Below, in pieces: positions 1-56,011 of a DNA stretch of 56,011 bases (position 1 is its first letter; the number at the start of each line of letters is the position of its first letter). The notes beneath the pieces are model-generated. The model was not told the DNA's origin, made no database searches, and saw only the letters and a program-made list of their open reading frames with translations. The position numbers and the translations under genes are program-made. Origin of the DNA: a virus; the IMG/VR virus record IMGVR_UViG_3300010413_000038, positions 1 through 56,011 of that record, one strand, 5' to 3'.

Positions 1-92
1 GATACTTTAAAAAGATTGATAATAAGTGGCTGTATCTATGTTATGGATGTTGGACTCTTTTAAATGAAGTGATTTGTAGTGAGCAAACCTAG
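1..92 (+). CDS. 3' tail of the small zinc-ribbon protein (copy of the gene at 55801)
   Basis: This is the second half of the 52-residue cysteine-rich gene that is complete at 55801-55959. It reads through the seam and stops with TAG at 90-92. It should be annotated once, at the other end of the window. Confidence 0.85.
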   Translation, partial: YFKKIDNKWLYLCYGCWTLLNEVICSEQT

Positions 93-119
93 ATTAAATT
101 AACAGAAGTAATAATTAAA
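86..119 (+). repeat. Upstream repeat shared by the RNA ligase and the 53956 gene
   Basis: Thirty-four bases reading AACCTAGATTAAATTAACAG and on to AATTAAA recur with two mismatches at 53911-53944. Both copies lie shortly before a start codon (132 and 53956). They look like a shared 5' boundary of two accessory gene cassettes. Confidence 0.7.
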
Positions 120-131
120 AATAGCTAAGCT

Positions 132-1070
132 ATGGCAAAAAAAGAATTTAGAAAGTACCAACACATTGAAAGATTTGGAACTACAGAAGTACAAAACATT
201 GAATTAGGAGAATGTTATATTTTTCCGAAAATTGACGGAACAAATGCAAGTATTTGGCTTGACGAAAATGGAAAGCTACAAGCTGGTAGCCGTAAAAGAC
301 ATTTGAGTATTGACGATGATAACGCAGGTTTTTGTAAGTGGGCTAATGAGCAACCTAATTTAATTGCTTATTTACATGAAAACCCAACACATAGATTGTT
401 TGGCGAATGGCTTGTACCTCATAGTTTGAAAACTTACCGTGAAGATGCTTGGAGACATTTTTATGTATTTGATGTAGCTTTAGACAAAGAGGAAACCGAA
501 ATTAATCACGAAGGTGACAGCCAACATAAATATTTGCATTACCACGAATACAAGCCTTTGCTTGAAAAACACAATATTGATTACATACCACCTTTGGCAA
601 TTATTGAAAGAGCAAGCTATGAGCAATTTATTAACCAGCTTGAAAAGAATGTGTTTTTAGTAGAAGACGGTAAAGGTGCTGGAGAGGGAATTGTAATTAA
701 AAACTATGACTTTTTTAACCGATACGGGAGACAAACTTGGGCTAAAATTGTAACCTCTGAATTTAAAGAGAAGCATAGTAAAACAATGGGAGCACCAAAA
801 GTTGAAGGTAAAAAGATGGTTGAAGAAGAAATTGCAAAGAAATATGTTACTACTGCACTATGCGAAAAAGTAAAGGCTAAAATTGAACTTGATAACGATG
901 GGTTTAGCAGTAAGCAAATACCAAGGCTTTTAAATACTGTTTACTACGATGTAGTAAAAGAAGAAAGCTGGAACTTTGTAAAAGAGTTTAAAAATCCAAC
1001 TATTAATTACAATACACTACAGCACTTTATTTTTGCACAGGTGAAAGTATGTGTACCGATGCTATTCTAA
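132..1070 (+). CDS. RNA ligase, T4 Rnl2-like
   Basis: The protein has 312 residues and should join RNA ends through a lysyl-AMP intermediate. The nucleotidyltransferase motifs are all visible: motif I KIDG with catalytic Lys33, motif III around RLFGEWLVP (88-96), motif IV EGIVIKNY (185-192) and motif V WAKIV with Lys205. Rnl2-type ligases seal nicked duplex or tRNA-like RNA, and phages use such enzymes to undo host anticodon-nuclease damage. On the circular genome the gene lies about 2.8 kb after the Ro60 gene and has the same 3' flank structure. The first ATG is used. The family call is firm; the substrate is not known. Confidence 0.92.
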   Translation: MAKKEFRKYQHIERFGTTEVQNIELGECYIFPKIDGTNASIWLDENGKLQAGSRKRHLSIDDDNAGFCKWANEQPNLIAYLHENPTHRLFGEWLVPHSLKTYREDAWRHFYVFDVALDKEETEINHEGDSQHKYLHYHEYKPLLEKHNIDYIPPLAIIERASYEQFINQLEKNVFLVEDGKGAGEGIVIKNYDFFNRYGRQTWAKIVTSEFKEKHSKTMGAPKVEGKKMVEEEIAKKYVTTALCEKVKAKIELDNDGFSSKQIPRLLNTVYYDVVKEESWNFVKEFKNPTINYNTLQHFIFAQVKVCVPMLF

Positions 1071-1107
1071 TCGGTTTGAAAAACCGAAAGCGGGGATGGC
1101 TATTTTT
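1071..1107 (+). terminator. Hairpin and T-rich tract after the RNA ligase
   Basis: A perfect 7-bp stem (TCGGTTT, loop GAA, AAACCGA) starts right after the stop codon. It is followed by AAGCGGGGATGGCTATTTTT. The same order, hairpin with a GAA loop and then GCGGTGGGGC plus T7, follows the Ro60 gene at 53219. Termination is likely but the T tract here is interrupted. Confidence 0.5.
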
Positions 1108-1132
1108 AATTATGGTCAAATTTGCACTAACC

Positions 1133-1171
1133 TTGATTAAATGGACTGCCTTTCTTCCGCTTGTTGCTAAC
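1133..1171 (+). repeat. Cassette-boundary repeat, copy 1
   Basis: TTGATTAAATGGACTGCC, then TTTCTTCCGCTTGTTGCTAAC, matches 54162-54198 almost exactly and resembles 53279-53312. In copies 1 and 53279 the terminal TAAC is also the first four bases of the dispersed hairpin element. The repeat contains no gene. Confidence 0.7.
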
Positions 1172-1212
1172 AAAGTAATAAAATCAGTTTTAATTGATTT
1201 TTATCGCGTATT
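1168..1212 (+). repeat. Dispersed hairpin element, copy A
   Basis: It begins TAACAAAGTAAT. The stem is AAAATCA/TGATTTT around GTTTTAAT. TAAC lies 12 bases before AAAAT, and AAAAT lies 33 bases before the next ATGA palindrome, as in copies C, E and F. The stem differs from copies B and D at paired positions (CA/TG instead of GC/GC). Confidence 0.8.
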
Positions 1213-1256
1213 ATGACAAAAATCATAGCATATAATATAGTTAAAAACTATTTTTA
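1213..1256 (+). promoter_or_regulatory. Palindrome ATGA-N6-TCAT with TATTTTTA box, promoter for the recombination operon
   Basis: ATGACAAAAATCAT at 1213 is followed by TATTTTTA at 1249, exactly 36 bases from the start of the palindrome. Six of seven palindromes in the window have TAnnTTTA at this distance. The box resembles the Bacteroidota -7 element TAnnTTTG, and the palindrome would then overlap the -33 region. The ERF gene starts at 1272. Confidence 0.65.
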
Positions 1257-1271
1257 AGAAAAAATATTATT

Positions 1272-1865
1272 ATGAATATAATTGAAAAAATAGATGCTGC
1301 AAGAAAAAAAATAAAAAGTAGCGACTTAAAAAAACAAGGTAGAAATAAACATAGTAACTATGATTATTATACCCCAGAGCAAATAAATCATTTAGTAAAT
1401 GCCGTCTGTTCAGAATTAAGAATTTTTAACAGTTATGAACTTAAGCGAAATGAAATAGGTTTATACGCTGAATTAACAGTAATTAATTTAGATGATTTAA
1501 AAGATTTTAAAACATATACATTCGCAACAGACATTCCACAAATTACAGCTACAAATGTAGCGCAACAAATAGGAGGTTGTATGACGTATTCTGAACGTTA
1601 TGCTTTAATGTTTATCTATGATATTAAGGACAATAATCTTGATTATGATGCTCAATCGCCTGTAGATAATAAGCCAGATAAAAGTCAAAAACAATCAAAT
1701 AATCAATCTAATTTTGAAACTAGAGAGGTAACTAAATCAGAGGTTGATAGTAAATGGAATGGAAAGTTATATAAAGGTAATGCAGTATATATTGATAATA
1801 TTAAAATAGTTATACCGCAAGATCAATATGAAAAGTTAAAAACTCATCCTAAATATAAACAGTAA
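1272..1865 (+). CDS. erf: ERF-family single-strand annealing protein
   Basis: This 197-residue protein matches the phage P22 ERF family, which anneals complementary single strands in phage recombination and in genome circularisation. Two typical stretches are present: NYDYYTPEQI near residue 29, and QQIGGCMTYSERYALMFIYD around 98-117, followed by DNNLD. The C-terminal third is polar and linker-like and ends in a short basic region. It is the first gene of an operon with an exonuclease and Nin-type proteins, the usual annealase plus exonuclease partnership. Confidence 0.88.
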   Translation: MNIIEKIDAARKKIKSSDLKKQGRNKHSNYDYYTPEQINHLVNAVCSELRIFNSYELKRNEIGLYAELTVINLDDLKDFKTYTFATDIPQITATNVAQQIGGCMTYSERYALMFIYDIKDNNLDYDAQSPVDNKPDKSQKQSNNQSNFETREVTKSEVDSKWNGKLYKGNAVYIDNIKIVIPQDQYEKLKTHPKYKQ

Positions 1866-1975
1866 TGAAAAGAAGTAAAGATATATTTTTAGAAGTAAGA
1901 GAAAAACAGTTAACTAAAGAATCTAAAAAAGACAAATTAAATGAACAACTTAGATTTAAAAATAGAGATAAGTGA
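1865..1975 (+). CDS. Small charged protein of unknown function
   Basis: This is a 36-residue lysine-rich reading frame. Its ATG overlaps the ERF stop (TAATG) and its end overlaps the start of the exonuclease gene in another frame. The tight coupling on both sides argues for a real translated gene. No family is recognised. Confidence 0.5.
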   Translation: MKRSKDIFLEVREKQLTKESKKDKLNEQLRFKNRDK

Positions 1976-2780
1976 TTTTGATAAGAAAATAGAATCTATA
2001 ATGTCGGGGGAAAAAGCTTTAAGTTATTCAAAACTTAGTTCTTTTTTAGAAACACCTAAACATTATTATGAACATGAAACTAATGAAGAAGTTACACCGG
2101 CGATGAAAGAAGGTCAAATATTTCATTGTGTATGTTTAGAACTTGAAAATTTTAATAAAAAATACTGGATTTTAGATGATGCAAAGATATGCGAAAAAAT
2201 TGGAGGCGCAAAACCAAGAGGAACTAATGATTATAAGGAATGGAAATTAAACCAAGAACTTTTAAATAAAGGTAAGGAATTAGTATCTATTGATGATTAT
2301 AATACTTTTATTAACATGTCTGATGCTTTAAGGCGAAATAAAGCTTCTAAAATATTAATAAATAGCTTAACAGATAAGGAATTTCCTTTTGAATTTGAAT
2401 ACGATCAATTTAAAATAAAAGGAAAGATTGATGGAAAAGGCGAAATAAAAGAAGATAATTTGTTTTTTGATAAAGGTAAATACATAATAGACTTAAAAAA
2501 AGTTGCAGACGCTTCTTATAAAAAAATAAGATGGGATATAAGAGATAAAAATCTTGATTTACAGGGAGGATTATATTCGTATTCTCAAAAAATCAACAAT
2601 TATTATCTCGTTTTTATTGACAAAAAATGTAATATTACTATTGTAAATCTAATTGAAGAAACATTAAATTCCGGATTTAATAAATTTGAAAATTCTATTA
2701 AAGAATTTCAACGCTGCGCTGAGGAAAATGCATGGCAAAGTTCATATGAATTTTATAACGGAGGATTTATACGAGTGTAA
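1941..2780 (+). CDS. PD-(D/E)XK exonuclease, RecE/YqaJ-like (DUF3799 type)
   Basis: This 279-residue protein has the look of phage exodeoxyribonuclease VIII-like enzymes, which resect duplex ends to give single strands for the ERF annealase. SYSKLSSFLETPKHYYEH lies near the N-terminus, MKEGQIFHC follows, and the core is FKIKGKIDGKG then IIDLKKV, providing the acidic and D-x-K residues of the fold. The start overlaps the preceding small gene, and the stop overlaps the ATG of the next gene. I am confident of the superfamily and less so of the exact family. Confidence 0.8.
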   Translation: MNNLDLKIEISDFDKKIESIMSGEKALSYSKLSSFLETPKHYYEHETNEEVTPAMKEGQIFHCVCLELENFNKKYWILDDAKICEKIGGAKPRGTNDYKEWKLNQELLNKGKELVSIDDYNTFINMSDALRRNKASKILINSLTDKEFPFEFEYDQFKIKGKIDGKGEIKEDNLFFDKGKYIIDLKKVADASYKKIRWDIRDKNLDLQGGLYSYSQKINNYYLVFIDKKCNITIVNLIEETLNSGFNKFENSIKEFQRCAEENAWQSSYEFYNGGFIRV

Positions 2781-3238
2781 TGACTAAAAAAGCGAACATA
2801 CTAATAAAGCATAACGATAGGCTAGTTCCTTTCGATAATGAAGCCAGTGTATTTGTGTCAAGGCTTGAAGAAGGTGATAAGGTTCTATGTGAGAAGTTAA
2901 AAAAAACACGTTCATCACAACAGAATAGAGCCTTACACCTATTCTTTACAATGATCGCAGAAAATCTAAACAAGGAAGGGATAACATTTGTTTATAGAGA
3001 ACTTAAAGGCCAGGAACTTGAAACTAAGTATACTGAACATTTAGTAAAAGAAATGATTTGGAGACCTATTCAGGTCACTTTATTTAATGTAGAGTCTACA
3101 ACTAAATTGACAAGTGAGATGATAAATAAAATCCTTGATGTGTTAGTTAATTTTTTCGCTAATAAAGGAATACAGATATCATTCCCTAGCCGGTTTGATT
3201 TAATGGTTAAAGAAATGGAAGAGAAAGGATATTATTAA
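2780..3238 (+). CDS. NinB-like recombination protein
   Basis: This 152-residue protein contains RSSQQNRALHLFFTMIAENL (about 44-63), which resembles the Q-N-R-x-L-x-x-L/F core of NinB, a DNA-binding protein of lambda-type recombination (Orf family). A conserved-looking KEMIWRPIQVTLF follows. It is translationally coupled to the exonuclease (TAATG). Position next to ERF and exonuclease and upstream of NinG supports the role. The similarity is limited, so the call is tentative. Confidence 0.55.
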   Translation: MTKKANILIKHNDRLVPFDNEASVFVSRLEEGDKVLCEKLKKTRSSQQNRALHLFFTMIAENLNKEGITFVYRELKGQELETKYTEHLVKEMIWRPIQVTLFNVESTTKLTSEMINKILDVLVNFFANKGIQISFPSRFDLMVKEMEEKGYY

Positions 3239-3248
3239 ACTAATAATT

Positions 3249-3398
3249 ATGAATTATTTATTAAACACACTTTTGATACTTAATACATTTTTTTCTTTTG
3301 TATATATTATTGCTTCAATGCATAAAAAAAATACAAGGTATGCAGCTTACTCAATTTTTCATTTATTGCTAGTAATAATACTTATTATAACTAAGTAA
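3249..3398 (+). CDS. Small membrane protein, two transmembrane segments
   Basis: This 49-residue frame encodes two hydrophobic stretches (about 3-22 and 33-48) separated by a basic loop, MHKKNTR. It starts 10 bases after the NinB-like gene and ends just before the next promoter. Many phages carry such short membrane proteins. The function is unknown. Confidence 0.5.
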   Translation: MNYLLNTLLILNTFFSFVYIIASMHKKNTRYAAYSIFHLLLVIILIITK

Positions 3399-3416
3399 TA
3401 AATTAGAAAAAAATTG

Positions 3417-3424
3417 TATCTTTG
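3417..3424 (+). promoter_or_regulatory. Host-type promoter, -7 box TATCTTTG
   Basis: TATCTTTG is a full match to the Bacteroidota -7 consensus TAnnTTTG. No clear TTTG -33 box is visible. Transcription would start about 3432, immediately before the structured leader of the Rha gene. Confidence 0.6.
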
Positions 3425-3430
3425 TATATG

Positions 3431-3504
3431 TTGAGTGGAGCAACATAATAAAATATAAATGGCATGGCGAGTAGGGACTCCACCCCGAAAGCCCTGCCTT
3501 TTTT
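3431..3504 (+). promoter_or_regulatory. Leader with possible attenuator ahead of the Rha gene
   Basis: GTAGGG (3471-3476) pairs with CCCTGC (3492-3497) ahead of T6 (3499-3504), which is a terminator form. The loop of this hairpin holds CTCCAC (3478-3483), the exact complement of GTGGAG (3435-3440) in the early leader, so a pseudoknot or alternative pairing is possible. The structure ends 10 bases before the likely Rha start. The pairing was found by eye. Confidence 0.5.
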
Positions 3505-3514
3505 ATTTAATATC

Positions 3515-4144
3515 ATGGAAGAATTAGTATTTAGATCAGAAAAAGGAAATCCGGTAACAAGCAGTAAGCTTGTGGCTAAAAAATTTAAAAAAAATCATAA
3601 AGATGTATTAAAAGCTATAAGGAATTTAGTAACATCAGATGATTGGTATAAGCGTAATTTTGCGCTCATTGAATATCAACAAGTTACGCACTCTCCTATT
3701 ATAAAAGATAAAGAATATATAATGACAAGAGATGGATTCTCTATTTTAGTTTTTGGATTTACTGGGGAAAAGGCATTAAAATTTAAAATAGATTTTATTG
3801 AAGCTTTTAATAAAATGGAACAAGCTTTAAATAAAATAATTCCAGATTTTAATAATCCTGTAGAAGCAGCAAGAGCATGGGCAGATGAAGTTGAGAAAAA
3901 GCAATTAGCTGAAATAAAAGTAAAAGAATTAGAGCCAAAAGCTGAAAGTTTCGATATTTTTATAGATTCTAAATCGCTTCAAGGATTTAAAGAAGTAGCA
4001 AATATGTTAGGATATGGACGTAATAAATTAATGTCTAAACTTAGAATATTATGTATTCTTACGCATAAAAATATCCCTTACCAACGTTTTTTAAACATGA
4101 AATTATTTGAGGTTAAGGAAAGCCAAAAGGAATTGATTATATAA
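3515..4144 (+). CDS. Rha-family regulator with C-terminal KilAC-like domain
   Basis: From the chosen start at 3515 the protein has 209 residues and begins MEELVFRSEKGNPVTSSKLV, the usual Rha N-terminus. The frame is open back to 3464, but that part would translate the leader hairpin. The N-terminal half fits the phage regulatory Rha domain (VTSSKLVAKKFKKNHKDVLK, then MTRDGFSILVFGFTGEKA). The C-terminal part, with KAESFDIFIDSK, FKEVANMLGYGRNKLMSKLR and PYQRFL, fits a short KilAC antirepressor domain. Such proteins bind DNA and modulate phage gene expression or repressors. The leader suggests control by attenuation. Confidence 0.85.
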   Translation: MEELVFRSEKGNPVTSSKLVAKKFKKNHKDVLKAIRNLVTSDDWYKRNFALIEYQQVTHSPIIKDKEYIMTRDGFSILVFGFTGEKALKFKIDFIEAFNKMEQALNKIIPDFNNPVEAARAWADEVEKKQLAEIKVKELEPKAESFDIFIDSKSLQGFKEVANMLGYGRNKLMSKLRILCILTHKNIPYQRFLNMKLFEVKESQKELII

Positions 4145-4215
4145 GAAAAGCACTAACTAAAATATATTAATAAATCATAACACAATGGCAGGAAGCGTAT
4201 TTAAATCACTTAAAT

Positions 4216-4252
4216 ATCTCCGTTGAATTCGGAGCGTTATATTAAATTTTTC
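4216..4252 (+). terminator. Weak terminator-like hairpin after the Rha gene
   Basis: CTCCG (4218-4222) and CGGAG (4230-4234) form a 5-bp stem with a 7-base loop, followed by an AT-rich stretch ending in T5. It lies between the Rha stop and the next promoter. The T tract is distant, so the call is weak. Confidence 0.3.
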
Positions 4253-4259
4253 CAAAACC

Positions 4260-4311
4260 ATGACAAATATCATATTAATATCATAACCTAACCCTTATCT
4301 TTACCGTATAA
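4260..4311 (+). promoter_or_regulatory. Composite promoter: ATGA palindrome, TATCTTTA box and ECF-type ATAAC-N17-CGTATAA
   Basis: ATGACAAATATCAT at 4260 is followed by ATAAC at 4283 (23 bases on), TATCTTTA at 4296 (36 bases on) and CGTATAA at 4305. The first two offsets are identical in three other composite sites (8313, 15662, 50697). This is the only one of nine ECF-like sites with a 17-base spacer and an A instead of G in the upstream box. It precedes the gene at 4338. Confidence 0.7.
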
Positions 4312-4337
4312 GAAAGTATAACTTAAAAATTAGCATT

Positions 4338-4610
4338 ATGAAAACTTTAGAAACAAGAAAAGAAAAAGCAACTGACGTATATAATATATTAGATGCTGTG
4401 CGTATTAAAGAAGGCGCAACAAAATGGATGAAAGAGCGTGGGTTTTGGCTTGATGACTATCCAGAAAGCATTGACGGCATGACTGGTAAGATAAGTGGAG
4501 ACTACACTAACTTACGTGGTGATGATAAGCATTACGCAATTGACATAACGAACTATGTTGATAGAATAGGTGCTGTTGGGATCAATCCTATGTTTATAGA
4601 AGTTGTTTAG
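4338..4610 (+). CDS. Phage protein of unknown function (90 aa)
   Basis: The 90-residue product is hydrophilic and slightly acidic, with no signal peptide or membrane segment. A tryptophan- and aromatic-rich middle (KWMKERGFWLDDYPES) stands out. I do not recognise the family. It is the first gene after a composite ECF-type promoter, 33 bases from the CGT box, so it is a likely member of the phage sigma factor regulon. Confidence 0.7.
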   Translation: MKTLETRKEKATDVYNILDAVRIKEGATKWMKERGFWLDDYPESIDGMTGKISGDYTNLRGDDKHYAIDITNYVDRIGAVGINPMFIEVV

Positions 4611-4619
4611 CATTGCATT

Positions 4620-4820
4620 ATGACAACTTTAACAACAACAACAGGAACAAATTTAAAAGTAAGTTCAAACAAATCAAAGAGGTATTACACTATAGTAACT
4701 GAAACAGCAAAATTCATAACTAATCCAATGAGTCGGGAAGAATTTGACAATAATGCATACAACACCGGTCAAGATTGGAAGAATTTTCTAAAAACAGATG
4801 ATTATTACGAAGTTAAATAA
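4620..4820 (+). CDS. Phage protein of unknown function (66 aa)
   Basis: This 66-residue protein begins with a run of threonines and has a folded-looking second half (YYTIVTETAKFITNPMSREEF). It starts nine bases after the previous gene and is probably co-transcribed from the promoter at 4260. A structured repeat directly follows its stop codon. No family is recognised. Confidence 0.65.
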   Translation: MTTLTTTTGTNLKVSSNKSKRYYTIVTETAKFITNPMSREEFDNNAYNTGQDWKNFLKTDDYYEVK

Positions 4821-4878
4821 TCCGCTAATTCTTATCGGCACCGCCCCTAACTTGGAAACGAGCCTGGGATTTGGTGAT
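4821..4878 (+). repeat. Structured intergenic repeat with GNRA tetraloop, copy 1
   Basis: It is nearly identical to 8584-8642. A shared CTTG-GAAA-CGAG mini-hairpin (GAAA here, GTAA in the other copy, both GNRA loops) lies inside CACC...GGTG. The inner stem is weaker here (CCC/GGG) than in copy 2. Both copies sit immediately after the stop of a transcription unit that starts with a composite ECF promoter, and about 90 bases before the next start. Confidence 0.6.
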
Positions 4879-4912
4879 AGAAATAAATAACTAAATAAAT
4901 AACTAAATAAAT

Positions 4913-5203
4913 ATGGAATATTTAAAACAAAACACAGCTATTATATCCATCGAAAGATATGATGAATTAAAAAACTTTGAAAGAGTGGTTTTAGATGATT
5001 CTGAAACACTATTTTACGTATCATGGGATGGAGCATTGAGAGAACGTTGTGTGTATTATAGTTCTGAAGCTCATTATGAGATAGTTGAGATGAATAATTC
5101 ATTAAAAATTGAAATAGAAGAGTTGAAAAAGAATAATAAACTAAAAGAAATGGAAATAAAAGAGTTGAAAAAACGTAAACGTAAATTATTTAAATGGTTT
5201 TAA
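4913..5203 (+). CDS. Coiled-coil protein of unknown function
   Basis: This 96-residue protein has a mixed N-terminal half and a C-terminal coiled coil (about 62-90) in which the phrase EELKKN or KELKKR repeats, ending in a strongly basic tail with KLFKWF. The tail could bind nucleic acid or membrane. It lies between the structured repeat and the NinG gene. No family is recognised. Confidence 0.6.
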   Translation: MEYLKQNTAIISIERYDELKNFERVVLDDSETLFYVSWDGALRERCVYYSSEAHYEIVEMNNSLKIEIEELKKNNKLKEMEIKELKKRKRKLFKWF

Positions 5204-5224
5204 TATTACTCATATTCAAAAATA

Positions 5225-5893
5225 ATGATTAATAAGCAATCCATAAAGCGTTGTAAAGGAACAGGAAAAGCAAAAGGCTGTGGATGTGGAGAAATAAAAG
5301 TAATATTCCGCTATGGCCTTTGCGTTATTTGTTATAAAGATTTTCTATTTAATAGTCCTGAAGGTATAGAAATATTAAGAAAATCAAGAATAACCGGTAA
5401 AAAACGAGCTGATAAAGAAGAAAAGCAAAGGAAAAATAGAGAGAAGTTAGAAAATAAATCTATCCAGACATTAATAAATCAAGCAAAAACTCCGTTTCAA
5501 AAGCTTATTCGAATAAGAGATCATGGTAAGAACTGTATTTGTTGCGATAGACCACTACCCTTTAATATAGGTGATTATGATGCCGGTCATTTCCTAAAGG
5601 CGGAGCTATATACAGGTTTAATTTTTCATCCAGATAACGTTTTTGGACAGCTAAAACATTGTAATAAATATGAGCATGGTAACGAAAATGGATATATGGG
5701 CGGCTTAATTAAACGAATAGGCATCGAAAGATACAATCATTTAAATGACGTTAAAAACACTTTAAAAGAGTATAAATTTAGCAAAGAACAGCTAATAAAA
5801 ATGAAGAAATACTATAATAAAGAATTAAAATCAGTCGAAAAAGGATTAAAAAATATTAATGATGTTGATTTTAATATTGGAATACTAATATAA
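5225..5893 (+). CDS. ninG: NinG/Rap-like recombination endonuclease
   Basis: The product has 222 residues. NinG (Rap) cleaves branched recombination intermediates such as Holliday junctions and D-loops. Diagnostic stretches are AKTPFQKLIRIRDHGKNCIC (about 88-107) with the CICC zinc knuckle, DAGHFLKAELYTGLIFHPDN and then GQLKHCNKYEHGNENGY. An N-terminal cysteine cluster, CKGTGKAKGCGCGE, adds a second metal site. Together with ERF, the exonuclease and the NinB-like protein it gives a complete lambda-like recombination set. Confidence 0.88.
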   Translation: MINKQSIKRCKGTGKAKGCGCGEIKVIFRYGLCVICYKDFLFNSPEGIEILRKSRITGKKRADKEEKQRKNREKLENKSIQTLINQAKTPFQKLIRIRDHGKNCICCDRPLPFNIGDYDAGHFLKAELYTGLIFHPDNVFGQLKHCNKYEHGNENGYMGGLIKRIGIERYNHLNDVKNTLKEYKFSKEQLIKMKKYYNKELKSVEKGLKNINDVDFNIGILI

Positions 5894-5988
5894 TATTAAT
5901 GATATGCATAAAGTTGAAAAATTAAAATTTTTATGGGGGATAGGGTGAAAATAAATGTAAATATTTACAAAATAAATTTGTTTTATTC

Positions 5989-6016
5989 GTAACTATTTAC
6001 TAATTTTATCGTATAA
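5989..6016 (+). promoter_or_regulatory. ECF-type phage promoter GTAAC-N16-CGTATAA
   Basis: GTAAC at 5989 and CGTATAA at 6010 are separated by exactly 16 bases, in an otherwise gene-free stretch. The start codon at 6035 is 25 bases past the CGT. No ATGA palindrome or hairpin element accompanies this copy. Confidence 0.75.
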
Positions 6017-6034
6017 TTAATAAAAACAAATGCA

Positions 6035-6526
6035 ATGGCAATAGTAATTAGATACACAGCAGACATTGAAGCAGATAAAAAAAGAAACTATACTACTTTT
6101 TCCGCAATGGGTTTTACTTCAAAAGATAAAGAAACATTTATTAATGATTTATCTGAATTAATGGAAAGCGAAATGACCGATTCATACGAATACATGACTT
6201 CTAATGAAATTGAAGAAAATATAATTGAAACTGAAAAAGGAATTACTCTTAAACAACATGACGGACTTTCATTTTGTTTGATTCCTGAAAGTATTTGCGA
6301 AGATGAAAATGGATGGAACGAACTTGAAGAAAGTAAAAAAATAGAACTAATAAACAATTACGGATATGCTTTAGGTTGCCAAGGAACTCACATTATTGTT
6401 GATGCTGATAATTTAGAAGCTAGTTTATATGAACATGAACAACATTTAGTTTTTGAAGTAAACGATTTTGAAGAAATTTATTCAGAAAGTTCAGACATGA
6501 ATATTATACTTAATAGAGCTAAATAA
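6035..6526 (+). CDS. Acidic protein of unknown function
   Basis: This 163-residue protein is strikingly acidic, with Asp and Glu throughout and little Lys or Arg after the first 30 residues. No signal, membrane segment or known motif is visible. Acidity of this kind is known from DNA-mimic anti-restriction and anti-defence proteins, but that is only a possibility here. The gene is preceded by a clean ECF-type promoter and is coupled to the next gene (ATAATG). Confidence 0.75.
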   Translation: MAIVIRYTADIEADKKRNYTTFSAMGFTSKDKETFINDLSELMESEMTDSYEYMTSNEIEENIIETEKGITLKQHDGLSFCLIPESICEDENGWNELEESKKIELINNYGYALGCQGTHIIVDADNLEASLYEHEQHLVFEVNDFEEIYSESSDMNIILNRAK

Positions 6527-6816
6527 TGATAGACGAGCGTGTAAAAAAAATATTTGGGAGTTGGATTTCATTTGCGAACTTACAAAATCAAAACCCGACT
6601 AATTTTAAGCGTAAAATAATGCAGAATATTAGCCGCTTAAACAAATGGTTAGAACCTGCTGGAATGCAAATTAAAATTGTTTTGAAAAAACAAAAGCGTG
6701 TTAGCCAGCGAAGCGAACTGTTGGCTTTTAAGAAATTTATAAGCAAAACTCCACAGGCTGAATTGGAATACTATAGTGATGAAGAATTTACAGACCTTTA
6801 TATAAAAGCAAAATGA
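6526..6816 (+). CDS. Basic protein of unknown function (96 aa)
   Basis: This 96-residue, lysine- and arginine-rich protein overlaps the stop of the acidic protein gene by one base, so the two are probably co-expressed. The contrast in charge would allow a partner or a nucleic-acid role. I recognise no family. Confidence 0.65.
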   Translation: MIDERVKKIFGSWISFANLQNQNPTNFKRKIMQNISRLNKWLEPAGMQIKIVLKKQKRVSQRSELLAFKKFISKTPQAELEYYSDEEFTDLYIKAK

Positions 6817-6879
6817 GGCTAACGGTTACGGGTATGTTGTCGTTGCGTGAATTTAGTAATAATTTAAAAAATAGAACAA

Positions 6880-7086
6880 ATGATAAAATTTATTAGAAAC
6901 TTATTTAAAGGTAGAAAGCAGCAATGCAATATACCTGATGTTAGCGTTTCGGTTGCTGGTACTTGTGGTACTTGCAGATTCGCTGACAGAGAAAGAGATA
7001 TGTGTGCAGCAGGAAGTTATTGGGCAGAAAAGGGGCACAATAAAGTTTGCTATGGTGGTGAGTTGTGGGAAGCAACTGAACGCTAA
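6880..7086 (+). CDS. Small cysteine-rich protein, probable zinc binder
   Basis: This 68-residue protein has a basic N-terminus (FIRNLFKGRKQQ) and then CGTCRFADRERDMC, followed by a later KVCYGGELWE, giving five cysteines that could hold a metal. Its TAA stop (7084-7086) forms the first bases of hairpin element B. An alternative overlapping frame from 6938 lacks these features and is discarded. Confidence 0.6.
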   Translation: MIKFIRNLFKGRKQQCNIPDVSVSVAGTCGTCRFADRERDMCAAGSYWAEKGHNKVCYGGELWEATER

Positions 7087-7131
7087 CGTAGAAATAAAAT
7101 GCGTTTTAATGCATTTTAATCGAATGTTATC
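7084..7131 (+). repeat. Dispersed hairpin element, copy B
   Basis: TAACGTAGAAAT is followed by AAAATGC/GCATTTT around GTTTTAAT, then AATCGAATGTTATC. The opening TAA is the stop codon of the preceding gene. AAAAT at 7096 is 36 bases before the GTAAC of the next promoter, exactly as in the copies at 53321 and 54775. Confidence 0.8.
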
Positions 7132-7159
7132 GTAACATTTTTAATCATCCTGCGTATAA
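7132..7159 (+). promoter_or_regulatory. ECF-type phage promoter GTAAC-N16-CGTATAA
   Basis: GTAAC at 7132 and CGTATAA at 7153 have a 16-base spacer. The next start codon, at 7174, is 21 bases past the CGT. The promoter abuts hairpin element B. Confidence 0.8.
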
Positions 7160-7173
7160 TCAAATAAAAAGAC

Positions 7174-7380
7174 ATGAATAATTTAAAACAAATACTAAAA
7201 AACTACGGGATTAAAAGAGAATTAACCCTTATAGGAGTTGAGAAAACTACTTACTCTGAACAAACGAGAGTTAATGTAATATTTGAGGGGTTAACATTAA
7301 GTTGTTTTGTTTTAAATTACATGATAGATCATGTTGATTTGATTGACAGGGCTATTTTTAGTAACTTAGATAAATTATAA
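7174..7380 (+). CDS. Phage protein of unknown function (68 aa)
   Basis: This 68-residue protein has no membrane segment or motif that I recognise. It is directly behind a hairpin element and an ECF-type promoter, which makes it a probable regulon member. Confidence 0.65.
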   Translation: MNNLKQILKNYGIKRELTLIGVEKTTYSEQTRVNVIFEGLTLSCFVLNYMIDHVDLIDRAIFSNLDKL

Positions 7381-7402
7381 CGATGGCTATAATAATAGTT
7401 GG

Positions 7403-7735
7403 ATGTTCGATTACGTAGAAACTTTGATACGAGAACAAATAAAAACAAAAATAGCGATGGGATACACTAAAAGAAAATGTGATTTTTGTGGTAAAGAATA
7501 TATGGCAGATAACCGCAATTTAAAGCGTGGGTGGGGTTTATGTTGCTCCAAAAGATGCGCTGCTAAAAAAAGAGAAAAAAGCAGACCTGATTACGACCCT
7601 AAAACTGTAAGATATAACAACTTGAAAAGAGCAGGATTACTTCCAAGAGAAACAGATTATGTCGAAATGTATAATAATAGTGGATGGGCAGATGATGACC
7701 AATGGGGTGATTATGATTTAGGTATTCACAACTAA
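7403..7735 (+). CDS. Zinc-finger-containing small protein
   Basis: This 110-residue protein contains CDFCGKEY and, 17 residues on, LCCSKRCAAKKRE, a four-cysteine zinc finger followed by a basic run. The C-terminus is acidic and aromatic (GWADDDQWGDYD). It probably binds nucleic acid or protein. An in-frame ATG at 7457 immediately before the finger is an alternative start. The next element downstream is hairpin copy C. Confidence 0.65.
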   Translation: MFDYVETLIREQIKTKIAMGYTKRKCDFCGKEYMADNRNLKRGWGLCCSKRCAAKKREKSRPDYDPKTVRYNNLKRAGLLPRETDYVEMYNNSGWADDDQWGDYDLGIHN

Positions 7736-7742
7736 ATGCACA

Positions 7743-7787
7743 CAACGAAGAGATAAAATCAGTTTTAATTGATTTTTATTGATTGTT
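7743..7787 (+). repeat. Dispersed hairpin element, copy C
   Basis: It begins CAACGAAGAGAT. The stem is AAAATCA/TGATTTT around GTTTTAAT, the same paired variant as copy A. AAAAT at 7755 is 33 bases before the palindrome at 7788. Confidence 0.8.
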
Positions 7788-7831
7788 ATGATTTTTATCA
7801 TTGTTTTATAATAAAAAAATAACTATTTTTA
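7788..7831 (+). promoter_or_regulatory. Palindrome ATGA-N6-TCAT with TATTTTTA box
   Basis: ATGATTTTTATCAT at 7788 is followed by TATTTTTA at 7824, the standard 36-base offset. There is no ECF-type box here. The short membrane peptide gene at 7851 and the lipoprotein gene at 7915 follow. Confidence 0.6.
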
Positions 7832-7850
7832 GTACTAAATAATTAATATT

Positions 7851-7931
7851 ATGATTTATATATATATTATATCATTTCTAATATTAGTACTTTTAATACT
7901 AAATGCGCCAATAAATGAAAACTACAACTAA
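7851..7931 (+). CDS. Short membrane peptide
   Basis: This 26-residue frame is almost entirely hydrophobic up to residue 20 (a single membrane segment) and overlaps the lipoprotein gene by 17 bases. The position just behind a promoter supports translation, but the length is too small for certainty. Confidence 0.35.
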   Translation: MIYIYIISFLILVLLILNAPINENYN

Positions 7932-8157
7932 ACTTTTAATTATATGCTTAATACTACTTAGTAGTTGTTCAAGACATATTATAGAAGGAATGGAATCAAC
8001 AGATCGATTAATAACCGGCTATTCAAAAAACATGAAGCGATATAAGGTTGTTAACAATAAACTTAAGCCAGAATGTGATATTAGAATAGATTCAGACACA
8101 TTATTTAAGCCAGGGGATATATTAAGTTTAAACTCAGAATTCAATCTATGTCATTAA
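7915..8157 (+). CDS. Small putative lipoprotein
   Basis: This 80-residue protein has a basic start, a hydrophobic stretch and the lipobox LLSS-C with Cys18, so it is likely acylated and membrane-anchored. The mature part is short and polar. Possible roles include superinfection exclusion or lysis, but nothing in the sequence decides this. A host-type promoter with leader and terminator follows it. Confidence 0.65.
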   Translation: MKTTTKLLIICLILLSSCSRHIIEGMESTDRLITGYSKNMKRYKVVNNKLKPECDIRIDSDTLFKPGDILSLNSEFNLCH

Positions 8158-8175
8158 TAATTTGTAAAGTCATTA

Positions 8176-8191
8176 TATTTTTGTAAATTTG
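8176..8191 (+). promoter_or_regulatory. Two overlapping host-type -7 boxes
   Basis: TATTTTTG (8176-8183) is immediately followed by TAAATTTG (8184-8191). Both match TAnnTTTG. Transcription would start near 8190-8198 and meet a strong terminator about 70-95 bases later. Confidence 0.55.
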
Positions 8192-8293
8192 AAAAGGAAT
8201 AGAGTATGTTTTTTCATGATTTTAGGGTTTAGTTAGTATTTTATGATTAATTAAGTTTTCATGTGCCCCGGAGTGGTTAACCGGGGTTTTTTA
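8192..8293 (+). ncRNA. Candidate short transcript or attenuated leader
   Basis: This interval runs from a host-type promoter to a strong intrinsic terminator and holds no convincing gene; the only frame is an eight-codon peptide at 8206. It could be a small RNA or the leader of the gene at 8395. Similar promoter-leader-terminator units occur at 3417, 11804 and 23566. Confidence 0.4.
8266..8293 (+). terminator. Intrinsic terminator
   Basis: CCCCGG (8266-8271), a nine-base loop and CCGGGG (8281-8286) form a perfect 6-bp GC stem followed by T6. It is one of the clearest terminators in the window. Confidence 0.85.
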
Positions 8294-8312
8294 TTTTAAA
8301 AAGTTTAAAAAC

Positions 8313-8363
8313 ATGACAAATATCATATAATAATTGTAACCTTATTTATATCTTTACGTATAA
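8313..8363 (+). promoter_or_regulatory. Composite promoter: ATGA palindrome, TATCTTTA box and GTAAC-N16-CGTATAA
   Basis: The palindrome is at 8313, GTAAC at 8336 (+23), TATCTTTA at 8349 (+36) and CGTATAA at 8357 after a 16-base spacer. The downstream leader TAACTAAAAACAAAAAGTC before the ATG at 8395 is repeated before the starts at 50508 and, with one base less, 53409. Confidence 0.8.
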
Positions 8364-8394
8364 GAAAGTAATTAATAACTAAAAACAAAAAGTC

Positions 8395-8583
8395 ATGAAA
8401 GAAATTAGAGTTATAAGATATTCGAATGAATCAGGTTCAAGAGAGGGTGTTTATTTTACTGAAGATTTTGAAGTGTTAAATAGCGAAATTATACCTTATT
8501 GTTGTACGGTTAATTCAGATTTAATAATCGAAGTATCTGATTTTGATTTAAGTTTTCCATTGGATTATAATCTTGAAAGATAA
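8395..8583 (+). CDS. Phage protein of unknown function (62 aa)
   Basis: This 62-residue acidic protein has no recognised motif. It follows a composite ECF promoter and shares a near-identical 5' leader with the genes at 50508 and 53409. The structured repeat copy 2 starts directly after its stop codon. Confidence 0.65.
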   Translation: MKEIRVIRYSNESGSREGVYFTEDFEVLNSEIIPYCCTVNSDLIIEVSDFDLSFPLDYNLER

Positions 8584-8642
8584 CCCGCTAATTCTTAGCT
8601 GCACCGCCCCGGACTTGGTAACGAGCCGGGGATTTGGTGGTA
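8584..8642 (+). repeat. Structured intergenic repeat with GNRA tetraloop, copy 2
   Basis: The core reads CACC, then CCCCGG, a single A, CTTG-GTAA-CGAG, CCGGGG and finally GGTG, so a long hairpin with a GTAA tetraloop can form. Most bases agree with copy 1 (4821). There is no T tract, so it is not a simple terminator. Confidence 0.65.
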
Positions 8643-8670
8643 TAAACTAACACTAAAAATTGAAATATAA

Positions 8671-9123
8671 ATGAAAGCAGAAAAAATTAGAATAGGAAAC
8701 TTTGTAAATCTTAAAAATTGGCAAGATGAAATAAGCTTTTTTGGGGAGTTCGATATTTCACAAAATGAATTGGATAAATTAGTAAAAACAGGTGATGGAA
8801 ATGCTAAAGTATTATCTATTACAAGTGAAGAAGTAGAGCTATTGGCATATGGTTGTGATTTATATTATTATAGTTACGCTGAAATATTGCCGATAAAAAT
8901 TACTGAAAAATGGCTTATTGATTTAGGGTTTAATAAATTCCCAGGAAGTGGACAATTATTCGACACTGATGATTTTTGGGCTGGAAGATTAATAAACGAT
9001 GGCTTTTTTGAGATTTCGCACTTAGAATTAACATTGAAATATGTTCATGATTTACAGAATGTATTTTTTGCGCTTACAGGTAGAGAACTTGAATTGAAAA
9101 ACGAATGTAGTACTTGTGCCTAA
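8671..9123 (+). CDS. Conserved Bacteroidota phage protein, function unknown
   Basis: The protein has 150 residues. The N-terminus MKAEKIRIGNFVNL and the C-terminal phrase YVHDLQNVFFALTGREL resemble a family common in Bacteroidota phages and prophages, where the L-Q-N-x-x-F-A-L-T-G-x-E-L ending is typical. No biochemical role is known to me. Its TAA stop doubles as the start of a partial hairpin element (J). Confidence 0.7.
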   Translation: MKAEKIRIGNFVNLKNWQDEISFFGEFDISQNELDKLVKTGDGNAKVLSITSEEVELLAYGCDLYYYSYAEILPIKITEKWLIDLGFNKFPGSGQLFDTDDFWAGRLINDGFFEISHLELTLKYVHDLQNVFFALTGRELELKNECSTCA

Positions 9124-9150
9124 CAAAGCGATAAAATAAACTTTAATTAT
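9121..9150 (+). repeat. Partial hairpin element, copy J
   Basis: TAACAAAGCGAT with AAAAT 12 bases after TAAC matches the left half of the dispersed element, but the stem is not completed (AAACTTTAATTATATGG follows). It may be a decayed copy. Confidence 0.45.
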
Positions 9151-9564
9151 ATGGATAACGAAGAAATATTAAAAAAAATAGCTCCTTATTTGCCTTATGG
9201 TTTACAATGTTACGGAGCTTCAGATGTCTGGACAATACATTCTATGGGAATAGAAAATATATCATTCTTTAATGGAATTATTTTACAAGAATGTTCATTT
9301 GATTATTTTTTTACAGATTATTCTCTATTATTTCGTCCCCTATCCGATCTAACGAAAGAGATTGAGGTTGATGGAAATAAAATAACACATTCATTTAATC
9401 TTTTTAACGTAAAAAATGACATAAAATGTGTTTATTTTATTAATACTATTAAAGATAAAACTATGTGTTTTTATCAAGCGGAGAGACTTTTAGAATGGCA
9501 TTTTGATATTTTCGGACTTATTGAAAAAGGGCTTGCAATTGACATTAATACTTTAAAACAATGA
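9151..9564 (+). CDS. Conserved Bacteroidota phage protein, function unknown
   Basis: The 137-residue product starts MDNEEILKKIAPYLPYGLQC and ends in AERLLEWHFDIFGLIEKGLA, phrases I associate with small conserved proteins of Bacteroidota phages. No catalytic motif is visible. It overlaps the next gene by four bases. Confidence 0.65.
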   Translation: MDNEEILKKIAPYLPYGLQCYGASDVWTIHSMGIENISFFNGIILQECSFDYFFTDYSLLFRPLSDLTKEIEVDGNKITHSFNLFNVKNDIKCVYFINTIKDKTMCFYQAERLLEWHFDIFGLIEKGLAIDINTLKQ

Positions 9565-9743
9565 GCTTACAATCACCTATATTAAGCCTTGAACTAGACA
9601 TTAAATGTTTAGAAATAGAGATAGAAAACTATCACCCTCCGATACAGAACTATGAAAAAGAATTAAATAATAAAAAAAGGATACTTAAAGAATTTAAACA
9701 GGCAGTTGAAATACTTAAATTTCGGAGTGAATTAAATAAATAA
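9561..9743 (+). CDS. Short coiled-coil protein
   Basis: The 60 residues are mostly helical and charged, with a leucine/isoleucine heptad character across about 10-55. It overlaps the preceding gene (ATGA) and is followed four bases later by the repeat protein gene. The function is unknown. Confidence 0.55.
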   Translation: MSLQSPILSLELDIKCLEIEIENYHPPIQNYEKELNNKKRILKEFKQAVEILKFRSELNK

Positions 9744-9747
9744 AAAA

Positions 9748-10509
9748 ATGGGATCATATAAAACAAAATTAATAAATGGGATTACTTATAAAGTAATAAA
9801 TTATATTGAAAATATGGAATTAATATTTCCAAATGATTCAATTTATATTGAATATGATAAGATTATTATAACTAAATCTATCAAATGTAAAAATATATAT
9901 ATTAAAGGCGACCAGATAGTTAAAGGCTACCAGATAGTTGAAGGCTACCAGAGAGTTAAAGGCGACCAGAGAGTTGAAGGCTACCAGAGAGTTGAAGGCT
10001 ACCAGATAGTTGAAGGCGACCAGAGAGTTGAAGGCGACCAGATAGTTGAAGGCTACCAGAGAGTTGAAGGCGACCAGATAGTTGAAGGCTACCAGATAGT
10101 TAAAGGCTACCAGATAGTTGAAGGCGACCAGAGAGTTGAAGGCTACCAGATAGTTGAAGGCGACCAGAGAGTTGAAGGCGACCAGATAGTTGAAGGCTAC
10201 CAGATAGTTGAAGGCGACCAGATAGTTAAAGGCTACCAGAGAGTTGAAGGCTACCAGAGAGTTGAAGGCGACCAGATAATTAAATCTATACAAATTAATA
10301 GTTATTGTAAATGGACTATAATTGTATATAGACAGACAATTAAAATAGGGTGTAAAGAAAAAACTACAGAAGAATGGGAATTATTTTTTAAAGACAATAA
10401 AACATATGAAACAGATATTAATTCGAAAGAATATTTAAAAATAAAATCAGCATTTGAAATGGCTAAATCGGCACAAAAGCATTTAATATTAATGAATACT
10501 AATAAATAA
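9748..10509 (+). CDS. Hexapeptide-repeat protein, probable beta-solenoid
   Basis: This 253-residue protein has residues 53-178 built from 21 tandem hexapeptides of the form (E/K)-G-(Y/D)-Q-(I/R)-V, likely a narrow right-handed beta-solenoid. The C-terminal domain (SYCKWTIIVYRQTIKIGCKE, then TEEWELFF) resembles a domain seen in phage proteins that end with similar repeats. At the DNA level each 18-base unit differs from the others at only three positions, apart from one further change in the last unit. The first 21 bases of the gene are identical to those of the next gene (10509). Possible roles are virion decoration or binding; none is proven. Confidence 0.75.
   Translation: MGSYKTKLINGITYKVINYIENMELIFPNDSIYIEYDKIIITKSIKCKNIYIKGDQIVKGYQIVEGYQRVKGDQRVEGYQRVEGYQIVEGDQRVEGDQIVEGYQRVEGDQIVEGYQIVKGYQIVEGDQRVEGYQIVEGDQRVEGDQIVEGYQIVEGDQIVKGYQRVEGYQRVEGDQIIKSIQINSYCKWTIIVYRQTIKIGCKEKTTEEWELFFKDNKTYETDINSKEYLKIKSAFEMAKSAQKHLILMNTNK
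9904..10281 (+). repeat. 21 tandem 18-bp repeats inside the solenoid gene
   Basis: The unit is RAAGGCKACCAGAKAGTT, where the three ambiguous bases give E/K, D/Y and R/I. All other bases, including silent positions, are constant, except one G-to-A change in the last unit. This argues for recent expansion or continuous gene conversion. Confidence 0.95.
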
Positions 10510-10694
10510 TGGGATCATATAAAACAAAAGATAGAAAAGGTCAGGTTCATGAATTAATTATACCTGATCAGTTTGATGAAATGGTTAATAAGGAATTTGT
10601 ATTAGTATTTCCTATAATGGAATGCGATGATCCAGAATTATTACCTTATAATGCTTTTACAAGATTTTTGAAGGCTAAAGGGGTTAAATATTAA
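10509..10694 (+). CDS. Phage protein of unknown function (61 aa)
   Basis: The 61-residue product begins MGSYKTK, encoded by the same 21 bases as the start of the solenoid gene, although the rest is unrelated. The ATG overlaps the preceding stop. The shared start may be a duplicated translation-initiation region. No family is recognised. Confidence 0.6.
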   Translation: MGSYKTKDRKGQVHELIIPDQFDEMVNKEFVLVFPIMECDDPELLPYNAFTRFLKAKGVKY

Positions 10695-10725
10695 CGAATA
10701 GTAATATGGAAAATACGGCCTTAAC

Positions 10726-10741
10726 GTATAAAATTTTATAC
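10726..10741. other. Perfect 16-base palindrome
   Basis: GTATAAAATTTTATAC lies in the gap before the gene at 10769. It could be an operator. A CGTATAA string overlaps it, but no GTAAC box is found 16 bases upstream. Confidence 0.35.
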
Positions 10742-10768
10742 TAGTACTAATTAAAAAATAAAAAAGTT

Positions 10769-11056
10769 ATGGGAATGTCAACCTATGTAACAGGCTTTGT
10801 TTCGCCTGAAAATGAAAATTACAAGAAACACGCAAAAGTATTAATAGCTTGTATTGAGGCAGGTATTTCAGAATTACCAAAAGAAACTGCTGAATATTTT
10901 GGTAGTAAATATTGTGAAAAATACCTACTTGAAGAAAAACTTATAGTAGAAATACCTAAACATGAATACTGTAATGAAAGTTCAGAAGGATATGAAATTA
11001 TAGTTTCTGAAATACCTGACGGTGTTCATAAGATTAGATTTGCTAATAGCTGGTAG
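10769..11056 (+). CDS. Conserved phage protein, function unknown
   Basis: The 95-residue product MGMSTYVTGFVSPENENYKK, with a predicted helix and then a C-terminal beta region, resembles a small family with M-S-x-Y-x-x-G-F-x-P-P starts that is widespread in phages. No function is known. It follows a gap with a perfect palindrome. Confidence 0.65.
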   Translation: MGMSTYVTGFVSPENENYKKHAKVLIACIEAGISELPKETAEYFGSKYCEKYLLEEKLIVEIPKHEYCNESSEGYEIIVSEIPDGVHKIRFANSW

Positions 11057-11186
11057 TGTGCGTATGTTTTTATTTTTTAATTGCTTAATTATTCACTACT
11101 TAACGAACGAATCGCAGTTATAAAATCTGTTTGTTGCTCAATTAATTGTAAGTCAGAAGCATGGTGTTATGGATGCAAAGTAAAAC

Positions 11187-11399
11187 ATGATTGTTAAAAA
11201 TTTAATTATGATATATTTATTAGGAATTACAAAAGCAGAAAAAGAAACATCTAACAAGGTTACAAGGCTATTTAAAAGTCTAAAAATACCTTTTAAAGAT
11301 GAAGTAGAACTCGAAAAATTTAGGTTTAATAGAGAAATTAAATTTAATAAAAATATATACTTTATGAGTAAAGATACTTATATGGCAATTATGAAATAA
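11187..11399 (+). CDS. Phage protein of unknown function (70 aa)
   Basis: This 70-residue basic protein starts with a short hydrophobic stretch (LIMIYLLG) followed by a helical charged region. The gap before it (11057-11186) holds only a partial TAAC/AAAAT match at 11101 with the wrong spacing. The function is unknown. Confidence 0.5.
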   Translation: MIVKNLIMIYLLGITKAEKETSNKVTRLFKSLKIPFKDEVELEKFRFNREIKFNKNIYFMSKDTYMAIMK

Positions 11400-11409
11400 T
11401 TAATTAACT

Positions 11410-11622
11410 ATGAAAGAATCAATAAAAATATTACAGGAATTCGGTATAAAAAGAACCGAAGAAGAGCTAAAGAAATGGAATGATATTCCAGATAACTTAA
11501 AAGCTAAAGAAGTAATTGAATCAGAACAAAAAAAGATAGATGAATACAAACATGCTATCGAAATACTTGGATCAATTAATGATTTTTTTGAGTCATTTAA
11601 TAAAATAATGAATGATGATTAA
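11410..11622 (+). CDS. Short helical protein
   Basis: The 70 residues are mostly charged helix (KILQEFGIKRTEEELKKWND) with no recognised family. It starts 10 bases after the previous gene and overlaps the following small cysteine-rich gene. Confidence 0.55.
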   Translation: MKESIKILQEFGIKRTEEELKKWNDIPDNLKAKEVIESEQKKIDEYKHAIEILGSINDFFESFNKIMNDD

Positions 11623-11752
11623 ACAATATGATTACACTCTTTGCGACAAGGATTGCAAAGAAGTTAAAGACGGTATTTGTAAGATGCTAGGTATATTTCA
11701 TCTTAGTCAATGTACAGATGATAATGAGACCTGTAAAGCTTTAATTTTATAA
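11612..11752 (+). CDS. Small cysteine-rich protein
   Basis: This 46-residue frame has five cysteines (CDKDC, GIC, QCTDDNETC) in a pattern suggesting metal binding or disulfides. It overlaps the previous gene by 11 bases. Starts at 11612 or 11615 are both possible. The function is unknown. Confidence 0.5.
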   Translation: MMIKQYDYTLCDKDCKEVKDGICKMLGIFHLSQCTDDNETCKALIL

Positions 11753-11803
11753 AATAAATCGAAAAATAAATATAATATTTAGTGAAAATATCGAATAATT
11801 TAC

Positions 11804-11811
11804 TATATTTG
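11804..11811 (+). promoter_or_regulatory. Host-type promoter, -7 box TATATTTG
   Basis: It matches TAnnTTTG fully. Transcription would begin near 11818 and reach a terminator hairpin at 11846, before the HTH gene at 11894. Confidence 0.6.
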
Positions 11812-11845
11812 CATACACGATAATTTTTCATATACATCTATTTAG

Positions 11846-11868
11846 CTCCCTTGAAACGGGGAGTTTTT
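11846..11868 (+). terminator. Leader terminator ahead of the HTH gene
   Basis: CTCCC (11846-11850), loop TTGAAACG, GGGAG (11859-11863) and T5 form a compact terminator. It lies between a strong promoter and the gene at 11894, so it may attenuate that gene or end a roughly 50-base RNA. Confidence 0.65.
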
Positions 11869-11893
11869 GAGAAACTTAAAATAACAAAGTAAA

Positions 11894-12073
11894 ATGCATT
11901 TAATTAAGACATCAGAAAAAGTATTAGTATGGATGCATAGAAATAAAATTTCAGGAAGCAAAATAGCTGGTGAAATTGGTATAACTAGACAAGCATTCAG
12001 TCAAAAATTAGTAAATAATGTTTTTACACCTTTAGATATTCAAGTATTGAAAAAACTTGGGTTTAATGAATAA
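11894..12073 (+). CDS. Small helix-turn-helix DNA-binding protein
   Basis: This 59-residue protein has a helix-turn-helix at about 22-45 (KIAGEIGITRQAFSQKLVNN), like Cro-type phage regulators. It stands alone behind a host-type promoter and leader terminator, and just before the replication genes. It could be the protein that reads the ATGA-N6-TCAT palindromes, but that is only a guess. Confidence 0.6.
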   Translation: MHLIKTSEKVLVWMHRNKISGSKIAGEIGITRQAFSQKLVNNVFTPLDIQVLKKLGFNE

Positions 12074-12105
12074 TTTTTTTTCTTTAACAATTAACAATGT
12101 TAAGC

Positions 12106-12870
12106 ATGGCAAAAGATAAAAATAGCTTTATTCTATATAAAGACACAATACATACGTTAAAAATGTTAACAGACGTTCAACGAGGTCAATTAATGTTAAT
12201 AATATTTGAATATGTCAATGATTTAAATCCAGAAGTTAATGATCCTGTTTTAAAAATAGTTTTTGAACCAATCAAACAATCATTAAAGCGAGATTTAAAA
12301 AAATATGAAAACAAAAAAAAACAATGGTCTAATGCTGGTAAAGCTAGTGCTGAAGCAAGGTTGAAGGCTAAACAACAAAAGTTAACGTCCGTTGACGAAT
12401 GTAAACAATCGTTAACGGTTTCAACTGTAAGTGTAAGTGATAGTGTAAGTGATAGTGTAAGTGATAGTGTAAGTGATATAAATAATAATATATTTAATTT
12501 TAAAAAATCTCTTTTAGATTTAGGAATTGAAAAACAAATAGTTTCTGATTGGTTAAAAGTAAGAATGAAGAAAAAATCATCTAATACAGAAACGGCATTT
12601 AAAAAAATTAAAGAACAAATTGATAAAACAAATCTTTCAGCAAATGAATGTATAAAAATTGCGGTGGAAAATAGTTGGGCTGGGTTTAATCATGAATGGG
12701 TAAAAAAATATAAAATTAATAGCTTACCAGAAAAAAAACTAACATCTTTTAGGATAAAACATCATTATTCAGGCACATTAAGAACCATACAAGCAGAAAC
12801 GCAAGAAGAAGCATTTGAAATATTTAGTAAGCAAACAGGGGCGATGATCGAAGATTTAAAAATTCAGTAA
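12106..12870 (+). CDS. DUF6291-like replication protein, possible helicase loader
   Basis: From ATG 12106 the protein has 254 residues. The N-terminal part (NSFILYKDTIHTLKMLTD, then MLIIFEYVND) fits the DUF6291 family of phage replication-associated proteins. A low-complexity linker contains SVSDSVSDSVSD, encoded by 12-base repeats near 12430-12478. The C-terminus (IKIAVENSWAGFNHEW) resembles the tail of phage replication initiators. The primase-helicase follows directly, as expected for a loader or initiator. The earlier ATG at 12097 is possible. Confidence 0.65.
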   Translation: MAKDKNSFILYKDTIHTLKMLTDVQRGQLMLIIFEYVNDLNPEVNDPVLKIVFEPIKQSLKRDLKKYENKKKQWSNAGKASAEARLKAKQQKLTSVDECKQSLTVSTVSVSDSVSDSVSDSVSDINNNIFNFKKSLLDLGIEKQIVSDWLKVRMKKKSSNTETAFKKIKEQIDKTNLSANECIKIAVENSWAGFNHEWVKKYKINSLPEKKLTSFRIKHHYSGTLRTIQAETQEEAFEIFSKQTGAMIEDLKIQ

Positions 12871-12876
12871 TTGTAT

Positions 12877-14736
12877 ATGCAAGTAAATGGATTTGAAATA
12901 TCAAAATTTAATATTCACAACATACCTGAAGGTGTAAAATATCATACCTGCCCTTTGTGTAGTGAATCAAGGAAAAAGAAAACTCAAAAATGTTTATCTG
13001 TTTTTTGGGATACAGGAATGGCATCTTGCGCTCATTGTGGTGAAGTAGTTCAGCTTCATGAATGGAAAAAGAAAGATAAACAGGAGGATTATAAGATACC
13101 AGAATGGAAAAACAATACAAAATTATCAGATAGATTAATTAAATGGTTTGAGGGAAGGGGTATAAGTCAGTTTGTTTTGAGATTAATGAAAATATCTGAA
13201 GGAATTGAAAATATGCCGGATAAACAAACAAATACATGGAAAGAAAAAAATACAGTCCAATTCCCTTATTATCGTTACGGTGAAATAATAAACATTAAAT
13301 ATCGTACAGGAGCTAAAGAGTTTAAATTATACAAGGATTCTGAGAAGATAACCTATAATTTAGATAGATTAATAGGTCAGGAAATAATATACATGTGTGA
13401 AGGAGAAATTGATGTTTTATCAATAATGGAGGTTGGAATATATAATGTTGGAAGTTGCCCGAATGGGTTCACAAAAAATACAGTTAATTTAGATTGGATT
13501 AATAACGATGTGGAACATTTTATAAACGCAAAAAAAATAATTTTGTGTTTTGATAATGATATACCCGGTGAAAATGGTAAAAGAGAATTTATACGTAGAT
13601 TTGGAGCTCATAAATGTTATACTGTCGATTTAAAAGGAGAAAAAGATGCTAATGATTTTTTGATTAAATATGGTAAAGAAGAACTAAGAAAAGTACTTGA
13701 AAATCATATTGAAATACCGTTAGAAAATGTAAGCACGTATAATGATTTTAAAGAAGAAGTTAGAGATTTCTTTCTAAATGGAATGCCTAAAGGTTTTCAA
13801 ACAGGTAATTTAATAGGATTAGATAATAATTTTAGTGTTAATTCATCTCATTTAGTGTTAGTTACAGGAATCCCGACATCTGGGAAAAGTGAAGTTGTTG
13901 ATCAAATAACTGTAGGTTATTCTATAAAACATAAAATTGACACAGCATATGCAAGCGTTGAAAATAAACCAAATAGCTTGCATTTATCTAAATTAGTCAG
14001 AAAATTAAACGGGATAACACCTAGACATAAACAAGACTTTAATGATTCGTTTATTGAAGTTGAAAAATATGTGGATAGGCATTTCCATTTTATTGATTTA
14101 GAGGGGAGTTATGATTTAGAAAGAGTTCTTTTAAAAGCTGAAGAACTTGTTTATAGAAAAGGAATAAAATGTCTTGTAATTGATCCTTATAATAAAGTTC
14201 AATATAAGGGTGAAGTTCCAGGAATAACTGGTAATAGAATAAATGATTACACAAATAAATATCTTAGTTTATTAAACGAATTTGCGACTAAATTAGATAT
14301 AATAATTTATCTTGTAGCTCACCCAGTTAAAATGAATAAAATGGATAATGGTAAAAGAGCTATCCCTGATTTTTACGATGTTAAAGGAGGCGGAGAATTT
14401 TATGATATGTGTCATCATGGATTAGTTGTACATCGTGATTACAATTTAGATTTGACATTGATTAAAGTTTTAAAATGTAAATTCGCACATCTTGGGACTA
14501 ATCAGGCAGAAGCTTATTTTAAGTATAATACTAACAATGGAAGATTAAATGATATAACTGGATCTATCGATGAACCTGAAGGGATAAGTTGTGATTATGA
14601 TAATACTAACTGGATAACAAGAGACTATAATAAAGTTGAACAACCAGAAATTGATTATTCAAACAATGATTTAATTGCAGATAATGAAGAGTGGTTTAAT
14701 AAAGAAAATAGAGAAATAGATGAAGCCCCTTTTTAA
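12877..14736 (+). CDS. Bifunctional primase-helicase, T7 gp4-like
   Basis: The protein has 619 residues from ATG 12877. It should prime and unwind DNA at the phage fork. An N-terminal zinc finger has Cys25, 28, 51 and 54, the TOPRIM domain shows MCEGEIDVLS (about 172) and CFDNDIPGENG (about 224), and the RecA-like helicase has Walker A GIPTSGKSE (about 331), Walker B-like CLVIDPYN and a VAHP motif. The C-terminus overlaps the next nuclease gene. A TTG six bases earlier is a possible alternative start. Confidence 0.9.
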   Translation: MQVNGFEISKFNIHNIPEGVKYHTCPLCSESRKKKTQKCLSVFWDTGMASCAHCGEVVQLHEWKKKDKQEDYKIPEWKNNTKLSDRLIKWFEGRGISQFVLRLMKISEGIENMPDKQTNTWKEKNTVQFPYYRYGEIINIKYRTGAKEFKLYKDSEKITYNLDRLIGQEIIYMCEGEIDVLSIMEVGIYNVGSCPNGFTKNTVNLDWINNDVEHFINAKKIILCFDNDIPGENGKREFIRRFGAHKCYTVDLKGEKDANDFLIKYGKEELRKVLENHIEIPLENVSTYNDFKEEVRDFFLNGMPKGFQTGNLIGLDNNFSVNSSHLVLVTGIPTSGKSEVVDQITVGYSIKHKIDTAYASVENKPNSLHLSKLVRKLNGITPRHKQDFNDSFIEVEKYVDRHFHFIDLEGSYDLERVLLKAEELVYRKGIKCLVIDPYNKVQYKGEVPGITGNRINDYTNKYLSLLNEFATKLDIIIYLVAHPVKMNKMDNGKRAIPDFYDVKGGGEFYDMCHHGLVVHRDYNLDLTLIKVLKCKFAHLGTNQAEAYFKYNTNNGRLNDITGSIDEPEGISCDYDNTNWITRDYNKVEQPEIDYSNNDLIADNEEWFNKENREIDEAPF

Positions 14737-15091
14737 AAATATAGAAAGTTATCAACATTATTTTGCAAAAGTTGTGTTGAGAAATTGGTTATTAACAAAC
14801 AACAAATTAACACCTTATAATATTGTTAAGATAGTAATAGAGAGAGAATTTTGTATTGGTGGATTTGTATATTTTAAGCCAGATCTAACATTATATGATC
14901 ATGATGGAGTAAAAGCATTTTATGAAGTAACAAAGACAAATCCAATAACCTTAAATAAAATAGATAAAATGAATGAATTTAGTAAAATACATAAATGGAA
15001 TTTTAACACATATGAAATAAAAGCATCATGGATTATGGATCAAACAAGGATTCCTAACAAATTAAAAATAATAAGAACAATAAACTTTTAA
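14720..15091 (+). CDS. PD-(D/E)XK-type nuclease
   Basis: This 123-residue protein contains KPDLTLYDHDG followed by FYEVTKT, giving the P-D and E-x-x-K residues of the PD-(D/E)XK nuclease fold. It overlaps the end of the primase-helicase gene by 17 bases. It may resolve replication or recombination structures. The family is inferred from motif spacing alone. Confidence 0.55.
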   Translation: MKPLFKNIESYQHYFAKVVLRNWLLTNNKLTPYNIVKIVIEREFCIGGFVYFKPDLTLYDHDGVKAFYEVTKTNPITLNKIDKMNEFSKIHKWNFNTYEIKASWIMDQTRIPNKLKIIRTINF

Positions 15092-15095
15092 CATT

Positions 15096-15299
15096 ATGGA
15101 AAAAATGACTCAAAAACAACAGATACTTGAAGCATTACAAGAAGGATTTCATTTAAGCAAATTACAGATGCTTCAGAGATTTAAAGTATGGAATTCCGGG
15201 CATGTAATATTTAAGCTTCGAAAAGAAGGACATGATATAAAAACAACGATGGTTAGAAATGAATTATCAGGGAAGTATTTTGCAACTTATCATTTTTAA
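15096..15299 (+). CDS. Winged-helix DNA-binding protein
   Basis: This 67-residue protein (MTQKQQILEALQEGFHLSKL, then FKLRKEGHDIKTTMVRN) fits a small winged-helix family common in phages, where L-R-x-E-G-H-x-I-x-T is characteristic. It is a likely small regulator or replication accessory. Hairpin element D follows. Confidence 0.7.
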   Translation: MEKMTQKQQILEALQEGFHLSKLQMLQRFKVWNSGHVIFKLRKEGHDIKTTMVRNELSGKYFATYHF

Positions 15300-15303
15300 T
15301 GGT

Positions 15304-15336
15304 AAAATGCGTTTTAATGCATTTTAATCGATTGTT
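15304..15336 (+). repeat. Dispersed hairpin element, copy D
   Basis: The core is AAAATGC/GCATTTT around GTTTTAAT, followed by AATCGATTGTTA. The left TAAC part is missing. No ATGA palindrome or GTAAC box follows, and the gene at 15357 starts 21 bases later. Confidence 0.75.
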
Positions 15337-15356
15337 AAAATTTTTAAAAACAATAT

Positions 15357-15659
15357 ATGAATAATGTAGATACGTCAATTTTAGATAAATTAATAATTGA
15401 TTTTAAAAATAGATTTCCAGAAATTGATTATTTTACCCAAACTATTATAATTAACTTAACAAATCAGGCTTTTTGTTTAGGTTATGACTCTCACAATCAT
15501 AGATTTAAAGGTAGATCTAAAAAAGTAAGACGTGGTGATGGGAAGAAATATGAAAGTATACATAGAGCCGCAAAAGAAAACCTAATAAATGAAGATAATC
15601 TAAGAAAAGCAATTAAAAATAAACATAAATGTGCAGGGTATTATTGGAAAACATTATAA
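15357..15659 (+). CDS. Small protein with NUMOD1-like end
   Basis: The product has 100 residues. The C-terminal half (RRGDGKKYESIHRAAKENL, then RKAIKNKHKCAGYYW) resembles a NUMOD1-type DNA-binding module found next to homing endonucleases, but without a nuclease domain. It may bind DNA. It sits between hairpin element D and a composite promoter. Confidence 0.55.
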   Translation: MNNVDTSILDKLIIDFKNRFPEIDYFTQTIIINLTNQAFCLGYDSHNHRFKGRSKKVRRGDGKKYESIHRAAKENLINEDNLRKAIKNKHKCAGYYWKTL

Positions 15660-15661
15660 AC

Positions 15662-15712
15662 ATGACTAAAATCATTGTTTTAATGTAACTTTTAGTTTTT
15701 TTTTACGTAAAA
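15662..15712 (+). promoter_or_regulatory. Composite promoter: ATGA palindrome and GTAAC-N16-CGTAAAA
   Basis: ATGACTAAAATCAT at 15662 is followed by GTAAC at 15685 (+23) and CGTAAAA at 15706 after 16 bases. At +36 the sequence is TTTTTTTA, one base off the usual TAnnTTTA. It serves the helicase-methyltransferase gene at 15732. Confidence 0.75.
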
Positions 15713-15731
15713 AAATAAATAAAATCTAAAC

Positions 15732-18059
15732 ATGAATTATACTGAATTCTTAGAAAATAAACAGCGAAAAATTATTCAATCAGGATTCGATATTGATGAA
15801 TCAAAATTAAATCCATTACTTTTAAATTTCCAAAAGTTTGTAATAAAAAGAGCATTAATGGCTGGTAAGTATGCCGTATTTGCTGATACCGGTTTGACTA
15901 AAACATTCATGCAACTTGAAATAGCTAATAAAACTAAAGAATTTACACATAAACCAGCTCTTATTTTATCTCCATTGGCTGTAACTGGACAAACTATTGA
16001 ACAGGGTGAAAAATTTAACATTGAAGTTAATAGATTAGATATTCGTAAGATAATGCCAACACAAGGAATATGGATAACAAATTATGAACAATTAGAAAAT
16101 ATAGACACTTCAGTATTTAGTTGCATTTGTCTCGATGAAAGTTCGATTTTAAAGAACGAAACAGGAAAATACAGAAACTTACTTATTGAAAAGTTTAAAA
16201 ATACACCTTACAAATTCTGTTTCTCAGCAACTCCGAGTCCTAACGATCCTATGGAGCTTGGTAATCATGCAGAATTTTTGGATGCAATGAAATATAATGA
16301 AATGCTTGCTATGTTTTTCGTTCACGACTCACAACAAACTCAGAAATGGAGGTTAAAAGGCCACGCAATAAAGCGTTTTTACGAGTTCGTTTCGACATGG
16401 TCTATTATGTTTTCTCATCCAAAAGATATTGGTTTTGATTTACCTGGTTTTGATTTACCTGAATTAAAAATAGAAGAAATTGAAGTTAAAACACCATTAC
16501 CAGAATGTCAATTGTTTCCTGGATTAGCTGTAAGTGCAACTGATTATCATAAATCATTGAGAGATACTGAGGAATTAAGAATAAAAGAAACAATTAGGAT
16601 AGTTCAATCAATACGAAAAACAGAGCAAATAATTATTTGGACTAAACAAAACCCAGAAGCAGCAAATATCTATAAACAGTTAAAAGCTTTAGGTTATGAC
16701 TGCAGAAACGTTCAAGGTTCAGATAGTCCAGATAAAAAAGAAAAAGATTTACTCGGGTTTGCACATAATGAATATCAGATTTTAATTACTAAAGAGTCTA
16801 TTGCCGGTATGGGTATGAATTATCAGAATTGCGGTTATCAGATATTTAATTCAATTGATTTTTCATTCGAGCAAACTTATCAGGCTTTAAGACGTTCGTG
16901 GCGTTTTGGTAGGAAAGAACAAGTAATAGCTTATATGATTACTACTGATAGAATGATTAATGTTTCAAAAATTCAACAAGACAAACAAAAACAATTTAAA
17001 ACTATGCAACAAGAAATGATTAATGCTGTAGATAGGAATTTGAACTATAAATTGACTGAAAACTTAGATTCATCAGATGATGTCAAAACAGATAGATTCT
17101 GGTGTATGAAGGGTGATTGCATAAAACGGTCAAAAGAAATTCCAGACAATACGGCTGATATAAGTATTTTTTCTCCTCCTTTTGCTGATTTATACACATA
17201 CTCAAATGCTATTGAGGATATGGGTAATGTATCAGATTATGAGGAATTCAGGAAACATTTTAAATATTTAGTTCCAGAATTAAAAAGGCTTATAAAACCA
17301 GGGCGAGTTATTTGTGTTCATTCAATGAATTTACCAACTTTAAAGAGTCGTGATGGTTATATTGGATTAAGACGTTTTAATTCGCTTATAGGTGATTTAT
17401 TTGAAGAAAATGATATGTATTTGCATTCTGAACACGCTATTTGGAAAGATCCATTATTAGCAGCCGTAAGAACAAAAACAAAGGGACTAGCCCACCAACA
17501 ACTTTTAAAAGATAGCGTTCAGGTAAGAACTGGAATATTTGATTTAATTCAATGCTTTAAAACTAAAGAAGAAAATGCAGTTCCGGTTGAACATAAATTA
17601 CTCGATTATTACATACCTATGCATGAGTATGATACTTTTCCGAAAACTATATACGATTTTAAGGAAATGTTATCGAAAAATCCAGATTTAATTGATAAAG
17701 AAAGTAAATATTCAATTGAAGAACAATATTCTCATCAGGTTTGGCAGAGATATGCAAGTCCAGTATGGATGGATATTAATCAAACAGATGTACTTAAATA
17801 CATGAATGCTAGAGATCAAAATGATGAAAAACACATTTGCCCTTTACAACTTCCAGTAATTGAACGATTATTATTGCTTTATTCAAACGAAAATGAAACT
17901 TGTTTTAGCCCATTTGGTGGTATAGGTTCTGAAGGTTATCAGGCTTTAAAATGTAACCGTAAATCTATTAGTATTGAATTAAAAGAATCATATTTTAATA
18001 TCAATGTAAAAAATCATAGATCAGCAATAGAACAAAATGGACAATTAACAATATTCTAA
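15732..18059 (+). CDS. Fusion of SNF2/DEAD-type helicase and DNA methyltransferase
   Basis: The protein has 775 residues. The N-terminal two-thirds is a superfamily 2 helicase: an ATP-binding loop ADTGLTKT (51-58, Thr where Gly precedes the Lys in the usual motif), LDES (134-137), SATPSPND (165-172) and ALRRSWRFGR near 380. The C-terminal third is an amino-methyltransferase with SPPFADLY near residue 480 and SAM-binding FSPFGGIGSEGY near 725. Similar fusions occur in Bacteroidota phages and may protect phage DNA. The gene has its own composite ECF promoter. Confidence 0.85.
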   Translation: MNYTEFLENKQRKIIQSGFDIDESKLNPLLLNFQKFVIKRALMAGKYAVFADTGLTKTFMQLEIANKTKEFTHKPALILSPLAVTGQTIEQGEKFNIEVNRLDIRKIMPTQGIWITNYEQLENIDTSVFSCICLDESSILKNETGKYRNLLIEKFKNTPYKFCFSATPSPNDPMELGNHAEFLDAMKYNEMLAMFFVHDSQQTQKWRLKGHAIKRFYEFVSTWSIMFSHPKDIGFDLPGFDLPELKIEEIEVKTPLPECQLFPGLAVSATDYHKSLRDTEELRIKETIRIVQSIRKTEQIIIWTKQNPEAANIYKQLKALGYDCRNVQGSDSPDKKEKDLLGFAHNEYQILITKESIAGMGMNYQNCGYQIFNSIDFSFEQTYQALRRSWRFGRKEQVIAYMITTDRMINVSKIQQDKQKQFKTMQQEMINAVDRNLNYKLTENLDSSDDVKTDRFWCMKGDCIKRSKEIPDNTADISIFSPPFADLYTYSNAIEDMGNVSDYEEFRKHFKYLVPELKRLIKPGRVICVHSMNLPTLKSRDGYIGLRRFNSLIGDLFEENDMYLHSEHAIWKDPLLAAVRTKTKGLAHQQLLKDSVQVRTGIFDLIQCFKTKEENAVPVEHKLLDYYIPMHEYDTFPKTIYDFKEMLSKNPDLIDKESKYSIEEQYSHQVWQRYASPVWMDINQTDVLKYMNARDQNDEKHICPLQLPVIERLLLLYSNENETCFSPFGGIGSEGYQALKCNRKSISIELKESYFNINVKNHRSAIEQNGQLTIF

Positions 18060-18061
18060 TT

Positions 18062-18382
18062 ATGAATAAAGCAAAAGAATTATTAAATAGGTCTTATAAA
18101 TCTATAGTGAATAGAGGATTAATTAATGATTTAACTAAAGATGAAGATTTCTATATTAAAATACTTGAAGAGTCAAAAGAATTTTATGAAGCTATAAGAT
18201 TTAATGATGATATTTCAAAAATAGAAGAAGTTACAGACTTAATGAATGTTTGTATAAATTATTTAATTTTTAGGGGGAGTGATCCTTTAGAAGAACTTGA
18301 AAAAGTAATAATTAAAAACGAAAATAGAGTAAAAAATAAAAGCAATGAAAAAAGAGCAGGTACAAATAGCATTATTAATTAG
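18062..18382 (+). CDS. MazG-like nucleotide pyrophosphohydrolase
   Basis: This 106-residue protein has the metal-binding pattern ILEESKEFYEA followed by KIEEVTDLMNV, matching the ExxE...ExxD pairs of all-alpha NTP pyrophosphatases. Such phage enzymes hydrolyse nucleotides such as dUTP or regulate (p)ppGpp. A second, differently built MazG-like gene lies at 21621. The gene directly follows the helicase-methyltransferase gene. Confidence 0.7.
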   Translation: MNKAKELLNRSYKSIVNRGLINDLTKDEDFYIKILEESKEFYEAIRFNDDISKIEEVTDLMNVCINYLIFRGSDPLEELEKVIIKNENRVKNKSNEKRAGTNSIIN

Positions 18383-18455
18383 TGCATTTATTTTTGTAAT
18401 AGGATTAGCAGTATTAGCTATATATGCTATTAGTGTAGCTTTTGGGTTATCATAA
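18345..18455 (+). CDS. Small membrane protein, single segment
   Basis: This 36-residue frame has one long hydrophobic stretch (about 7-34). It overlaps the end of the MazG-like gene, and its TAA stop forms the first bases of hairpin element E. The function is unknown. Confidence 0.5.
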   Translation: MKKEQVQIALLISAFIFVIGLAVLAIYAISVAFGLS

Positions 18456-18497
18456 CGCAGAGATAAAATGCGTTTCAATGCATTTTAATAGACTGTT
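18453..18497 (+). repeat. Dispersed hairpin element, copy E
   Basis: TAACGCAGAGAT precedes AAAATGC/GCATTTT around GTTTCAAT and AATAGACTGTTA. The opening TAA is a stop codon. AAAAT at 18465 is 33 bases before the palindrome at 18498. Confidence 0.8.
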
Positions 18498-18541
18498 ATG
18501 ATTTTTATCATTGTTTATAACAAACTATATATTTAAATTTA
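18498..18541 (+). promoter_or_regulatory. Palindrome ATGA-N6-TCAT with TAAATTTA box
   Basis: ATGATTTTTATCAT at 18498 is followed by TAAATTTA at 18534, again 36 bases on. The next start codon is at 18552, so the leader would be very short. Confidence 0.6.
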
Positions 18542-18551
18542 AATATAATAT

Positions 18552-18707
18552 ATGAATATGAGTGAATTAGATAAAGCACAAAAGAAAATAGATGAAGCTC
18601 AAAAAAAGCTTAAAGAAGCTAAAGAAAAGAGAGAAATATCAAAAATAAGATATGATACTCATGTAATAATAATGGAAGGTCAAAGAAGAACACTTGCAGA
18701 TTTATAG
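18552..18707 (+). CDS. Short coiled-coil protein
   Basis: This 51-residue protein has a heptad-like, lysine- and glutamate-rich helix (about 5-28: DKAQKKIDEAQKKLKEAKEK). It is the first gene behind the promoter at 18498. The function is unknown. Confidence 0.5.
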   Translation: MNMSELDKAQKKIDEAQKKLKEAKEKREISKIRYDTHVIIMEGQRRTLADL

Positions 18708-18710
18708 AGA

Positions 18711-18833
18711 ATGAATCAAGAATTAATGAATGAATTAATGAAATCTAATAATGTAGTTAGTGAATCACAAATTAATCTTCAAGAATCAATTAGTAATTTA
18801 CATAATTTAGAAACAGATGAATCAAGAGAATGA
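18711..18833 (+). CDS. Small polar protein
   Basis: This 40-residue frame (MNQELMNELMKSNNVVSESQ) starts three bases after the previous stop and overlaps the next gene by 17 bases in another frame. Its helical, asparagine-rich content is not diagnostic. The function is unknown. Confidence 0.4.
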   Translation: MNQELMNELMKSNNVVSESQINLQESISNLHNLETDESRE

Positions 18834-19059
18834 AATAATATTATGCACTACTTGCGGATTACCTTTAGATCGTGAATTTGCAAAAGACAAAAAAGGCGAA
18901 AGATACTGCAAATGTCCTTTTGAAGTAAACGAAAAACAACTTCGAGAAATGCGTAATGAAGCTTATAGAAATATACCTCATAATTATGTAGGTAAATATA
19001 AAGACGGTATAGAAAATAAAATATTTTTTGACACAAATAAAAGGAGTTTAAACAGATGA
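18817..19059 (+). CDS. Small zinc-ribbon-like protein
   Basis: This 80-residue protein has CTTCGLPLDREF followed by YCKCPF, a four-cysteine cluster near the N-terminus, and then a charged helical tail. It probably binds zinc. It overlaps the start of the membrane protein gene at 19056. Confidence 0.55.
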   Translation: MNQENEIILCTTCGLPLDREFAKDKKGERYCKCPFEVNEKQLREMRNEAYRNIPHNYVGKYKDGIENKIFFDTNKRSLNR

Positions 19060-19253
19060 TAATTATTTTGATAATAATCTCATTATTCGTAATTTACAAA
19101 ATAATTGGATTAATAACATCTAGGAAAAGAGCTATTTTGAGAGCAAAAGAAGAGTTTATCCATGAGAAAGAACTTGCAAAGAAAAAAGGTAAGGAACTAA
19201 GTGTAATTAACGATGTAAGTGATTTTTATGACGCTTATGTGTTTATGCAGTAG
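19056..19253 (+). CDS. Small membrane-anchored protein
   Basis: The 65 residues begin with one membrane helix (about 1-20) followed by a basic, helical cytoplasmic part. A good AAAGGAG ribosome site lies before the start, which is unusual in this genome. The function is unknown. Confidence 0.55.
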   Translation: MIIILIIISLFVIYKIIGLITSRKRAILRAKEEFIHEKELAKKKGKELSVINDVSDFYDAYVFMQ

Positions 19254-19313
19254 TTAACAGACCGGGTGTATTGGATGGGAATTTAAGGACATTTTTAATT
19301 AAAATTATATACT

Positions 19314-19478
19314 ATGAAATTAAGAAGAATTATAGGGATAACTTTGTTAGTTTGTTTATTGGCTACACCATTCGTAATTGTAGGTATACAAGATGGATTA
19401 TGGTGGGCATTGTTCCCTTTAGGGGTAATAATTTTGCTTGTCATACTTAGTTACATTGCTATATGGTTAATCAACTGA
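19314..19478 (+). CDS. Small membrane protein, two segments
   Basis: This 54-residue frame has two hydrophobic segments (about 5-24 and 29-53) with a short GIQDGLWW turn. The gaps around it (19254-19313 and 19479-19552) hold no other gene. The function is unknown. Confidence 0.5.
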   Translation: MKLRRIIGITLLVCLLATPFVIVGIQDGLWWALFPLGVIILLVILSYIAIWLIN

Positions 19479-19552
19479 GTCCTTAAATTACTTTCCTATA
19501 AACCTAGTTAGCTGCACGTAGCTTAGCAATATGATGAGATTGATTAATAGTA

Positions 19553-19597
19553 TAACGCAGAGATAAAATGCGTTTCAATGCATTTTAATCGATTGTT
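19553..19597 (+). repeat. Dispersed hairpin element, copy F
   Basis: TAACGCAGAGAT precedes AAAATGC/GCATTTT around GTTTCAAT, then AATCGATTGTTA. The following ATGATTTTATTATC at 19598 is a degenerate palindrome at the usual 33-base distance. This copy sits in front of the sigma factor operon. Confidence 0.8.
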
Positions 19598-19625
19598 ATG
19601 ATTTTATTATCTAATTAATAATCAC

Positions 19626-19633
19626 TATATTTG
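19626..19633 (+). promoter_or_regulatory. Host-type promoter of the sigma factor operon, TATATTTG
   Basis: This full match to TAnnTTTG lies 20-30 bases before the small gene at 19643 and upstream of the sigma gene. It suggests that the host polymerase starts sigma factor expression, after which the phage sigma would switch on its own promoters. Confidence 0.6.
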
Positions 19634-19642
19634 CTTATTATT

Positions 19643-19786
19643 ATGATAAAAATGAAACAAATATACATCATACAGAATCGCAGAATATTGCGCGATCTTG
19701 ACGTAAAAACAAACGTCAATGATGAATGTTGTGTTCGTTATATTCATGATAATAGGGCTATAATGCCTAATTTTAAGCTTAATTAA
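19643..19786 (+). CDS. Small basic protein upstream of the sigma factor
   Basis: This 47-residue frame (MIKMKQIYIIQNRRILRDLD) ends two bases before the sigma start. An alternative start at 19652 is also close to the promoter. It is too short for a typical anti-sigma factor, but the tight linkage makes it worth noting. The function is unknown. Confidence 0.5.
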   Translation: MIKMKQIYIIQNRRILRDLDVKTNVNDECCVRYIHDNRAIMPNFKLN

Positions 19787-19788
19787 TT

Positions 19789-20268
19789 ATGTCTAATGCT
19801 GAATATCAAAATATGATTTTAGCTTATTACAAAGATTTAGAACATTTTGCTGCTCATCTAACAAACAATAGAGATGACGCTAAAGATTTAACACAACAAA
19901 CTTACTTAAAAGCACTTCAATTCAAAAATAAATATAAAGAACATAAATGCATTAAAATTTGGCTTTCAGTTATAATGAAAAACATATTTATTGATCAAAA
20001 AAGGAAAGAGAAAAACATTAAATATGATTATGATTTAGATGATTTAATTATTTCGGAGCCTGAAAATATAACATCAAAACTAACATTAGATGAAATATGG
20101 GTTTATTTAAACAAAAAATATAAAGAAAAAATGATAATGCCTCTAATTTTAAACGCAAAAGGTATTAAACACGAGGAAATATCTAAAAAGTATAATATAA
20201 ACATAAATACAATTAAAAGCAGGGTAAAAAGGGTAAGAGAAGTCTTAAGAAAAAGATATAATCTATGA
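19789..20268 (+). CDS. ECF-type RNA polymerase sigma factor
   Basis: This 159-residue protein has the two-domain layout of extracytoplasmic-function (group 4) sigma factors. Region 2 is in about 5-75 (DAKDLTQQTYLKALQFKNKY, then WLSVIMKNIFIDQKRK), and region 4 is a helix-turn-helix in about 105-157 (GIKHEEISKKYNININTIKS). There is no region 1 or 3. ECF sigmas recognise an AAC-containing -35 and a CGT-containing -10, which is exactly the form of nine intergenic sites in this genome. The gene overlaps the DUF4326 gene by four bases. The family call is firm and the regulon is inferred. Confidence 0.9.
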   Translation: MSNAEYQNMILAYYKDLEHFAAHLTNNRDDAKDLTQQTYLKALQFKNKYKEHKCIKIWLSVIMKNIFIDQKRKEKNIKYDYDLDDLIISEPENITSKLTLDEIWVYLNKKYKEKMIMPLILNAKGIKHEEISKKYNININTIKSRVKRVREVLRKRYNL

Positions 20269-20633
20269 AAAGAGTACAAAGAAAGAGGACAAAAGGCTAT
20301 AGAATGCCTGAAAACACAAAATATGTAGGTAGACCTACGGCTTGGGGTAATCCATTTAAACTAACTCCGGATGGTTGGATAATGTATTATTCTGTTAATC
20401 GTAAAATATTAGACCCATGGATTTATTGGAGCGTAACTGGTGGATTTTGTTTGACAGATATAGTTGAACTTTATGAGTGTTGGATTAAAGGAGAATTTAA
20501 AAATTATACGGATCTACCTAATACTACTGATATAGAACAATTAAAAGGTTTCGATTTAGCTTGTTTTTGCCCGTTAAATTCTCCTTGTCATGCCGATATA
20601 TTAATTAAATTATTAAGTGATGAAAACACATGA
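20265..20633 (+). CDS. DUF4326 protein
   Basis: The 122-residue protein has the hallmarks of DUF4326: KRVQRKRTKGYRMPENTKYV, GRPTAWGNPF and a C-terminal GFDLACFCPLNSPCHADILI. The cysteine-histidine end suggests metal binding. The molecular role is not established. It is translationally coupled to the sigma factor gene. Confidence 0.85.
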   Translation: MKRVQRKRTKGYRMPENTKYVGRPTAWGNPFKLTPDGWIMYYSVNRKILDPWIYWSVTGGFCLTDIVELYECWIKGEFKNYTDLPNTTDIEQLKGFDLACFCPLNSPCHADILIKLLSDENT

Positions 20634-20733
20634 AGATAAAAGCAAGATTGAAAAAGAACTCCTAAAAATGGAGTTAGACTAAAAAAAAGCTTTTGCAAGA
20701 TACGAATTAACTCAGCTTTATAATAAAAATTAA
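20620..20733 (+). pseudogene. Small gene interrupted by one in-frame TAA
   Basis: The frame MKTHEDKSKIEKELLKMELD stops at TAA (20680), yet the same frame continues sensibly as KKAFARYELTQLYNKN to a second TAA at 20731. The whole reads like one 37-codon helical protein with a nonsense codon at position 21, directly before A-rich codons. A point mutation, a sequencing error or stop readthrough could explain it. Confidence 0.45.
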
Positions 20734-20737
20734 AATT

Positions 20738-21133
20738 ATGAAAATTATATTTGTCGGAATACATAATAAACCGCATTTAACAGCTTTACATTCGTCAACT
20801 AAAACAGGTAAAATAATTGATGATATAATTAAAGAATTGCCTAGAAATATAGAAATTTTAAAAACAAATTTATTTGATATTGATTATTTACCAATAAGTC
20901 AATTAGAAATAGATACTTTACATACTGAGTGGTATTGGCAACATTTACCTATAGAAGATGATATTATTATTTTATTAGGGAATAATGTAAAAAGAAATTT
21001 TAGACATGATTTAAATAACATTATTAAAGTTGCTCATCCAGCAAGTAAGTATAGTAAATTAGATATTTCAGATTATATTAAAAATACTGTTGAATTAATA
21101 AAAACTAAAATATATGGAACTAAACAAAAGTAA
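20738..21133 (+). CDS. Uracil-DNA-glycosylase-like protein
   Basis: The protein has 131 residues. The pattern KIIFVGIHNKP, KTGKIIDDIIKEL, LLGNNVKRNF and VAHPAS resembles small members of the uracil-DNA glycosylase superfamily, with AHPAS at the place of the H-P-S-P-like motif. It could remove damaged or modified bases or modify DNA metabolism. The catalytic residues are not certain, so the activity is unproven. Confidence 0.65.
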   Translation: MKIIFVGIHNKPHLTALHSSTKTGKIIDDIIKELPRNIEILKTNLFDIDYLPISQLEIDTLHTEWYWQHLPIEDDIIILLGNNVKRNFRHDLNNIIKVAHPASKYSKLDISDYIKNTVELIKTKIYGTKQK

Positions 21134-21200
21134 AGGAAATATACCTTATTTAATCGAAGGATTAAATGAATTCACAACAGTACATTTAAAGAAATCTTAA
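21114..21200 (+). CDS. Very short protein overlapping the glycosylase-like gene
   Basis: This 28-residue frame begins 20 bases before the glycosylase-like stop. Its sequence (MELNKSKGNIPYLIEGLNEF) is protein-like rather than random. Support is limited to context. Confidence 0.3.
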   Translation: MELNKSKGNIPYLIEGLNEFTTVHLKKS

Positions 21201-21212
21201 TAGATTAATAAA

Positions 21213-21446
21213 ATGACTTACTGGACAACATACATAATAGCTAAAGATCCATATACCGGAGAACTTAAGAAGTATGCAGGTCAGAATATTCCGGGATTAA
21301 CTAAAAAAGATGCTAAAAGATATTGTCAGCTAAATGGTTTAGGTTATTTGCAGGTTGAAGATAAATTAGTCGCTGAAATACCAGAAAACAATATGGTTCC
21401 AGATTGGGAGAAAGCGATATATTATGATAAAATTCAAAATAATTAG
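21213..21446 (+). CDS. Phage protein of unknown function (77 aa)
   Basis: The 77-residue product MTYWTTYIIAKDPYTGELKK has a beta-alpha look (KDAKRYCQLNGLGYLQVEDK) typical of small conserved phage proteins. No family name can be given. It overlaps the possible upstream start of the next gene. Confidence 0.6.
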   Translation: MTYWTTYIIAKDPYTGELKKYAGQNIPGLTKKDAKRYCQLNGLGYLQVEDKLVAEIPENNMVPDWEKAIYYDKIQNN

Positions 21447-21456
21447 ATATTTAAAA

Positions 21457-21624
21457 ATGGATCTAATTAAACAAAAAGCATTAGAGCTATATAATAAATT
21501 TCCTTTGGGGAACAGGAAAGAAAGCGCGATTGTTTGTGTTAACGAAATCCTTAATGTAATTGAAGAAACAGAGCAAATAATATATTGGTTGAAAGTTAAA
21601 AAATACTTAATTTTAGAATTATGA
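21457..21624 (+). CDS. Small helical protein
   Basis: The protein has 55 residues from ATG 21457 (MDLIKQKALELYNKFPLGNR), chosen because the earlier ATG at 21424 would lie inside the preceding gene. The helix resembles short K-A-x-E-L-x-x-K-F proteins of Bacteroides phages. It overlaps the MazG gene start (ATGA). Confidence 0.55.
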   Translation: MDLIKQKALELYNKFPLGNRKESAIVCVNEILNVIEETEQIIYWLKVKKYLILEL

Positions 21625-22007
21625 ATGAACAATTAGATAAAGCAAAAGATTTAGAAATAAGAAGATTAAATAAATATTTACCTATAGAAGCTGAATTAAA
21701 TAGAGCTAAAAATAAACATCCATATTTCCCTGATGATATGTTTAAACAATTAGCTATAATGCAAGAAGAAGCGGGAGAAGTTACAAAATCAGTTATGCAT
21801 TTACATTATGAAAATGGAACACTAGAAAATGTTAGAGAAGAATTAATTCAAACAGCTGCAATGTGTATGAGAATGCTTGAAAATTTAGATAAACATATAG
21901 AATATATAAAAAATACATCTTGGTGTACTTCTAAATTAAGATGTGAAGGATCAATGCATTGTAGATTATCTTATTGTGAATTTGATAATAGAAATGATAA
22001 AAAATAG
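21621..22007 (+). CDS. MazG-family nucleotide pyrophosphohydrolase
   Basis: The protein has 128 residues. KHPYFPDDMFKQLAIMQEEA, GEVTKSVMHLHYEN and VREELIQTAAMCMRMLENLD give the E-E-x-x-E ... E-E-L pattern of MazG-type enzymes, which cleave NTPs. The C-terminus adds a cysteine cluster (CTSKLRCEGSMHCRLSYC), an unusual extension that may bind zinc. It is the second such enzyme in the genome. Confidence 0.75.
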   Translation: MNEQLDKAKDLEIRRLNKYLPIEAELNRAKNKHPYFPDDMFKQLAIMQEEAGEVTKSVMHLHYENGTLENVREELIQTAAMCMRMLENLDKHIEYIKNTSWCTSKLRCEGSMHCRLSYCEFDNRNDKK

Positions 22008-22009
22008 TT

Positions 22010-22315
22010 ATGAAAACAGTAATAATACCAATAATTACACGAACAAATATAGAATTATTAAATCGACTTGAAGAAATAGGCTTATTTAATCTAATAAGAA
22101 AAGAACCTAAAGAAGAAGGTAAAAAAGGATTTCCTATTGCGTTCGATTATATCAATGGAATATCAGAAAATCCAGAATATATAAATGATAATTGTCATGT
22201 ATATAAAGAATTTAATGAAAAATATTTTATGTGGCATTATTTTAGAATAAATCTAACCGAAAAAGGAGAACAGATATTAAAGAATAATAACATTAATTAT
22301 TTTTATGATTTATAA
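22010..22315 (+). CDS. Phage protein of unknown function (101 aa)
   Basis: The 101-residue product begins MKTVIIPIITRTNIELLNRL and ends with NLTEKGEQILKNNNINYFYD, which has a winged-helix-like feel. It starts two bases after the MazG stop. The 107-base gap after it holds a GCTGC/GCAGC hairpin (22338-22358) without a T tract. Confidence 0.55.
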   Translation: MKTVIIPIITRTNIELLNRLEEIGLFNLIRKEPKEEGKKGFPIAFDYINGISENPEYINDNCHVYKEFNEKYFMWHYFRINLTEKGEQILKNNNINYFYDL

Positions 22316-22422
22316 AGGTACTCAAATATTGGTATGTGCTGCCATCGAAAAGCAGCGAACTTAATTAAATGTATAATCGATCCAGTTTTATTTTTTTGAG
22401 CTAGGACATAAAAATAAATAAT

Positions 22423-22812
22423 ATGAATAAAGAACAAATAGATGCAATAAATAAAGAATGCCCATATAACCAAGGGATATTTACAGAACCTTATGGAATA
22501 CCAGTAAAGATTAAAGAACCTGTTATTTATTGCCGTTACAAAACAGGTGGGTATATTGGAGGAAGCTGCTGGGATGATAGCGACCCTCGACAATATACAG
22601 AAGCAGTGCCTAAAGATAGGTTTAAGGTGCTTGATCTAATACTGCAATTCATATTCCCAGACATAAAATACTTACAATACAAAGAGATTGAGGAATTGAT
22701 ACATGATAATGAAGAAGCAGAATATGAATATTATGGGAATAGTACGAACTGGAAATGTGAGTATATAATACTCAGTGAATTAGAGGCACTTATTGCAGGG
22801 TGGAAAAAATAA
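22423..22812 (+). CDS. Conserved Bacteroidota phage protein, function unknown
   Basis: The protein has 129 residues. NKECPYNQGIFTEPYGIPV, YKTGGYIGGSCWDDSDP and YYGNSTNWKCEYIILSELE match a family I recall from many Bacteroidota phages and prophages. No function is known. There is no signal or membrane segment. Confidence 0.75.
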   Translation: MNKEQIDAINKECPYNQGIFTEPYGIPVKIKEPVIYCRYKTGGYIGGSCWDDSDPRQYTEAVPKDRFKVLDLILQFIFPDIKYLQYKEIEELIHDNEEAEYEYYGNSTNWKCEYIILSELEALIAGWKK

Positions 22813-22859
22813 AACTAGCATAAAATTTATTTGAAATACTTAACTTAATAATACGAGCT

Positions 22860-23183
22860 ATGGAAAACAGATTTAAAAAATATTTAATGTACGAAAAAGA
22901 AAACGGTAAAATAGTTAATGTAAATCCACAAGCATTTGAACTTGCTGATGAAGCTTTTTTGCTGTTTAAAAGTATGTATGATACTTTTTATGGTTCGATA
23001 GATGAAGATGAAAATTTAATATCAATTCATACAGGAGGATGGTCGTATAATGAAGAATTAATTAGAGAATTTGAAGAAACTGGATGGTGGTTTAAAAATC
23101 ATAAAATAATAGCAAAAGGCGGCAATTATTACTTTAATACTGATATTTATGCAGATAAGAAATGGGAAGTTATATCCAAGTGA
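22860..23183 (+). CDS. Conserved phage protein, function unknown
   Basis: The protein has 107 residues. The phrase LISIHTGGWSYNEELIREFE followed by WWFKNHKIIAKGGNYYFNTD is typical of a small phage family (T-G-G-W-S-x-N-E-x-L-I). No enzymatic motif is seen. Hairpin element G follows. Confidence 0.65.
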   Translation: MENRFKKYLMYEKENGKIVNVNPQAFELADEAFLLFKSMYDTFYGSIDEDENLISIHTGGWSYNEELIREFEETGWWFKNHKIIAKGGNYYFNTDIYADKKWEVISK

Positions 23184-23229
23184 GCGTAGGCAAATTTAGT
23201 TATGTGTACTTGCTTTTTAGCCTTACGAA

Positions 23230-23277
23230 TAACAAAGTAATAAAATACGTTTTAATGTATTTTTATTACATGTTATA
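23230..23277 (+). repeat. Dispersed hairpin element, copy G
   Basis: TAACAAAGTAAT precedes AAAATAC/GTATTTT around GTTTTAAT. The pairing extends to GTAATAAAATAC against GTATTTTTATTAC with one bulge, and ATAACA/TGTTAT flank it. This is the longest potential stem of the set. No ECF box or full palindrome follows, and the gene starts at 23310. Confidence 0.8.
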
Positions 23278-23309
23278 AATTATTAATAAACTAAATAAAA
23301 CATTAAATT

Positions 23310-23528
23310 ATGAATACTAAAATAACTGAAAATGAACCTCTAACTTTAGATTATTGTTATTATTGGAGGATAAAGAATATAAATGGAGCTTTAATTAGAG
23401 ATGGAATGAAAGGAGAAATACAGCATGTTAATAATGAATTTTTTTATTGTGAAAATAACATAGCTATAAAACAACTAAAAACTAAAAAAGATTTAAATGA
23501 TATCATTATTCCAATTGCTAATTTATAA
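23310..23528 (+). CDS. Phage protein of unknown function (72 aa)
   Basis: The 72-residue, beta-rich product (MNTKITENEPLTLDYCYYWR) has no recognised family. It is the last small gene before the packaging region and is followed by a host-type promoter. Confidence 0.6.
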   Translation: MNTKITENEPLTLDYCYYWRIKNINGALIRDGMKGEIQHVNNEFFYCENNIAIKQLKTKKDLNDIIIPIANL

Positions 23529-23565
23529 ATTTTAAAAAGAAATAGTAATTAAATATAAAATATAT

Positions 23566-23573
23566 TAACTTTG
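23566..23573 (+). promoter_or_regulatory. Host-type promoter, -7 box TAACTTTG
   Basis: It matches TAnnTTTG. The transcript would start near 23581 and run into the terminator-like structure ending at 23639. Confidence 0.5.
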
Positions 23574-23578
23574 AAATT

Positions 23579-23639
23579 CGACTGTCAAAGTATATACTTT
23601 GTACAATATACAGAGCAGGCTATTTTAGTCGGTTTTTTT
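23579..23639 (+). terminator. Leader with palindrome and terminator
   Basis: CGACT (23579-23583) can pair with AGTCG (23627-23631), followed by T7. In the loop lies the perfect palindrome CAAAGTATATACTTTG. With the promoter at 23566 this makes a short terminated RNA or attenuator. The long loop lowers confidence. Confidence 0.4.
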
Positions 23640-23656
23640 ATATCATAAATTTTAAC

Positions 23657-23664
23657 TATCTTTG
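23657..23664 (+). promoter_or_regulatory. Host-type promoter of the packaging genes, TATCTTTG
   Basis: This full TAnnTTTG match lies 23 bases before the ATG at 23687, right after the leader terminator. It probably drives the packaging genes. Confidence 0.65.
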
Positions 23665-23686
23665 TAATAGATTAATATAAACAACA

Positions 23687-23851
23687 ATGCCAGTAAAAAC
23701 AGGAAAAGATAATAAAGGTTGTTTTGCTCAATGGGGAAATTCAGGTAAAAAATATTACTTTGAATGTAACAATCCAGTTGAACGCGCAAAAGCAAGAACG
23801 AAAGCAGAGAAACAGAGTAAAGCTATAAGAGCTTCAGGATACAAAGGATAA
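23687..23851 (+). CDS. Conserved small basic phage protein
   Basis: This 54-residue protein (MPVKTGKDNKGCFAQWGNSG, then KKYYFECNNPVERAKARTKA) belongs to a small family often found just before terminase genes in Bacteroidota phages. The basic C-terminal helix could bind DNA. The precise role is unknown. Confidence 0.7.
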   Translation: MPVKTGKDNKGCFAQWGNSGKKYYFECNNPVERAKARTKAEKQSKAIRASGYKG

Positions 23852-23856
23852 AATTA

Positions 23857-24051
23857 ATGAACGAACAAAATACATATAGAGATAACTTTAAAAAATGCTG
23901 GATAGAAAATAATATAAGTATAGTTCGTTTAGAAGAACCAGAGAAAGTAGAATCAATGCATGATGGAATTATTGAAATAAATTCAAAATTAGAATGTAAA
24001 TTCAATGGACTTTATTGCAGTAGTAAAAATTGTATTTTAGTTAACAATTAA
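23857..24051 (+). CDS. Phage protein of unknown function (64 aa)
   Basis: This 64-residue protein lies between the basic protein gene and the small terminase gene, five bases after the former. A cysteine pair near the end (LYCSSKNC) is the only feature. The function is unknown. Confidence 0.5.
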   Translation: MNEQNTYRDNFKKCWIENNISIVRLEEPEKVESMHDGIIEINSKLECKFNGLYCSSKNCILVNN

Positions 24052-24065
24052 AACATTCATAAGTT

Positions 24066-24659
24066 ATGGATGAATTAAAAAAATATACTTTAAAAGAATT
24101 AAAAGAAAAACTAACAGTTAAAGAAAAAAAATTTTGTCATCAATATATTATTGACTGGAATGGAGCGAGGGCTGCAAGAGAAGCAGGTTATAGTGAAAAA
24201 ACAGCAAGAGAAATAGCACATTATAACTTATCAAAACTTCACATACAGCAATATATAGATTATATTAAGGATGATTTTGAAAAAGAATCAGGTATAAGTA
24301 AATTAAGACAACTAAACGAACTAATTAAAATAGCTTATTCAAGTGTTTCTAATTTACATGAAACATGGATTGAGTTAAAAGAATTCGAATCTTTAACAGA
24401 AGAGCAAAAATCATGTATTGAATCAATTGAAACAAAAACAGAGAAAAGATTAGAATATAATATTGAATCTAAAGAAAGAGATAAGGAAATTGAAATAAAA
24501 TATGTAAAATTAAAACTACATTCAAAAATACAAGCAATAGATCAAATTAATAAGATGATGGGATATAATGCGCCTAATGTATTAGAATTAACAGATAAAC
24601 GAAAAGATATATCTGAATTATTCCCAACTGATGATGAATTAAATGAAACGGAAGATTAA
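24066..24659 (+). CDS. terS: Terminase small subunit
   Basis: The protein has 197 residues. LTVKEKKFCHQYIIDWNGAR followed by AAREAGYSEKTAREIAHYNL is the DNA-binding helix-turn-helix of the Terminase_2 family, which recognises packaging sites and loads the large subunit. The rest is helical. The gene overlaps the large terminase gene start by 17 bases. Confidence 0.9.
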   Translation: MDELKKYTLKELKEKLTVKEKKFCHQYIIDWNGARAAREAGYSEKTAREIAHYNLSKLHIQQYIDYIKDDFEKESGISKLRQLNELIKIAYSSVSNLHETWIELKEFESLTEEQKSCIESIETKTEKRLEYNIESKERDKEIEIKYVKLKLHSKIQAIDQINKMMGYNAPNVLELTDKRKDISELFPTDDELNETED

Positions 24660-25059
24660 TCCAAATCTGAAATATCTTTATTCATGCCTGAAAAATCAAA
24701 AGTATGATGAAAATGAAGAATTAATATCAGGTAAAAGAGGAGTTATTTTAGAAGGTTCTAGTCGATGCTTTAGTGAGAATCAAAAAATATTAACTGATAA
24801 AGGAGTTAAAAGAATATATGATATAACCACTCAGGATAATGTAATAACATATAATGAAAATAAACGAGTAAATGAAATAAAGCGAGTTATAGCTAAATTA
24901 GTATTTAAAAATTCAAAAAAATGTTATAGGATAAAATTAAAAAATAATGAATTTATAGAAGTCACTGATGATCATGAATTTTATTATAATGGTAAATGGG
25001 TAAGTATTTCTAATATAATATATATTTGGAATGAAAGGAATAAAAAAAGAGAAAAATAA
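24643..25059 (+). CDS. terL: Terminase large subunit N-part fused to N-intein
   Basis: This 138-residue product has a 41-residue N-extein ending VILEGSSR, the first half of the Walker A loop, followed by an N-intein of 97 residues. The intein begins with Cys42 (CFSENQKILTDKGVKRIYDI, block A) and has the block B V-T-D-D-H motif around FIEVTDDHEFYYNGKWV. The frame then stops. The length is that of a classical split-intein N-half. The matching C-intein and C-extein are at 25684. Trans-splicing would restore GSSR-SGKT. Confidence 0.85.
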   Translation: MKRKINPNLKYLYSCLKNQKYDENEELISGKRGVILEGSSRCFSENQKILTDKGVKRIYDITTQDNVITYNENKRVNEIKRVIAKLVFKNSKKCYRIKLKNNEFIEVTDDHEFYYNGKWVSISNIIYIWNERNKKREK

Positions 25060-25815
25060 ATTTATTGCTCGTATATCAATAAATGGTAAAAGAATTCAAA
25101 ATAGTTTTGATGATATAGAATCAGCTAATAGTTGGTTGTGTTCAATACGGTTAAATAATAAATTAAAATCATTGCCTAATGAGGTATGGAAAATTATTCC
25201 TAATTTTAATAGATATATGGCATCTAATTTAGGTCGTATAAAATCATTAAATTATAAAAATTCTGGAATTGAAAAATTAATTAATCCATCTAAATCAACA
25301 GATGGATATTTAAAGACAATGTTAAAGAATAACGATAATAAATATTGTTCATGGGAGGTTCATAAATTTGTAATGAGATCATTTTATGGTAATTATAATG
25401 GATTAGAGGTTAATCATAAAGATGGTAATAAATTAAATAATCAGTTAACTAATTTAGAAATATGTACTAAATCTGAAAATGCTATACATGCGATAAATAA
25501 TGGATTATGGGAAATAAAAGTTGGAGAAAAAAATGGTATGGCTAAATTAACAAAAGAACAAGTAATTCAAGCTAGAGAAGCTAAAAAAAATAATGGTCGA
25601 TTTTGGGGAAGAAAAGAAATTGCAAAAAGTTTTAATATATCTGAAAAACATTTACAAAAAATAGTTAATAATCCAGATAAATTATGGTACAATGCTTAGA
25701 TATAAATCAAATAGAAAGTATAGAAGAAATTGAATTAGATTATGTTTATGATATAACCATAAAGGATAATCATAATTATTATATTAATGAATTAAATCCT
25801 ATATTAGTACATAAC
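24766..25815 (+). mobile_element. Split intein with embedded free-standing endonuclease gene
   Basis: The element starts at Cys42 of the terminase N-part and ends at the Asn before Ser45 of the C-part. It includes the N-intein, an HNH endonuclease gene in a different reading frame, and the C-intein. Frame 1 is closed by TAA at 25057 and again at 25678, so one uninterrupted protein cannot be made without two frameshifts. The layout matches the known fractured-gene arrangement of split inteins flanking an endonuclease gene. Confidence 0.85.
25031..25699 (+). CDS. NUMOD4/HNH homing endonuclease inside the split intein
   Basis: The protein has 222 residues. Domains in order are a KNKFIARISINGKRI DNA-binding segment (AP2-like), NUMOD4 (EVWKIIPNFNRYMASNLGRI), the HNH core (LEVNHKDGNKLNNQLTNLEI) and a C-terminal helix-turn-helix (FWGRKEIAKSFNISEKHLQK). 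It should cut intein-less terminase genes and spread the element. The start overlaps the N-intein by 29 bases and the stop overlaps the C-intein by 16, both out of frame, so it is probably translated as its own protein. Confidence 0.88.
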   Translation: MKGIKKEKNKFIARISINGKRIQNSFDDIESANSWLCSIRLNNKLKSLPNEVWKIIPNFNRYMASNLGRIKSLNYKNSGIEKLINPSKSTDGYLKTMLKNNDNKYCSWEVHKFVMRSFYGNYNGLEVNHKDGNKLNNQLTNLEICTKSENAIHAINNGLWEIKVGEKNGMAKLTKEQVIQAREAKKNNGRFWGRKEIAKSFNISEKHLQKIVNNPDKLWYNA

Positions 25816-27027
25816 TCAGGTAAAACATGGAGCTCAGTAGATTTAATAATATTAATATGTACAAGAATAGAAACCAATTGCGTTATAAACATAATAAAAG
25901 AAACCTACCAAAGCTTTAAAACAACATTATATAATGATTTTAATGAAAGGCTTCCTATGTTTGGTATTCCTTCACCGTTTGAACATGCAAAAGAATTGCA
26001 TAGCTTTAAAATATTCGGTAATAAAATAAATCTTATTGGAGCTGATAAAATAAGCAAGTTCGAGGGTATGGGATGCGATTATCTATATATTAACGAGATG
26101 TTGCCTATTGATAAAAAAGTGTTTGACCATGCAGAAATGAGATGTAAAAAGTTTTGGTGGGCTGATTATAACCCAAGTGTTACTGAACATTATATATTCA
26201 ATAATATTATTCCTAGAAAAGACGTAGGATTTATTCGTACAACATTTAATCATAATCCTTTTATATCAATACAAGAAAAAAAGAAGATACTTAGTTATGA
26301 GCCTTGGGAATCAGGAAGTTATATTGTAACAGAAGATTCAATATATTATAATGATAAGTTAGTAGATGAAAAAAACTATCCACCTCCACATAAAGAAAAT
26401 ATAGAAAATGGAACAGCCGATGAGTTTATGTGGAAAGTTTATGGATTAGGATTACGAGGAGCAATGAGAGGAGTTATATTTAATAATGTAACTTGGATAG
26501 ATGAATTTCCTGATATACATTTTGATTATGGATTAGACTTTGGATTTATAGCAGATCCAACAGTTATTACAAAATGTGCTGAAGATTATAATAATATATG
26601 GATTGAATATTTATCTTACGCTCCTATGGAAACACCGGATCAAATTTTTGAATATGGGAAATCAATAGGAATGAATTATAGATTACCAATAACAGCAGAT
26701 TCAAGTGATAAATATACAGGAGAAAATAAGGGAACTGTTGAGATGGTTAAGAGTTTACGAAAAATGGGATGGAATATAACTAAAGTAAGCAAAACGAAAA
26801 ATGTTATGTATTGGATAACATCTATGAAACAAAAAAAGATTCATATAGTAAAAAATGAATTCTATAAAGAAGCTAAAAGAGAACAGGAAAATTATAAATT
26901 AAGAGAAATTAATGGAATATCAATTAATCAGCCAATAGATGACTTTAATCATGGTTGGGATTCAGCGAGATATAGACATATGGCATTTAATTCTAAACGA
27001 CAAGGTATTATATTAAATAATGATTAA
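25684..27027 (+). CDS. terL: C-intein fused to terminase large subunit C-part
   Basis: This 447-residue product starts with a 44-residue C-intein: YVYDITIKDNHNYYINELNP (block F) and a final LVHN. Splicing to Ser45 would rejoin SGKTWSS to GSSR from the N-part. The terminase follows: Walker B-like CDYLYINEM, then the nuclease acidic residues in FDYGLDFGFIADPT and DDFNHGWDSARY. It packages DNA into procapsids. The separate ATG at 25684 lies six bases after a frame-1 stop, which favours independent translation. Confidence 0.88.
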   Translation: MVQCLDINQIESIEEIELDYVYDITIKDNHNYYINELNPILVHNSGKTWSSVDLIILICTRIETNCVINIIKETYQSFKTTLYNDFNERLPMFGIPSPFEHAKELHSFKIFGNKINLIGADKISKFEGMGCDYLYINEMLPIDKKVFDHAEMRCKKFWWADYNPSVTEHYIFNNIIPRKDVGFIRTTFNHNPFISIQEKKKILSYEPWESGSYIVTEDSIYYNDKLVDEKNYPPPHKENIENGTADEFMWKVYGLGLRGAMRGVIFNNVTWIDEFPDIHFDYGLDFGFIADPTVITKCAEDYNNIWIEYLSYAPMETPDQIFEYGKSIGMNYRLPITADSSDKYTGENKGTVEMVKSLRKMGWNITKVSKTKNVMYWITSMKQKKIHIVKNEFYKEAKREQENYKLREINGISINQPIDDFNHGWDSARYRHMAFNSKRQGIILNND

Positions 27028-27301
27028 CATGGAACGAATATTTATTGAAACATTATCAATTTTTCAAGATTCAGATGATGAAAACTTATCCAAAAAATAT
27101 TGGGCTGAATATGTATTTTCGTTAGATAATATTATAGGATATAATAAATCTACTAATGGATATACAACAATAGATTTGAAAAATGATGGTAGATATGAAA
27201 TAGCAATAAAATATGAAGAATTTAAAAAAATAATGAATAATTATTATAAACATGAAATTATAATAGACGCCAAAGCTAATTATGAATTTAAAGAGCAATG
27301 A
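27020..27301 (+). CDS. Phage protein of unknown function (93 aa)
   Basis: This 93-residue acidic protein overlaps the terminase stop by eight bases and the HTH gene start by four. No family is recognised. It lies between packaging and portal genes, so a packaging accessory role is possible. Confidence 0.6.
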   Translation: MINMERIFIETLSIFQDSDDENLSKKYWAEYVFSLDNIIGYNKSTNGYTTIDLKNDGRYEIAIKYEEFKKIMNNYYKHEIIIDAKANYEFKEQ

Positions 27302-27474
27302 TAGTAATAATAGATAAATTACTCGATAAATCATATCATACTAAATTTAAAACAAAAGCATCTAAAATAATAGGTATGAGTAGAGATACTATGTTGAGAT
27401 GGGAGAAGATGGGGAAATTTAAAGGAACGTATAAAAATAGATTTAAAATATATTTAGATTCTGAAAATATCTAA
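27298..27474 (+). CDS. Small MerR-like helix-turn-helix protein
   Basis: This 58-residue protein has KTKASKIIGMSRDTMLRWEK (about 20-39), a MerR/excisionase-style helix-turn-helix. It overlaps the previous gene (ATGATAG). It could regulate the structural operon whose promoter is 80 bases downstream. Confidence 0.55.
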   Translation: MIVIIDKLLDKSYHTKFKTKASKIIGMSRDTMLRWEKMGKFKGTYKNRFKIYLDSENI

Positions 27475-27552
27475 ATACGGCAAAAATAACGATAAAATGC
27501 CGAATACAGATATCCATTAATTAACATAATAATACTTAACATAATAATTTAG

Positions 27553-27560
27553 TACATTTG
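27553..27560 (+). promoter_or_regulatory. Host-type promoter of the structural operon, TACATTTG
   Basis: This full TAnnTTTG match is preceded by a repeated TTAACATAATAAT/CTTAACATAATAAT pair. The portal gene start (TTG 27575 or GTG 27581) follows after 15-21 bases, so the leader is very short. The next terminator is at 50415, which implies a long late operon. Confidence 0.65.
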
Positions 27561-27574
27561 TAGATATAAAACAT

Positions 27575-29227
27575 TTGCAAGTGTTAACAAAAGAATTTGT
27601 AAAAAGTGTAATAGAATCAGATTTAGACCCTCGCATTAAGCAAGCAAGGGAAATGAATAAACGTCTTTTGTTGCATGTAGAAGGAGTCGGACTTCAAGAA
27701 TATTTATCAAGAATAGTTAATTACGAGAATGACTTACAGTTTGATGCAAGAAAAAAACATGCAATTTCTAATAAATTTGTTACAGAAGAATTATTAAGGC
27801 CAATTGACAATATATTTACAGCTAAAGGTGGAGGTAAATATTATATATTTTCAACTAATCAAGAAAATAATGATAAAGAATTTAGATTATCATTATCTAA
27901 TGTTAAAAATGGACAATCATTATCTGAATATATAGAATCTGAATGGTCTAATAAATTAATAACGGATCCAAATGGATTAATATTCTGTGAGATTGAAAAT
28001 TATGATGAATTACATGATTATAATGAACCTAAAATATATCCTTGTTATAAATCAATTCAAAAAATACGCAATTATAAGCAAAATGGAATAATGATTGAGT
28101 GGGTTATATTTGAACCTCATAAAATAGACATAGATGAAGAAAATGAGAAAAAACAGATTGAGTATTTTTGGGCTGTTGATGAATATTATTATTATGAATA
28201 TAAAATAGAAAATGGAGAAATTAATGAAATATCAAAAATTGAAAATATATTTGAATTCGTTCCAGCTGTTTTATGTTCAAATATAAATGATCCTATTACA
28301 GGATTGAAACGATCTCCTATTGATGCACAAATTGAATTATTAGATAGATATGTATTATCGAATTCGGTACTTACTATTGCTGAGTTTCAGCATAATTTCC
28401 CTCGTGAATGGGAATATGTAGGTGATTGTAATGTTTGTGGTGGTTCAGGCGTTTTAATGAATGGAGATAAATGTGACATATGTGGTGGTACTGGATTACG
28501 AACTAAAAATGATGTCACAGATAAAACATTATTACAAATACCGAAAGAAGGGGAAATAAAAATTGATCCTCCATCAGGTTATACATATCTTCCTACTGAA
28601 CCGTGGGAACTTATGGTTAAATCTATAGATCGTTATTTTGATATAATTATAAATTCTCACTGGGGAGCAACAAAAGAAAAAAAAGATAATGAAACGGCAA
28701 CCGGTAGATGGATAGATGTTCAGCCAGTAAATAATAGATTATCTAAATATTCAAAAAGTGCTCAATTAGTTCATAATAAATTAGCTTATATCTTTGGAAA
28801 ATTTTATTTCCCGGAAACGTTCGTGAAATCAGATATAACTTATGGACAAAGATATCTAATTGAAACACCGGATCAGATTTGGGAAAAATATATAAAAGCT
28901 AAAGAAAAAAATGCGCCTGTATCAACATTAGATTTATTGTTAACTCAATATATAGAATCAGAATTTAAAGACAATGAGGTGATGTTTAACTATGAAATAA
29001 GAAAAATTAAACTTGAACCTTTTATTCATTGGGATATTGAAATAGTAAGATCATCAATAAATATATCTAATGAAGATAAAGCTAAAAAAGAATATTTTAA
29101 TGAATGGATAAATACACTTGAAATAAAAGATATTATAACATCAAAAATGGATGATTTAAGAAATATGTTAACAGAATATTCACTTAATAAATTAAAAAAC
29201 AATGATCAAAGCAAAAACTTACAGTAA
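27575..29227 (+). CDS. Portal protein with DnaJ-type zinc motifs
   Basis: The protein has 550 residues. Its position between terminase and scaffold, its size and the phrases PREWEYVGDC, SKSAQLVHNKL and WIDVQPVNNRL support a portal that forms the packaging and ejection ring. It contains CNVCGGSG and CDICGGTG (about 289-296 and 304-311), repeats like those in the DnaJ zinc finger, an unusual insertion for a portal. The start is TTG 27575 or GTG 27581. Confidence 0.7.
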   Translation: MQVLTKEFVKSVIESDLDPRIKQAREMNKRLLLHVEGVGLQEYLSRIVNYENDLQFDARKKHAISNKFVTEELLRPIDNIFTAKGGGKYYIFSTNQENNDKEFRLSLSNVKNGQSLSEYIESEWSNKLITDPNGLIFCEIENYDELHDYNEPKIYPCYKSIQKIRNYKQNGIMIEWVIFEPHKIDIDEENEKKQIEYFWAVDEYYYYEYKIENGEINEISKIENIFEFVPAVLCSNINDPITGLKRSPIDAQIELLDRYVLSNSVLTIAEFQHNFPREWEYVGDCNVCGGSGVLMNGDKCDICGGTGLRTKNDVTDKTLLQIPKEGEIKIDPPSGYTYLPTEPWELMVKSIDRYFDIIINSHWGATKEKKDNETATGRWIDVQPVNNRLSKYSKSAQLVHNKLAYIFGKFYFPETFVKSDITYGQRYLIETPDQIWEKYIKAKEKNAPVSTLDLLLTQYIESEFKDNEVMFNYEIRKIKLEPFIHWDIEIVRSSINISNEDKAKKEYFNEWINTLEIKDIITSKMDDLRNMLTEYSLNKLKNNDQSKNLQ

Positions 29228-29486
29228 GTATGTCGTAAAAAGGAAGCCAGGATCTAAAGAAGTAATGTTAAAACCTGATGGTAGTCCTGAATTAGGTGAT
29301 TTAATAAAGAATAACATACGAATAACAGAAAGTAAAGCTGAAATTCTTAATTCTGGATGGGATAATAAAGAGCTTTATGTTACATTTTATTATGTAGAGC
29401 AGAAAGTAGAAAAACAAGAAGTTAAACAAGAGGAAAAACAGGAAGATAAAAAACCTGGTAGACCTTCAATAAAAAAAGAGGATTAA
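29202..29486 (+). CDS. Head-region protein with charged tail
   Basis: The 94-residue product has a beta-rich first half and a KQE-repeat tail (KVEKQEVKQEEKQEDKKPGR). It overlaps the portal gene by 26 bases. It may be a small capsid-associated protein. The function is unknown. Confidence 0.6.
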   Translation: MIKAKTYSKYVVKRKPGSKEVMLKPDGSPELGDLIKNNIRITESKAEILNSGWDNKELYVTFYYVEQKVEKQEVKQEEKQEDKKPGRPSIKKED

Positions 29487-29490
29487 AAAA

Positions 29491-30324
29491 ATGATTAGTC
29501 AAGTAGATTTACAAACAATATCGACAGTGTTCGGAAAGACATCTGACGAAATAAGCAGTGCTATTTCTCAGGAAGGAGAAGTATTGCTTGGCTTAAAATT
29601 ACCTGGAAAGATTTATACACAAGATGAAATCGAAGGATTAAAAACAGCTATTAGGGGAGCAGGTGTAGAAATAGGATTGAAACAGATAAGTAAACAATTT
29701 GGTATTGATTTAAATGGAGAAGATAAAACACCTGAATTTGTAGCTAATAAAATTAAATCAATAGTTTCAAATGAATTCGAGGAAAAATATAAAAATCAAA
29801 CTCCTGATGAAAAACTTATTGAACTTCAAAAAAAGATTGAAGAACAACAAAAAAGTTATGATAAGCTAAAAGGAACATATGATTCAACTATTACGCAAGT
29901 TGATGAATGGAAAAACAAATATTCTGAACTTGAAAATAATTATGAGAGTAAAGAAATTAACAATAAAATATTGAGTTATTTACCAGAAAAGCTTAAAATA
30001 GAAAAGGAAGATGCATTAAATCTGATAAGATTAGGAATTCAGGTTGAAAAAACTGATAATGGTATTATTTATAAAAAAAATGGTCAAATTATTACTGATG
30101 CAGTTGGAAAACCAGAAACACTTGAAAATGTAGTTAAATCATTTGTTGAAGAAAAAAAATGGATTAGAGGATCTGGAATGAATGGTAAAGACACAGAAAT
30201 AGGGATTAATGGATTGCCTAAAGGACTAACTGAATCAGATGCTTATAAATGGCTTGAAGATAGAAATATAGAGCCCATGAGTGAGGAAGGTACAGAGAAA
30301 TTTTTACAACTTACTAGTAAATAA
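29491..30324 (+). CDS. Probable scaffolding protein
   Basis: The protein has 277 residues. A long coiled-coil region around 110-160 (EKLIELQKKIEEQQKSYDKL), low complexity and its place between portal and major capsid genes are typical of phage scaffolds, which guide procapsid assembly and leave before packaging. Sequence similarity alone does not prove it. Confidence 0.65.
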   Translation: MISQVDLQTISTVFGKTSDEISSAISQEGEVLLGLKLPGKIYTQDEIEGLKTAIRGAGVEIGLKQISKQFGIDLNGEDKTPEFVANKIKSIVSNEFEEKYKNQTPDEKLIELQKKIEEQQKSYDKLKGTYDSTITQVDEWKNKYSELENNYESKEINNKILSYLPEKLKIEKEDALNLIRLGIQVEKTDNGIIYKKNGQIITDAVGKPETLENVVKSFVEEKKWIRGSGMNGKDTEIGINGLPKGLTESDAYKWLEDRNIEPMSEEGTEKFLQLTSK

Positions 30325-30403
30325 ATAATTACAGTGTAATTTTCATAATATAAATGGCAGTGCCAGGACAAAAAAAAATAATTATTAATTAAAATTTATT
30401 AAA

Positions 30404-31465
30404 ATGGCAAATTTTTCACCGAGTAATTTAGTAAAAGGACAAGCGTTGTTCAATCAGCGTTATAAGTCTTTAGAATGGAGATTGCCTGACACCGCCGCCT
30501 TATCTGTGGCTTATATTGGTGAAAAGGCAAATCCTATGCTTGCAGAATTACGCAAGCGAGAAGATCGATCAGTATCAGCTTATTTTCCTATTAGAAAAAC
30601 AAAGGCTGCTTCATCTGCAAGGGTGCATAATCACACTGGAACTAGAGGAGATTCTTTAGAGGTGGCAATTAATTGGAGTACTGTTGTTGATACGTTTTCA
30701 ATATCAATAAAACAAAACGATAATAATGTTATTTCATGGGAAGAAAACTATGCTGCTCAGATGCAGAATTCTGTATTTAATGTATTATCTGCATTAGATA
30801 CTAGTTTTATAACATTATTAGAAGCTGATAGAACTCAGATAAACGTAGGAGGAGTAAATGGGACATTTGATGGTACAGATTATGTAATGGAAATTTCTGC
30901 ATCACATAAAGATTATTTCTTTCAGAATCTAATGGCTAATATGAGACAAAATCTTTATAAAGGCCAGTTAACTGTTATTGTTGACTCATTATCAGGAATT
31001 GAAGCAGCCAGACAAGCAAATCAAGGTATTGGAAATGCTACCAATTTAGGCTATCAATTCCTAAACATGAATATTGTTCAGTCTACAAACGCAATTCTTG
31101 ACGGATTAACTGACACTTATGATGGAGCAGCTTTAGCATTTCCAATGGATTCAGCAGGAGTTGTATTCTGGATACCAAAACAAAATCGTAAAGCTTTAGA
31201 CCCTGTACAAGCTCTTAGTTATAATGGTGATTTTGGTTCTATTAATGTTCCTATATATGATGATAAAGGAAATGTACGGTACAATGTACCTTTAGCTATT
31301 CATTCGTATGCAGAAAGAGCAGATGCTTCAGCCTCAAACGGTTCGGCACAGGATGTTGTAATTCAAATTGAAGTATCGCTAGATATGGCTTATGTATCAG
31401 CTCCTCTATCAACATTCAGAGGAAGTAATGATTCAGTAGTTTATGGATTTGGACAATTAAGCTAA
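30404..31465 (+). CDS. Major capsid protein
   Basis: The protein has 353 residues. Location directly after the scaffold, length, lack of motifs and the balanced beta/alpha composition fit an HK97-like major capsid protein of Bacteroidota phages (ANPMLAELRKREDRSVSAYF, then GQLTVIVDSLSGIEAARQAN). The codons are less AT-extreme than the neighbours, as expected of a highly expressed gene. A 79-base gap precedes it with no other gene. Confidence 0.78.
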   Translation: MANFSPSNLVKGQALFNQRYKSLEWRLPDTAALSVAYIGEKANPMLAELRKREDRSVSAYFPIRKTKAASSARVHNHTGTRGDSLEVAINWSTVVDTFSISIKQNDNNVISWEENYAAQMQNSVFNVLSALDTSFITLLEADRTQINVGGVNGTFDGTDYVMEISASHKDYFFQNLMANMRQNLYKGQLTVIVDSLSGIEAARQANQGIGNATNLGYQFLNMNIVQSTNAILDGLTDTYDGAALAFPMDSAGVVFWIPKQNRKALDPVQALSYNGDFGSINVPIYDDKGNVRYNVPLAIHSYAERADASASNGSAQDVVIQIEVSLDMAYVSAPLSTFRGSNDSVVYGFGQLS

Positions 31466-31479
31466 TAGGAGGAAATAAA

Positions 31480-31878
31480 ATGAAAAAAATATTAATATTA
31501 TTTGCGTTTATTATTTCTGCTATCTATGTTAATGCACAAGTAGATTTAAAATCAGAATATTCATTAACTACAGATACTGTAACTAATACAGGAACAGTTT
31601 ATATGACTGTTGGTGCTGCCTTCTCTGGGGATAATATATTAGCTGTCTCAGCTAAAACTACACAATTAAGTGGAACATCTGCTGGTACAGCTACATTGGA
31701 ATGGAGCATAGATGGTACTGATTATAAAACTCATCCAACTGCTGACACTATGACAATAGCGAACGGAGCTGTATATATTTGGTCTTTAGATCATACTTAC
31801 GCTAAAAAATATAGAGTTAAATTTACAGGTTCTGGAACAAATACAACTAAAGTAGAAGGTAAGTATATTTATAAATAA
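31480..31878 (+). CDS. Exported small protein in the head module
   Basis: The protein has 132 residues. A strong signal peptide (MKKILILFAFIISAIYVNA) ends just before Gln20. The mature part is all-beta with Thr/Gly-rich strands. The gene has an AGGAGG ribosome site, rare here. It is weakly similar to the next gene in layout (SDGTDY/SNDTNY and then the C-terminal K), so the two may be paralogues. A decoration protein or a secreted product are both possible. Confidence 0.7.
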   Translation: MKKILILFAFIISAIYVNAQVDLKSEYSLTTDTVTNTGTVYMTVGAAFSGDNILAVSAKTTQLSGTSAGTATLEWSIDGTDYKTHPTADTMTIANGAVYIWSLDHTYAKKYRVKFTGSGTNTTKVEGKYIYK

Positions 31879-32298
31879 ATGAAGCGTCTTTTTATTTCAA
31901 TATTATTCATAGTCTTTACCCTCTGTTTATTTGGGCAGAGAGGTAAAGGCGTTGTGCAATATTTAGACGTAGATACATTAAAAGGAGAAGATACCATATA
32001 TATTAATCTTCCAAAGCTTACAGGTTATTATTCTTTATCATTTGAATTATACTTTCATGAGGTAGGTGGAACATCAGATGGTATAGGAATATTAGAGGCT
32101 TCAAATGACACTAATTATGTCACATTAAACAATGTTGAACCTGTTATAACTGGAACTCCAAACGATACAATTGTTATATCAGATGGATTAATCCAATATT
32201 ATTTTTTATATGGGACTCCTGCTATTAATTATCGAGTAAAACTTATAGGTACAACAGGCGATACTACTAGAATCATATCAAATTATGTAATTAAATGA
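31879..32298 (+). CDS. Exported small protein, possible paralogue of the preceding gene
   Basis: This 139-residue protein has a signal peptide ending at Gly19 before Gln20 (SILFIVFTLCLFG-Q). The mature part is beta-rich with the phrase TDTVT/GDTTRI near the end. It starts directly after the preceding stop. The pairing suggests duplication. Its role is unknown. Confidence 0.68.
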   Translation: MKRLFISILFIVFTLCLFGQRGKGVVQYLDVDTLKGEDTIYINLPKLTGYYSLSFELYFHEVGGTSDGIGILEASNDTNYVTLNNVEPVITGTPNDTIVISDGLIQYYFLYGTPAINYRVKLIGTTGDTTRIISNYVIK

Positions 32299-33320
32299 TA
32301 AGGATTGAAGCTATACAAGCATTAAGGGGTTTAGTCGGATTTAAACAACCGATTAACCCTAATTATGCTTTTCTTGATTCAGATAATTTAAAATCAGATA
32401 GTGGATTAAAATTCGAAGATATAACAAGAATAATAACTATTCAGAATATTATTGATACATATGAATATCAAGGAACATTAACAGCAGATCAAAAAAATGG
32501 TATACTTGATTCATTAAGAGATTCAGCTGCAAATGATGTACTAATTGAGATATTTAATGATAAATCATTTATAAAAGAATCAAATATATTATTCCCACAC
32601 GAACAAGATTATGAATCTACAATAGATTTAATTAATGATTTCAATTATATTGAGATAAAACATTTAAAAAAAGGAATAACTACTAATATAAACAATATAA
32701 TATTATCATTCAGTGAAGATGCAACTTTTAAAATATATTTATATAAATCTACAACGAAAGACCCTATAGAAGAGATAGATGCAACTGTAGTTGGTGGAGA
32801 AGATACTAAAATATATTTAGGATGGAATTTAGATGATAGGTATACATATAGATTAGGATATAAAACATCTGAAGTTGGAACATCTAAACCTTATTTAAGA
32901 AATTATGAATTATCTAATATTGAAGAATTAAGTAATAATATATGTTTTGAATATTACTCAGCAAATTTTAATGGTGACAGATTAGATTTAAGCAGTGAAT
33001 TATCATATAGTGATGCATTAGGAATAAACATTGAATATTCTACATATATTGATTGGACATCTGAAATAATTAAAAATAAAAATTTATTTGCTAAAGCTAT
33101 ACAAATACAAATGGCATTAACTGTTGCAGATTTAATTTTAACTACGACTAATAGTAGCATTACGCAAAGATTAACGCAGGAAGCTTTAGAGAGAATTGGA
33201 TATATTTTAGGTAATGCTGAAAAGGGAACCGGATTAAAAGGACAATTCAGAAAAGAAATCGAAAATATTAAAAGATTTTTCTTCCCCGTAAGTAGAATAT
33301 ATAAAAAAACAATTGGATGA
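32295..33320 (+). CDS. Head-tail region structural protein
   Basis: This 341-residue protein overlaps its neighbours by four bases at both ends, as is usual for neck and connector genes. No clear family could be assigned. A beta-rich middle (about 105-185) and a helical C-terminus are apparent. It may be an adaptor or connector protein. Confidence 0.5.
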   Translation: MIRIEAIQALRGLVGFKQPINPNYAFLDSDNLKSDSGLKFEDITRIITIQNIIDTYEYQGTLTADQKNGILDSLRDSAANDVLIEIFNDKSFIKESNILFPHEQDYESTIDLINDFNYIEIKHLKKGITTNINNIILSFSEDATFKIYLYKSTTKDPIEEIDATVVGGEDTKIYLGWNLDDRYTYRLGYKTSEVGTSKPYLRNYELSNIEELSNNICFEYYSANFNGDRLDLSSELSYSDALGINIEYSTYIDWTSEIIKNKNLFAKAIQIQMALTVADLILTTTNSSITQRLTQEALERIGYILGNAEKGTGLKGQFRKEIENIKRFFFPVSRIYKKTIG

Positions 33321-33865
33321 TATTTGCAAAAGATGTCACATATGGTCTGGAAACAACTGTAAAACATTTACAGCAATATATAGATGCTAATATTCAATGG
33401 TTAGGGACTAATAATATTTATGGACTTATTTATAGAAATTCATCTGATAAAGGAATAATTCCAGAAGCATATATAGGTGATGGAATCACAAAAAAAGAAT
33501 ATGACAATGTATTTTGTCAGGATAATATTACGTCTACAATAGGATTTTTAGAGTCTGGTGATCGCAATTTAAGTGGTGGTAGGAATGTAAATGTTGACGC
33601 TATAGTAACAATTAGATTAGATAAAGCCTTTAATAGTGATATAAGAAATGATGAATTAGCTATGTTGCAATTCGAGAGATTACTTAAGGGATTTTATGGG
33701 ATAAATGAAGTATTAACATCTAAGCAGGGTATTGAAAATGTGTTCTCTGGATTTTATTATGATAATATGCTATATAGAGATATGCATCCGTGGTTAACAT
33801 TTTCAATGCAAGTTAATTTATTGTATAATGATGATTTAAAATGTAATTCATTAAGTGTCAATTAA
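33317..33865 (+). CDS. Head-tail connector or tail completion protein
   Basis: This 182-residue protein is in the usual place of head-tail joining proteins (after capsid, before tail tube). LLKGFYGINEVLTSKQGIEN and a beta-rich C-terminus (MHPWLTFSMQVNLLYND) are compatible with a tail terminator. Similarity is too low to be firm. Confidence 0.5.
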   Translation: MIFAKDVTYGLETTVKHLQQYIDANIQWLGTNNIYGLIYRNSSDKGIIPEAYIGDGITKKEYDNVFCQDNITSTIGFLESGDRNLSGGRNVNVDAIVTIRLDKAFNSDIRNDELAMLQFERLLKGFYGINEVLTSKQGIENVFSGFYYDNMLYRDMHPWLTFSMQVNLLYNDDLKCNSLSVN

Positions 33866-34784
33866 AAAGAAAAATATAACTTTTGCCTCAACAGGACAGG
33901 ATTTTGACCTAAATAAAAACTTTTTAGGTGAAATGACTAGCATATTCCTTACACCTAGCAGTTTTAGCCTTACAGAAAGTGAGTTGCAAGATATTGATAC
34001 ATTATTTAATTATATGTTGGATGGTAAAATATTCCCTATACATCGCATATTTAGTTACGAAACTAATCACAAGGATGCTGAGTATGCAGATGCATTACAA
34101 GATTTTAGTTTCAGAAACTATAGAGGTAAAGACATTTTTAAAATAAAATATGATATAAGACCTGATTATCATCAGCTATTGCAGCAATTTGAAGGTCAAG
34201 AAATGAGATTAATAATAGGAATGAATAATAATAGTTTCCTGTGCACTCAGTATGGTGATAATGTAAGAGGTTATTTACTATCAGATATAACAATTGAAGA
34301 TATTGAAATATTTAATACAAACTTAAGCCCTTTAAGAATTGAATTAGCTGATAAAAAAGAGCGAGACAGTGAATTGCAAGTTAATGCAGGATATAGGCTT
34401 TTTGATTTAGATAGAAGAATTCTTGAAGTTGAAATAGATGTCACTACTACAACAACACCATCAAATGCAGAAGCTACTTTATCAGTTAGTTATTTAGGAA
34501 ATCCAATCGAAACATTAATCTTAGAAGATATCATATTCAATGATGATATAAATGGAGATATTGAATTTAATATTATTAATTATAACGGAGGAATATATAA
34601 ACTTTATTCTCCTGATGCTCCTCCAACGTCAGGCTGTGTTACAATAAACACATATGGGTATATAGGCCGTCAAAGATATAAGATTAGAATTGTTTCCACA
34701 TATGATAGTTGGGTTCTAATTGATGGGGATAATTTTGTGACAATAAATGGGGGGGATAATTTAGTATTTGTAAACACTAATTAA
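33855..34784 (+). CDS. Tail-associated structural protein
   Basis: The product has 309 residues. The start is GTG inside the previous gene. The N-terminal half (HRIFSYETNHKDAEYADALQ) recalls the tail-tube-like gene at 35319 (LLPVHDVINIEDMSSEKKVF) in placement and layout; the C-terminal half is beta-rich. A minor tail tube or neck protein is possible. Confidence 0.5.
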   Translation: MSIKKKNITFASTGQDFDLNKNFLGEMTSIFLTPSSFSLTESELQDIDTLFNYMLDGKIFPIHRIFSYETNHKDAEYADALQDFSFRNYRGKDIFKIKYDIRPDYHQLLQQFEGQEMRLIIGMNNNSFLCTQYGDNVRGYLLSDITIEDIEIFNTNLSPLRIELADKKERDSELQVNAGYRLFDLDRRILEVEIDVTTTTTPSNAEATLSVSYLGNPIETLILEDIIFNDDINGDIEFNIINYNGGIYKLYSPDAPPTSGCVTINTYGYIGRQRYKIRIVSTYDSWVLIDGDNFVTINGGDNLVFVNTN

Positions 34785-34786
34785 AA

Positions 34787-35290
34787 ATGGCAGATAAAAA
34801 TATAAATCAAGTAAATGGTGGTCAAACCACATCACCTACAAATGGCAGGTTCTATGTGATTAGACCAGCTGCCACACCTTCAGGATTTGAAGACTACTGG
34901 ATTAGTGAATCAGATTTACATTCAGCATTAAATACACTTATATCATCAAATACGTCTAACATATCTAATCATGAAACTAGAATTACACAGGTAGAATCCT
35001 CTGTATTAAAAACAGTTGTCCAAAATACAGGAACGTTTGATTTTAATATGCCTATAAACAGTTCAATTGATTCAATTTGCATTAAAACAAGAACTGGAAA
35101 TCCTATTGTTTCAATTGTAAACGCAACAAGCGGAGACGTGTATTTAAGTGAATATGATATCGAATCTGATGGATATTTAAGATTAACGCTAAATACGGAA
35201 CCTTTTAAAAATGTATCGAATATTCAAGTAACCGTTATAGGAGGATATATCGATATTACAAGATTTACAAAAACAAATATTTTTAGTTAA
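34787..35290 (+). CDS. Structural protein with coiled-coil segment
   Basis: This 167-residue protein has an N-terminal stretch rich in Thr/Asn/Gly, a coiled coil around ISNHETRITQVESSV (about 59-73) and a beta C-terminus. This layout is common in trimeric fibre or tail accessory proteins. No specific function is given. Confidence 0.5.
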   Translation: MADKNINQVNGGQTTSPTNGRFYVIRPAATPSGFEDYWISESDLHSALNTLISSNTSNISNHETRITQVESSVLKTVVQNTGTFDFNMPINSSIDSICIKTRTGNPIVSIVNATSGDVYLSEYDIESDGYLRLTLNTEPFKNVSNIQVTVIGGYIDITRFTKTNIFS

Positions 35291-35318
35291 CATAATATAA
35301 ATAAAAATTTAAGAAAAA

Positions 35319-36227
35319 ATGTCAACAACTTTATCATGCGGACAAGTAAGAGACGGATTACCTGAATCATGTAGCAAAGGAAATCCGTTGAGAATAATGG
35401 CTGGGTTCTTTACAGTAGCTAAAGGAACGTCATTCACTGAGACTGAGGCGGCAGCATTGGCTAATTATAATACAATGGTTAGAGAAAAAACGTTGCTGCC
35501 TGTACACGATGTAATAAACATCGAGGATATGTCTTCTGAGAAGAAGGTATTCGAATCTGTATTAGGGTTTAAAAAAACAATGCATAAAGGTATTAGAGGT
35601 TATCGCTTATCATTTGATATGACCATGGATGAATATAAGGTATTAGATTCATGGATGGGTAAGAATTTTGATATAATACCTTATGATTCAGATGGTATAA
35701 TTATTTTTAAATCACTAGGAGGTGACAATTTAGGTGGTTTTCCTATTGCTTATTTTGATGTTGAAAAACCAGCTGTAATTACTGAGGCTGCGCCTATGCT
35801 TACAATGGTTGAAATACAGGAAGAAGATGCAAACGATTGGCTATTAGCAAGGCATCTAAAACCTCAAGATAATACAACTATTGCAGACAGATGGTCACCT
35901 AAAGATATTAAAACTATAACAAAAGTTACATTAACAGCTGGTGCAGTTGCTGCTAATGCTTTTACTGTTAATCTTGATTATGTTTCTACTTCTGAAATGT
36001 TAGACGGATCAGATGTAGCTAAAGTAGTAACAGGAGCATTATTAGCTAATTTTGATGTACGAGATGGAACCGGATCCGTAGTTACACCTACTAGTGTAGT
36101 TGAAACTGTAGGAACTCCTGGAGAATATACAATAACATGCACTACTTATACAGGTGGAACAGCTCAGCTAGTAGCTACAGCATCGGATGAGAAGTATTTT
36201 GAATCAGATGTTGTTGTTGTTAGTTAA
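35319..36227 (+). CDS. Probable major tail tube protein
   Basis: This 302-residue protein lies directly before the tail chaperone-like genes and tape measure. The first 200 residues have a beta-rich tube-like composition (GIRGYRLSFDMTMDEYKVLD), and a Thr/Val/Ala-rich C-terminal part around 205-300 resembles an Ig-like domain seen on tail tubes. Position is the strongest evidence. Confidence 0.6.
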   Translation: MSTTLSCGQVRDGLPESCSKGNPLRIMAGFFTVAKGTSFTETEAAALANYNTMVREKTLLPVHDVINIEDMSSEKKVFESVLGFKKTMHKGIRGYRLSFDMTMDEYKVLDSWMGKNFDIIPYDSDGIIIFKSLGGDNLGGFPIAYFDVEKPAVITEAAPMLTMVEIQEEDANDWLLARHLKPQDNTTIADRWSPKDIKTITKVTLTAGAVAANAFTVNLDYVSTSEMLDGSDVAKVVTGALLANFDVRDGTGSVVTPTSVVETVGTPGEYTITCTTYTGGTAQLVATASDEKYFESDVVVVS

Positions 36228-36236
36228 TATAATATC

Positions 36237-36668
36237 ATGAACTTAGACCGCATTATAAAAAATTGTGACAGAGTAATAAAAGAACTTCCTTCTTATGCAG
36301 CAGAGATTATCGAAGAAGAAAAGAAGGAAGTGCTTTCTATTCAAGAGGAACAAATTAAAAGCGGTTATAGAGGTGATGGAAAAAGAACAAAGAAATATAA
36401 AAGCGATGCATATGTAAAGCGTAAAAAACAAACATCAAAATCAAAACCTTATCGTGATTATTTTGATACGGGAGAATTTTTAGGAAGTATGTTTTTAAAC
36501 GCTAACGGAGACAACGTTTTTATAGGATCATATGATGAGAAAACGGCATTTCTGGAAAAAGAAGAAGATAACGAGATGTTTGGAATAATGCCGTCAAATC
36601 AGAGTAAAGTAGATAAACGAATAACACCAAAATTAATTAAAAAAGTAGGAAATGAACTTGGTAAATAA
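36237..36668 (+). CDS. Virion morphogenesis or tail completion protein
   Basis: This 143-residue protein has a basic middle (SGYRGDGKRTKKYKSDAYVK) and the segment YFDTGEFLGSMFLNANGDNV followed by FLEKEEDNEMFGIM, resembling phage virion morphogenesis or minor tail proteins. It overlaps the next gene by 17 bases. Confidence 0.55.
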   Translation: MNLDRIIKNCDRVIKELPSYAAEIIEEEKKEVLSIQEEQIKSGYRGDGKRTKKYKSDAYVKRKKQTSKSKPYRDYFDTGEFLGSMFLNANGDNVFIGSYDEKTAFLEKEEDNEMFGIMPSNQSKVDKRITPKLIKKVGNELGK

Positions 36669-36966
36669 CAAAACAGGAAAATCATTAAAGATAGAAGATG
36701 CTTTAGTAATAGCGGGGCAACAGGCATATATAATTAAGCCTAAAGAGGCGTGGTTATTAGAGGTTGGGAGTCTTTTGAAATTTGAATATCGTAAAAAACA
36801 TGGTAAAGTAGTTTATACTTTTAAATGGAATCAAAAAGAAAACAAACTTGATATTTACGACTCAGATAATAAATATGTTAAATCACTCGAAAGAAAATCA
36901 GAAACTAAAGTATCATCAGACGTGTCAAACGCTACCGCTAAGAAAAATGATAAATCTACAAAATAG
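36652..36966 (+). CDS. Possible tail assembly chaperone
   Basis: The 104-residue product is basic and ends in a lysine-rich tail. It and the next gene occupy the place of the gpG/gpGT chaperones between tail tube and tape measure. The two frames overlap by 20 bases in different frames, so a frameshift cannot be ruled out, although the next gene has its own ATG. Confidence 0.45.
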   Translation: MNLVNNKTGKSLKIEDALVIAGQQAYIIKPKEAWLLEVGSLLKFEYRKKHGKVVYTFKWNQKENKLDIYDSDNKYVKSLERKSETKVSSDVSNATAKKNDKSTK

Positions 36967-37510
36967 TGTAGATGAAAATGGAGTGGCAGACGCAAGACAC
37001 ATATTAATTGATGAAGTTTGGCCAGAAGATTATGAAGATTCTAATCTTATCCAGGCAGTAGAAAAAATAATGATTGAATGGAATAAGTTGAATGGAATAG
37101 AGCATGATATGGATGAATTATTATATAAACAAGATTCAAATCTTTATGATAGGGCTAAACTTGAAGCTTTAGAATTGGCATATATTTGTTGTAATTTAGC
37201 TGAATCCGCCGAAATATTAGGAAATATAAAAGAAAAAGAATTATGTCTAAAAGAATGTGATGATATACTCAATAAGTTTAATATATATGGATTAAAAACA
37301 AAGCATGATATTGAGCAAAAATCAAAACAAATTGAACAAAAAATAAAAGATGATATAAAAGAGAATATAAGAAAACATAAACATAAAAAAAATATTAATT
37401 TTTATGATTTAATTATTCCTATTGAAATATATTTTAAAAAAGATATCGATGAGAATATAACATGTGCTAAATTTATATCATATGTTAATAAATTAAAAAA
37501 TGTATCATAA
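36947..37510 (+). CDS. Possible tail assembly chaperone, second gene
   Basis: The protein has 187 residues from ATG 36947; an upstream ATG at 36848 is rejected because it lies inside the previous gene. The protein is helical and acidic in the first half and basic later. Its stop overlaps the tape measure start. Function is inferred from position only. Confidence 0.5.
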   Translation: MINLQNSVDENGVADARHILIDEVWPEDYEDSNLIQAVEKIMIEWNKLNGIEHDMDELLYKQDSNLYDRAKLEALELAYICCNLAESAEILGNIKEKELCLKECDDILNKFNIYGLKTKHDIEQKSKQIEQKIKDDIKENIRKHKHKKNINFYDLIIPIEIYFKKDIDENITCAKFISYVNKLKNVS

Positions 37511-39849
37511 TGGCTGGTGTTTTTGATGCTCAGAATATTAATATAGTAACTAAACTTAGAGAAGAAATAATACTTATAAAAAAATCTCTAATAGATTTAC
37601 AATCAGCATATAATAACGCATCAAAAACACAAGATGACGTTAATAAAAAAACAGAAAATTTAACTAAAATAGAAAGAGATAGATTAAAATTATTAGATAA
37701 TTTAAAGAAAGCGAATTCAGATAATATACAAAAAAATGAGGAATTAAAAGTTCAATTACAAGAGCAGAATAAAATAAATAAACAATTAGCTAAAGAAAAA
37801 ATAGGATTAATAGGAGCTTATGAGAAAGAATCAAGGAAATTAACCGATTTAAGGAAAAAATATAAAGATTTAGCTGTATCTGGAAAAGAAAACACAAAAG
37901 AAGCTAGAAAACTCAAAGATGAAATAACTAAACTTGATGGTAAATTAAAGAAAGTTGATGCATCTACAGGTCAATTTCAACGCAATGTTGGGGATTATCC
38001 TGGATCATTAGGAAGAGCTGGATCTGCTGTTCAAAGATTAAACATGCAATTTAAAGCGTTATTAGCCAATCCTATTGTTCTTGTTATAGCTGCTATTGCT
38101 GGGGCATTTATAGCATTGGCAAAAGCATTAAAAAGAAGTGAAGAAGGACAAAATGCATTAAATAAAATAAGTTCTGTATTATCAGCAACATTAAATGTAT
38201 TCTTAGACATAGTTACTAATTTAGCAGAAAAATTAATAAAGGCTTTTGAAGATCCACAACAAGCAGTAAAAGATTTATGGGAATCTATAAAAAATAATCT
38301 AGTTAATAGGATTAAGGCTGTAGCTGATTTATTTATCGGATTAAAAGACGTAGGTGTGAATACTTTTAATTTGATAGGAGCAAGTATAAAAGGAATATTT
38401 AAAGATAATGATGAAGATATTAAAAAGTATAAGGATGGCATTATAAATGCTACTGCTGATATAGGAGGTGCAATGATTCAAGCTGCAACAGGATTAGAGC
38501 CTGAAAAAATAATACAAGGATTTATAGGGATTACTGAAGAAATAACAAGAGAAGCTAAAATTGCAGCTGATTTAGCTAATAAACAAGCAAAGCTAGATAA
38601 ATTAATTCGTAAAGCTTTAGTTTTTGAGGCAAAAGCAAGAGCAGAGATAAATAATTTAAGAGAAACAGCCGCTAAAAAAGATGAAGTATCAGCTTCGGAT
38701 AGATTAGCAGCTTTAGAAAAGGCTATAGCTTTAGAAACAGAAATAGAAGATTTAAATGTTAGAATAGCAAAAGAAAAATTATATATAAAAGCGACACAGA
38801 ATGCTTTAGGTGCATCAACTAAAGAGGATTTAGATGAAGAGGCTAGGTTAAGAGCTGAAATATATAACGCAGAAGCACAAGCAGCTAGAAAAAGAAAATT
38901 ATTAGAATCAGAGAGAGTGTCAGCGACAAAAGAAGTAAATAAAGAATTTATAAAACAATTTGATGGACTTACAGAAGAAAATAAGAAGTTCCAAGAAGAA
39001 TTATTTAATGAGCTAATAGAAGAAGAGAAAAATTTAACAGAAAAAATAGAAGAAGAAGAAGAGAAAAGATTAGAAGCACATAAAGAAAGAATAGAAAATC
39101 AAAAAGAATTAGACAAATTATATGAACAAGTAAGATTAGAAGCAGAACAATCCGCAATAAATATAATTACAGATCAATATAATGCTTCAATTGATAATAA
39201 ATTAGCTAAGTTCATGGCATCTAATGAAGCTGAAAAAGAAATACAAAAAGATAGATTAGATAAGGGAATTATATCAGAAGCTCAATATAAGAAAAAAATT
39301 GAAGCTTTAGATCTTAAAGCAAGGCAAGAAAGTGCGAAAGCCGAAAAGAAGAAAGCTTTATTTGATATAGGTATTAATACACTCGTTGGGGTGTTAAAAA
39401 CAACTGCTAATTTAGGATTACCAGCTGCAATCCCTTTTATAGCGGCTACTATTGCATTAGGTGCAATACAAGCTTCGACTGTAGCAGCAAAGCCTATTCC
39501 TAAATTTAGACACGGTTCAAAAGGGGAATTAAAAGGCGACACAATGGCAATAGTTGGAGATGGAGGAAAGGCTGAAACTATAATTGATCCTTATGGTAAT
39601 TATATGTTGACTCCAAATATCCCTACCGGTGTATTTTTGCAGAAAGGGTCTCGTGTGTTATCAGGTGAAGAAACTGAAAAATTAGTAGAAAAAAATAATG
39701 AGTTTGCAGAATTAATAAAAGAAACTAAATTAACACGTAAAGCAATAACATCACAAAAAAATATAAGGAGTGAATTTACTCCTAATGCTGTATATTATAG
39801 TATAGAACAGAAAAATAGAATCGAACGAATAAGAAGGAGGTATATATAA
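37510..39849 (+). CDS. Tape measure protein
   Basis: This 779-residue protein sets tail length and is ejected with the DNA. It has an N-terminal coiled coil (about 15-155), one hydrophobic segment (187-206, NPIVLVIAAIAGAFIALAKAL region), long charged helices around 350-560 and a Gly-rich hydrophobic part near 640-665. FRHGSKGELKGDTMAIVGDG near the C-terminus is typical of Bacteroidota phage tape measures. By the usual rule of about 0.15 nm per residue the tail would be near 115 nm. Confidence 0.88.
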   Translation: MAGVFDAQNINIVTKLREEIILIKKSLIDLQSAYNNASKTQDDVNKKTENLTKIERDRLKLLDNLKKANSDNIQKNEELKVQLQEQNKINKQLAKEKIGLIGAYEKESRKLTDLRKKYKDLAVSGKENTKEARKLKDEITKLDGKLKKVDASTGQFQRNVGDYPGSLGRAGSAVQRLNMQFKALLANPIVLVIAAIAGAFIALAKALKRSEEGQNALNKISSVLSATLNVFLDIVTNLAEKLIKAFEDPQQAVKDLWESIKNNLVNRIKAVADLFIGLKDVGVNTFNLIGASIKGIFKDNDEDIKKYKDGIINATADIGGAMIQAATGLEPEKIIQGFIGITEEITREAKIAADLANKQAKLDKLIRKALVFEAKARAEINNLRETAAKKDEVSASDRLAALEKAIALETEIEDLNVRIAKEKLYIKATQNALGASTKEDLDEEARLRAEIYNAEAQAARKRKLLESERVSATKEVNKEFIKQFDGLTEENKKFQEELFNELIEEEKNLTEKIEEEEEKRLEAHKERIENQKELDKLYEQVRLEAEQSAINIITDQYNASIDNKLAKFMASNEAEKEIQKDRLDKGIISEAQYKKKIEALDLKARQESAKAEKKKALFDIGINTLVGVLKTTANLGLPAAIPFIAATIALGAIQASTVAAKPIPKFRHGSKGELKGDTMAIVGDGGKAETIIDPYGNYMLTPNIPTGVFLQKGSRVLSGEETEKLVEKNNEFAELIKETKLTRKAITSQKNIRSEFTPNAVYYSIEQKNRIERIRRRYI

Positions 39850-41987
39850 TGTCTTTTTATACTGACAATTTCGGAAGTTATAAAGCATACAGAACTTGGA
39901 ATGGACTAGGTTCAAGAAGTTATATCATTATATTAATTAATAACAAAACATCAGCTGAAGAAATAGTAAAACACAACCCATCTGGTATTGAAAAATTTGG
40001 GTTACAGTTAAAAAGGCATGAAATATATCACGGTATTTTTGAAAATACGTCTTTAGATTTAAGTTTTTCGTTAAAAGAAGATAGTGGAGGACAGTTTATT
40101 AAAGACGCTTATGATTCAGACGGAATAAAGGCAGATGTAGACGCAAAAATATATAGATATGTTAAATCTACGAATGATTTCTCATTACTATATGACTATA
40201 AGATAAATTTTAAAAAGGATTCGTATAATTATGAAAGTGGATCAAATGGTAATATTATAACTGTTAAATTAAATCAAAAAGGATCTATATCAAAATTTGG
40301 TGCGAGAGATGAAATTGAACTTGATATTACAAAAAATGTAAGTGTTGGAGGAACAACTATATCTAATGTAATTAAAAAATCAATATTATTTCCTGGAATA
40401 GATATATTTCTTATGGCTGAAGCTAACGGTTTGTTTTGGAATTTTGATATAACAACACAAGAAGGATTTTTCCCTTATAATGTAGATGTTGCTGTATCGC
40501 CTGTATACGGTGAGCTATTAAGCGATCAAATAGATGGAAGGGCTAATTTTGAGACAATAATAGATAGTAAAATATATATAAATGATACAGATATAGGAAG
40601 ATATATAAGATTATTTTTAGAAATGCCTTATACATGGACAATATATACCCCTAATTTAATAGGTCAGGCTGCAATAAACATTTATTGGAAAACATATAAT
40701 TCATCAGACATAGAAGTATCGTCACACATAATAGCTACTTTTGAAAAAACAGTTTTAAATTCAATTGTACAATCAGGTACTGGAACGTTTAATTATGATA
40801 GTACTAATTATCAATCTATAATAGATTCAGGTGGATATATTAAATTAGTTGCAGTTTTGATAGGTTCATCGTTTTTAGCTGGTGGAAATTTTAGATTCAT
40901 TTTCAATACAAATAATGGCAATGGAACATATATAAAAATAAGCGAAAAATCATTATCTATAGGAGATTCAACAAATGCATGTTATAGTAGTGATGCATTA
41001 GGTACAAAATTAATGAGACTTATTTGCGATAAAACAGATGCATTTATAGTATCATATATGCAAGGTATGGATTTAAAAAATATATATTTTACATCGGGAT
41101 GGCTTTTGCGAAAATATAATAAAAATCTTATAATATCATTTTTAGATTATTTTAAATCATTAAGTTATAGCGAGGCGATAGGATTGCATTATTATGCAAA
41201 TGATGATAAATTCGTTATTAGAGAACTAGAATATTTTTATCGTGACGAACAAATAATTGATTATGGAGTAGTAAAGAATTTTAGGAGTTACCCTTCGGAT
41301 GATTATATTTCATCTATAAAAGCAGGATGTAATCAAACGGGCAAATATGAAGATGTGCAAGGAGCTTTAGAATTTAATTTAAAATATAATTATAGTATTG
41401 ATTTTGATGAAAACAAATCAAAAGATATGCTTATACCTATTCATACTGATAGTTTAGCAATAGAATTAACACGAAGGAAGCAATATAAATATCATTCAGC
41501 AGAAGACACGGAATATGATAACGATATTTTTATGGTTTATACTGATGGAAATGAGGTTATAGTATCAAGTAATTTAAGTGGATTTGATGGTGTTGAGGCT
41601 TATTATAATGAGAGATTTTTACCTTATAATACTTTATTAAGAAATAAAGGTATTCTAGGAGGTATATTTTGGAAAGATACGGCAAATAAATTAAGATATA
41701 TATCAAATACTAAAGATGTTGAAGTAACAGATTCATCAGGGATAAGTAATAAGGATGATATTTTGCAATCAGATTTAGAGCCAGGATATTTTTATCCTGA
41801 AGTACAAGAATTTGAGCCATTAATCACAATTGATGAATTAAAAGATTTAAGGACTGATCCGTATGGTTACTATAAATGCACTGATGAAGATGGAAATATA
41901 CATTATGGTTATCATGATATTATAGACGTACAAGATTCTGAAAAAAGTATGAAAGTAGTTGGAAGAACAGCAAATAGGAATAGATAA
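39849..41987 (+). CDS. Large distal tail protein
   Basis: This 712-residue protein follows the tape measure directly (overlapping ATG, with AGGAGG ribosome site). Genes here usually encode distal tail or tail-tip (tail-associated) proteins. It is beta-rich, with an N-terminal RSYIIILINNK part and a C-terminal segment about peptide-rich turns. No enzymatic motif is seen. Confidence 0.65.
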   Translation: MSFYTDNFGSYKAYRTWNGLGSRSYIIILINNKTSAEEIVKHNPSGIEKFGLQLKRHEIYHGIFENTSLDLSFSLKEDSGGQFIKDAYDSDGIKADVDAKIYRYVKSTNDFSLLYDYKINFKKDSYNYESGSNGNIITVKLNQKGSISKFGARDEIELDITKNVSVGGTTISNVIKKSILFPGIDIFLMAEANGLFWNFDITTQEGFFPYNVDVAVSPVYGELLSDQIDGRANFETIIDSKIYINDTDIGRYIRLFLEMPYTWTIYTPNLIGQAAINIYWKTYNSSDIEVSSHIIATFEKTVLNSIVQSGTGTFNYDSTNYQSIIDSGGYIKLVAVLIGSSFLAGGNFRFIFNTNNGNGTYIKISEKSLSIGDSTNACYSSDALGTKLMRLICDKTDAFIVSYMQGMDLKNIYFTSGWLLRKYNKNLIISFLDYFKSLSYSEAIGLHYYANDDKFVIRELEYFYRDEQIIDYGVVKNFRSYPSDDYISSIKAGCNQTGKYEDVQGALEFNLKYNYSIDFDENKSKDMLIPIHTDSLAIELTRRKQYKYHSAEDTEYDNDIFMVYTDGNEVIVSSNLSGFDGVEAYYNERFLPYNTLLRNKGILGGIFWKDTANKLRYISNTKDVEVTDSSGISNKDDILQSDLEPGYFYPEVQEFEPLITIDELKDLRTDPYGYYKCTDEDGNIHYGYHDIIDVQDSEKSMKVVGRTANRNR

Positions 41988-42835
41988 TGAGTAATTGGAA
42001 GTTTGAAATACCACGTATAAATCCTTTAAGATTTAGAATGCAATCTTATAATTTGATTGATTATGATTCAATTATGCCTAGATTTGATTTAATGAAAATT
42101 AATGAAGATTATCAGAAAGGAGAATATCATATTGAAGCTTATCCAGACTTCATGATAAACAAGACGATCAGTAATCAATTTAGTGCACAATTATATGATC
42201 TTGTTTCTACGTTCAGGGCTAGATTGTATAAAGTTGGAACATCTGGTTATATTCAACAGATTACACCTACTAATATAACACCAGTATTTTATTCAGGATA
42301 TAATGTCTTTAAAATAAATTTTACTCCTACATCAAGCGGATTTTATTATATAACATTCACTATTAGTCAAATAAGTCCGACAGATCCATTATCAAAAGTT
42401 GAACCTACATTTATTTCAGACACATTCTATGTTTCTGATAGTTTAAGCACACAAAAAAATTTAATAGAATTAAAATATAAAAACTCAGAAAATGATTTCG
42501 GTATGGTTTTCGATGATTATTACACAGCATTTTATGAATGTATGTATAGCGAAGGTGATGGAGAAATAGAAGAGTCAACATTTCAAGTAGACTCAGGGAC
42601 ATCAAAACAGCGTAGTTATTATTACCCTCAAATTGATGTAGTGTTTTGTAATATTAAAAAAAGATACAAACAAACTTTAATAAATCAATTACGATGTGAT
42701 TCTATATTATTTAATGGAATGGAGTGTATTTGTAAAGATTCAATCACTTCAGAAAATATTGATAAGACGGATTTAGTTAACATAACTACTAAGTTGACAT
42801 TGAAATCTGATAATAATTTACTAGATTTGTACTAA
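41987..42835 (+). CDS. Tail-tip or baseplate-like protein
   Basis: This 282-residue, beta-rich protein is coupled to the previous gene (TAATG). It lies between the distal tail protein and the first fibre-like gene. SNWKFEIPRINPLRFRMQSY begins the protein. No family name can be given. Confidence 0.55.
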   Translation: MSNWKFEIPRINPLRFRMQSYNLIDYDSIMPRFDLMKINEDYQKGEYHIEAYPDFMINKTISNQFSAQLYDLVSTFRARLYKVGTSGYIQQITPTNITPVFYSGYNVFKINFTPTSSGFYYITFTISQISPTDPLSKVEPTFISDTFYVSDSLSTQKNLIELKYKNSENDFGMVFDDYYTAFYECMYSEGDGEIEESTFQVDSGTSKQRSYYYPQIDVVFCNIKKRYKQTLINQLRCDSILFNGMECICKDSITSENIDKTDLVNITTKLTLKSDNNLLDLY

Positions 42836-42847
42836 ATAAATTAAACG

Positions 42848-45286
42848 ATGAAAAGAATATTATGTTTAATAGCATTATTAATAATCATAGCAACATCTTA
42901 TAGTCAAGTTGGTAATTTTAGGGATTTAAGAGTACGAGAATCTATACGTCTAGGAGATAGTACTGTGACTATAATAGGATCTGATACACTTACTAATCCT
43001 GCAATGGTTCGTCAATTAATAAGTGAAGGTTCAGGGTATACAGCAAGTAATGGTATTACTAAAGTAGGAAGTGATTTTCAAACGGGGGGAACATTAACAA
43101 AAAATACATGGTATAATGGTAATTCATATGATTTTAATATAGGTCAACCAGCAAGCCAAGTAAATAATTTTGATGTTTGGAGTTCTGGAAATGCTACAAT
43201 TACATCAGATATCTTTAAAATTTCAATGCCATCTTACGAATGGACATTTGATGGGTTAAATATTACTGGTTCTGATGCTGATTATTTAGTAAAAAATAGC
43301 AGATTATTAAGTTATGTATCATCGCAAGAGAAGTCATCACCTTTTATATTTTTATATGAAAATCAAGGTGTAACAGCTAATCAAAGACCTGGCGTAGGAT
43401 TTTATTCAACAAATAGCGCAACCGCTTCACTTATAACGCAAATATATATAGATGATTATGATCAAAACTCAGTCGATAAACATAATTTTATCCAATTAGC
43501 CGATACAGGAAGCTATTTTTATATTCAACAAAAAGGTATAACTACAGCTTATTACATGTATCAGATAGAAAGTTTTGCAGATAGCTCTGGATGGACTGTG
43601 TATAACGTATATTATAAGTTCAGCACAGGAACTATAACAGTTACAGATAATATAGAACTCGTTTTAGAAATAAATAATAACGTAGGAGGTTATAGCGGAA
43701 CAGTAGATACTTTTTATGTGGCTGGTCAAAACGAATGGATATTTAGCGGTGATACTATTAGAAAAATAGATACAAGTAATTATAGTTTTTTATCTAATTT
43801 ATCGGATAGTTCTACTATTTCAGATAGTTCAAGGGTTGCAGCTTATGCCTATAATTCAGATAGTAATTTTGTCACTATTATAGCAGACACAGGATATATA
43901 AATAATATATATTCAGATAATGGATTTAAGGTAGATGGTGATTCTATAAACTTAAGTGATTTGACGGTTAGATTTGGATCTCAGATAGCTAATAAAGAAT
44001 ACACATCAGGTAATAATTTTTCATATGTAGCATTACCTGATGCATACGCGGCTTTAGCACATGGAGCGTCTAATTTAAGAAGTCAATTCTTAGCTGACGC
44101 AGGTTATGCTATAATGGAGGCTGTTAACACTGCTGGAGATGCTTATAGATATAAAATCTATGAAAATACGGCTTACTTAATACTAAACGGTAATGACACT
44201 ATTTATAAATTTAACACTGACTCATTGAAGGCTCCTGATGTTATTGCTGAGTTTAAAGAAGTGAATGTAGAAAAGTTAATATCTGATACGAATATTATAA
44301 ATGGAGACACAATAACTGGTGGAATATCTTTAAAAGATGCTGTTGAATCGGAGCAATTCGCTCAGATAAATTTTAAAGACACAACATTTACAGCGCAATC
44401 GGATGGGAGGTTATTTTACAATGAAAATACAAAAAATTTAATATTTGAGAATGATATATCAGATTTTGAACATAATATAGGTTATGAACTTGTAAAGAGG
44501 GTATATAATAATTCAGGATCAACAATTACGAATGGGAGCATAGTTAGGCGTACAGGTACATATGTTAACGGTTCAAGAGTTCCTACAGTAGGACTTGCAG
44601 GTAATGGATCGGCTGATAGTTCAAGAGTGTGTGGAATGGCAACTGTAGACATACCTAATAATAGCTATGGAATAATAACAATAATTGGAGACGTAAATTT
44701 TTATAACTCATCTCATTTAGCAGAAAATCAATTTTACTTAGGACATGCAGGATCTACTATAGATACATCTCCACCACCACCTTATTATTCTGTAGATTTA
44801 GGTTGTGTTATTTATTCAGATAATGATTCAGGTATTGTTGCCTTTAATTTTAGAAACCCAACATTTGATCCAACTCCTATTATAAGCTCAGATACTTCAG
44901 GATGGCTTAAATTAGTGAGTGTTACACAAAATATTTATACTAAATTTCAAATATCAGATTTTGATTTAGAAAATGATTACGGATTTACAAGATTAGGAGA
45001 CTCAATACGGTGTGATGTAGGTGGTTTTGTTACGATAGTAATGAATACCAGTTATACTGGTGCAGTAACTTCAGCTACTTGGAGGAAGGGTATATTTTTA
45101 AATGGAGTTAATAAACATTCAGTTAGTCGTTCAACTACATCTCAGGCTGTTGGAAATAGTACGGTTATAAAAACATTACGAGTTGAAGTAAATGATTATA
45201 TATCATTTAGGATAACGAATACAACAGGAAATGAAGACCCTACAATTAATGACTTTAGTTATCAAATACTATACTTACACGAATGA
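42848..45286 (+). CDS. Exported tail fibre-like protein
   Basis: This 812-residue protein has a signal peptide (MKRILCLIALLIIIATSYS) ending before Gln20. The mature part is beta-rich and repetitive (Ser/Asp/Thr), with VGNFRDLRVRESIRLGDSTV early, as in fibre proteins, and a C-terminal region (about 715-812, GGFVTIVMNTSYTGAVTS) resembling a C1q/TNF-like trimeric domain. It is probably host-receptor binding. The signal peptide is unusual for a virion protein. Confidence 0.7.
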   Translation: MKRILCLIALLIIIATSYSQVGNFRDLRVRESIRLGDSTVTIIGSDTLTNPAMVRQLISEGSGYTASNGITKVGSDFQTGGTLTKNTWYNGNSYDFNIGQPASQVNNFDVWSSGNATITSDIFKISMPSYEWTFDGLNITGSDADYLVKNSRLLSYVSSQEKSSPFIFLYENQGVTANQRPGVGFYSTNSATASLITQIYIDDYDQNSVDKHNFIQLADTGSYFYIQQKGITTAYYMYQIESFADSSGWTVYNVYYKFSTGTITVTDNIELVLEINNNVGGYSGTVDTFYVAGQNEWIFSGDTIRKIDTSNYSFLSNLSDSSTISDSSRVAAYAYNSDSNFVTIIADTGYINNIYSDNGFKVDGDSINLSDLTVRFGSQIANKEYTSGNNFSYVALPDAYAALAHGASNLRSQFLADAGYAIMEAVNTAGDAYRYKIYENTAYLILNGNDTIYKFNTDSLKAPDVIAEFKEVNVEKLISDTNIINGDTITGGISLKDAVESEQFAQINFKDTTFTAQSDGRLFYNENTKNLIFENDISDFEHNIGYELVKRVYNNSGSTITNGSIVRRTGTYVNGSRVPTVGLAGNGSADSSRVCGMATVDIPNNSYGIITIIGDVNFYNSSHLAENQFYLGHAGSTIDTSPPPPYYSVDLGCVIYSDNDSGIVAFNFRNPTFDPTPIISSDTSGWLKLVSVTQNIYTKFQISDFDLENDYGFTRLGDSIRCDVGGFVTIVMNTSYTGAVTSATWRKGIFLNGVNKHSVSRSTTSQAVGNSTVIKTLRVEVNDYISFRITNTTGNEDPTINDFSYQILYLHE

Positions 45287-45798
45287 TATACTTAATAATA
45301 ACATTAGTAATACATACTTTTTATACAATATTCAGTAAATTGTATTTAGGATATATTGATAAATCTTATTCAGACACATTTTATAAGCTTCGTGGATGGC
45401 ATAAGGTATTTTTTTGGTTGTGGATATTAGGCATTTCAGTGCCTTCTATTTATTATTTGAGAGATATATCTTTTATATCGGCATTTGGAGCATTGTTTGT
45501 ATTAGGTGTTTTCTTTTCCTCGTATACAGTCCAAAAACCTCAGCGAACCACATTTCATGTAATAAGTGCAACAGGAGGAATTTTGTTAATACTTGCCGGA
45601 TTTATAATTCAACTTGCTAACTGGATAGAATTTAACATCTTCAATTATAGTGTGTTTTTATTAATATTACTTTCAATAATTATCATGCCTATCGGAAAAA
45701 TAAAAAAAGGTGTAAAAAACCATACATATTGGATAGAATCAGTATTTATTTATATACCAGTTTTAACACTTTTAATCAATGAAATATTTTATACTTAA
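45283..45798 (+). CDS. Integral membrane protein
   Basis: This 171-residue protein has about six hydrophobic segments. It is coupled to the fibre gene by overlap and to the lipoprotein gene by 20 bases. A holin-like or superinfection role is possible, but the number of helices is high for a holin. Confidence 0.55.
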   Translation: MIYLIITLVIHTFYTIFSKLYLGYIDKSYSDTFYKLRGWHKVFFWLWILGISVPSIYYLRDISFISAFGALFVLGVFFSSYTVQKPQRTTFHVISATGGILLILAGFIIQLANWIEFNIFNYSVFLLILLSIIIMPIGKIKKGVKNHTYWIESVFIYIPVLTLLINEIFYT

Positions 45799-46222
45799 CA
45801 TAATATTACTATTTACGTTTATTTCTTGCAGAAGCCAGGAAACTGACACTCTTATCTATTATACTGTAGATGAAGTTAACGAAATTGTTGTATTATATCA
45901 GAAACAGATATCTGATTTAACAACATATAATCAACAATTAATAGACAGCATAAGTAGTCACAAGTTCCAGGTTGCAGATTATTTAACAGTTGAAAAAGAC
46001 TCATGCAGTTTTTTCGTGTATGGAGAAAATACAATAATAGAAGTTAATAAACGAAATGATAATGTTGTTATTGATGTACAAGATCATTATAAGAGGATGC
46101 AATTTTCATATTATAATGGCGAAATGCAGACTTATTATATGAATTATACGTACACCGTAGGAAGTATGTTTATGAATTCTGAATTAAATAAAGGAAACGC
46201 ATTAATTGATTTAAATCACTAA
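45779..46222 (+). CDS. Putative lipoprotein
   Basis: The 147-residue protein starts MKYFILNIILLFTFISC, with Cys17 in a lipobox, so it is likely anchored in a membrane. A coiled-coil-like stretch follows (EIVVLYQKQISDLTTYNQQL). An outer-membrane spanin is one possibility, but it is not next to the other lysis genes. Confidence 0.6.
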   Translation: MKYFILNIILLFTFISCRSQETDTLIYYTVDEVNEIVVLYQKQISDLTTYNQQLIDSISSHKFQVADYLTVEKDSCSFFVYGENTIIEVNKRNDNVVIDVQDHYKRMQFSYYNGEMQTYYMNYTYTVGSMFMNSELNKGNALIDLNH

Positions 46223-46224
46223 TT

Positions 46225-48222
46225 ATGAAAAGAATACTATTTAATATAATATTATTAAGTTTTACAGTTGCTTTATTTGGACAAAAAAAAGTACTCCCAT
46301 TTAATGGGAAAATAATTGTATTTCAAAACAAATATGTTACTACACAAAAATATAACGATCATGCTTTATCTTTTTTTTCTAGGATGGACATTCAACCTTC
46401 AGGAATTCAAAAAGATCGTATAAATACAATATATGATACTTTGGATTATTATAATATTATTGACAGCTTAAATCATTTAGCTATTTACGCACTTCATGAT
46501 CAGCAATCAAGTTTATTAGACTGGGTTAGGGATACAAGTTTAATATCTAATAGCAATGTTTTTTATCATCAGTATAAAGGAATAAGCTCTGATGGTACAG
46601 GATATATAGATACAAGATATAACCCAAACAATAGTTTGGTCGGAGGTTTAAATAATGAATTTATTGCATCATATTGCTTTGATAACATAATAGAATCACG
46701 AGCAATGATGGGTAGCTATATAGGAGGGAATTTTCATTATTTACTCGCAAGAGATAATGGAAGTATAGGTGGGGCTATAAATAGCACGTCAAGAAGTTTA
46801 AATGCTATAAGTAATGGAAGTGGTTTTTCTGGAATTCAAAGGCATCGTTCTGACTCTGTTTATATTTATAAAAATGGTTCCATTTATAGCAAAAGAAAAA
46901 TAAATTCAGCGTCTATTCCGAATGGTAATTTATATACATTAAGATACAATTTAAATAATACAAGTCAAGGGGCTGCCGTAAATAGCATAATAGGTGCTAC
47001 GGTTGCAGGAAGCAATTTAACTAATTTACAGCATCAAAAATTATATGAAATATTAGATTGGTATTTCACTCAAACAGGAGCAAAGGGAAGTGAGTTTACA
47101 TTTGATACGGCAAATATTACATATAAACGTGTAATGAAATTACCATATCAGCCTAATATGACATTATTGCAAAACAGAGATAATTTTAAGGTTGCTTATA
47201 CTGATGATAGTTTATATTTTTCTGTAGATACCGGTAGAACTTATCCGCATAGAATTTTATACGCTAATGCTGATAGTATAAATACATGTTATGTTTTTAA
47301 TAATGGAATAATTAAATTATTTAAAGATGGGAATACAGTTTGGGAAAGTGCTGATTCTTTGCAAACAATAGTAAAAGATACAATTTGGAATACAAATGGA
47401 ACTCCTTATGTATTTCATACGCCAGTTAATTCGCTTTACCCAGGTACATACTTTAATATATTTAATTATCAACAGTCAAAAATCATTAATGGTCATGATA
47501 TATTTATGTTTGGAAACTACGGGAACACGGATGAAGGGGCTAATCCTGTAAATCTTTATTCATGTGTAGATGGTGATAGTATATTTGTTGTTAGAACATG
47601 GGGATTGGGAAATTATAGGGATAATGGAACTGCAATACCCTCACAAGTAGCTGGTAATTTTTTAGGAGATCCTGCTGATACACTTAAAGCAAGGCATGTT
47701 CACGGCGTATCATGGATAAATGATACTGCAATTATATATACAGGAGATGCATCAGCTGATGAGGTAAGATGGTTAAAAGCTACAATAAATCCAGATTATA
47801 AAACATATACATTTACGTATCTAGCATCTGGTGCAGATTATTGTTATTTTAAATCAACGGGGTTATATTATTACAATGATACAATCTATTTAGGGTCAGA
47901 TTGCACTGATGACAGCGATCATAAAGGTGTATATAAGTTTTCATATGAAGATATTAATAACGAAATAAATCACGAACGTATATTTAGCAATACAATTCAT
48001 AACGGTTATGGATTGAATGGAAATGGTAATAATATATACTATTACACATATCCAGACAGAGAAATAATTGTATCTAATGATATTGGTTATACGTGGAAAA
48101 AAATAGAATTAAAGGCGTTGCCTGTATCTACTAATCTTTACAAAATGAACATGCTTGATTTTGATGGATATTTTGGATATTATGTTGGAGCCTCTACATT
48201 TAGATCAGTTTTAATTAAATAA
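46225..48222 (+). CDS. Exported protein with LamG-like domain and beta-propeller
   Basis: This 665-residue protein has a signal peptide ending before Gln20 (VALFG-Q). Around 110-275 a LamG/concanavalin-like fold is suggested by GYIDTRYNPNNSLVGGLNN and SVYIYKNGSI. From about 305 on, repeated SVDTGRTYPHR, DGNTVW and SNDIGYTWKK phrases look like the Asp-box/BNR blades of a beta-propeller of the sialidase class. It may bind or trim surface glycans. Catalytic residues cannot be assigned. Confidence 0.65.
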   Translation: MKRILFNIILLSFTVALFGQKKVLPFNGKIIVFQNKYVTTQKYNDHALSFFSRMDIQPSGIQKDRINTIYDTLDYYNIIDSLNHLAIYALHDQQSSLLDWVRDTSLISNSNVFYHQYKGISSDGTGYIDTRYNPNNSLVGGLNNEFIASYCFDNIIESRAMMGSYIGGNFHYLLARDNGSIGGAINSTSRSLNAISNGSGFSGIQRHRSDSVYIYKNGSIYSKRKINSASIPNGNLYTLRYNLNNTSQGAAVNSIIGATVAGSNLTNLQHQKLYEILDWYFTQTGAKGSEFTFDTANITYKRVMKLPYQPNMTLLQNRDNFKVAYTDDSLYFSVDTGRTYPHRILYANADSINTCYVFNNGIIKLFKDGNTVWESADSLQTIVKDTIWNTNGTPYVFHTPVNSLYPGTYFNIFNYQQSKIINGHDIFMFGNYGNTDEGANPVNLYSCVDGDSIFVVRTWGLGNYRDNGTAIPSQVAGNFLGDPADTLKARHVHGVSWINDTAIIYTGDASADEVRWLKATINPDYKTYTFTYLASGADYCYFKSTGLYYYNDTIYLGSDCTDDSDHKGVYKFSYEDINNEINHERIFSNTIHNGYGLNGNGNNIYYYTYPDREIIVSNDIGYTWKKIELKALPVSTNLYKMNMLDFDGYFGYYVGASTFRSVLIK

Positions 48223-48233
48223 TACTTAATGCA

Positions 48234-48323
48234 ATGAAAAAATTTAAATTAAACAAACTGCTAAGAGTTCCACAAGATGATGACGAAGATGAGCCAGAAC
48301 CACCGACTAAAGTGAAGAAATGA
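48234..48323 (+). CDS. Very short charged protein
   Basis: This 29-residue frame has a basic start, then an acidic stretch (PQDDDEDEPEPP) and a basic end. Its TGA overlaps the next ATG, which supports translation. The function is unknown. Confidence 0.4.
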   Translation: MKKFKLNKLLRVPQDDDEDEPEPPTKVKK

Positions 48324-48703
48324 TGATAAAATTAGCTGAAATAGGAAAGGTAATCGGGGGACTACTATTAGTTTTTTCAGCAATAGTGACTTTTAAATTT
48401 GACATGCCTAAGATTATAGAAAATATAATATATTTTAGAGGCATTATATTAGGAAGTATATTTCTATTTTTAGGGAGTGCCATAACAACTGAATCTATAA
48501 TTATTAAAAATATATTATATTCATTAGCTAGCGGTGATTTTGTGTTACTTGTTGCTAGTACTTATAATTTAATTTTTGATAATTTTGTAGATTTAGATAT
48601 CTATTTTGATTTAACTGTAGTTACAACATTCACAATAATATTAATTATAACAATTATACGGTTATGGTCGAGGCGAGCATCGATATTTCGAAAGCGATTG
48701 TAA
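48320..48703 (+). CDS. Small integral membrane protein
   Basis: This 127-residue protein has four hydrophobic segments. It is followed by a gene with one membrane segment and a coiled coil and then by the endolysin, so it may be part of the lysis set. No specific family is given. Confidence 0.5.
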   Translation: MMIKLAEIGKVIGGLLLVFSAIVTFKFDMPKIIENIIYFRGIILGSIFLFLGSAITTESIIIKNILYSLASGDFVLLVASTYNLIFDNFVDLDIYFDLTVVTTFTIILIITIIRLWSRRASIFRKRL

Positions 48704-48990
48704 TATTAAGTTATTTAATCGCAATTATAGGAGGGTTTTTTACGATAAGGGCTCAAATAAGGGCAGAAAGACGAATTCAAGATCAGAAATACGCAAGAAA
48801 AGAAAGTGTAAACAAAGATATTTCAAATATGGAAGCAAAAATAAATACGCTTGACGAAATAGTTAAAACTAATCGTAAGGAAAATATGGAGGCACATCGT
48901 GATATCAAGAATGATTTAAAGGATCATATAGATCAACGATTTGATGATTTAAAAGATTATCTAAAGGCCTTAAATAAAAAGTCTGCATAA
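48664..48990 (+). CDS. Membrane-anchored coiled-coil protein, holin or inner spanin-like
   Basis: The 108-residue protein has one membrane helix (about 8-27) and then a long charged coiled coil (about 28-103). That build fits holin or inner-membrane spanin proteins. The stop overlaps the endolysin start, which supports a lysis role. Confidence 0.55.
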   Translation: MVEASIDISKAIVILSYLIAIIGGFFTIRAQIRAERRIQDQKYARKESVNKDISNMEAKINTLDEIVKTNRKENMEAHRDIKNDLKDHIDQRFDDLKDYLKALNKKSA

Positions 48991-49403
48991 TGTATAAACT
49001 AGGAAAATCAAGTCTTAATAATATAAGTAATATCAATGAATTACTTCAGATATTAGTTAAAAAAGCAATAATCATATCTAAAATTGATTTTGGAATAATA
49101 AGTAACGGTGGGTTGAGAACATCAGAAGAACAAAACGAATTATTCAAAAGAGGAGTATCTAAATGTGATGGATATAAAAAAATATCTTATCATCAAACCG
49201 GAAATGCTGTTGATTTAATTCCTTATACTGGATATAGATATACATGGGATATAATTGAGTATTTTTACGCTATAAATGAGGCTATAATGAAATCATGGGA
49301 AGAAATGAAGGAAGAAGGATTAACTAACGGATATAGTCTTATTTGGGGAGGTAATTGGACTAATTTTAAAGACTACCCACATTATGAATTAAGGGAAATA
49401 TGA
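48990..49403 (+). CDS. Endolysin, peptidase M15-like
   Basis: The protein has 137 residues. YHQTGNAVDLIP provides His68 and Asp75, and DYPHYEL provides His131, the zinc ligands of M15 D-Ala-D-Ala-type or L-Ala-D-Glu carboxypeptidases. The N-terminal SNGGLRTSEEQNELFKRG (39-56) fits the same family. It should cleave the host peptidoglycan peptide at the end of infection. It has no signal peptide, so a holin or spanin is needed for access. Confidence 0.85.
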   Translation: MYKLGKSSLNNISNINELLQILVKKAIIISKIDFGIISNGGLRTSEEQNELFKRGVSKCDGYKKISYHQTGNAVDLIPYTGYRYTWDIIEYFYAINEAIMKSWEEMKEEGLTNGYSLIWGGNWTNFKDYPHYELREI

Positions 49404-49786
49404 TACTATTAATTTATTCAATAATAATTATACTTTCAGCCTTGACTGATGCACTGTTTTTTCAGGGTGAAAAGGCACTTTCTAAGCTAGTAGAGACGAT
49501 TTTAACCGCCGGTATTATATCTGTGCCTTTTATATATAAAATACATTTAAATAAACGTTTAAAAATTGAATATTTCGTAGCTATTGGAGTTATGTATATC
49601 TGTTTGCGTATTAGCTTGTTTGATTTTGTTTTTAATGTAGCTTCAGGGTTACCCGTAAATCATACAGGGACAACTACATTTATTTGGGATGCATTACTAT
49701 CTTATCTAAAATCATGGCAATTTTGGGTAATGAGAGGATTTTTCTTTACCTTAGCGTGGTTAGTTTGGACTCATAAATTGAGATAA
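49400..49786 (+). CDS. Membrane protein in the lysis region
   Basis: This 128-residue protein has four hydrophobic segments and overlaps the endolysin stop (ATGA). It may be a holin-type protein, but the number of segments and lack of family similarity make this uncertain. Confidence 0.5.
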   Translation: MILLIYSIIIILSALTDALFFQGEKALSKLVETILTAGIISVPFIYKIHLNKRLKIEYFVAIGVMYICLRISLFDFVFNVASGLPVNHTGTTTFIWDALLSYLKSWQFWVMRGFFFTLAWLVWTHKLR

Positions 49787-49787
49787 T

Positions 49788-50030
49788 ATGAAGGATTTTT
49801 TACTCGGCTGGGCAATAATATCAACATTAATTAATATATATGTCATTTGGTTACTTTCAAAAAAACCGCTCACTGAAAATAATATTGAAAATTTAAAACA
49901 GAAAAACAAGCGAAATAAGCAATCTAACATTGATAATGATATAAGTAGTCGGATTGACTTAGAAAACGTAAACAACGATAAAAAACAGCGCAAAAAGCGC
50001 AAAATATTCACTAAAAAGGATAAAGTATGA
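49788..50030 (+). CDS. Membrane protein with long charged tail, possible spanin
   Basis: This 80-residue protein has a single N-terminal hydrophobic segment (about 3-22) and then a highly charged, lysine-rich helix. It overlaps the next gene by four bases. The layout is compatible with an inner-membrane spanin subunit. Confidence 0.5.
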   Translation: MKDFLLGWAIISTLINIYVIWLLSKKPLTENNIENLKQKNKRNKQSNIDNDISSRIDLENVNNDKKQRKKRKIFTKKDKV

Positions 50031-50380
50031 ATTCATTACTAAAAGGTTTAATCATGGGTCTGATCGGAGCGATTGGAGCCGCTCTTTCAGACATGGAAAC
50101 TATGAATGTTGCGTACATTGTATTAGTTTCAGTGATTTTCGTGTTTCAGTATTCTGTTAAAAATTGGCTTATGCCTAGTATTTCTGATAAATTTTCTGTT
50201 GATATACAGGATTTAATAAGCGGAGTTTTAGCAGCTGTATTCATGGGTATTTCTGTGTATGCTGCAAGCTTATTAACAGGGATTGAATTTACTTGGATAG
50301 CATTATGGAAGGCAACAGTAGTTGCAATAATAGGTTATTTTAGTAAAACAATACCATCAAAAGCAAAGGCAGTAAAATAG
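50027..50380 (+). CDS. Putative holin
   Basis: This 117-residue protein has about three to four hydrophobic segments, with MGLIGAIGAALSDMETMNVA early and VAIIGYFSKTIPSKAKAVK at the basic C-terminus. Size, helices and position after the endolysin fit a phage holin that times lysis. A strong terminator follows. Confidence 0.6.
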   Translation: MNSLLKGLIMGLIGAIGAALSDMETMNVAYIVLVSVIFVFQYSVKNWLMPSISDKFSVDIQDLISGVLAAVFMGISVYAASLLTGIEFTWIALWKATVVAIIGYFSKTIPSKAKAVK

Positions 50381-50414
50381 ATTATAACAGCGATAATTTC
50401 CCAAAATTAAATAG

Positions 50415-50442
50415 GCCGGATAATAAAAATCCGGCTTTTTTT
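50415..50442 (+). terminator. Late operon terminator
   Basis: GCCGGAT (50415-50421) and ATCCGGC (50429-50435) form a perfect 7-bp stem with a 7-base loop, followed by T7. It closes the long structural and lysis operon. The accessory region starts 12 bases later with an ECF-type promoter. Confidence 0.9.
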
Positions 50443-50453
50443 ATTTATTTTTT

Positions 50454-50481
50454 GTAACCTTTTAAAAAAAATATCGTAAAA
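50454..50481 (+). promoter_or_regulatory. ECF-type phage promoter GTAAC-N16-CGTAAAA
   Basis: GTAAC at 50454 and CGTAAAA at 50475 are separated by 16 bases. The downstream leader TAACTAAAAACAAAAAGTC before the ATG at 50508 repeats that at 8395. Confidence 0.75.
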
Positions 50482-50507
50482 GAAAATATAACTAAAAACA
50501 AAAAGTC

Positions 50508-50690
50508 ATGAAACGTTTAGAAGAACTTGCAGAAGAAAGAAGAAAAAGACAGATTGAAAGATTTGAATCTATTGAAAAAGGAATTGAAAATCATAATACA
50601 ATGTTAGATTATTATGAAAAGACATGCCGTTTATTCGATATGACAGGACGCGGATTATCAAAAAATACTGGTAATTTAGAATTGTTTTAG
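50508..50690 (+). CDS. Small charged helical protein
   Basis: This 60-residue protein has an arginine/glutamate-rich helix (LEELAEERRKRQIERFESIE) and no known family. It is a likely member of the sigma regulon, since an ECF-type promoter and the shared leader precede it. Confidence 0.6.
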   Translation: MKRLEELAEERRKRQIERFESIEKGIENHNTMLDYYEKTCRLFDMTGRGLSKNTGNLELF

Positions 50691-50696
50691 TAAAAC

Positions 50697-50747
50697 ATGA
50701 CAAATATCATAGTTATAGTGTAGCCTTGTTTTTATCTTTACGTAAAA
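50697..50747 (+). promoter_or_regulatory. Composite promoter: ATGA palindrome, TATCTTTA and GTAGC-N16-CGTAAAA
   Basis: ATGACAAATATCAT at 50697 is followed by GTAGC at 50720 (+23), TATCTTTA at 50733 (+36) and CGTAAAA at 50741 after 16 bases. GTAGC differs from GTAAC by one base. The gene at 50781 follows. Confidence 0.75.
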
Positions 50748-50780
50748 GAAAGTATAATTAATAAAACTTACTTTAAAATT

Positions 50781-50963
50781 ATGGATTACATAGAACTAAA
50801 AACAGAGCATGGCGAGGCTTTATATAATGGAGAAACGCGTATAGTTGCCCACTTAACAAGAAACAAAGTATTAATGGAGTGTGAGATGCCTAGCGATTGG
50901 GCAAAAACACGGATATTTCAATTTATGGACAGCCTATTAAAAGCAAACGAAACCATAATTTAA
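50781..50963 (+). CDS. Phage protein of unknown function (60 aa)
   Basis: This 60-residue protein (MDYIELKTEHGEALYNGETR, then EMPSDWAKTRIFQFMD) has no recognised family. It stands behind a composite ECF promoter and is probably part of the sigma regulon. Confidence 0.6.
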   Translation: MDYIELKTEHGEALYNGETRIVAHLTRNKVLMECEMPSDWAKTRIFQFMDSLLKANETII

Positions 50964-50976
50964 TTGTGTTATAACG

Positions 50977-51074
50977 GGATTGTGGTATGAAATCGAAACC
51001 GACAGCACCACAGCCAGAACAATGAACTACACTAACAGAGGTTTTGTTTTATACCACTTGTTACCAACTGGCGG
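50977..51074 (+). repeat. Imperfect 98-base repeat with complementary ends, copy 1
   Basis: The repeat starts GGATTGTGGTATGAAATCG and ends ACTTGTTACCAACTGGCGG. GTGGTAT near the start can pair with ATACCAC near the end. A second copy (53804-53902) is well conserved at both ends and diverged in the middle. A frame read through it, TTG 50980 to 51162, is not a real gene. Confidence 0.75.
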
Positions 51075-51173
51075 ACTTATCTTGCAAAAACGTTCATTAA
51101 ATGCTGAAAATAAAAAAAGCGAAGCGTGGGGATTTTTTTTCTTCTTTTTGCTTGTTTATTAAAAATATGTGTG

Positions 51174-51181
51174 TAAATTTG
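51174..51181 (+). promoter_or_regulatory. Host-type promoter, -7 box TAAATTTG
   Basis: It matches TAnnTTTG, with TTG about 20 bases upstream at 51152. The ribbon-helix-helix gene starts only five bases later, so transcription and translation would start nearly together; a leaderless mRNA or a further promoter inside the gene for the Y RNAs is possible. Confidence 0.5.
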
Positions 51182-51185
51182 TAAC

Positions 51186-51347
51186 ATGAATGACACACAA
51201 AATAAAAACAGACGATTCCACTTATTTATTGAACAAAAATGGATTGATAGGCTAAAAATAGAAATGAACTCTTACGGCTTTACAACTGTTTCGTCATTCG
51301 TGAGATTTATAATTATAAAGTTCTTTGATAAAAATAAAAAGCAGTAG
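51186..51347 (+). CDS. Ribbon-helix-helix-like DNA-binding protein
   Basis: The 53-residue product has a short RFHLFIEQKWIDRLKIEM strand-helix, a turn (NSYGFTTVSSFVR) and a second helix (FIIIKFFDKNK), the build of ribbon-helix-helix regulators such as Arc and MetJ. Its stop lies inside the first Y RNA (GCAGTAG). It could autoregulate the Y RNA/Ro60 region. Confidence 0.55.
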   Translation: MNDTQNKNRRFHLFIEQKWIDRLKIEMNSYGFTTVSSFVRFIIIKFFDKNKKQ

Positions 51348-51489
51348 CGATAAGTGGGTTACTTCGCTATGGGAGCCGTGTGTCACTGGTTCGATTCCAG
51401 TATCCCTGCCAAATTAAAACAACATGCAGGGATTAGCTCAGTTGGTAGAGCAACGATACAGATTCCTACTTAAATTTTCTCTGCTTTTT
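51336..51489 (+). ncRNA. Y RNA 1 with permuted tRNA-like module
   Basis: AAAAAGCAG (51336-51344) pairs with CTGCTTTTT (51481-51489) to close the RNA, and AAGTGGG (51352) pairs with CCTACTT (51465). Inside is a tRNA-like module in permuted order: T arm ACTGG-TTCGATT-CCAGT (51385-51401), acceptor-like ATCCCTGC/GCAGGGAT (51402-51409 and 51426-51433) closed by a loop, then D arm GCTC-AGTTGGTA-GAGC (51436-51451). GTGGGTTACTTCG recurs in the next two RNAs. This matches bacterial Y RNAs of the YrlA type that bind Ro60. Confidence 0.85.
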
Positions 51490-51496
51490 AAAAATA

Positions 51497-51567
51497 TTGC
51501 AAGTGGCGATGAATGAGTTACTTCGTTTCGGATATGAAAAAATACTTATTCAATTTTTCCCTTGCAA
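51497..51567 (+). ncRNA. Y RNA 2, minimal form without tRNA-like module
   Basis: TTGCAAG (51497-51503) pairs with CTTGCAA (51561-51567), and GAATGAG pairs with CTTATTC. The ATGAGTTACTTCG block is shared with Y RNAs 1 and 3. The hairpin is only 71 bases and lacks T and D arms, so it keeps just the expected Ro60-binding stem. Confidence 0.7.
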
Positions 51568-51572
51568 AGATA

Positions 51573-51710
51573 TTAGTGGTAGCGAAATGTGAGTTACTTC
51601 GAATGCTAATCGAGAGGTCGCAGGTTCGATTCCTGTCAAAATGGTGTATTCCGTTTTGTAGCTCAGTTGGTTAGAGCGCTAAAATTTCTCACGTTGATTT
51701 TCTCCACTAA
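51573..51710 (+). ncRNA. Y RNA 3 with permuted tRNA-like module
   Basis: TTAGTGG (51573-51579) pairs with CCACTAA (51704-51710). T arm GCAGG-TTCGATT-CCTGT (51620-51636), acceptor-like CAAAATGG/CCGTTTTG (51637-51644 and 51651-51658) and D arm GCTC-AGTTGGTTA-GAGC (51661-51677) follow in permuted order. The block GTGAGTTACTTCG is shared with the two others. It is followed by an intrinsic terminator and the Ro60 gene. Confidence 0.85.
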
Positions 51711-51721
51711 CTTATTTGCAA

Positions 51722-51760
51722 GGGTTACATAGCTATTTTATTGTGTAACCCTTTTTTTTT
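51722..51760 (+). terminator. Terminator of the Y RNA array
   Basis: GGGTTACA (51722-51729) and TGTAACCC (51744-51751) form a perfect 8-bp stem followed by T9. It lies after Y RNA 3 and 27 bases before the Ro60 gene, so read-through may set Ro60 expression. Confidence 0.9.
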
Positions 51761-51787
51761 GTTGAACTAATTTTAAATTTAATAGAT

Positions 51788-53218
51788 ATGTCAAGATTTA
51801 ACACTACTTCGGAAGGTACTAAAACCGTAAATTTAGCAGGTGGACAAGCATATAAACAAACACCTGAATTAGAATTGGTTTCAATATTGCTTACTTCGTT
51901 TGCAAATGACCAGTTTTATCGTTCATCTTCCGACACATTTGACACTTTAACGCAATTGATTTTAATGTGCGATAAAAAGTTTGTTGCGAAAGCTGCCATT
52001 TATGCAAGGACTAAATTTGGAATGCGTTCTATTTCTCACGTAGTTGCTTCCGAATTGGCAAAACATATTGGAGGTAATAAGTGGGCAAAAGATTTCTATG
52101 AATCTATTGTTTACAGACCTGACGATATGATGGAAATTTTATCGTATCATACATTAAAGAACGGTAAAATTCCAAATGCAATTAAGAAAGGTTTTGCTAA
52201 AGCATTTGATAAATTCGACCGTTATCAATTGGCTAAATATAGAGGTGAAGGGAAAGGATATAAATTGATTGATATTGTTAATTTAGTTCATCCAGTTCCG
52301 GTTGAAAAGAATGTAGATGCCATAAATGCACTTGTTAAAGGAGAATTGAAATCGTTCTATACTTGGGAATCTGAGTTAACACGTGCCGGGCAAAATGCGA
52401 CTTCTGAGGAAGAAAAGGCAGACTTTAAAAAAGATGTTTGGATTAAACTTGTAGGGGAACGTAAACTTGGATATTTTGCACTTTTGCGAAATCTTAGAAA
52501 CATTATTGAACAAGCACCTGAAGTTTTGGCCGAATCGCTTGAAATGCTTACGAATGAATCAATGATAAAAAAATCTTTGGTTTTACCGTTTCGATTTATT
52601 ACTGCTTTCGATGAAATTCAAAAGTTGAATAACGGTAAAATTGTTCGTGAAACATTGATTGCTTTGAATAAGGCTGTTGACATTTCAATTTCCAACGTTC
52701 CAAAGTTTGATGGTGAAACACTGGTTGTTTTGGACGTTTCCGGCTCTATGTCTGGAAAACCTGCTGTAATTGGCTCTCTGTTTTCTGCTGTTTTGGTAAA
52801 ATCAAACAACGCTGATTTTATGACATTTTCAGACAGGGCGCAATATCGAAACGTAAATCCAATGGATTCTACAATAACAATTGCAAATTCATTGCGCTTT
52901 TCGATGGGAGGAACCAATTTTCAAGACATTTTCAGGGTTGCAAACAAAAAGTATGACCGTGTAGTAATACTTTCAGATATGCAGGGATGGATAGGTTATT
53001 ACTCACCTGTTGCTGAATATAACAACTGGAAACGAGTTACCGGAGCAAATCCTTTTGTTTATTCGTTCGACCTTAATTCATACGGAAACATGCAATTTCC
53101 TGAACAGAATGTATTTTGTTTAGCTGGATTTTCTGACAAGGTTTTCGATATTATGAAACTTTTGGAACAAGATAAGAACGCATTAGTGAACGAGATTCGC
53201 AAAGTTTCTTTTTCCTAA
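51788..53218 (+). CDS. rsr: Ro60/TROVE protein with vWA domain
   Basis: This 476-residue protein is a bacterial Ro60 orthologue. The N-terminal alpha-helical TROVE repeats (about 15-300, with FGMRSISHVVASELAKHIGG and LGYFALLRNLRNI) form a ring that binds misfolded or single-stranded RNA and Y RNA. The vWA domain carries the MIDAS motif LDVSGSMSG with Asp316, Ser318 and Ser320. In bacteria, Ro60 with a Y RNA tethers nucleases or repair enzymes. The Y RNA array lies directly upstream, and an RNA ligase lies 2.8 kb downstream on the circle. Confidence 0.93.
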   Translation: MSRFNTTSEGTKTVNLAGGQAYKQTPELELVSILLTSFANDQFYRSSSDTFDTLTQLILMCDKKFVAKAAIYARTKFGMRSISHVVASELAKHIGGNKWAKDFYESIVYRPDDMMEILSYHTLKNGKIPNAIKKGFAKAFDKFDRYQLAKYRGEGKGYKLIDIVNLVHPVPVEKNVDAINALVKGELKSFYTWESELTRAGQNATSEEEKADFKKDVWIKLVGERKLGYFALLRNLRNIIEQAPEVLAESLEMLTNESMIKKSLVLPFRFITAFDEIQKLNNGKIVRETLIALNKAVDISISNVPKFDGETLVVLDVSGSMSGKPAVIGSLFSAVLVKSNNADFMTFSDRAQYRNVNPMDSTITIANSLRFSMGGTNFQDIFRVANKKYDRVVILSDMQGWIGYYSPVAEYNNWKRVTGANPFVYSFDLNSYGNMQFPEQNVFCLAGFSDKVFDIMKLLEQDKNALVNEIRKVSFS

Positions 53219-53257
53219 TGGTTTTGAAAAAACCAATGTGCGGTGGGGCTTTTTTTA
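53219..53257 (+). terminator. Hairpin and T tract after Ro60
   Basis: TGGTTTT, loop GAA, AAAACCA (53219-53235) start at the stop codon and are followed by GTGCGGTGGGGC and T7. The arrangement is the same as after the RNA ligase (1071-1107). Confidence 0.6.
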
Positions 53258-53278
53258 TTTCTTCGCATACTTCTGTCG

Positions 53279-53312
53279 TTGATTAAATGAGCCGCCACCG
53301 CTTGTTGGTAAC
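53279..53312 (+). repeat. Cassette-boundary repeat, copy 2
   Basis: TTGATTAAATGAGCCGCC, then ACCGCTTGTTGGTAAC, resembles 1133-1171 and 54162-54198. It lies in the same position relative to the hairpin element as copy 1. Confidence 0.65.
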
Positions 53313-53356
53313 GAAGAGATAAAATGCGTTTCAATGCATTTTAATCGAATGTTAAC
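53309..53356 (+). repeat. Dispersed hairpin element, copy H
   Basis: TAACGAAGAGAT precedes AAAATGC/GCATTTT around GTTTCAAT, then AATCGAATGTTAAC. AAAAT at 53321 is 36 bases before GTAAC, as in copies B and I. Confidence 0.8.
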
Positions 53357-53384
53357 GTAACCTTTTAAATAATTTACCGTATAA
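53357..53384 (+). promoter_or_regulatory. ECF-type phage promoter GTAAC-N16-CGTATAA
   Basis: GTAAC at 53357 and CGTATAA at 53378 have a 16-base spacer. The leader before ATG 53409 repeats that of 8395 and 50508 with one base less. Confidence 0.8.
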
Positions 53385-53408
53385 TCAGTATAACTAAAAA
53401 CAAAAGTC

Positions 53409-53627
53409 ATGTACGGTTCTATGCCAATATCGAAATACAGAATAGCCAGATATTTATTTCTTAGTGAATATACAAATTATGAAATTCCTGAGAAATTCAT
53501 AAATTTAGCAGTTAATGATTTGATGAAAAAACCGGATAGATTCTTGGTTAAGAAATTTAGGCGTAGGCATTATATAAATTTACGAGTTTTTGCGCCTGGA
53601 TTATTCCAAATAATTTACGATTTATAA
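53409..53627 (+). CDS. Small basic protein of unknown function
   Basis: This 72-residue protein is rich in arginine, with a C-terminal KKFRRRHYINLRVFAPGLFQ. It may bind nucleic acid. It follows an ECF-type promoter and probably belongs to the sigma regulon. Confidence 0.6.
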   Translation: MYGSMPISKYRIARYLFLSEYTNYEIPEKFINLAVNDLMKKPDRFLVKKFRRRHYINLRVFAPGLFQIIYDL

Positions 53628-53636
53628 ACTAAAACT

Positions 53637-53798
53637 ATGAAAAATAAGGTATATTATAATAAAGAAGAGGTTATATTAACCGGGAGAACTAACAAATTTC
53701 TATTTGAAGTTAAATTTCAAACAGGAGAAACTAGATTCATACACGTAGATGATTTAGATTTTATTTCTGATATAAGAGATAAGAATCACTTCTTTTAA
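53637..53798 (+). CDS. Small beta-rich protein of unknown function
   Basis: This 53-residue protein (MKNKVYYNKEEVILTGRTNK) is probably beta-rich and starts nine bases after the previous stop, so it is likely co-transcribed. Repeat copy 2 with complementary ends follows. The family is unknown. Confidence 0.5.
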   Translation: MKNKVYYNKEEVILTGRTNKFLFEVKFQTGETRFIHVDDLDFISDIRDKNHFF

Positions 53799-53803
53799 TT
53801 AAC

Positions 53804-53902
53804 GGATTGTGGTATGAAATCGAAACCGACACAACCACAGCCTAAACAATGAGAATAAGCAACCAGATATTTTGTTTTATGCCACTTGTTACCAACTGGC
53901 GG
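53804..53902 (+). repeat. Imperfect 99-base repeat with complementary ends, copy 2
   Basis: It shares the start GGATTGTGGTATGAAATCG and the end CCACTTGTTACCAACTGGCGG with copy 1 (50977). GTGGTAT pairs with ATGCCAC (one G-T). The middle differs, which suggests that only the ends are under constraint. Confidence 0.75.
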
Positions 53903-53910
53903 TTATAACG

Positions 53911-53944
53911 AACCTCGATTAAATGAACAGAAGTAATAATTAAA
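53911..53944 (+). repeat. Upstream repeat shared with the RNA ligase gene
   Basis: AACCTCGATTAAATGAACAG and on to AATTAAA, matching 86-119 with two mismatches. The next start codon, at 53956, is 12 bases on. Confidence 0.7.
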
Positions 53945-53955
53945 TATTTAAACAG

Positions 53956-54126
53956 ATGAAAAAGATTTATAAAACTAAAGGATTACCATATTATGTGAAG
54001 AATTGTAATAATATTTTTGATGCGGTGGCAGAACTGCTTAAAAATAGAATAGGTGTAACAGAAAACGACTTGGAGGAAGTAAAAACAGACCTTATTCAGA
54101 TGGGTGCAAAAATATTTTGTGCATAA
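53956..54126 (+). CDS. Small protein in an accessory cassette
   Basis: This 56-residue protein (MKKIYKTKGLPYYVKNCNNI) has a predicted helical second half. Its upstream and downstream repeats match those of the RNA ligase (86-119 and 1133-1171), although the genes are unrelated. The function is unknown. Confidence 0.5.
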   Translation: MKKIYKTKGLPYYVKNCNNIFDAVAELLKNRIGVTENDLEEVKTDLIQMGAKIFCA

Positions 54127-54161
54127 CCATATTTAATTATGGACAAGTTACCACATAAGTC

Positions 54162-54198
54162 TGTTAAATGTACTGCCTTTCTTCCGCTTGTTGCTAAC
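54162..54198 (+). repeat. Cassette-boundary repeat, copy 3
   Basis: TGTTAAATGTACTGCC, then TTTCTTCCGCTTGTTGCTAAC, is almost the same as 1133-1171. It is not followed by the hairpin element. The rest of the gap to 54343 holds no gene or other recognisable element. Confidence 0.7.
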
Positions 54199-54343
54199 GG
54201 TTTAGCTATGAATAGTAGCGGATTAATAGCACAAATTTATCAAAATGAGATACAGTAAATTAATATTATAAACCTATCGAGTAGCACTAATACCACTATT
54301 ATTTATAGCTGTTGTTATGCGCTGCAGATGCTAATTAAAAGAT

Positions 54344-54754
54344 ATGAGTTTAAGAAAATTAATACCAATGACCGATTTTGTAAATCAAATTTTAGCTTAT
54401 ACGAAAGAAAGCAATAATTACCAAAGAGGTATACAACTAATTGATTGGTATGCTGAATTAATACAGCAACCTATAAGTATGGAAATGTTTAAAGGCGATA
54501 ACCCTTTATTTCCGAATTTTAAAATTGTAGAATCTCAAAAAGAAGCCACAGAAAACAACTATAAAAATGCTATTTGGTATTTTGGCAATGGCGAATTTGC
54601 CACTACGCTTTATCGAAAATCAGAACACAGCACAACAAAGTCAGGAATGTGTTTTATTACCAGTTTTCATTTAAGTACAATTGAACAACTTTGTGATAAA
54701 GATATTGATTTTAGTATGTTATCTGAATATGCAGAGAGTGACATATTTGATTAG
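54344..54754 (+). CDS. Phage protein of unknown function (136 aa)
   Basis: This 136-residue protein (MSLRKLIPMTDFVNQILAYT, then KNAIWYFGNGEFATTLYRKS) has no recognised motif. It lies in the accessory region between repeats. Hairpin element I follows nine bases after its stop. Confidence 0.65.
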   Translation: MSLRKLIPMTDFVNQILAYTKESNNYQRGIQLIDWYAELIQQPISMEMFKGDNPLFPNFKIVESQKEATENNYKNAIWYFGNGEFATTLYRKSEHSTTKSGMCFITSFHLSTIEQLCDKDIDFSMLSEYAESDIFD

Positions 54755-54762
54755 GTTGCGCA

Positions 54763-54810
54763 TAACAAAGAGATAAAATCTGTTTTTATGGATTTTCATC
54801 GATTGTTAAC
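54763..54810 (+). repeat. Dispersed hairpin element, copy I
   Basis: TAACAAAGAGAT precedes AAAATC/GATTTT around TGTTTTTATG, then CATCGATTGTTAAC. TAACAA and TTGTTA can pair outside. AAAAT at 54775 is 36 bases before GTAAC. Confidence 0.75.
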
Positions 54811-54838
54811 GTAACCTTATTAATTCAATTACGTATAC
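54811..54838 (+). promoter_or_regulatory. ECF-type phage promoter GTAAC-N16-CGTATAC
   Basis: GTAAC at 54811 and CGTATAC at 54832 have a 16-base spacer. The gene at 54854 starts 22 bases past the CGT. Confidence 0.75.
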
Positions 54839-54853
54839 TCTAATAAAAAATCT

Positions 54854-55147
54854 ATGGAACTTCATAATTATAAAATATTCATTCAGGATCAGATAAGTAA
54901 AAATGGGTTTAATCGTTATGATAAACAGCGATATGCAATGAAACTTTTTTGGTATTTAAAAAAGATTGATTACGCATATCCAATATTTAAAAACAAGCAA
55001 TTAATAGGATTTAATCTATATACTTTAAAGGATTTCTGGGAAATAATTAACTCATTATATCTTGATAAATGGAAATCAAGTGAAAATAGTACTGGTACAA
55101 AATGGTATTATGAAAATGCTGTTTCTGGAACCTATACTGGTGATTAA
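54854..55147 (+). CDS. Phage protein of unknown function (97 aa)
   Basis: This 97-residue protein (MELHNYKIFIQDQISKNGFN, then GFNLYTLKDFWEIINSLYLD) is aromatic-rich with no family I know. It is a likely sigma regulon member because hairpin element I and an ECF-type promoter precede it. Confidence 0.6.
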   Translation: MELHNYKIFIQDQISKNGFNRYDKQRYAMKLFWYLKKIDYAYPIFKNKQLIGFNLYTLKDFWEIINSLYLDKWKSSENSTGTKWYYENAVSGTYTGD

Positions 55148-55176
55148 ATAAATATTAATATAAAACGCTTAAAGAT

Positions 55177-55344
55177 ATGTTATCTCAATTACAGGATTTA
55201 ATTTCAGAAAATAATATATCAGAAATCCTAAAAATCAAATCAGAATTAGAAGAACTAGAGAAATATATACCTATAGAGCTTTTCAGCACTGAAAATAGGG
55301 AAGCAAAAGAACTAATAGACGAACATTTAAACGAAAAATTATGA
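55177..55344 (+). CDS. Small acidic helical protein
   Basis: This 55-residue protein is acidic and helical (ILKIKSELEELEKYI at about 17-31). Its end overlaps the next gene by four bases (ATGA). The function is unknown. Confidence 0.5.
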   Translation: MLSQLQDLISENNISEILKIKSELEELEKYIPIELFSTENREAKELIDEHLNEKL

Positions 55345-55574
55345 AGCCGTATACAGAAAATCAATTAAAAGCCGCTGCATCTGCTGCAAGCTTAGAAATA
55401 ATGAATAGAAATTTAAGCGAATCAGAACAAAGGCATGCGATGTTTATTAAAGGTGCAAGGTTCGCAGAAACCGAATTCCTGACAGAGGTATGTAATCCAA
55501 TAAAAATGGAAATAGACAGACTAAGGGATGAAAATAAAATGCTTAAGGATAAGATTGTTAAATTAACAGAATAA
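55341..55574 (+). CDS. Small protein with C-terminal coiled coil
   Basis: This 77-residue protein has an alanine-rich helix at the start (AAASAASLEIMNRNLSESEQ) and a C-terminal coiled coil (about 52-76). It overlaps the previous gene. The function is unknown. Confidence 0.6.
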   Translation: MKPYTENQLKAAASAASLEIMNRNLSESEQRHAMFIKGARFAETEFLTEVCNPIKMEIDRLRDENKMLKDKIVKLTE

Positions 55575-55588
55575 TTTTTTCATGCTTT

Positions 55589-55804
55589 ATGAAATACATA
55601 CAATTAGGATTACATCTCACGGATGATTTAGGAATAAAATCGGTAACTATTGATCATAATGAAACTGATTTACTGAGTGATTCAAAGCTAATAAACTTGA
55701 TTGCACTTGCCTTATTGAAAAGCATTCACTTAAATAAAAGTGATTTGGAATTTCAGGATATGTTAAATGAATTAGGGATTGTAAAATCAAAAAAAAATAG
55801 ATGA
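55589..55804 (+). CDS. Phage protein of unknown function (71 aa)
   Basis: This 71-residue, mostly helical protein ends in a basic tail (KSKKNR). Its stop overlaps the zinc-ribbon gene start by four bases, so the two are translationally coupled. The family is unknown. Confidence 0.6.
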   Translation: MKYIQLGLHLTDDLGIKSVTIDHNETDLLSDSKLINLIALALLKSIHLNKSDLEFQDMLNELGIVKSKKNR

Positions 55805-55959
55805 ATACTGAATATTCAAATAAATGTGACAAATGCAAAAGTATTGGTAAAGAAACTCATGCAAGGAGATACTTTAAAAAGATTGATAATAAGTGGCTGT
55901 ATCTATGTTATGGATGTTGGACTCTTTTAAATGAAGTGATTTGTAGTGAGCAAACCTAG
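55801..55959 (+). CDS. Small zinc-ribbon protein spanning the seam
   Basis: This 52-residue protein has CDKC (9-12) and CYGC (36-39), a four-cysteine ribbon. Bases 55868 onward repeat the start of the window, so the gene continues across the junction of the circular genome. RNA ligase follows after 39 bases. The function is unknown. Confidence 0.6.
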   Translation: MNTEYSNKCDKCKSIGKETHARRYFKKIDNKWLYLCYGCWTLLNEVICSEQT

Positions 55960-56011
55960 ATTAAATTAACAGAAGTAATAATTAAAAATAGCTAAGCTAT
56001 GGCAAAAAAAG
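55868..56011. repeat. Terminal direct repeat, right copy
   Basis: It is identical to bases 1-144. See the left copy; it marks the closure of the circular genome. Confidence 0.95.

What the first reader, a model, noticed from the sequence alone, without database searches (positions are those of the whole stretch)
24643..27027. Terminase Walker A loop broken by a naturally split intein with an HNH gene between the halves
The N-part ends GSSR then an intein start (Cys, blocks A and B), stopping after 97 intein residues. The C-part has its own ATG, 44 residues of C-intein ending HN, and then SGKT. The intein halves have the sizes of known split inteins. The HNH endonuclease between them is in another frame and overlaps both halves by 29 and 16 bases. 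Fractured genes with split inteins around an endonuclease gene are known from metagenomes, but here the ATPase P-loop of the packaging motor is divided, so no motor can form before trans-splicing.
Basis: partly seen in the sequence, partly recalled or inferred. Interest (0 to 1): 0.9.

Follow-up and report, generated by a model that had tools for sequence, protein, structure and literature searches.

The report
Phage motor gene split by intein
In this phage the gene for the DNA-packaging motor is cut in two inside its ATP-binding loop by a DNA-cutting 'homing' gene, and the two protein halves almost certainly weld themselves together with a split intein; the same arrangement recurs in dozens of other phages at the same kind of site.

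Summary
Confirmed and extended. The large terminase gene (TerL) is divided within Walker A (EGSSR|SGKTW). ORF 24643-25059 ends in a 97-aa N-intein; ORF 25684-27027 starts with a 44-aa C-intein; an I-HmuI-like NUMOD4/HNH gene (25031-25699) lies between and overlaps both. All class-1 intein residues are present.

Sequencing error is excluded: 37 distinct viral loci from one scan carry split halves with the same HNH family between them at a P-loop (23 terminases, 14 DnaB-like helicases), with varying frame relations. Contiguous mini-inteins without HNH occupy the same site, one in a TerL of the window's family. In four loci the intein frame stays open through the HNH gene (0 stops; 8-18 expected). 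One locus is split without any HNH. Intein-linked HNHs group together, while intein presence changes at least 5 times among TerLs, so the cassette moves.

Best reading: a fractured gene made by HNH invasion of a P-loop mini-intein, repaired by trans-splicing, the HNH homing at the P-loop codons. Sister HNHs sit just upstream of terLs whose Walker A codons carry short stop-containing inserts resembling T4 gene-60 bypass. Splicing, cleavage and bypass are inferred, not shown.

The parts
24066..24659 (+). terS, terminase small subunit (context)
   Evidence: Pfam Terminase_2 1e-28
24643..24765 (+). TerL N-extein, 41 aa ending EGSSR (first half of Walker A)
   Evidence: ORF and alignment with uninterrupted relatives
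24766..25059 (+). N-intein half, 97 aa, Cys1 at 24766-24768, block B TDDH at 24964-24975, stop 25057-25059
   Evidence: TIGR01445 9e-9; alignment A9; PDB profile hit gp41-1 5e-9
25021..25028 (+). TATATTTG, Bacteroidota -7 promoter-like box just before the HNH start
   Evidence: only 1 of 36 ORF starts checked in the window has TAnnTTTG within 25 nt; 17 of 38 split loci have it, 0.5 expected
25031..25699 (+). free-standing HNH homing endonuclease gene (222 aa; NUMOD4 + HNH_3, with an extra N-terminal segment also present in L407)
   Evidence: profile match to I-HmuI 1u3e 1e-17; L407
25684..25815 (+). C-intein half, 44 aa, own ATG inside the HNH 3' end, ends LVHN
   Evidence: TIGR01443 5e-4; alignment A10
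25816..27027 (+). TerL C-extein, 403 aa, starts Ser+1 GKTW (second half of Walker A, rest of ATPase and nuclease)
   Evidence: tblastn to about 35 intein-free TerLs; PHROG terminase large subunit

Best explanation
It is a fractured terminase gene carrying a mobile cassette. Shown by sequence: the TerL gene is cut between EGSSR and SGKTW; the upstream ORF ends in a canonical N-intein half, the downstream ORF begins with the matching C-intein half, and a free-standing I-HmuI-like HNH gene occupies the place where the two halves of a contiguous mini-intein would join. Inferred: the two precursors are made from separate starts (the C-part start overlaps the HNH end, so translation may be coupled); the halves associate and trans-splice by class-1 chemistry (Cys1, Thr-x-x-His, His-Asn, Ser+1), leaving a seamless EGSSRSGKTW P-loop, and only then can the packaging ATPase work. 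The HNH cuts intein-free terL alleles at the P-loop codons during co-infection, so that HNH and split intein are copied together; the occupied allele is immune because its target is interrupted. Likely route (inferred from the states found): a mini-intein in a P-loop, then an HNH gene inserted in the intein's loop, then either dual coding (frame kept open) or fracture; once fractured the gene can stay split even after the HNH is lost.
For: Intein models on both halves. Uninterrupted relatives. 37 distinct split+HNH loci in one scan, all with Cys1 and VHN|S and with TxxH recognised in all but one, plus L232-L234 in MAG contigs. N/C frame relation 0, 2 or 1 in 22, 10 and 5 loci. N-half profile covers positions 1-86 and C-half 98-139 of contiguous mini-inteins at the same site. 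L441 mini-intein folds as a Hint domain, pLDDT 90, matching gp41-1, NpuDnaE and NrdJ-1. HNH profile matches I-HmuI. HNHs of intein loci group together (97/75, with L039 inside) while intein presence needs 6 changes on the TerL tree, at least 5 forced by well-supported branches. Nearest outside HNH relatives are free-standing genes ending about 80-140 nt upstream of terL Walker A codons.
Against: No splicing, cleavage or expression data. No cultured phage with the arrangement was found. L233 has a frameshifted N-intein, so some copies may be decaying. The HNH target site is inferred from position only.
Confidence: 0.88

Rival explanations
1. Assembly or sequencing errors: one continuous TerL-intein-HNH ORF broken by two false indels (there is an A7 run in the first overlap).
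For: Single metagenomic record; A7 homopolymer at 25041-25050.
Against: Dozens of independent contigs have the same split with different frame relations and HNH start/stop codons at the same places. The nearest HNH relatives are free-standing genes.
Confidence: 0.02
2. Broken pseudogene: an inactivated intein/TerL in a decaying phage, no splicing.
For: One related locus (L233) has a frameshifted N-intein.
Against: Catalytic residues are conserved among inteins that are only 30-50% identical; the packaging and virion module of the window is intact.
Confidence: 0.04
3. The split intein splices, but the HNH is not an active homing enzyme here; it is a degenerate passenger or acts in packaging like the HK97 HNH.
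For: HNH genes upstream of terminases can act in cos cleavage (HK97, discussed in PMC10448857). Activity cannot be judged from sequence.
Against: HNH_3 and NUMOD4 motifs score well above cut-off; the cassette is scattered over TerL and helicase genes, which packaging would not explain.
Confidence: 0.15
4. Ribosomal frameshifting joins N-part, HNH and C-part into one long polypeptide (cis intein with an HNH domain).
For: Overlapping ORFs and an A-rich overlap; some relatives keep an open intein frame (L232, L409, L420, L447).
Against: Frame relations differ between loci; in the open-frame relatives the HNH is in another frame from the intein, so it is not a fused domain; L438 is split with no HNH.
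Confidence: 0.03

Closest known systems
Fractured genes with split inteins (gp41-1, gp41-8, NrdJ-1, IMPDH-1; Dassa et al. 2009, PMC2677866, cited in PMC11766414; text not held)
   Same: Phage genes split by naturally split inteins with a free-standing homing endonuclease gene; canonical split of about 100/40 aa; N-half profile finds gp41-1 first.
   Different: Endonuclease here is NUMOD4/HNH_3, I-HmuI-like, whereas that paper described a different, new endonuclease family (my recollection: Vsr-like); site here is the P-loop; contiguous and dual-coded relatives exist.
AceL-TerL, GOS-TerL, Cat-TerL split inteins (PMC11766414)
   Same: Naturally split inteins in phage terminase large subunits.
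   Different: Those are atypical splits (N 25-37 aa, C 104-115 aa) with Cys+1; this one is 97/44 with Ser+1.
P-loop TerL inteins of mycobacteriophages (Kelley et al. 2016, PMC5050341)
   Same: Inteins in the TerL Walker A motif, horizontally mobile.
   Different: Those described are contiguous; TerL1-a sits between Lys and Thr, here the site is three residues earlier (R|SGKT) and the intein is split around an HNH gene.
T4 gene 60 / MobA (PMC5009743, PMC3014915)
   Same: HNH homing endonuclease beside an interrupted essential gene, product restored after transcription. This applies to the sister loci with short inserts.
   Different: The window uses protein splicing, not ribosome bypass.
ShiLan domain, hidden out-of-frame HNH (PMC11855218)
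   Same: HNH gene encoded out of frame inside an insertion that stays open in the host frame, as in L232, L409, L420, L447.
   Different: ShiLan has no intein splicing domain and sits in a methylase.
Collaborative homing, e.g. phage ICP1 terL intron with an adjacent T5orf172 HEG (PMC10448857)
   Same: HEG next to an interrupted terL; HEG and insertion travel together.
   Different: Intron and T5orf172 HEG there; split intein and HNH here.

Membership tests
Class-1 split intein | Cys1, block B TxxH, C-terminal His-Asn, Ser/Thr/Cys+1 | tested here: met
   C1, TDDH, LVHN|S in the window and across alignments
Class-1 split intein | two separately encoded halves that together make one complete Hint domain | tested here: met
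   separate ORFs; halves align to positions 1-86 and 98-139 of contiguous mini-inteins; Hint fold of L441
Class-1 split intein | trans-splicing activity | not testable with these tools
   needs co-expression
Fractured gene (Dassa 2009 arrangement) | free-standing endonuclease gene between split-intein halves | tested here: met
Fractured gene (Dassa 2009 arrangement) | endonuclease of the family described there | not tested
   paper not held; the window's enzyme is NUMOD4/HNH_3
AceL-TerL type atypical split intein | very short N-half (25-37 aa) and Cys+1 | tested here: not met
   97/44 aa split, Ser+1; comparison values from PMC11766414
I-HmuI-like HNH homing endonuclease | HNH_3 and NUMOD4 domains, profile relation to I-HmuI | tested here: met
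I-HmuI-like HNH homing endonuclease | site-specific cleavage of intein-free alleles | not testable with these tools
   only position and tree evidence
T4 gene-60-like bypass (sister loci, not the window) | matched take-off/landing codons, stop-containing gap, stem-loops, frame independence, adjacent HNH gene | tested here: inconclusive
   Ala codons at both ends in 14 of 15 distinct inserts, gaps 39-42 nt in all frames; conserved hairpin with compensatory changes; 5' stem-loop in folds; HNH upstream in 12 of 24 rows; no translation data

The most novel reading that the evidence does not exclude
The HNH family is a P-loop-homing endonuclease lineage that survives in essential ATPase genes by pairing with different post-DNA erasers at the same codons: a contiguous mini-intein with the HNH dual-coded inside it, a fractured trans-splicing intein (the window), or a short hairpin/stop insert that ribosomes bypass as in T4 gene 60.
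Probability: 0.55. Interest if true: 0.92.

Novelty: new variant of a known kind. Interest (0 to 1): 0.77.

Why it matters
It gives a series of related states (mini-intein, dual-coded HNH, fractured, HNH lost but still split) for how split inteins arise, an open question. It supplies dozens of new natural split inteins with P-loop junctions, possible tools for protein ligation. It places the cut in the most conserved loop of the packaging motor, so motor assembly would depend on trans-splicing. The sister loci would be recurrent relatives of T4's bypass cassette, testable with simple reporters.

Tried and rejected
Two sequencing indels: rejected (frame relations vary across loci). Intron: no Rfam hit in the window and the gap is coding throughout. 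Chance intein motifs: rejected by curated models and homologues. Classical bifunctional intein with a fused HNH domain: in the open-frame relatives the HNH is in another frame from the intein, and its nearest outside relatives are free-standing genes.

Dead ends: a close-relative search with the N-part alone found nothing. The hairpin pattern was absent from genome contigs and its DNA from cultured phages. A mixed alignment of N- and C-halves (A8) misplaced the N-halves and was not used for folding. Dassa 2009 and the T4 MobA cassette paper could not be read.

Full report
What is there. The window (a 56-kb virus record) holds terS (24066-24659), then an ORF 24643-25059 that starts as a terminase large subunit, reaches EGSSR and continues as a 97-residue N-intein. 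An HNH ORF (25031-25699) follows in another frame. Then comes ORF 25684-27027: 44 residues of C-intein ending LVHN, then SGKTW and the rest of TerL. Curated models recognise both intein halves above cut-off (TIGR01445 9e-9; TIGR01443 5e-4). Pfam finds NUMOD4 and HNH_3 in the middle ORF. The two intein halves share a frame, but 43 stops lie in that frame across the HNH gene.

What the uninterrupted gene looks like. About 35 IMG/VR relatives at roughly 50-64% identity match from the SGKT residues onward, and those in which the motif was read have an intact EGSSRSGKTW or close variant. Cultured Cellulophaga phage Nekkels_1 (55% identical) has an intact EGGTRSGKTW. The break lies exactly between R and S of Walker A.

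It is a family, not a one-off. A search for V-H-N-S-G-K-T-W found L126, with the same anatomy at 42-45% identity. HNH-guided scans added L153, L154, L156, then L232-L234 from bacterial MAG contigs. Scans with N- and C-half alignments gave 51 rows, 37 distinct, of split inteins with an HNH of this family between the halves. Twenty-three are in TerL-like and 14 in DnaB-like primase-helicase P-loops. All have Cys1 and VHN followed by Ser; a TxxH block was recognised in all but one. The N/C frame relation is 0, 2 or 1 in 22, 10 and 5 loci. That rules out a shared pair of indel errors and shows that frame is not maintained once the gene is fractured.

Other states of the same element. Contiguous mini-inteins of 131-152 aa without HNH occupy the same P-loop site (L400, L410, L419, L440), including L441 in a TerL of the window's own family. 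The N-half profile aligns to positions 1-86 and the C-half to 98-139 of these mini-inteins, so the HNH gene sits in the loop between. AlphaFold of L441 gives a confident Hint fold (pLDDT 90, with a dip at residues 81-100) matching gp41-1, NpuDnaE and NrdJ-1 structures. The N-half profile alone also finds gp41-1 first. In four loci the intein frame runs open through the whole HNH gene, which is in another frame: 0 stops against 18.3 (L232), 9.4 (L409), 7.8 (L420) and 9.9 (L447) expected from synonymous shuffles. There the HNH is dual-coded inside a cis intein. L438 is split with no HNH, the halves being separated by TAATAAACATGG. In L398 another small ORF stands in the HNH's place. Together these suggest mini-intein, then HNH insertion, then dual coding or fracture, then HNH loss with the split retained. 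The direction is inference.

Mobility. Intein-associated HNHs form one group (97/75), with intein-less L039 nested in it. On the TerL tree, intein presence needs 6 changes, at least 5 forced by well-supported branches. The window's nearest TerL is intein-free L001 (65%), while its nearest HNH is that of L233. The cassette therefore moves between terL genes. The HNH profile matches I-HmuI (1u3e, 1e-17). A Bacteroidota -7 box (TAnnTTTG; consensus named in papers) lies close before the HNH ATG in the window and in 17 of 38 loci, 0.5 expected. Part of this may be amino-acid conservation at the N-intein end.

The wider HNH lineage. The closest HNH relatives outside the intein group are free-standing genes whose end lies about 80-140 nt upstream of the Walker A codons of a terL gene. 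Most of those terLs carry a short insert at the same codons. One type is 39-42 nt with stops and a conserved hairpin (CCCCCTNTGAATTAAGTAGNAGGGGG) between two Ala codons: 15 distinct sequences, gaps of 39 (11), 40, 41 (2) and 42 nt, in two unrelated TerL types. Another is UGA plus 2-3 nt after a Ser codon (L048-50, L158, L159, L187). A third is 8 nt, GGC-UGA-UU-GG[A/C] (L046, L047). A fourth is 5 nt (L039). Six HNH-linked terLs are uninterrupted (L053, L157, L161, L178, L227, L299), and 12 of 24 hairpin rows have no HNH upstream. The hairpin shows compensatory changes. Predicted folds add a 5' stem-loop and, in L076, L085 and L151, an outer stem that brings the two Ala-codon regions together. 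The uninterrupted cultured relative FpV9 reads GGTSAGKT. Variable gap length between fixed codons argues for ribosome bypass as in T4 gene 60, which also sits beside an HNH gene, mobA (PMC5009743; PMC3014915). This is inferred; no translation data exist.

Mechanism of the window. Shown: two half-inteins with complete class-1 residues at one P-loop, an HNH gene with intact motifs between them, and recurrence with conserved residues. Inferred: trans-splicing to EGSSRSGKTW, dependence of the motor on it, and HNH cutting of intein-free P-loop codons with co-conversion of the cassette.

Novelty. Split inteins in TerL (AceL, GOS, Cat), P-loop TerL inteins, fractured genes and hidden out-of-frame HNHs are each known. 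Their combination here, with this HNH class, the P-loop site in two unrelated ATPases and the series of states, was not found in the searchable literature. I file it as a new variant of a known kind. Only open-licence papers could be searched, so prior reports elsewhere are possible.

Noticed in passing
L064, L076, L084, L085, L087, L094, L124, L133-L151 (e.g. L076:2672-2737): TerL Walker A codons (GGTSA|GKT, and in L151 GGAA|GGGKS) interrupted by a 39-42 nt stop-containing insert with a conserved hairpin between two Ala codons, gap length in all three frames; resembles T4 gene-60 bypass. HNH directly upstream in 12 of 24 rows.
   Followed up: partly
L048:3897-3925, L049, L050, L158, L159, L187, L046:2199-2230, L047, L039:4281-4309: TerL genes with an HNH directly upstream carry 5-8 nt frame-breaking or UGA-containing inserts at the same Walker A codons; possible short ribosome hops (GGC-UGA-UU-GGC in L047; CGG-CU-CGT in L039).
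   Followed up: partly
L232:1818-2744, L409, L420, L447: Contiguous intein ORFs whose frame stays open through an HNH gene encoded in another frame (0 stops versus 8-18 expected): dual coding of an intein and its endonuclease.
   Followed up: partly
L438:2681-3118 and L398:2504-3118: Split inteins without HNH: L438 (helicase P-loop) has only TAATAAACATGG between the halves; L398 (TerL) has a different small ORF in place of the HNH.
   Followed up: partly
L418, L421-L435, L439, L443: The same split intein + HNH cassette in the P-loop of DnaB-like phage primase-helicases.
   Followed up: partly
window 12871-14736: The window's own primase/helicase has an uninterrupted P-loop (VTGIPTSGKSEVVDQ), i.e. 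an unoccupied site of the second kind in the same genome.
   Followed up: no
L052:3305-7732: A related HNH gene lies between two pieces of a DnaE-like polymerase gene; the second ORF starts with an unusual C-intein-like stretch lacking His-Asn.
   Followed up: no
window 51788-53218 and 132-1070: Phage-encoded RNA-binding protein (phrog_850) and an RNA ligase (phrog_548) in the same genome, possibly RNA repair.
   Followed up: no
window 36652-37510: Overlapping ORFs (36652-36966 and 36848-37510) just before the tape-measure gene, the usual place of frameshifted tail-assembly chaperones; no family hit.
   Followed up: no
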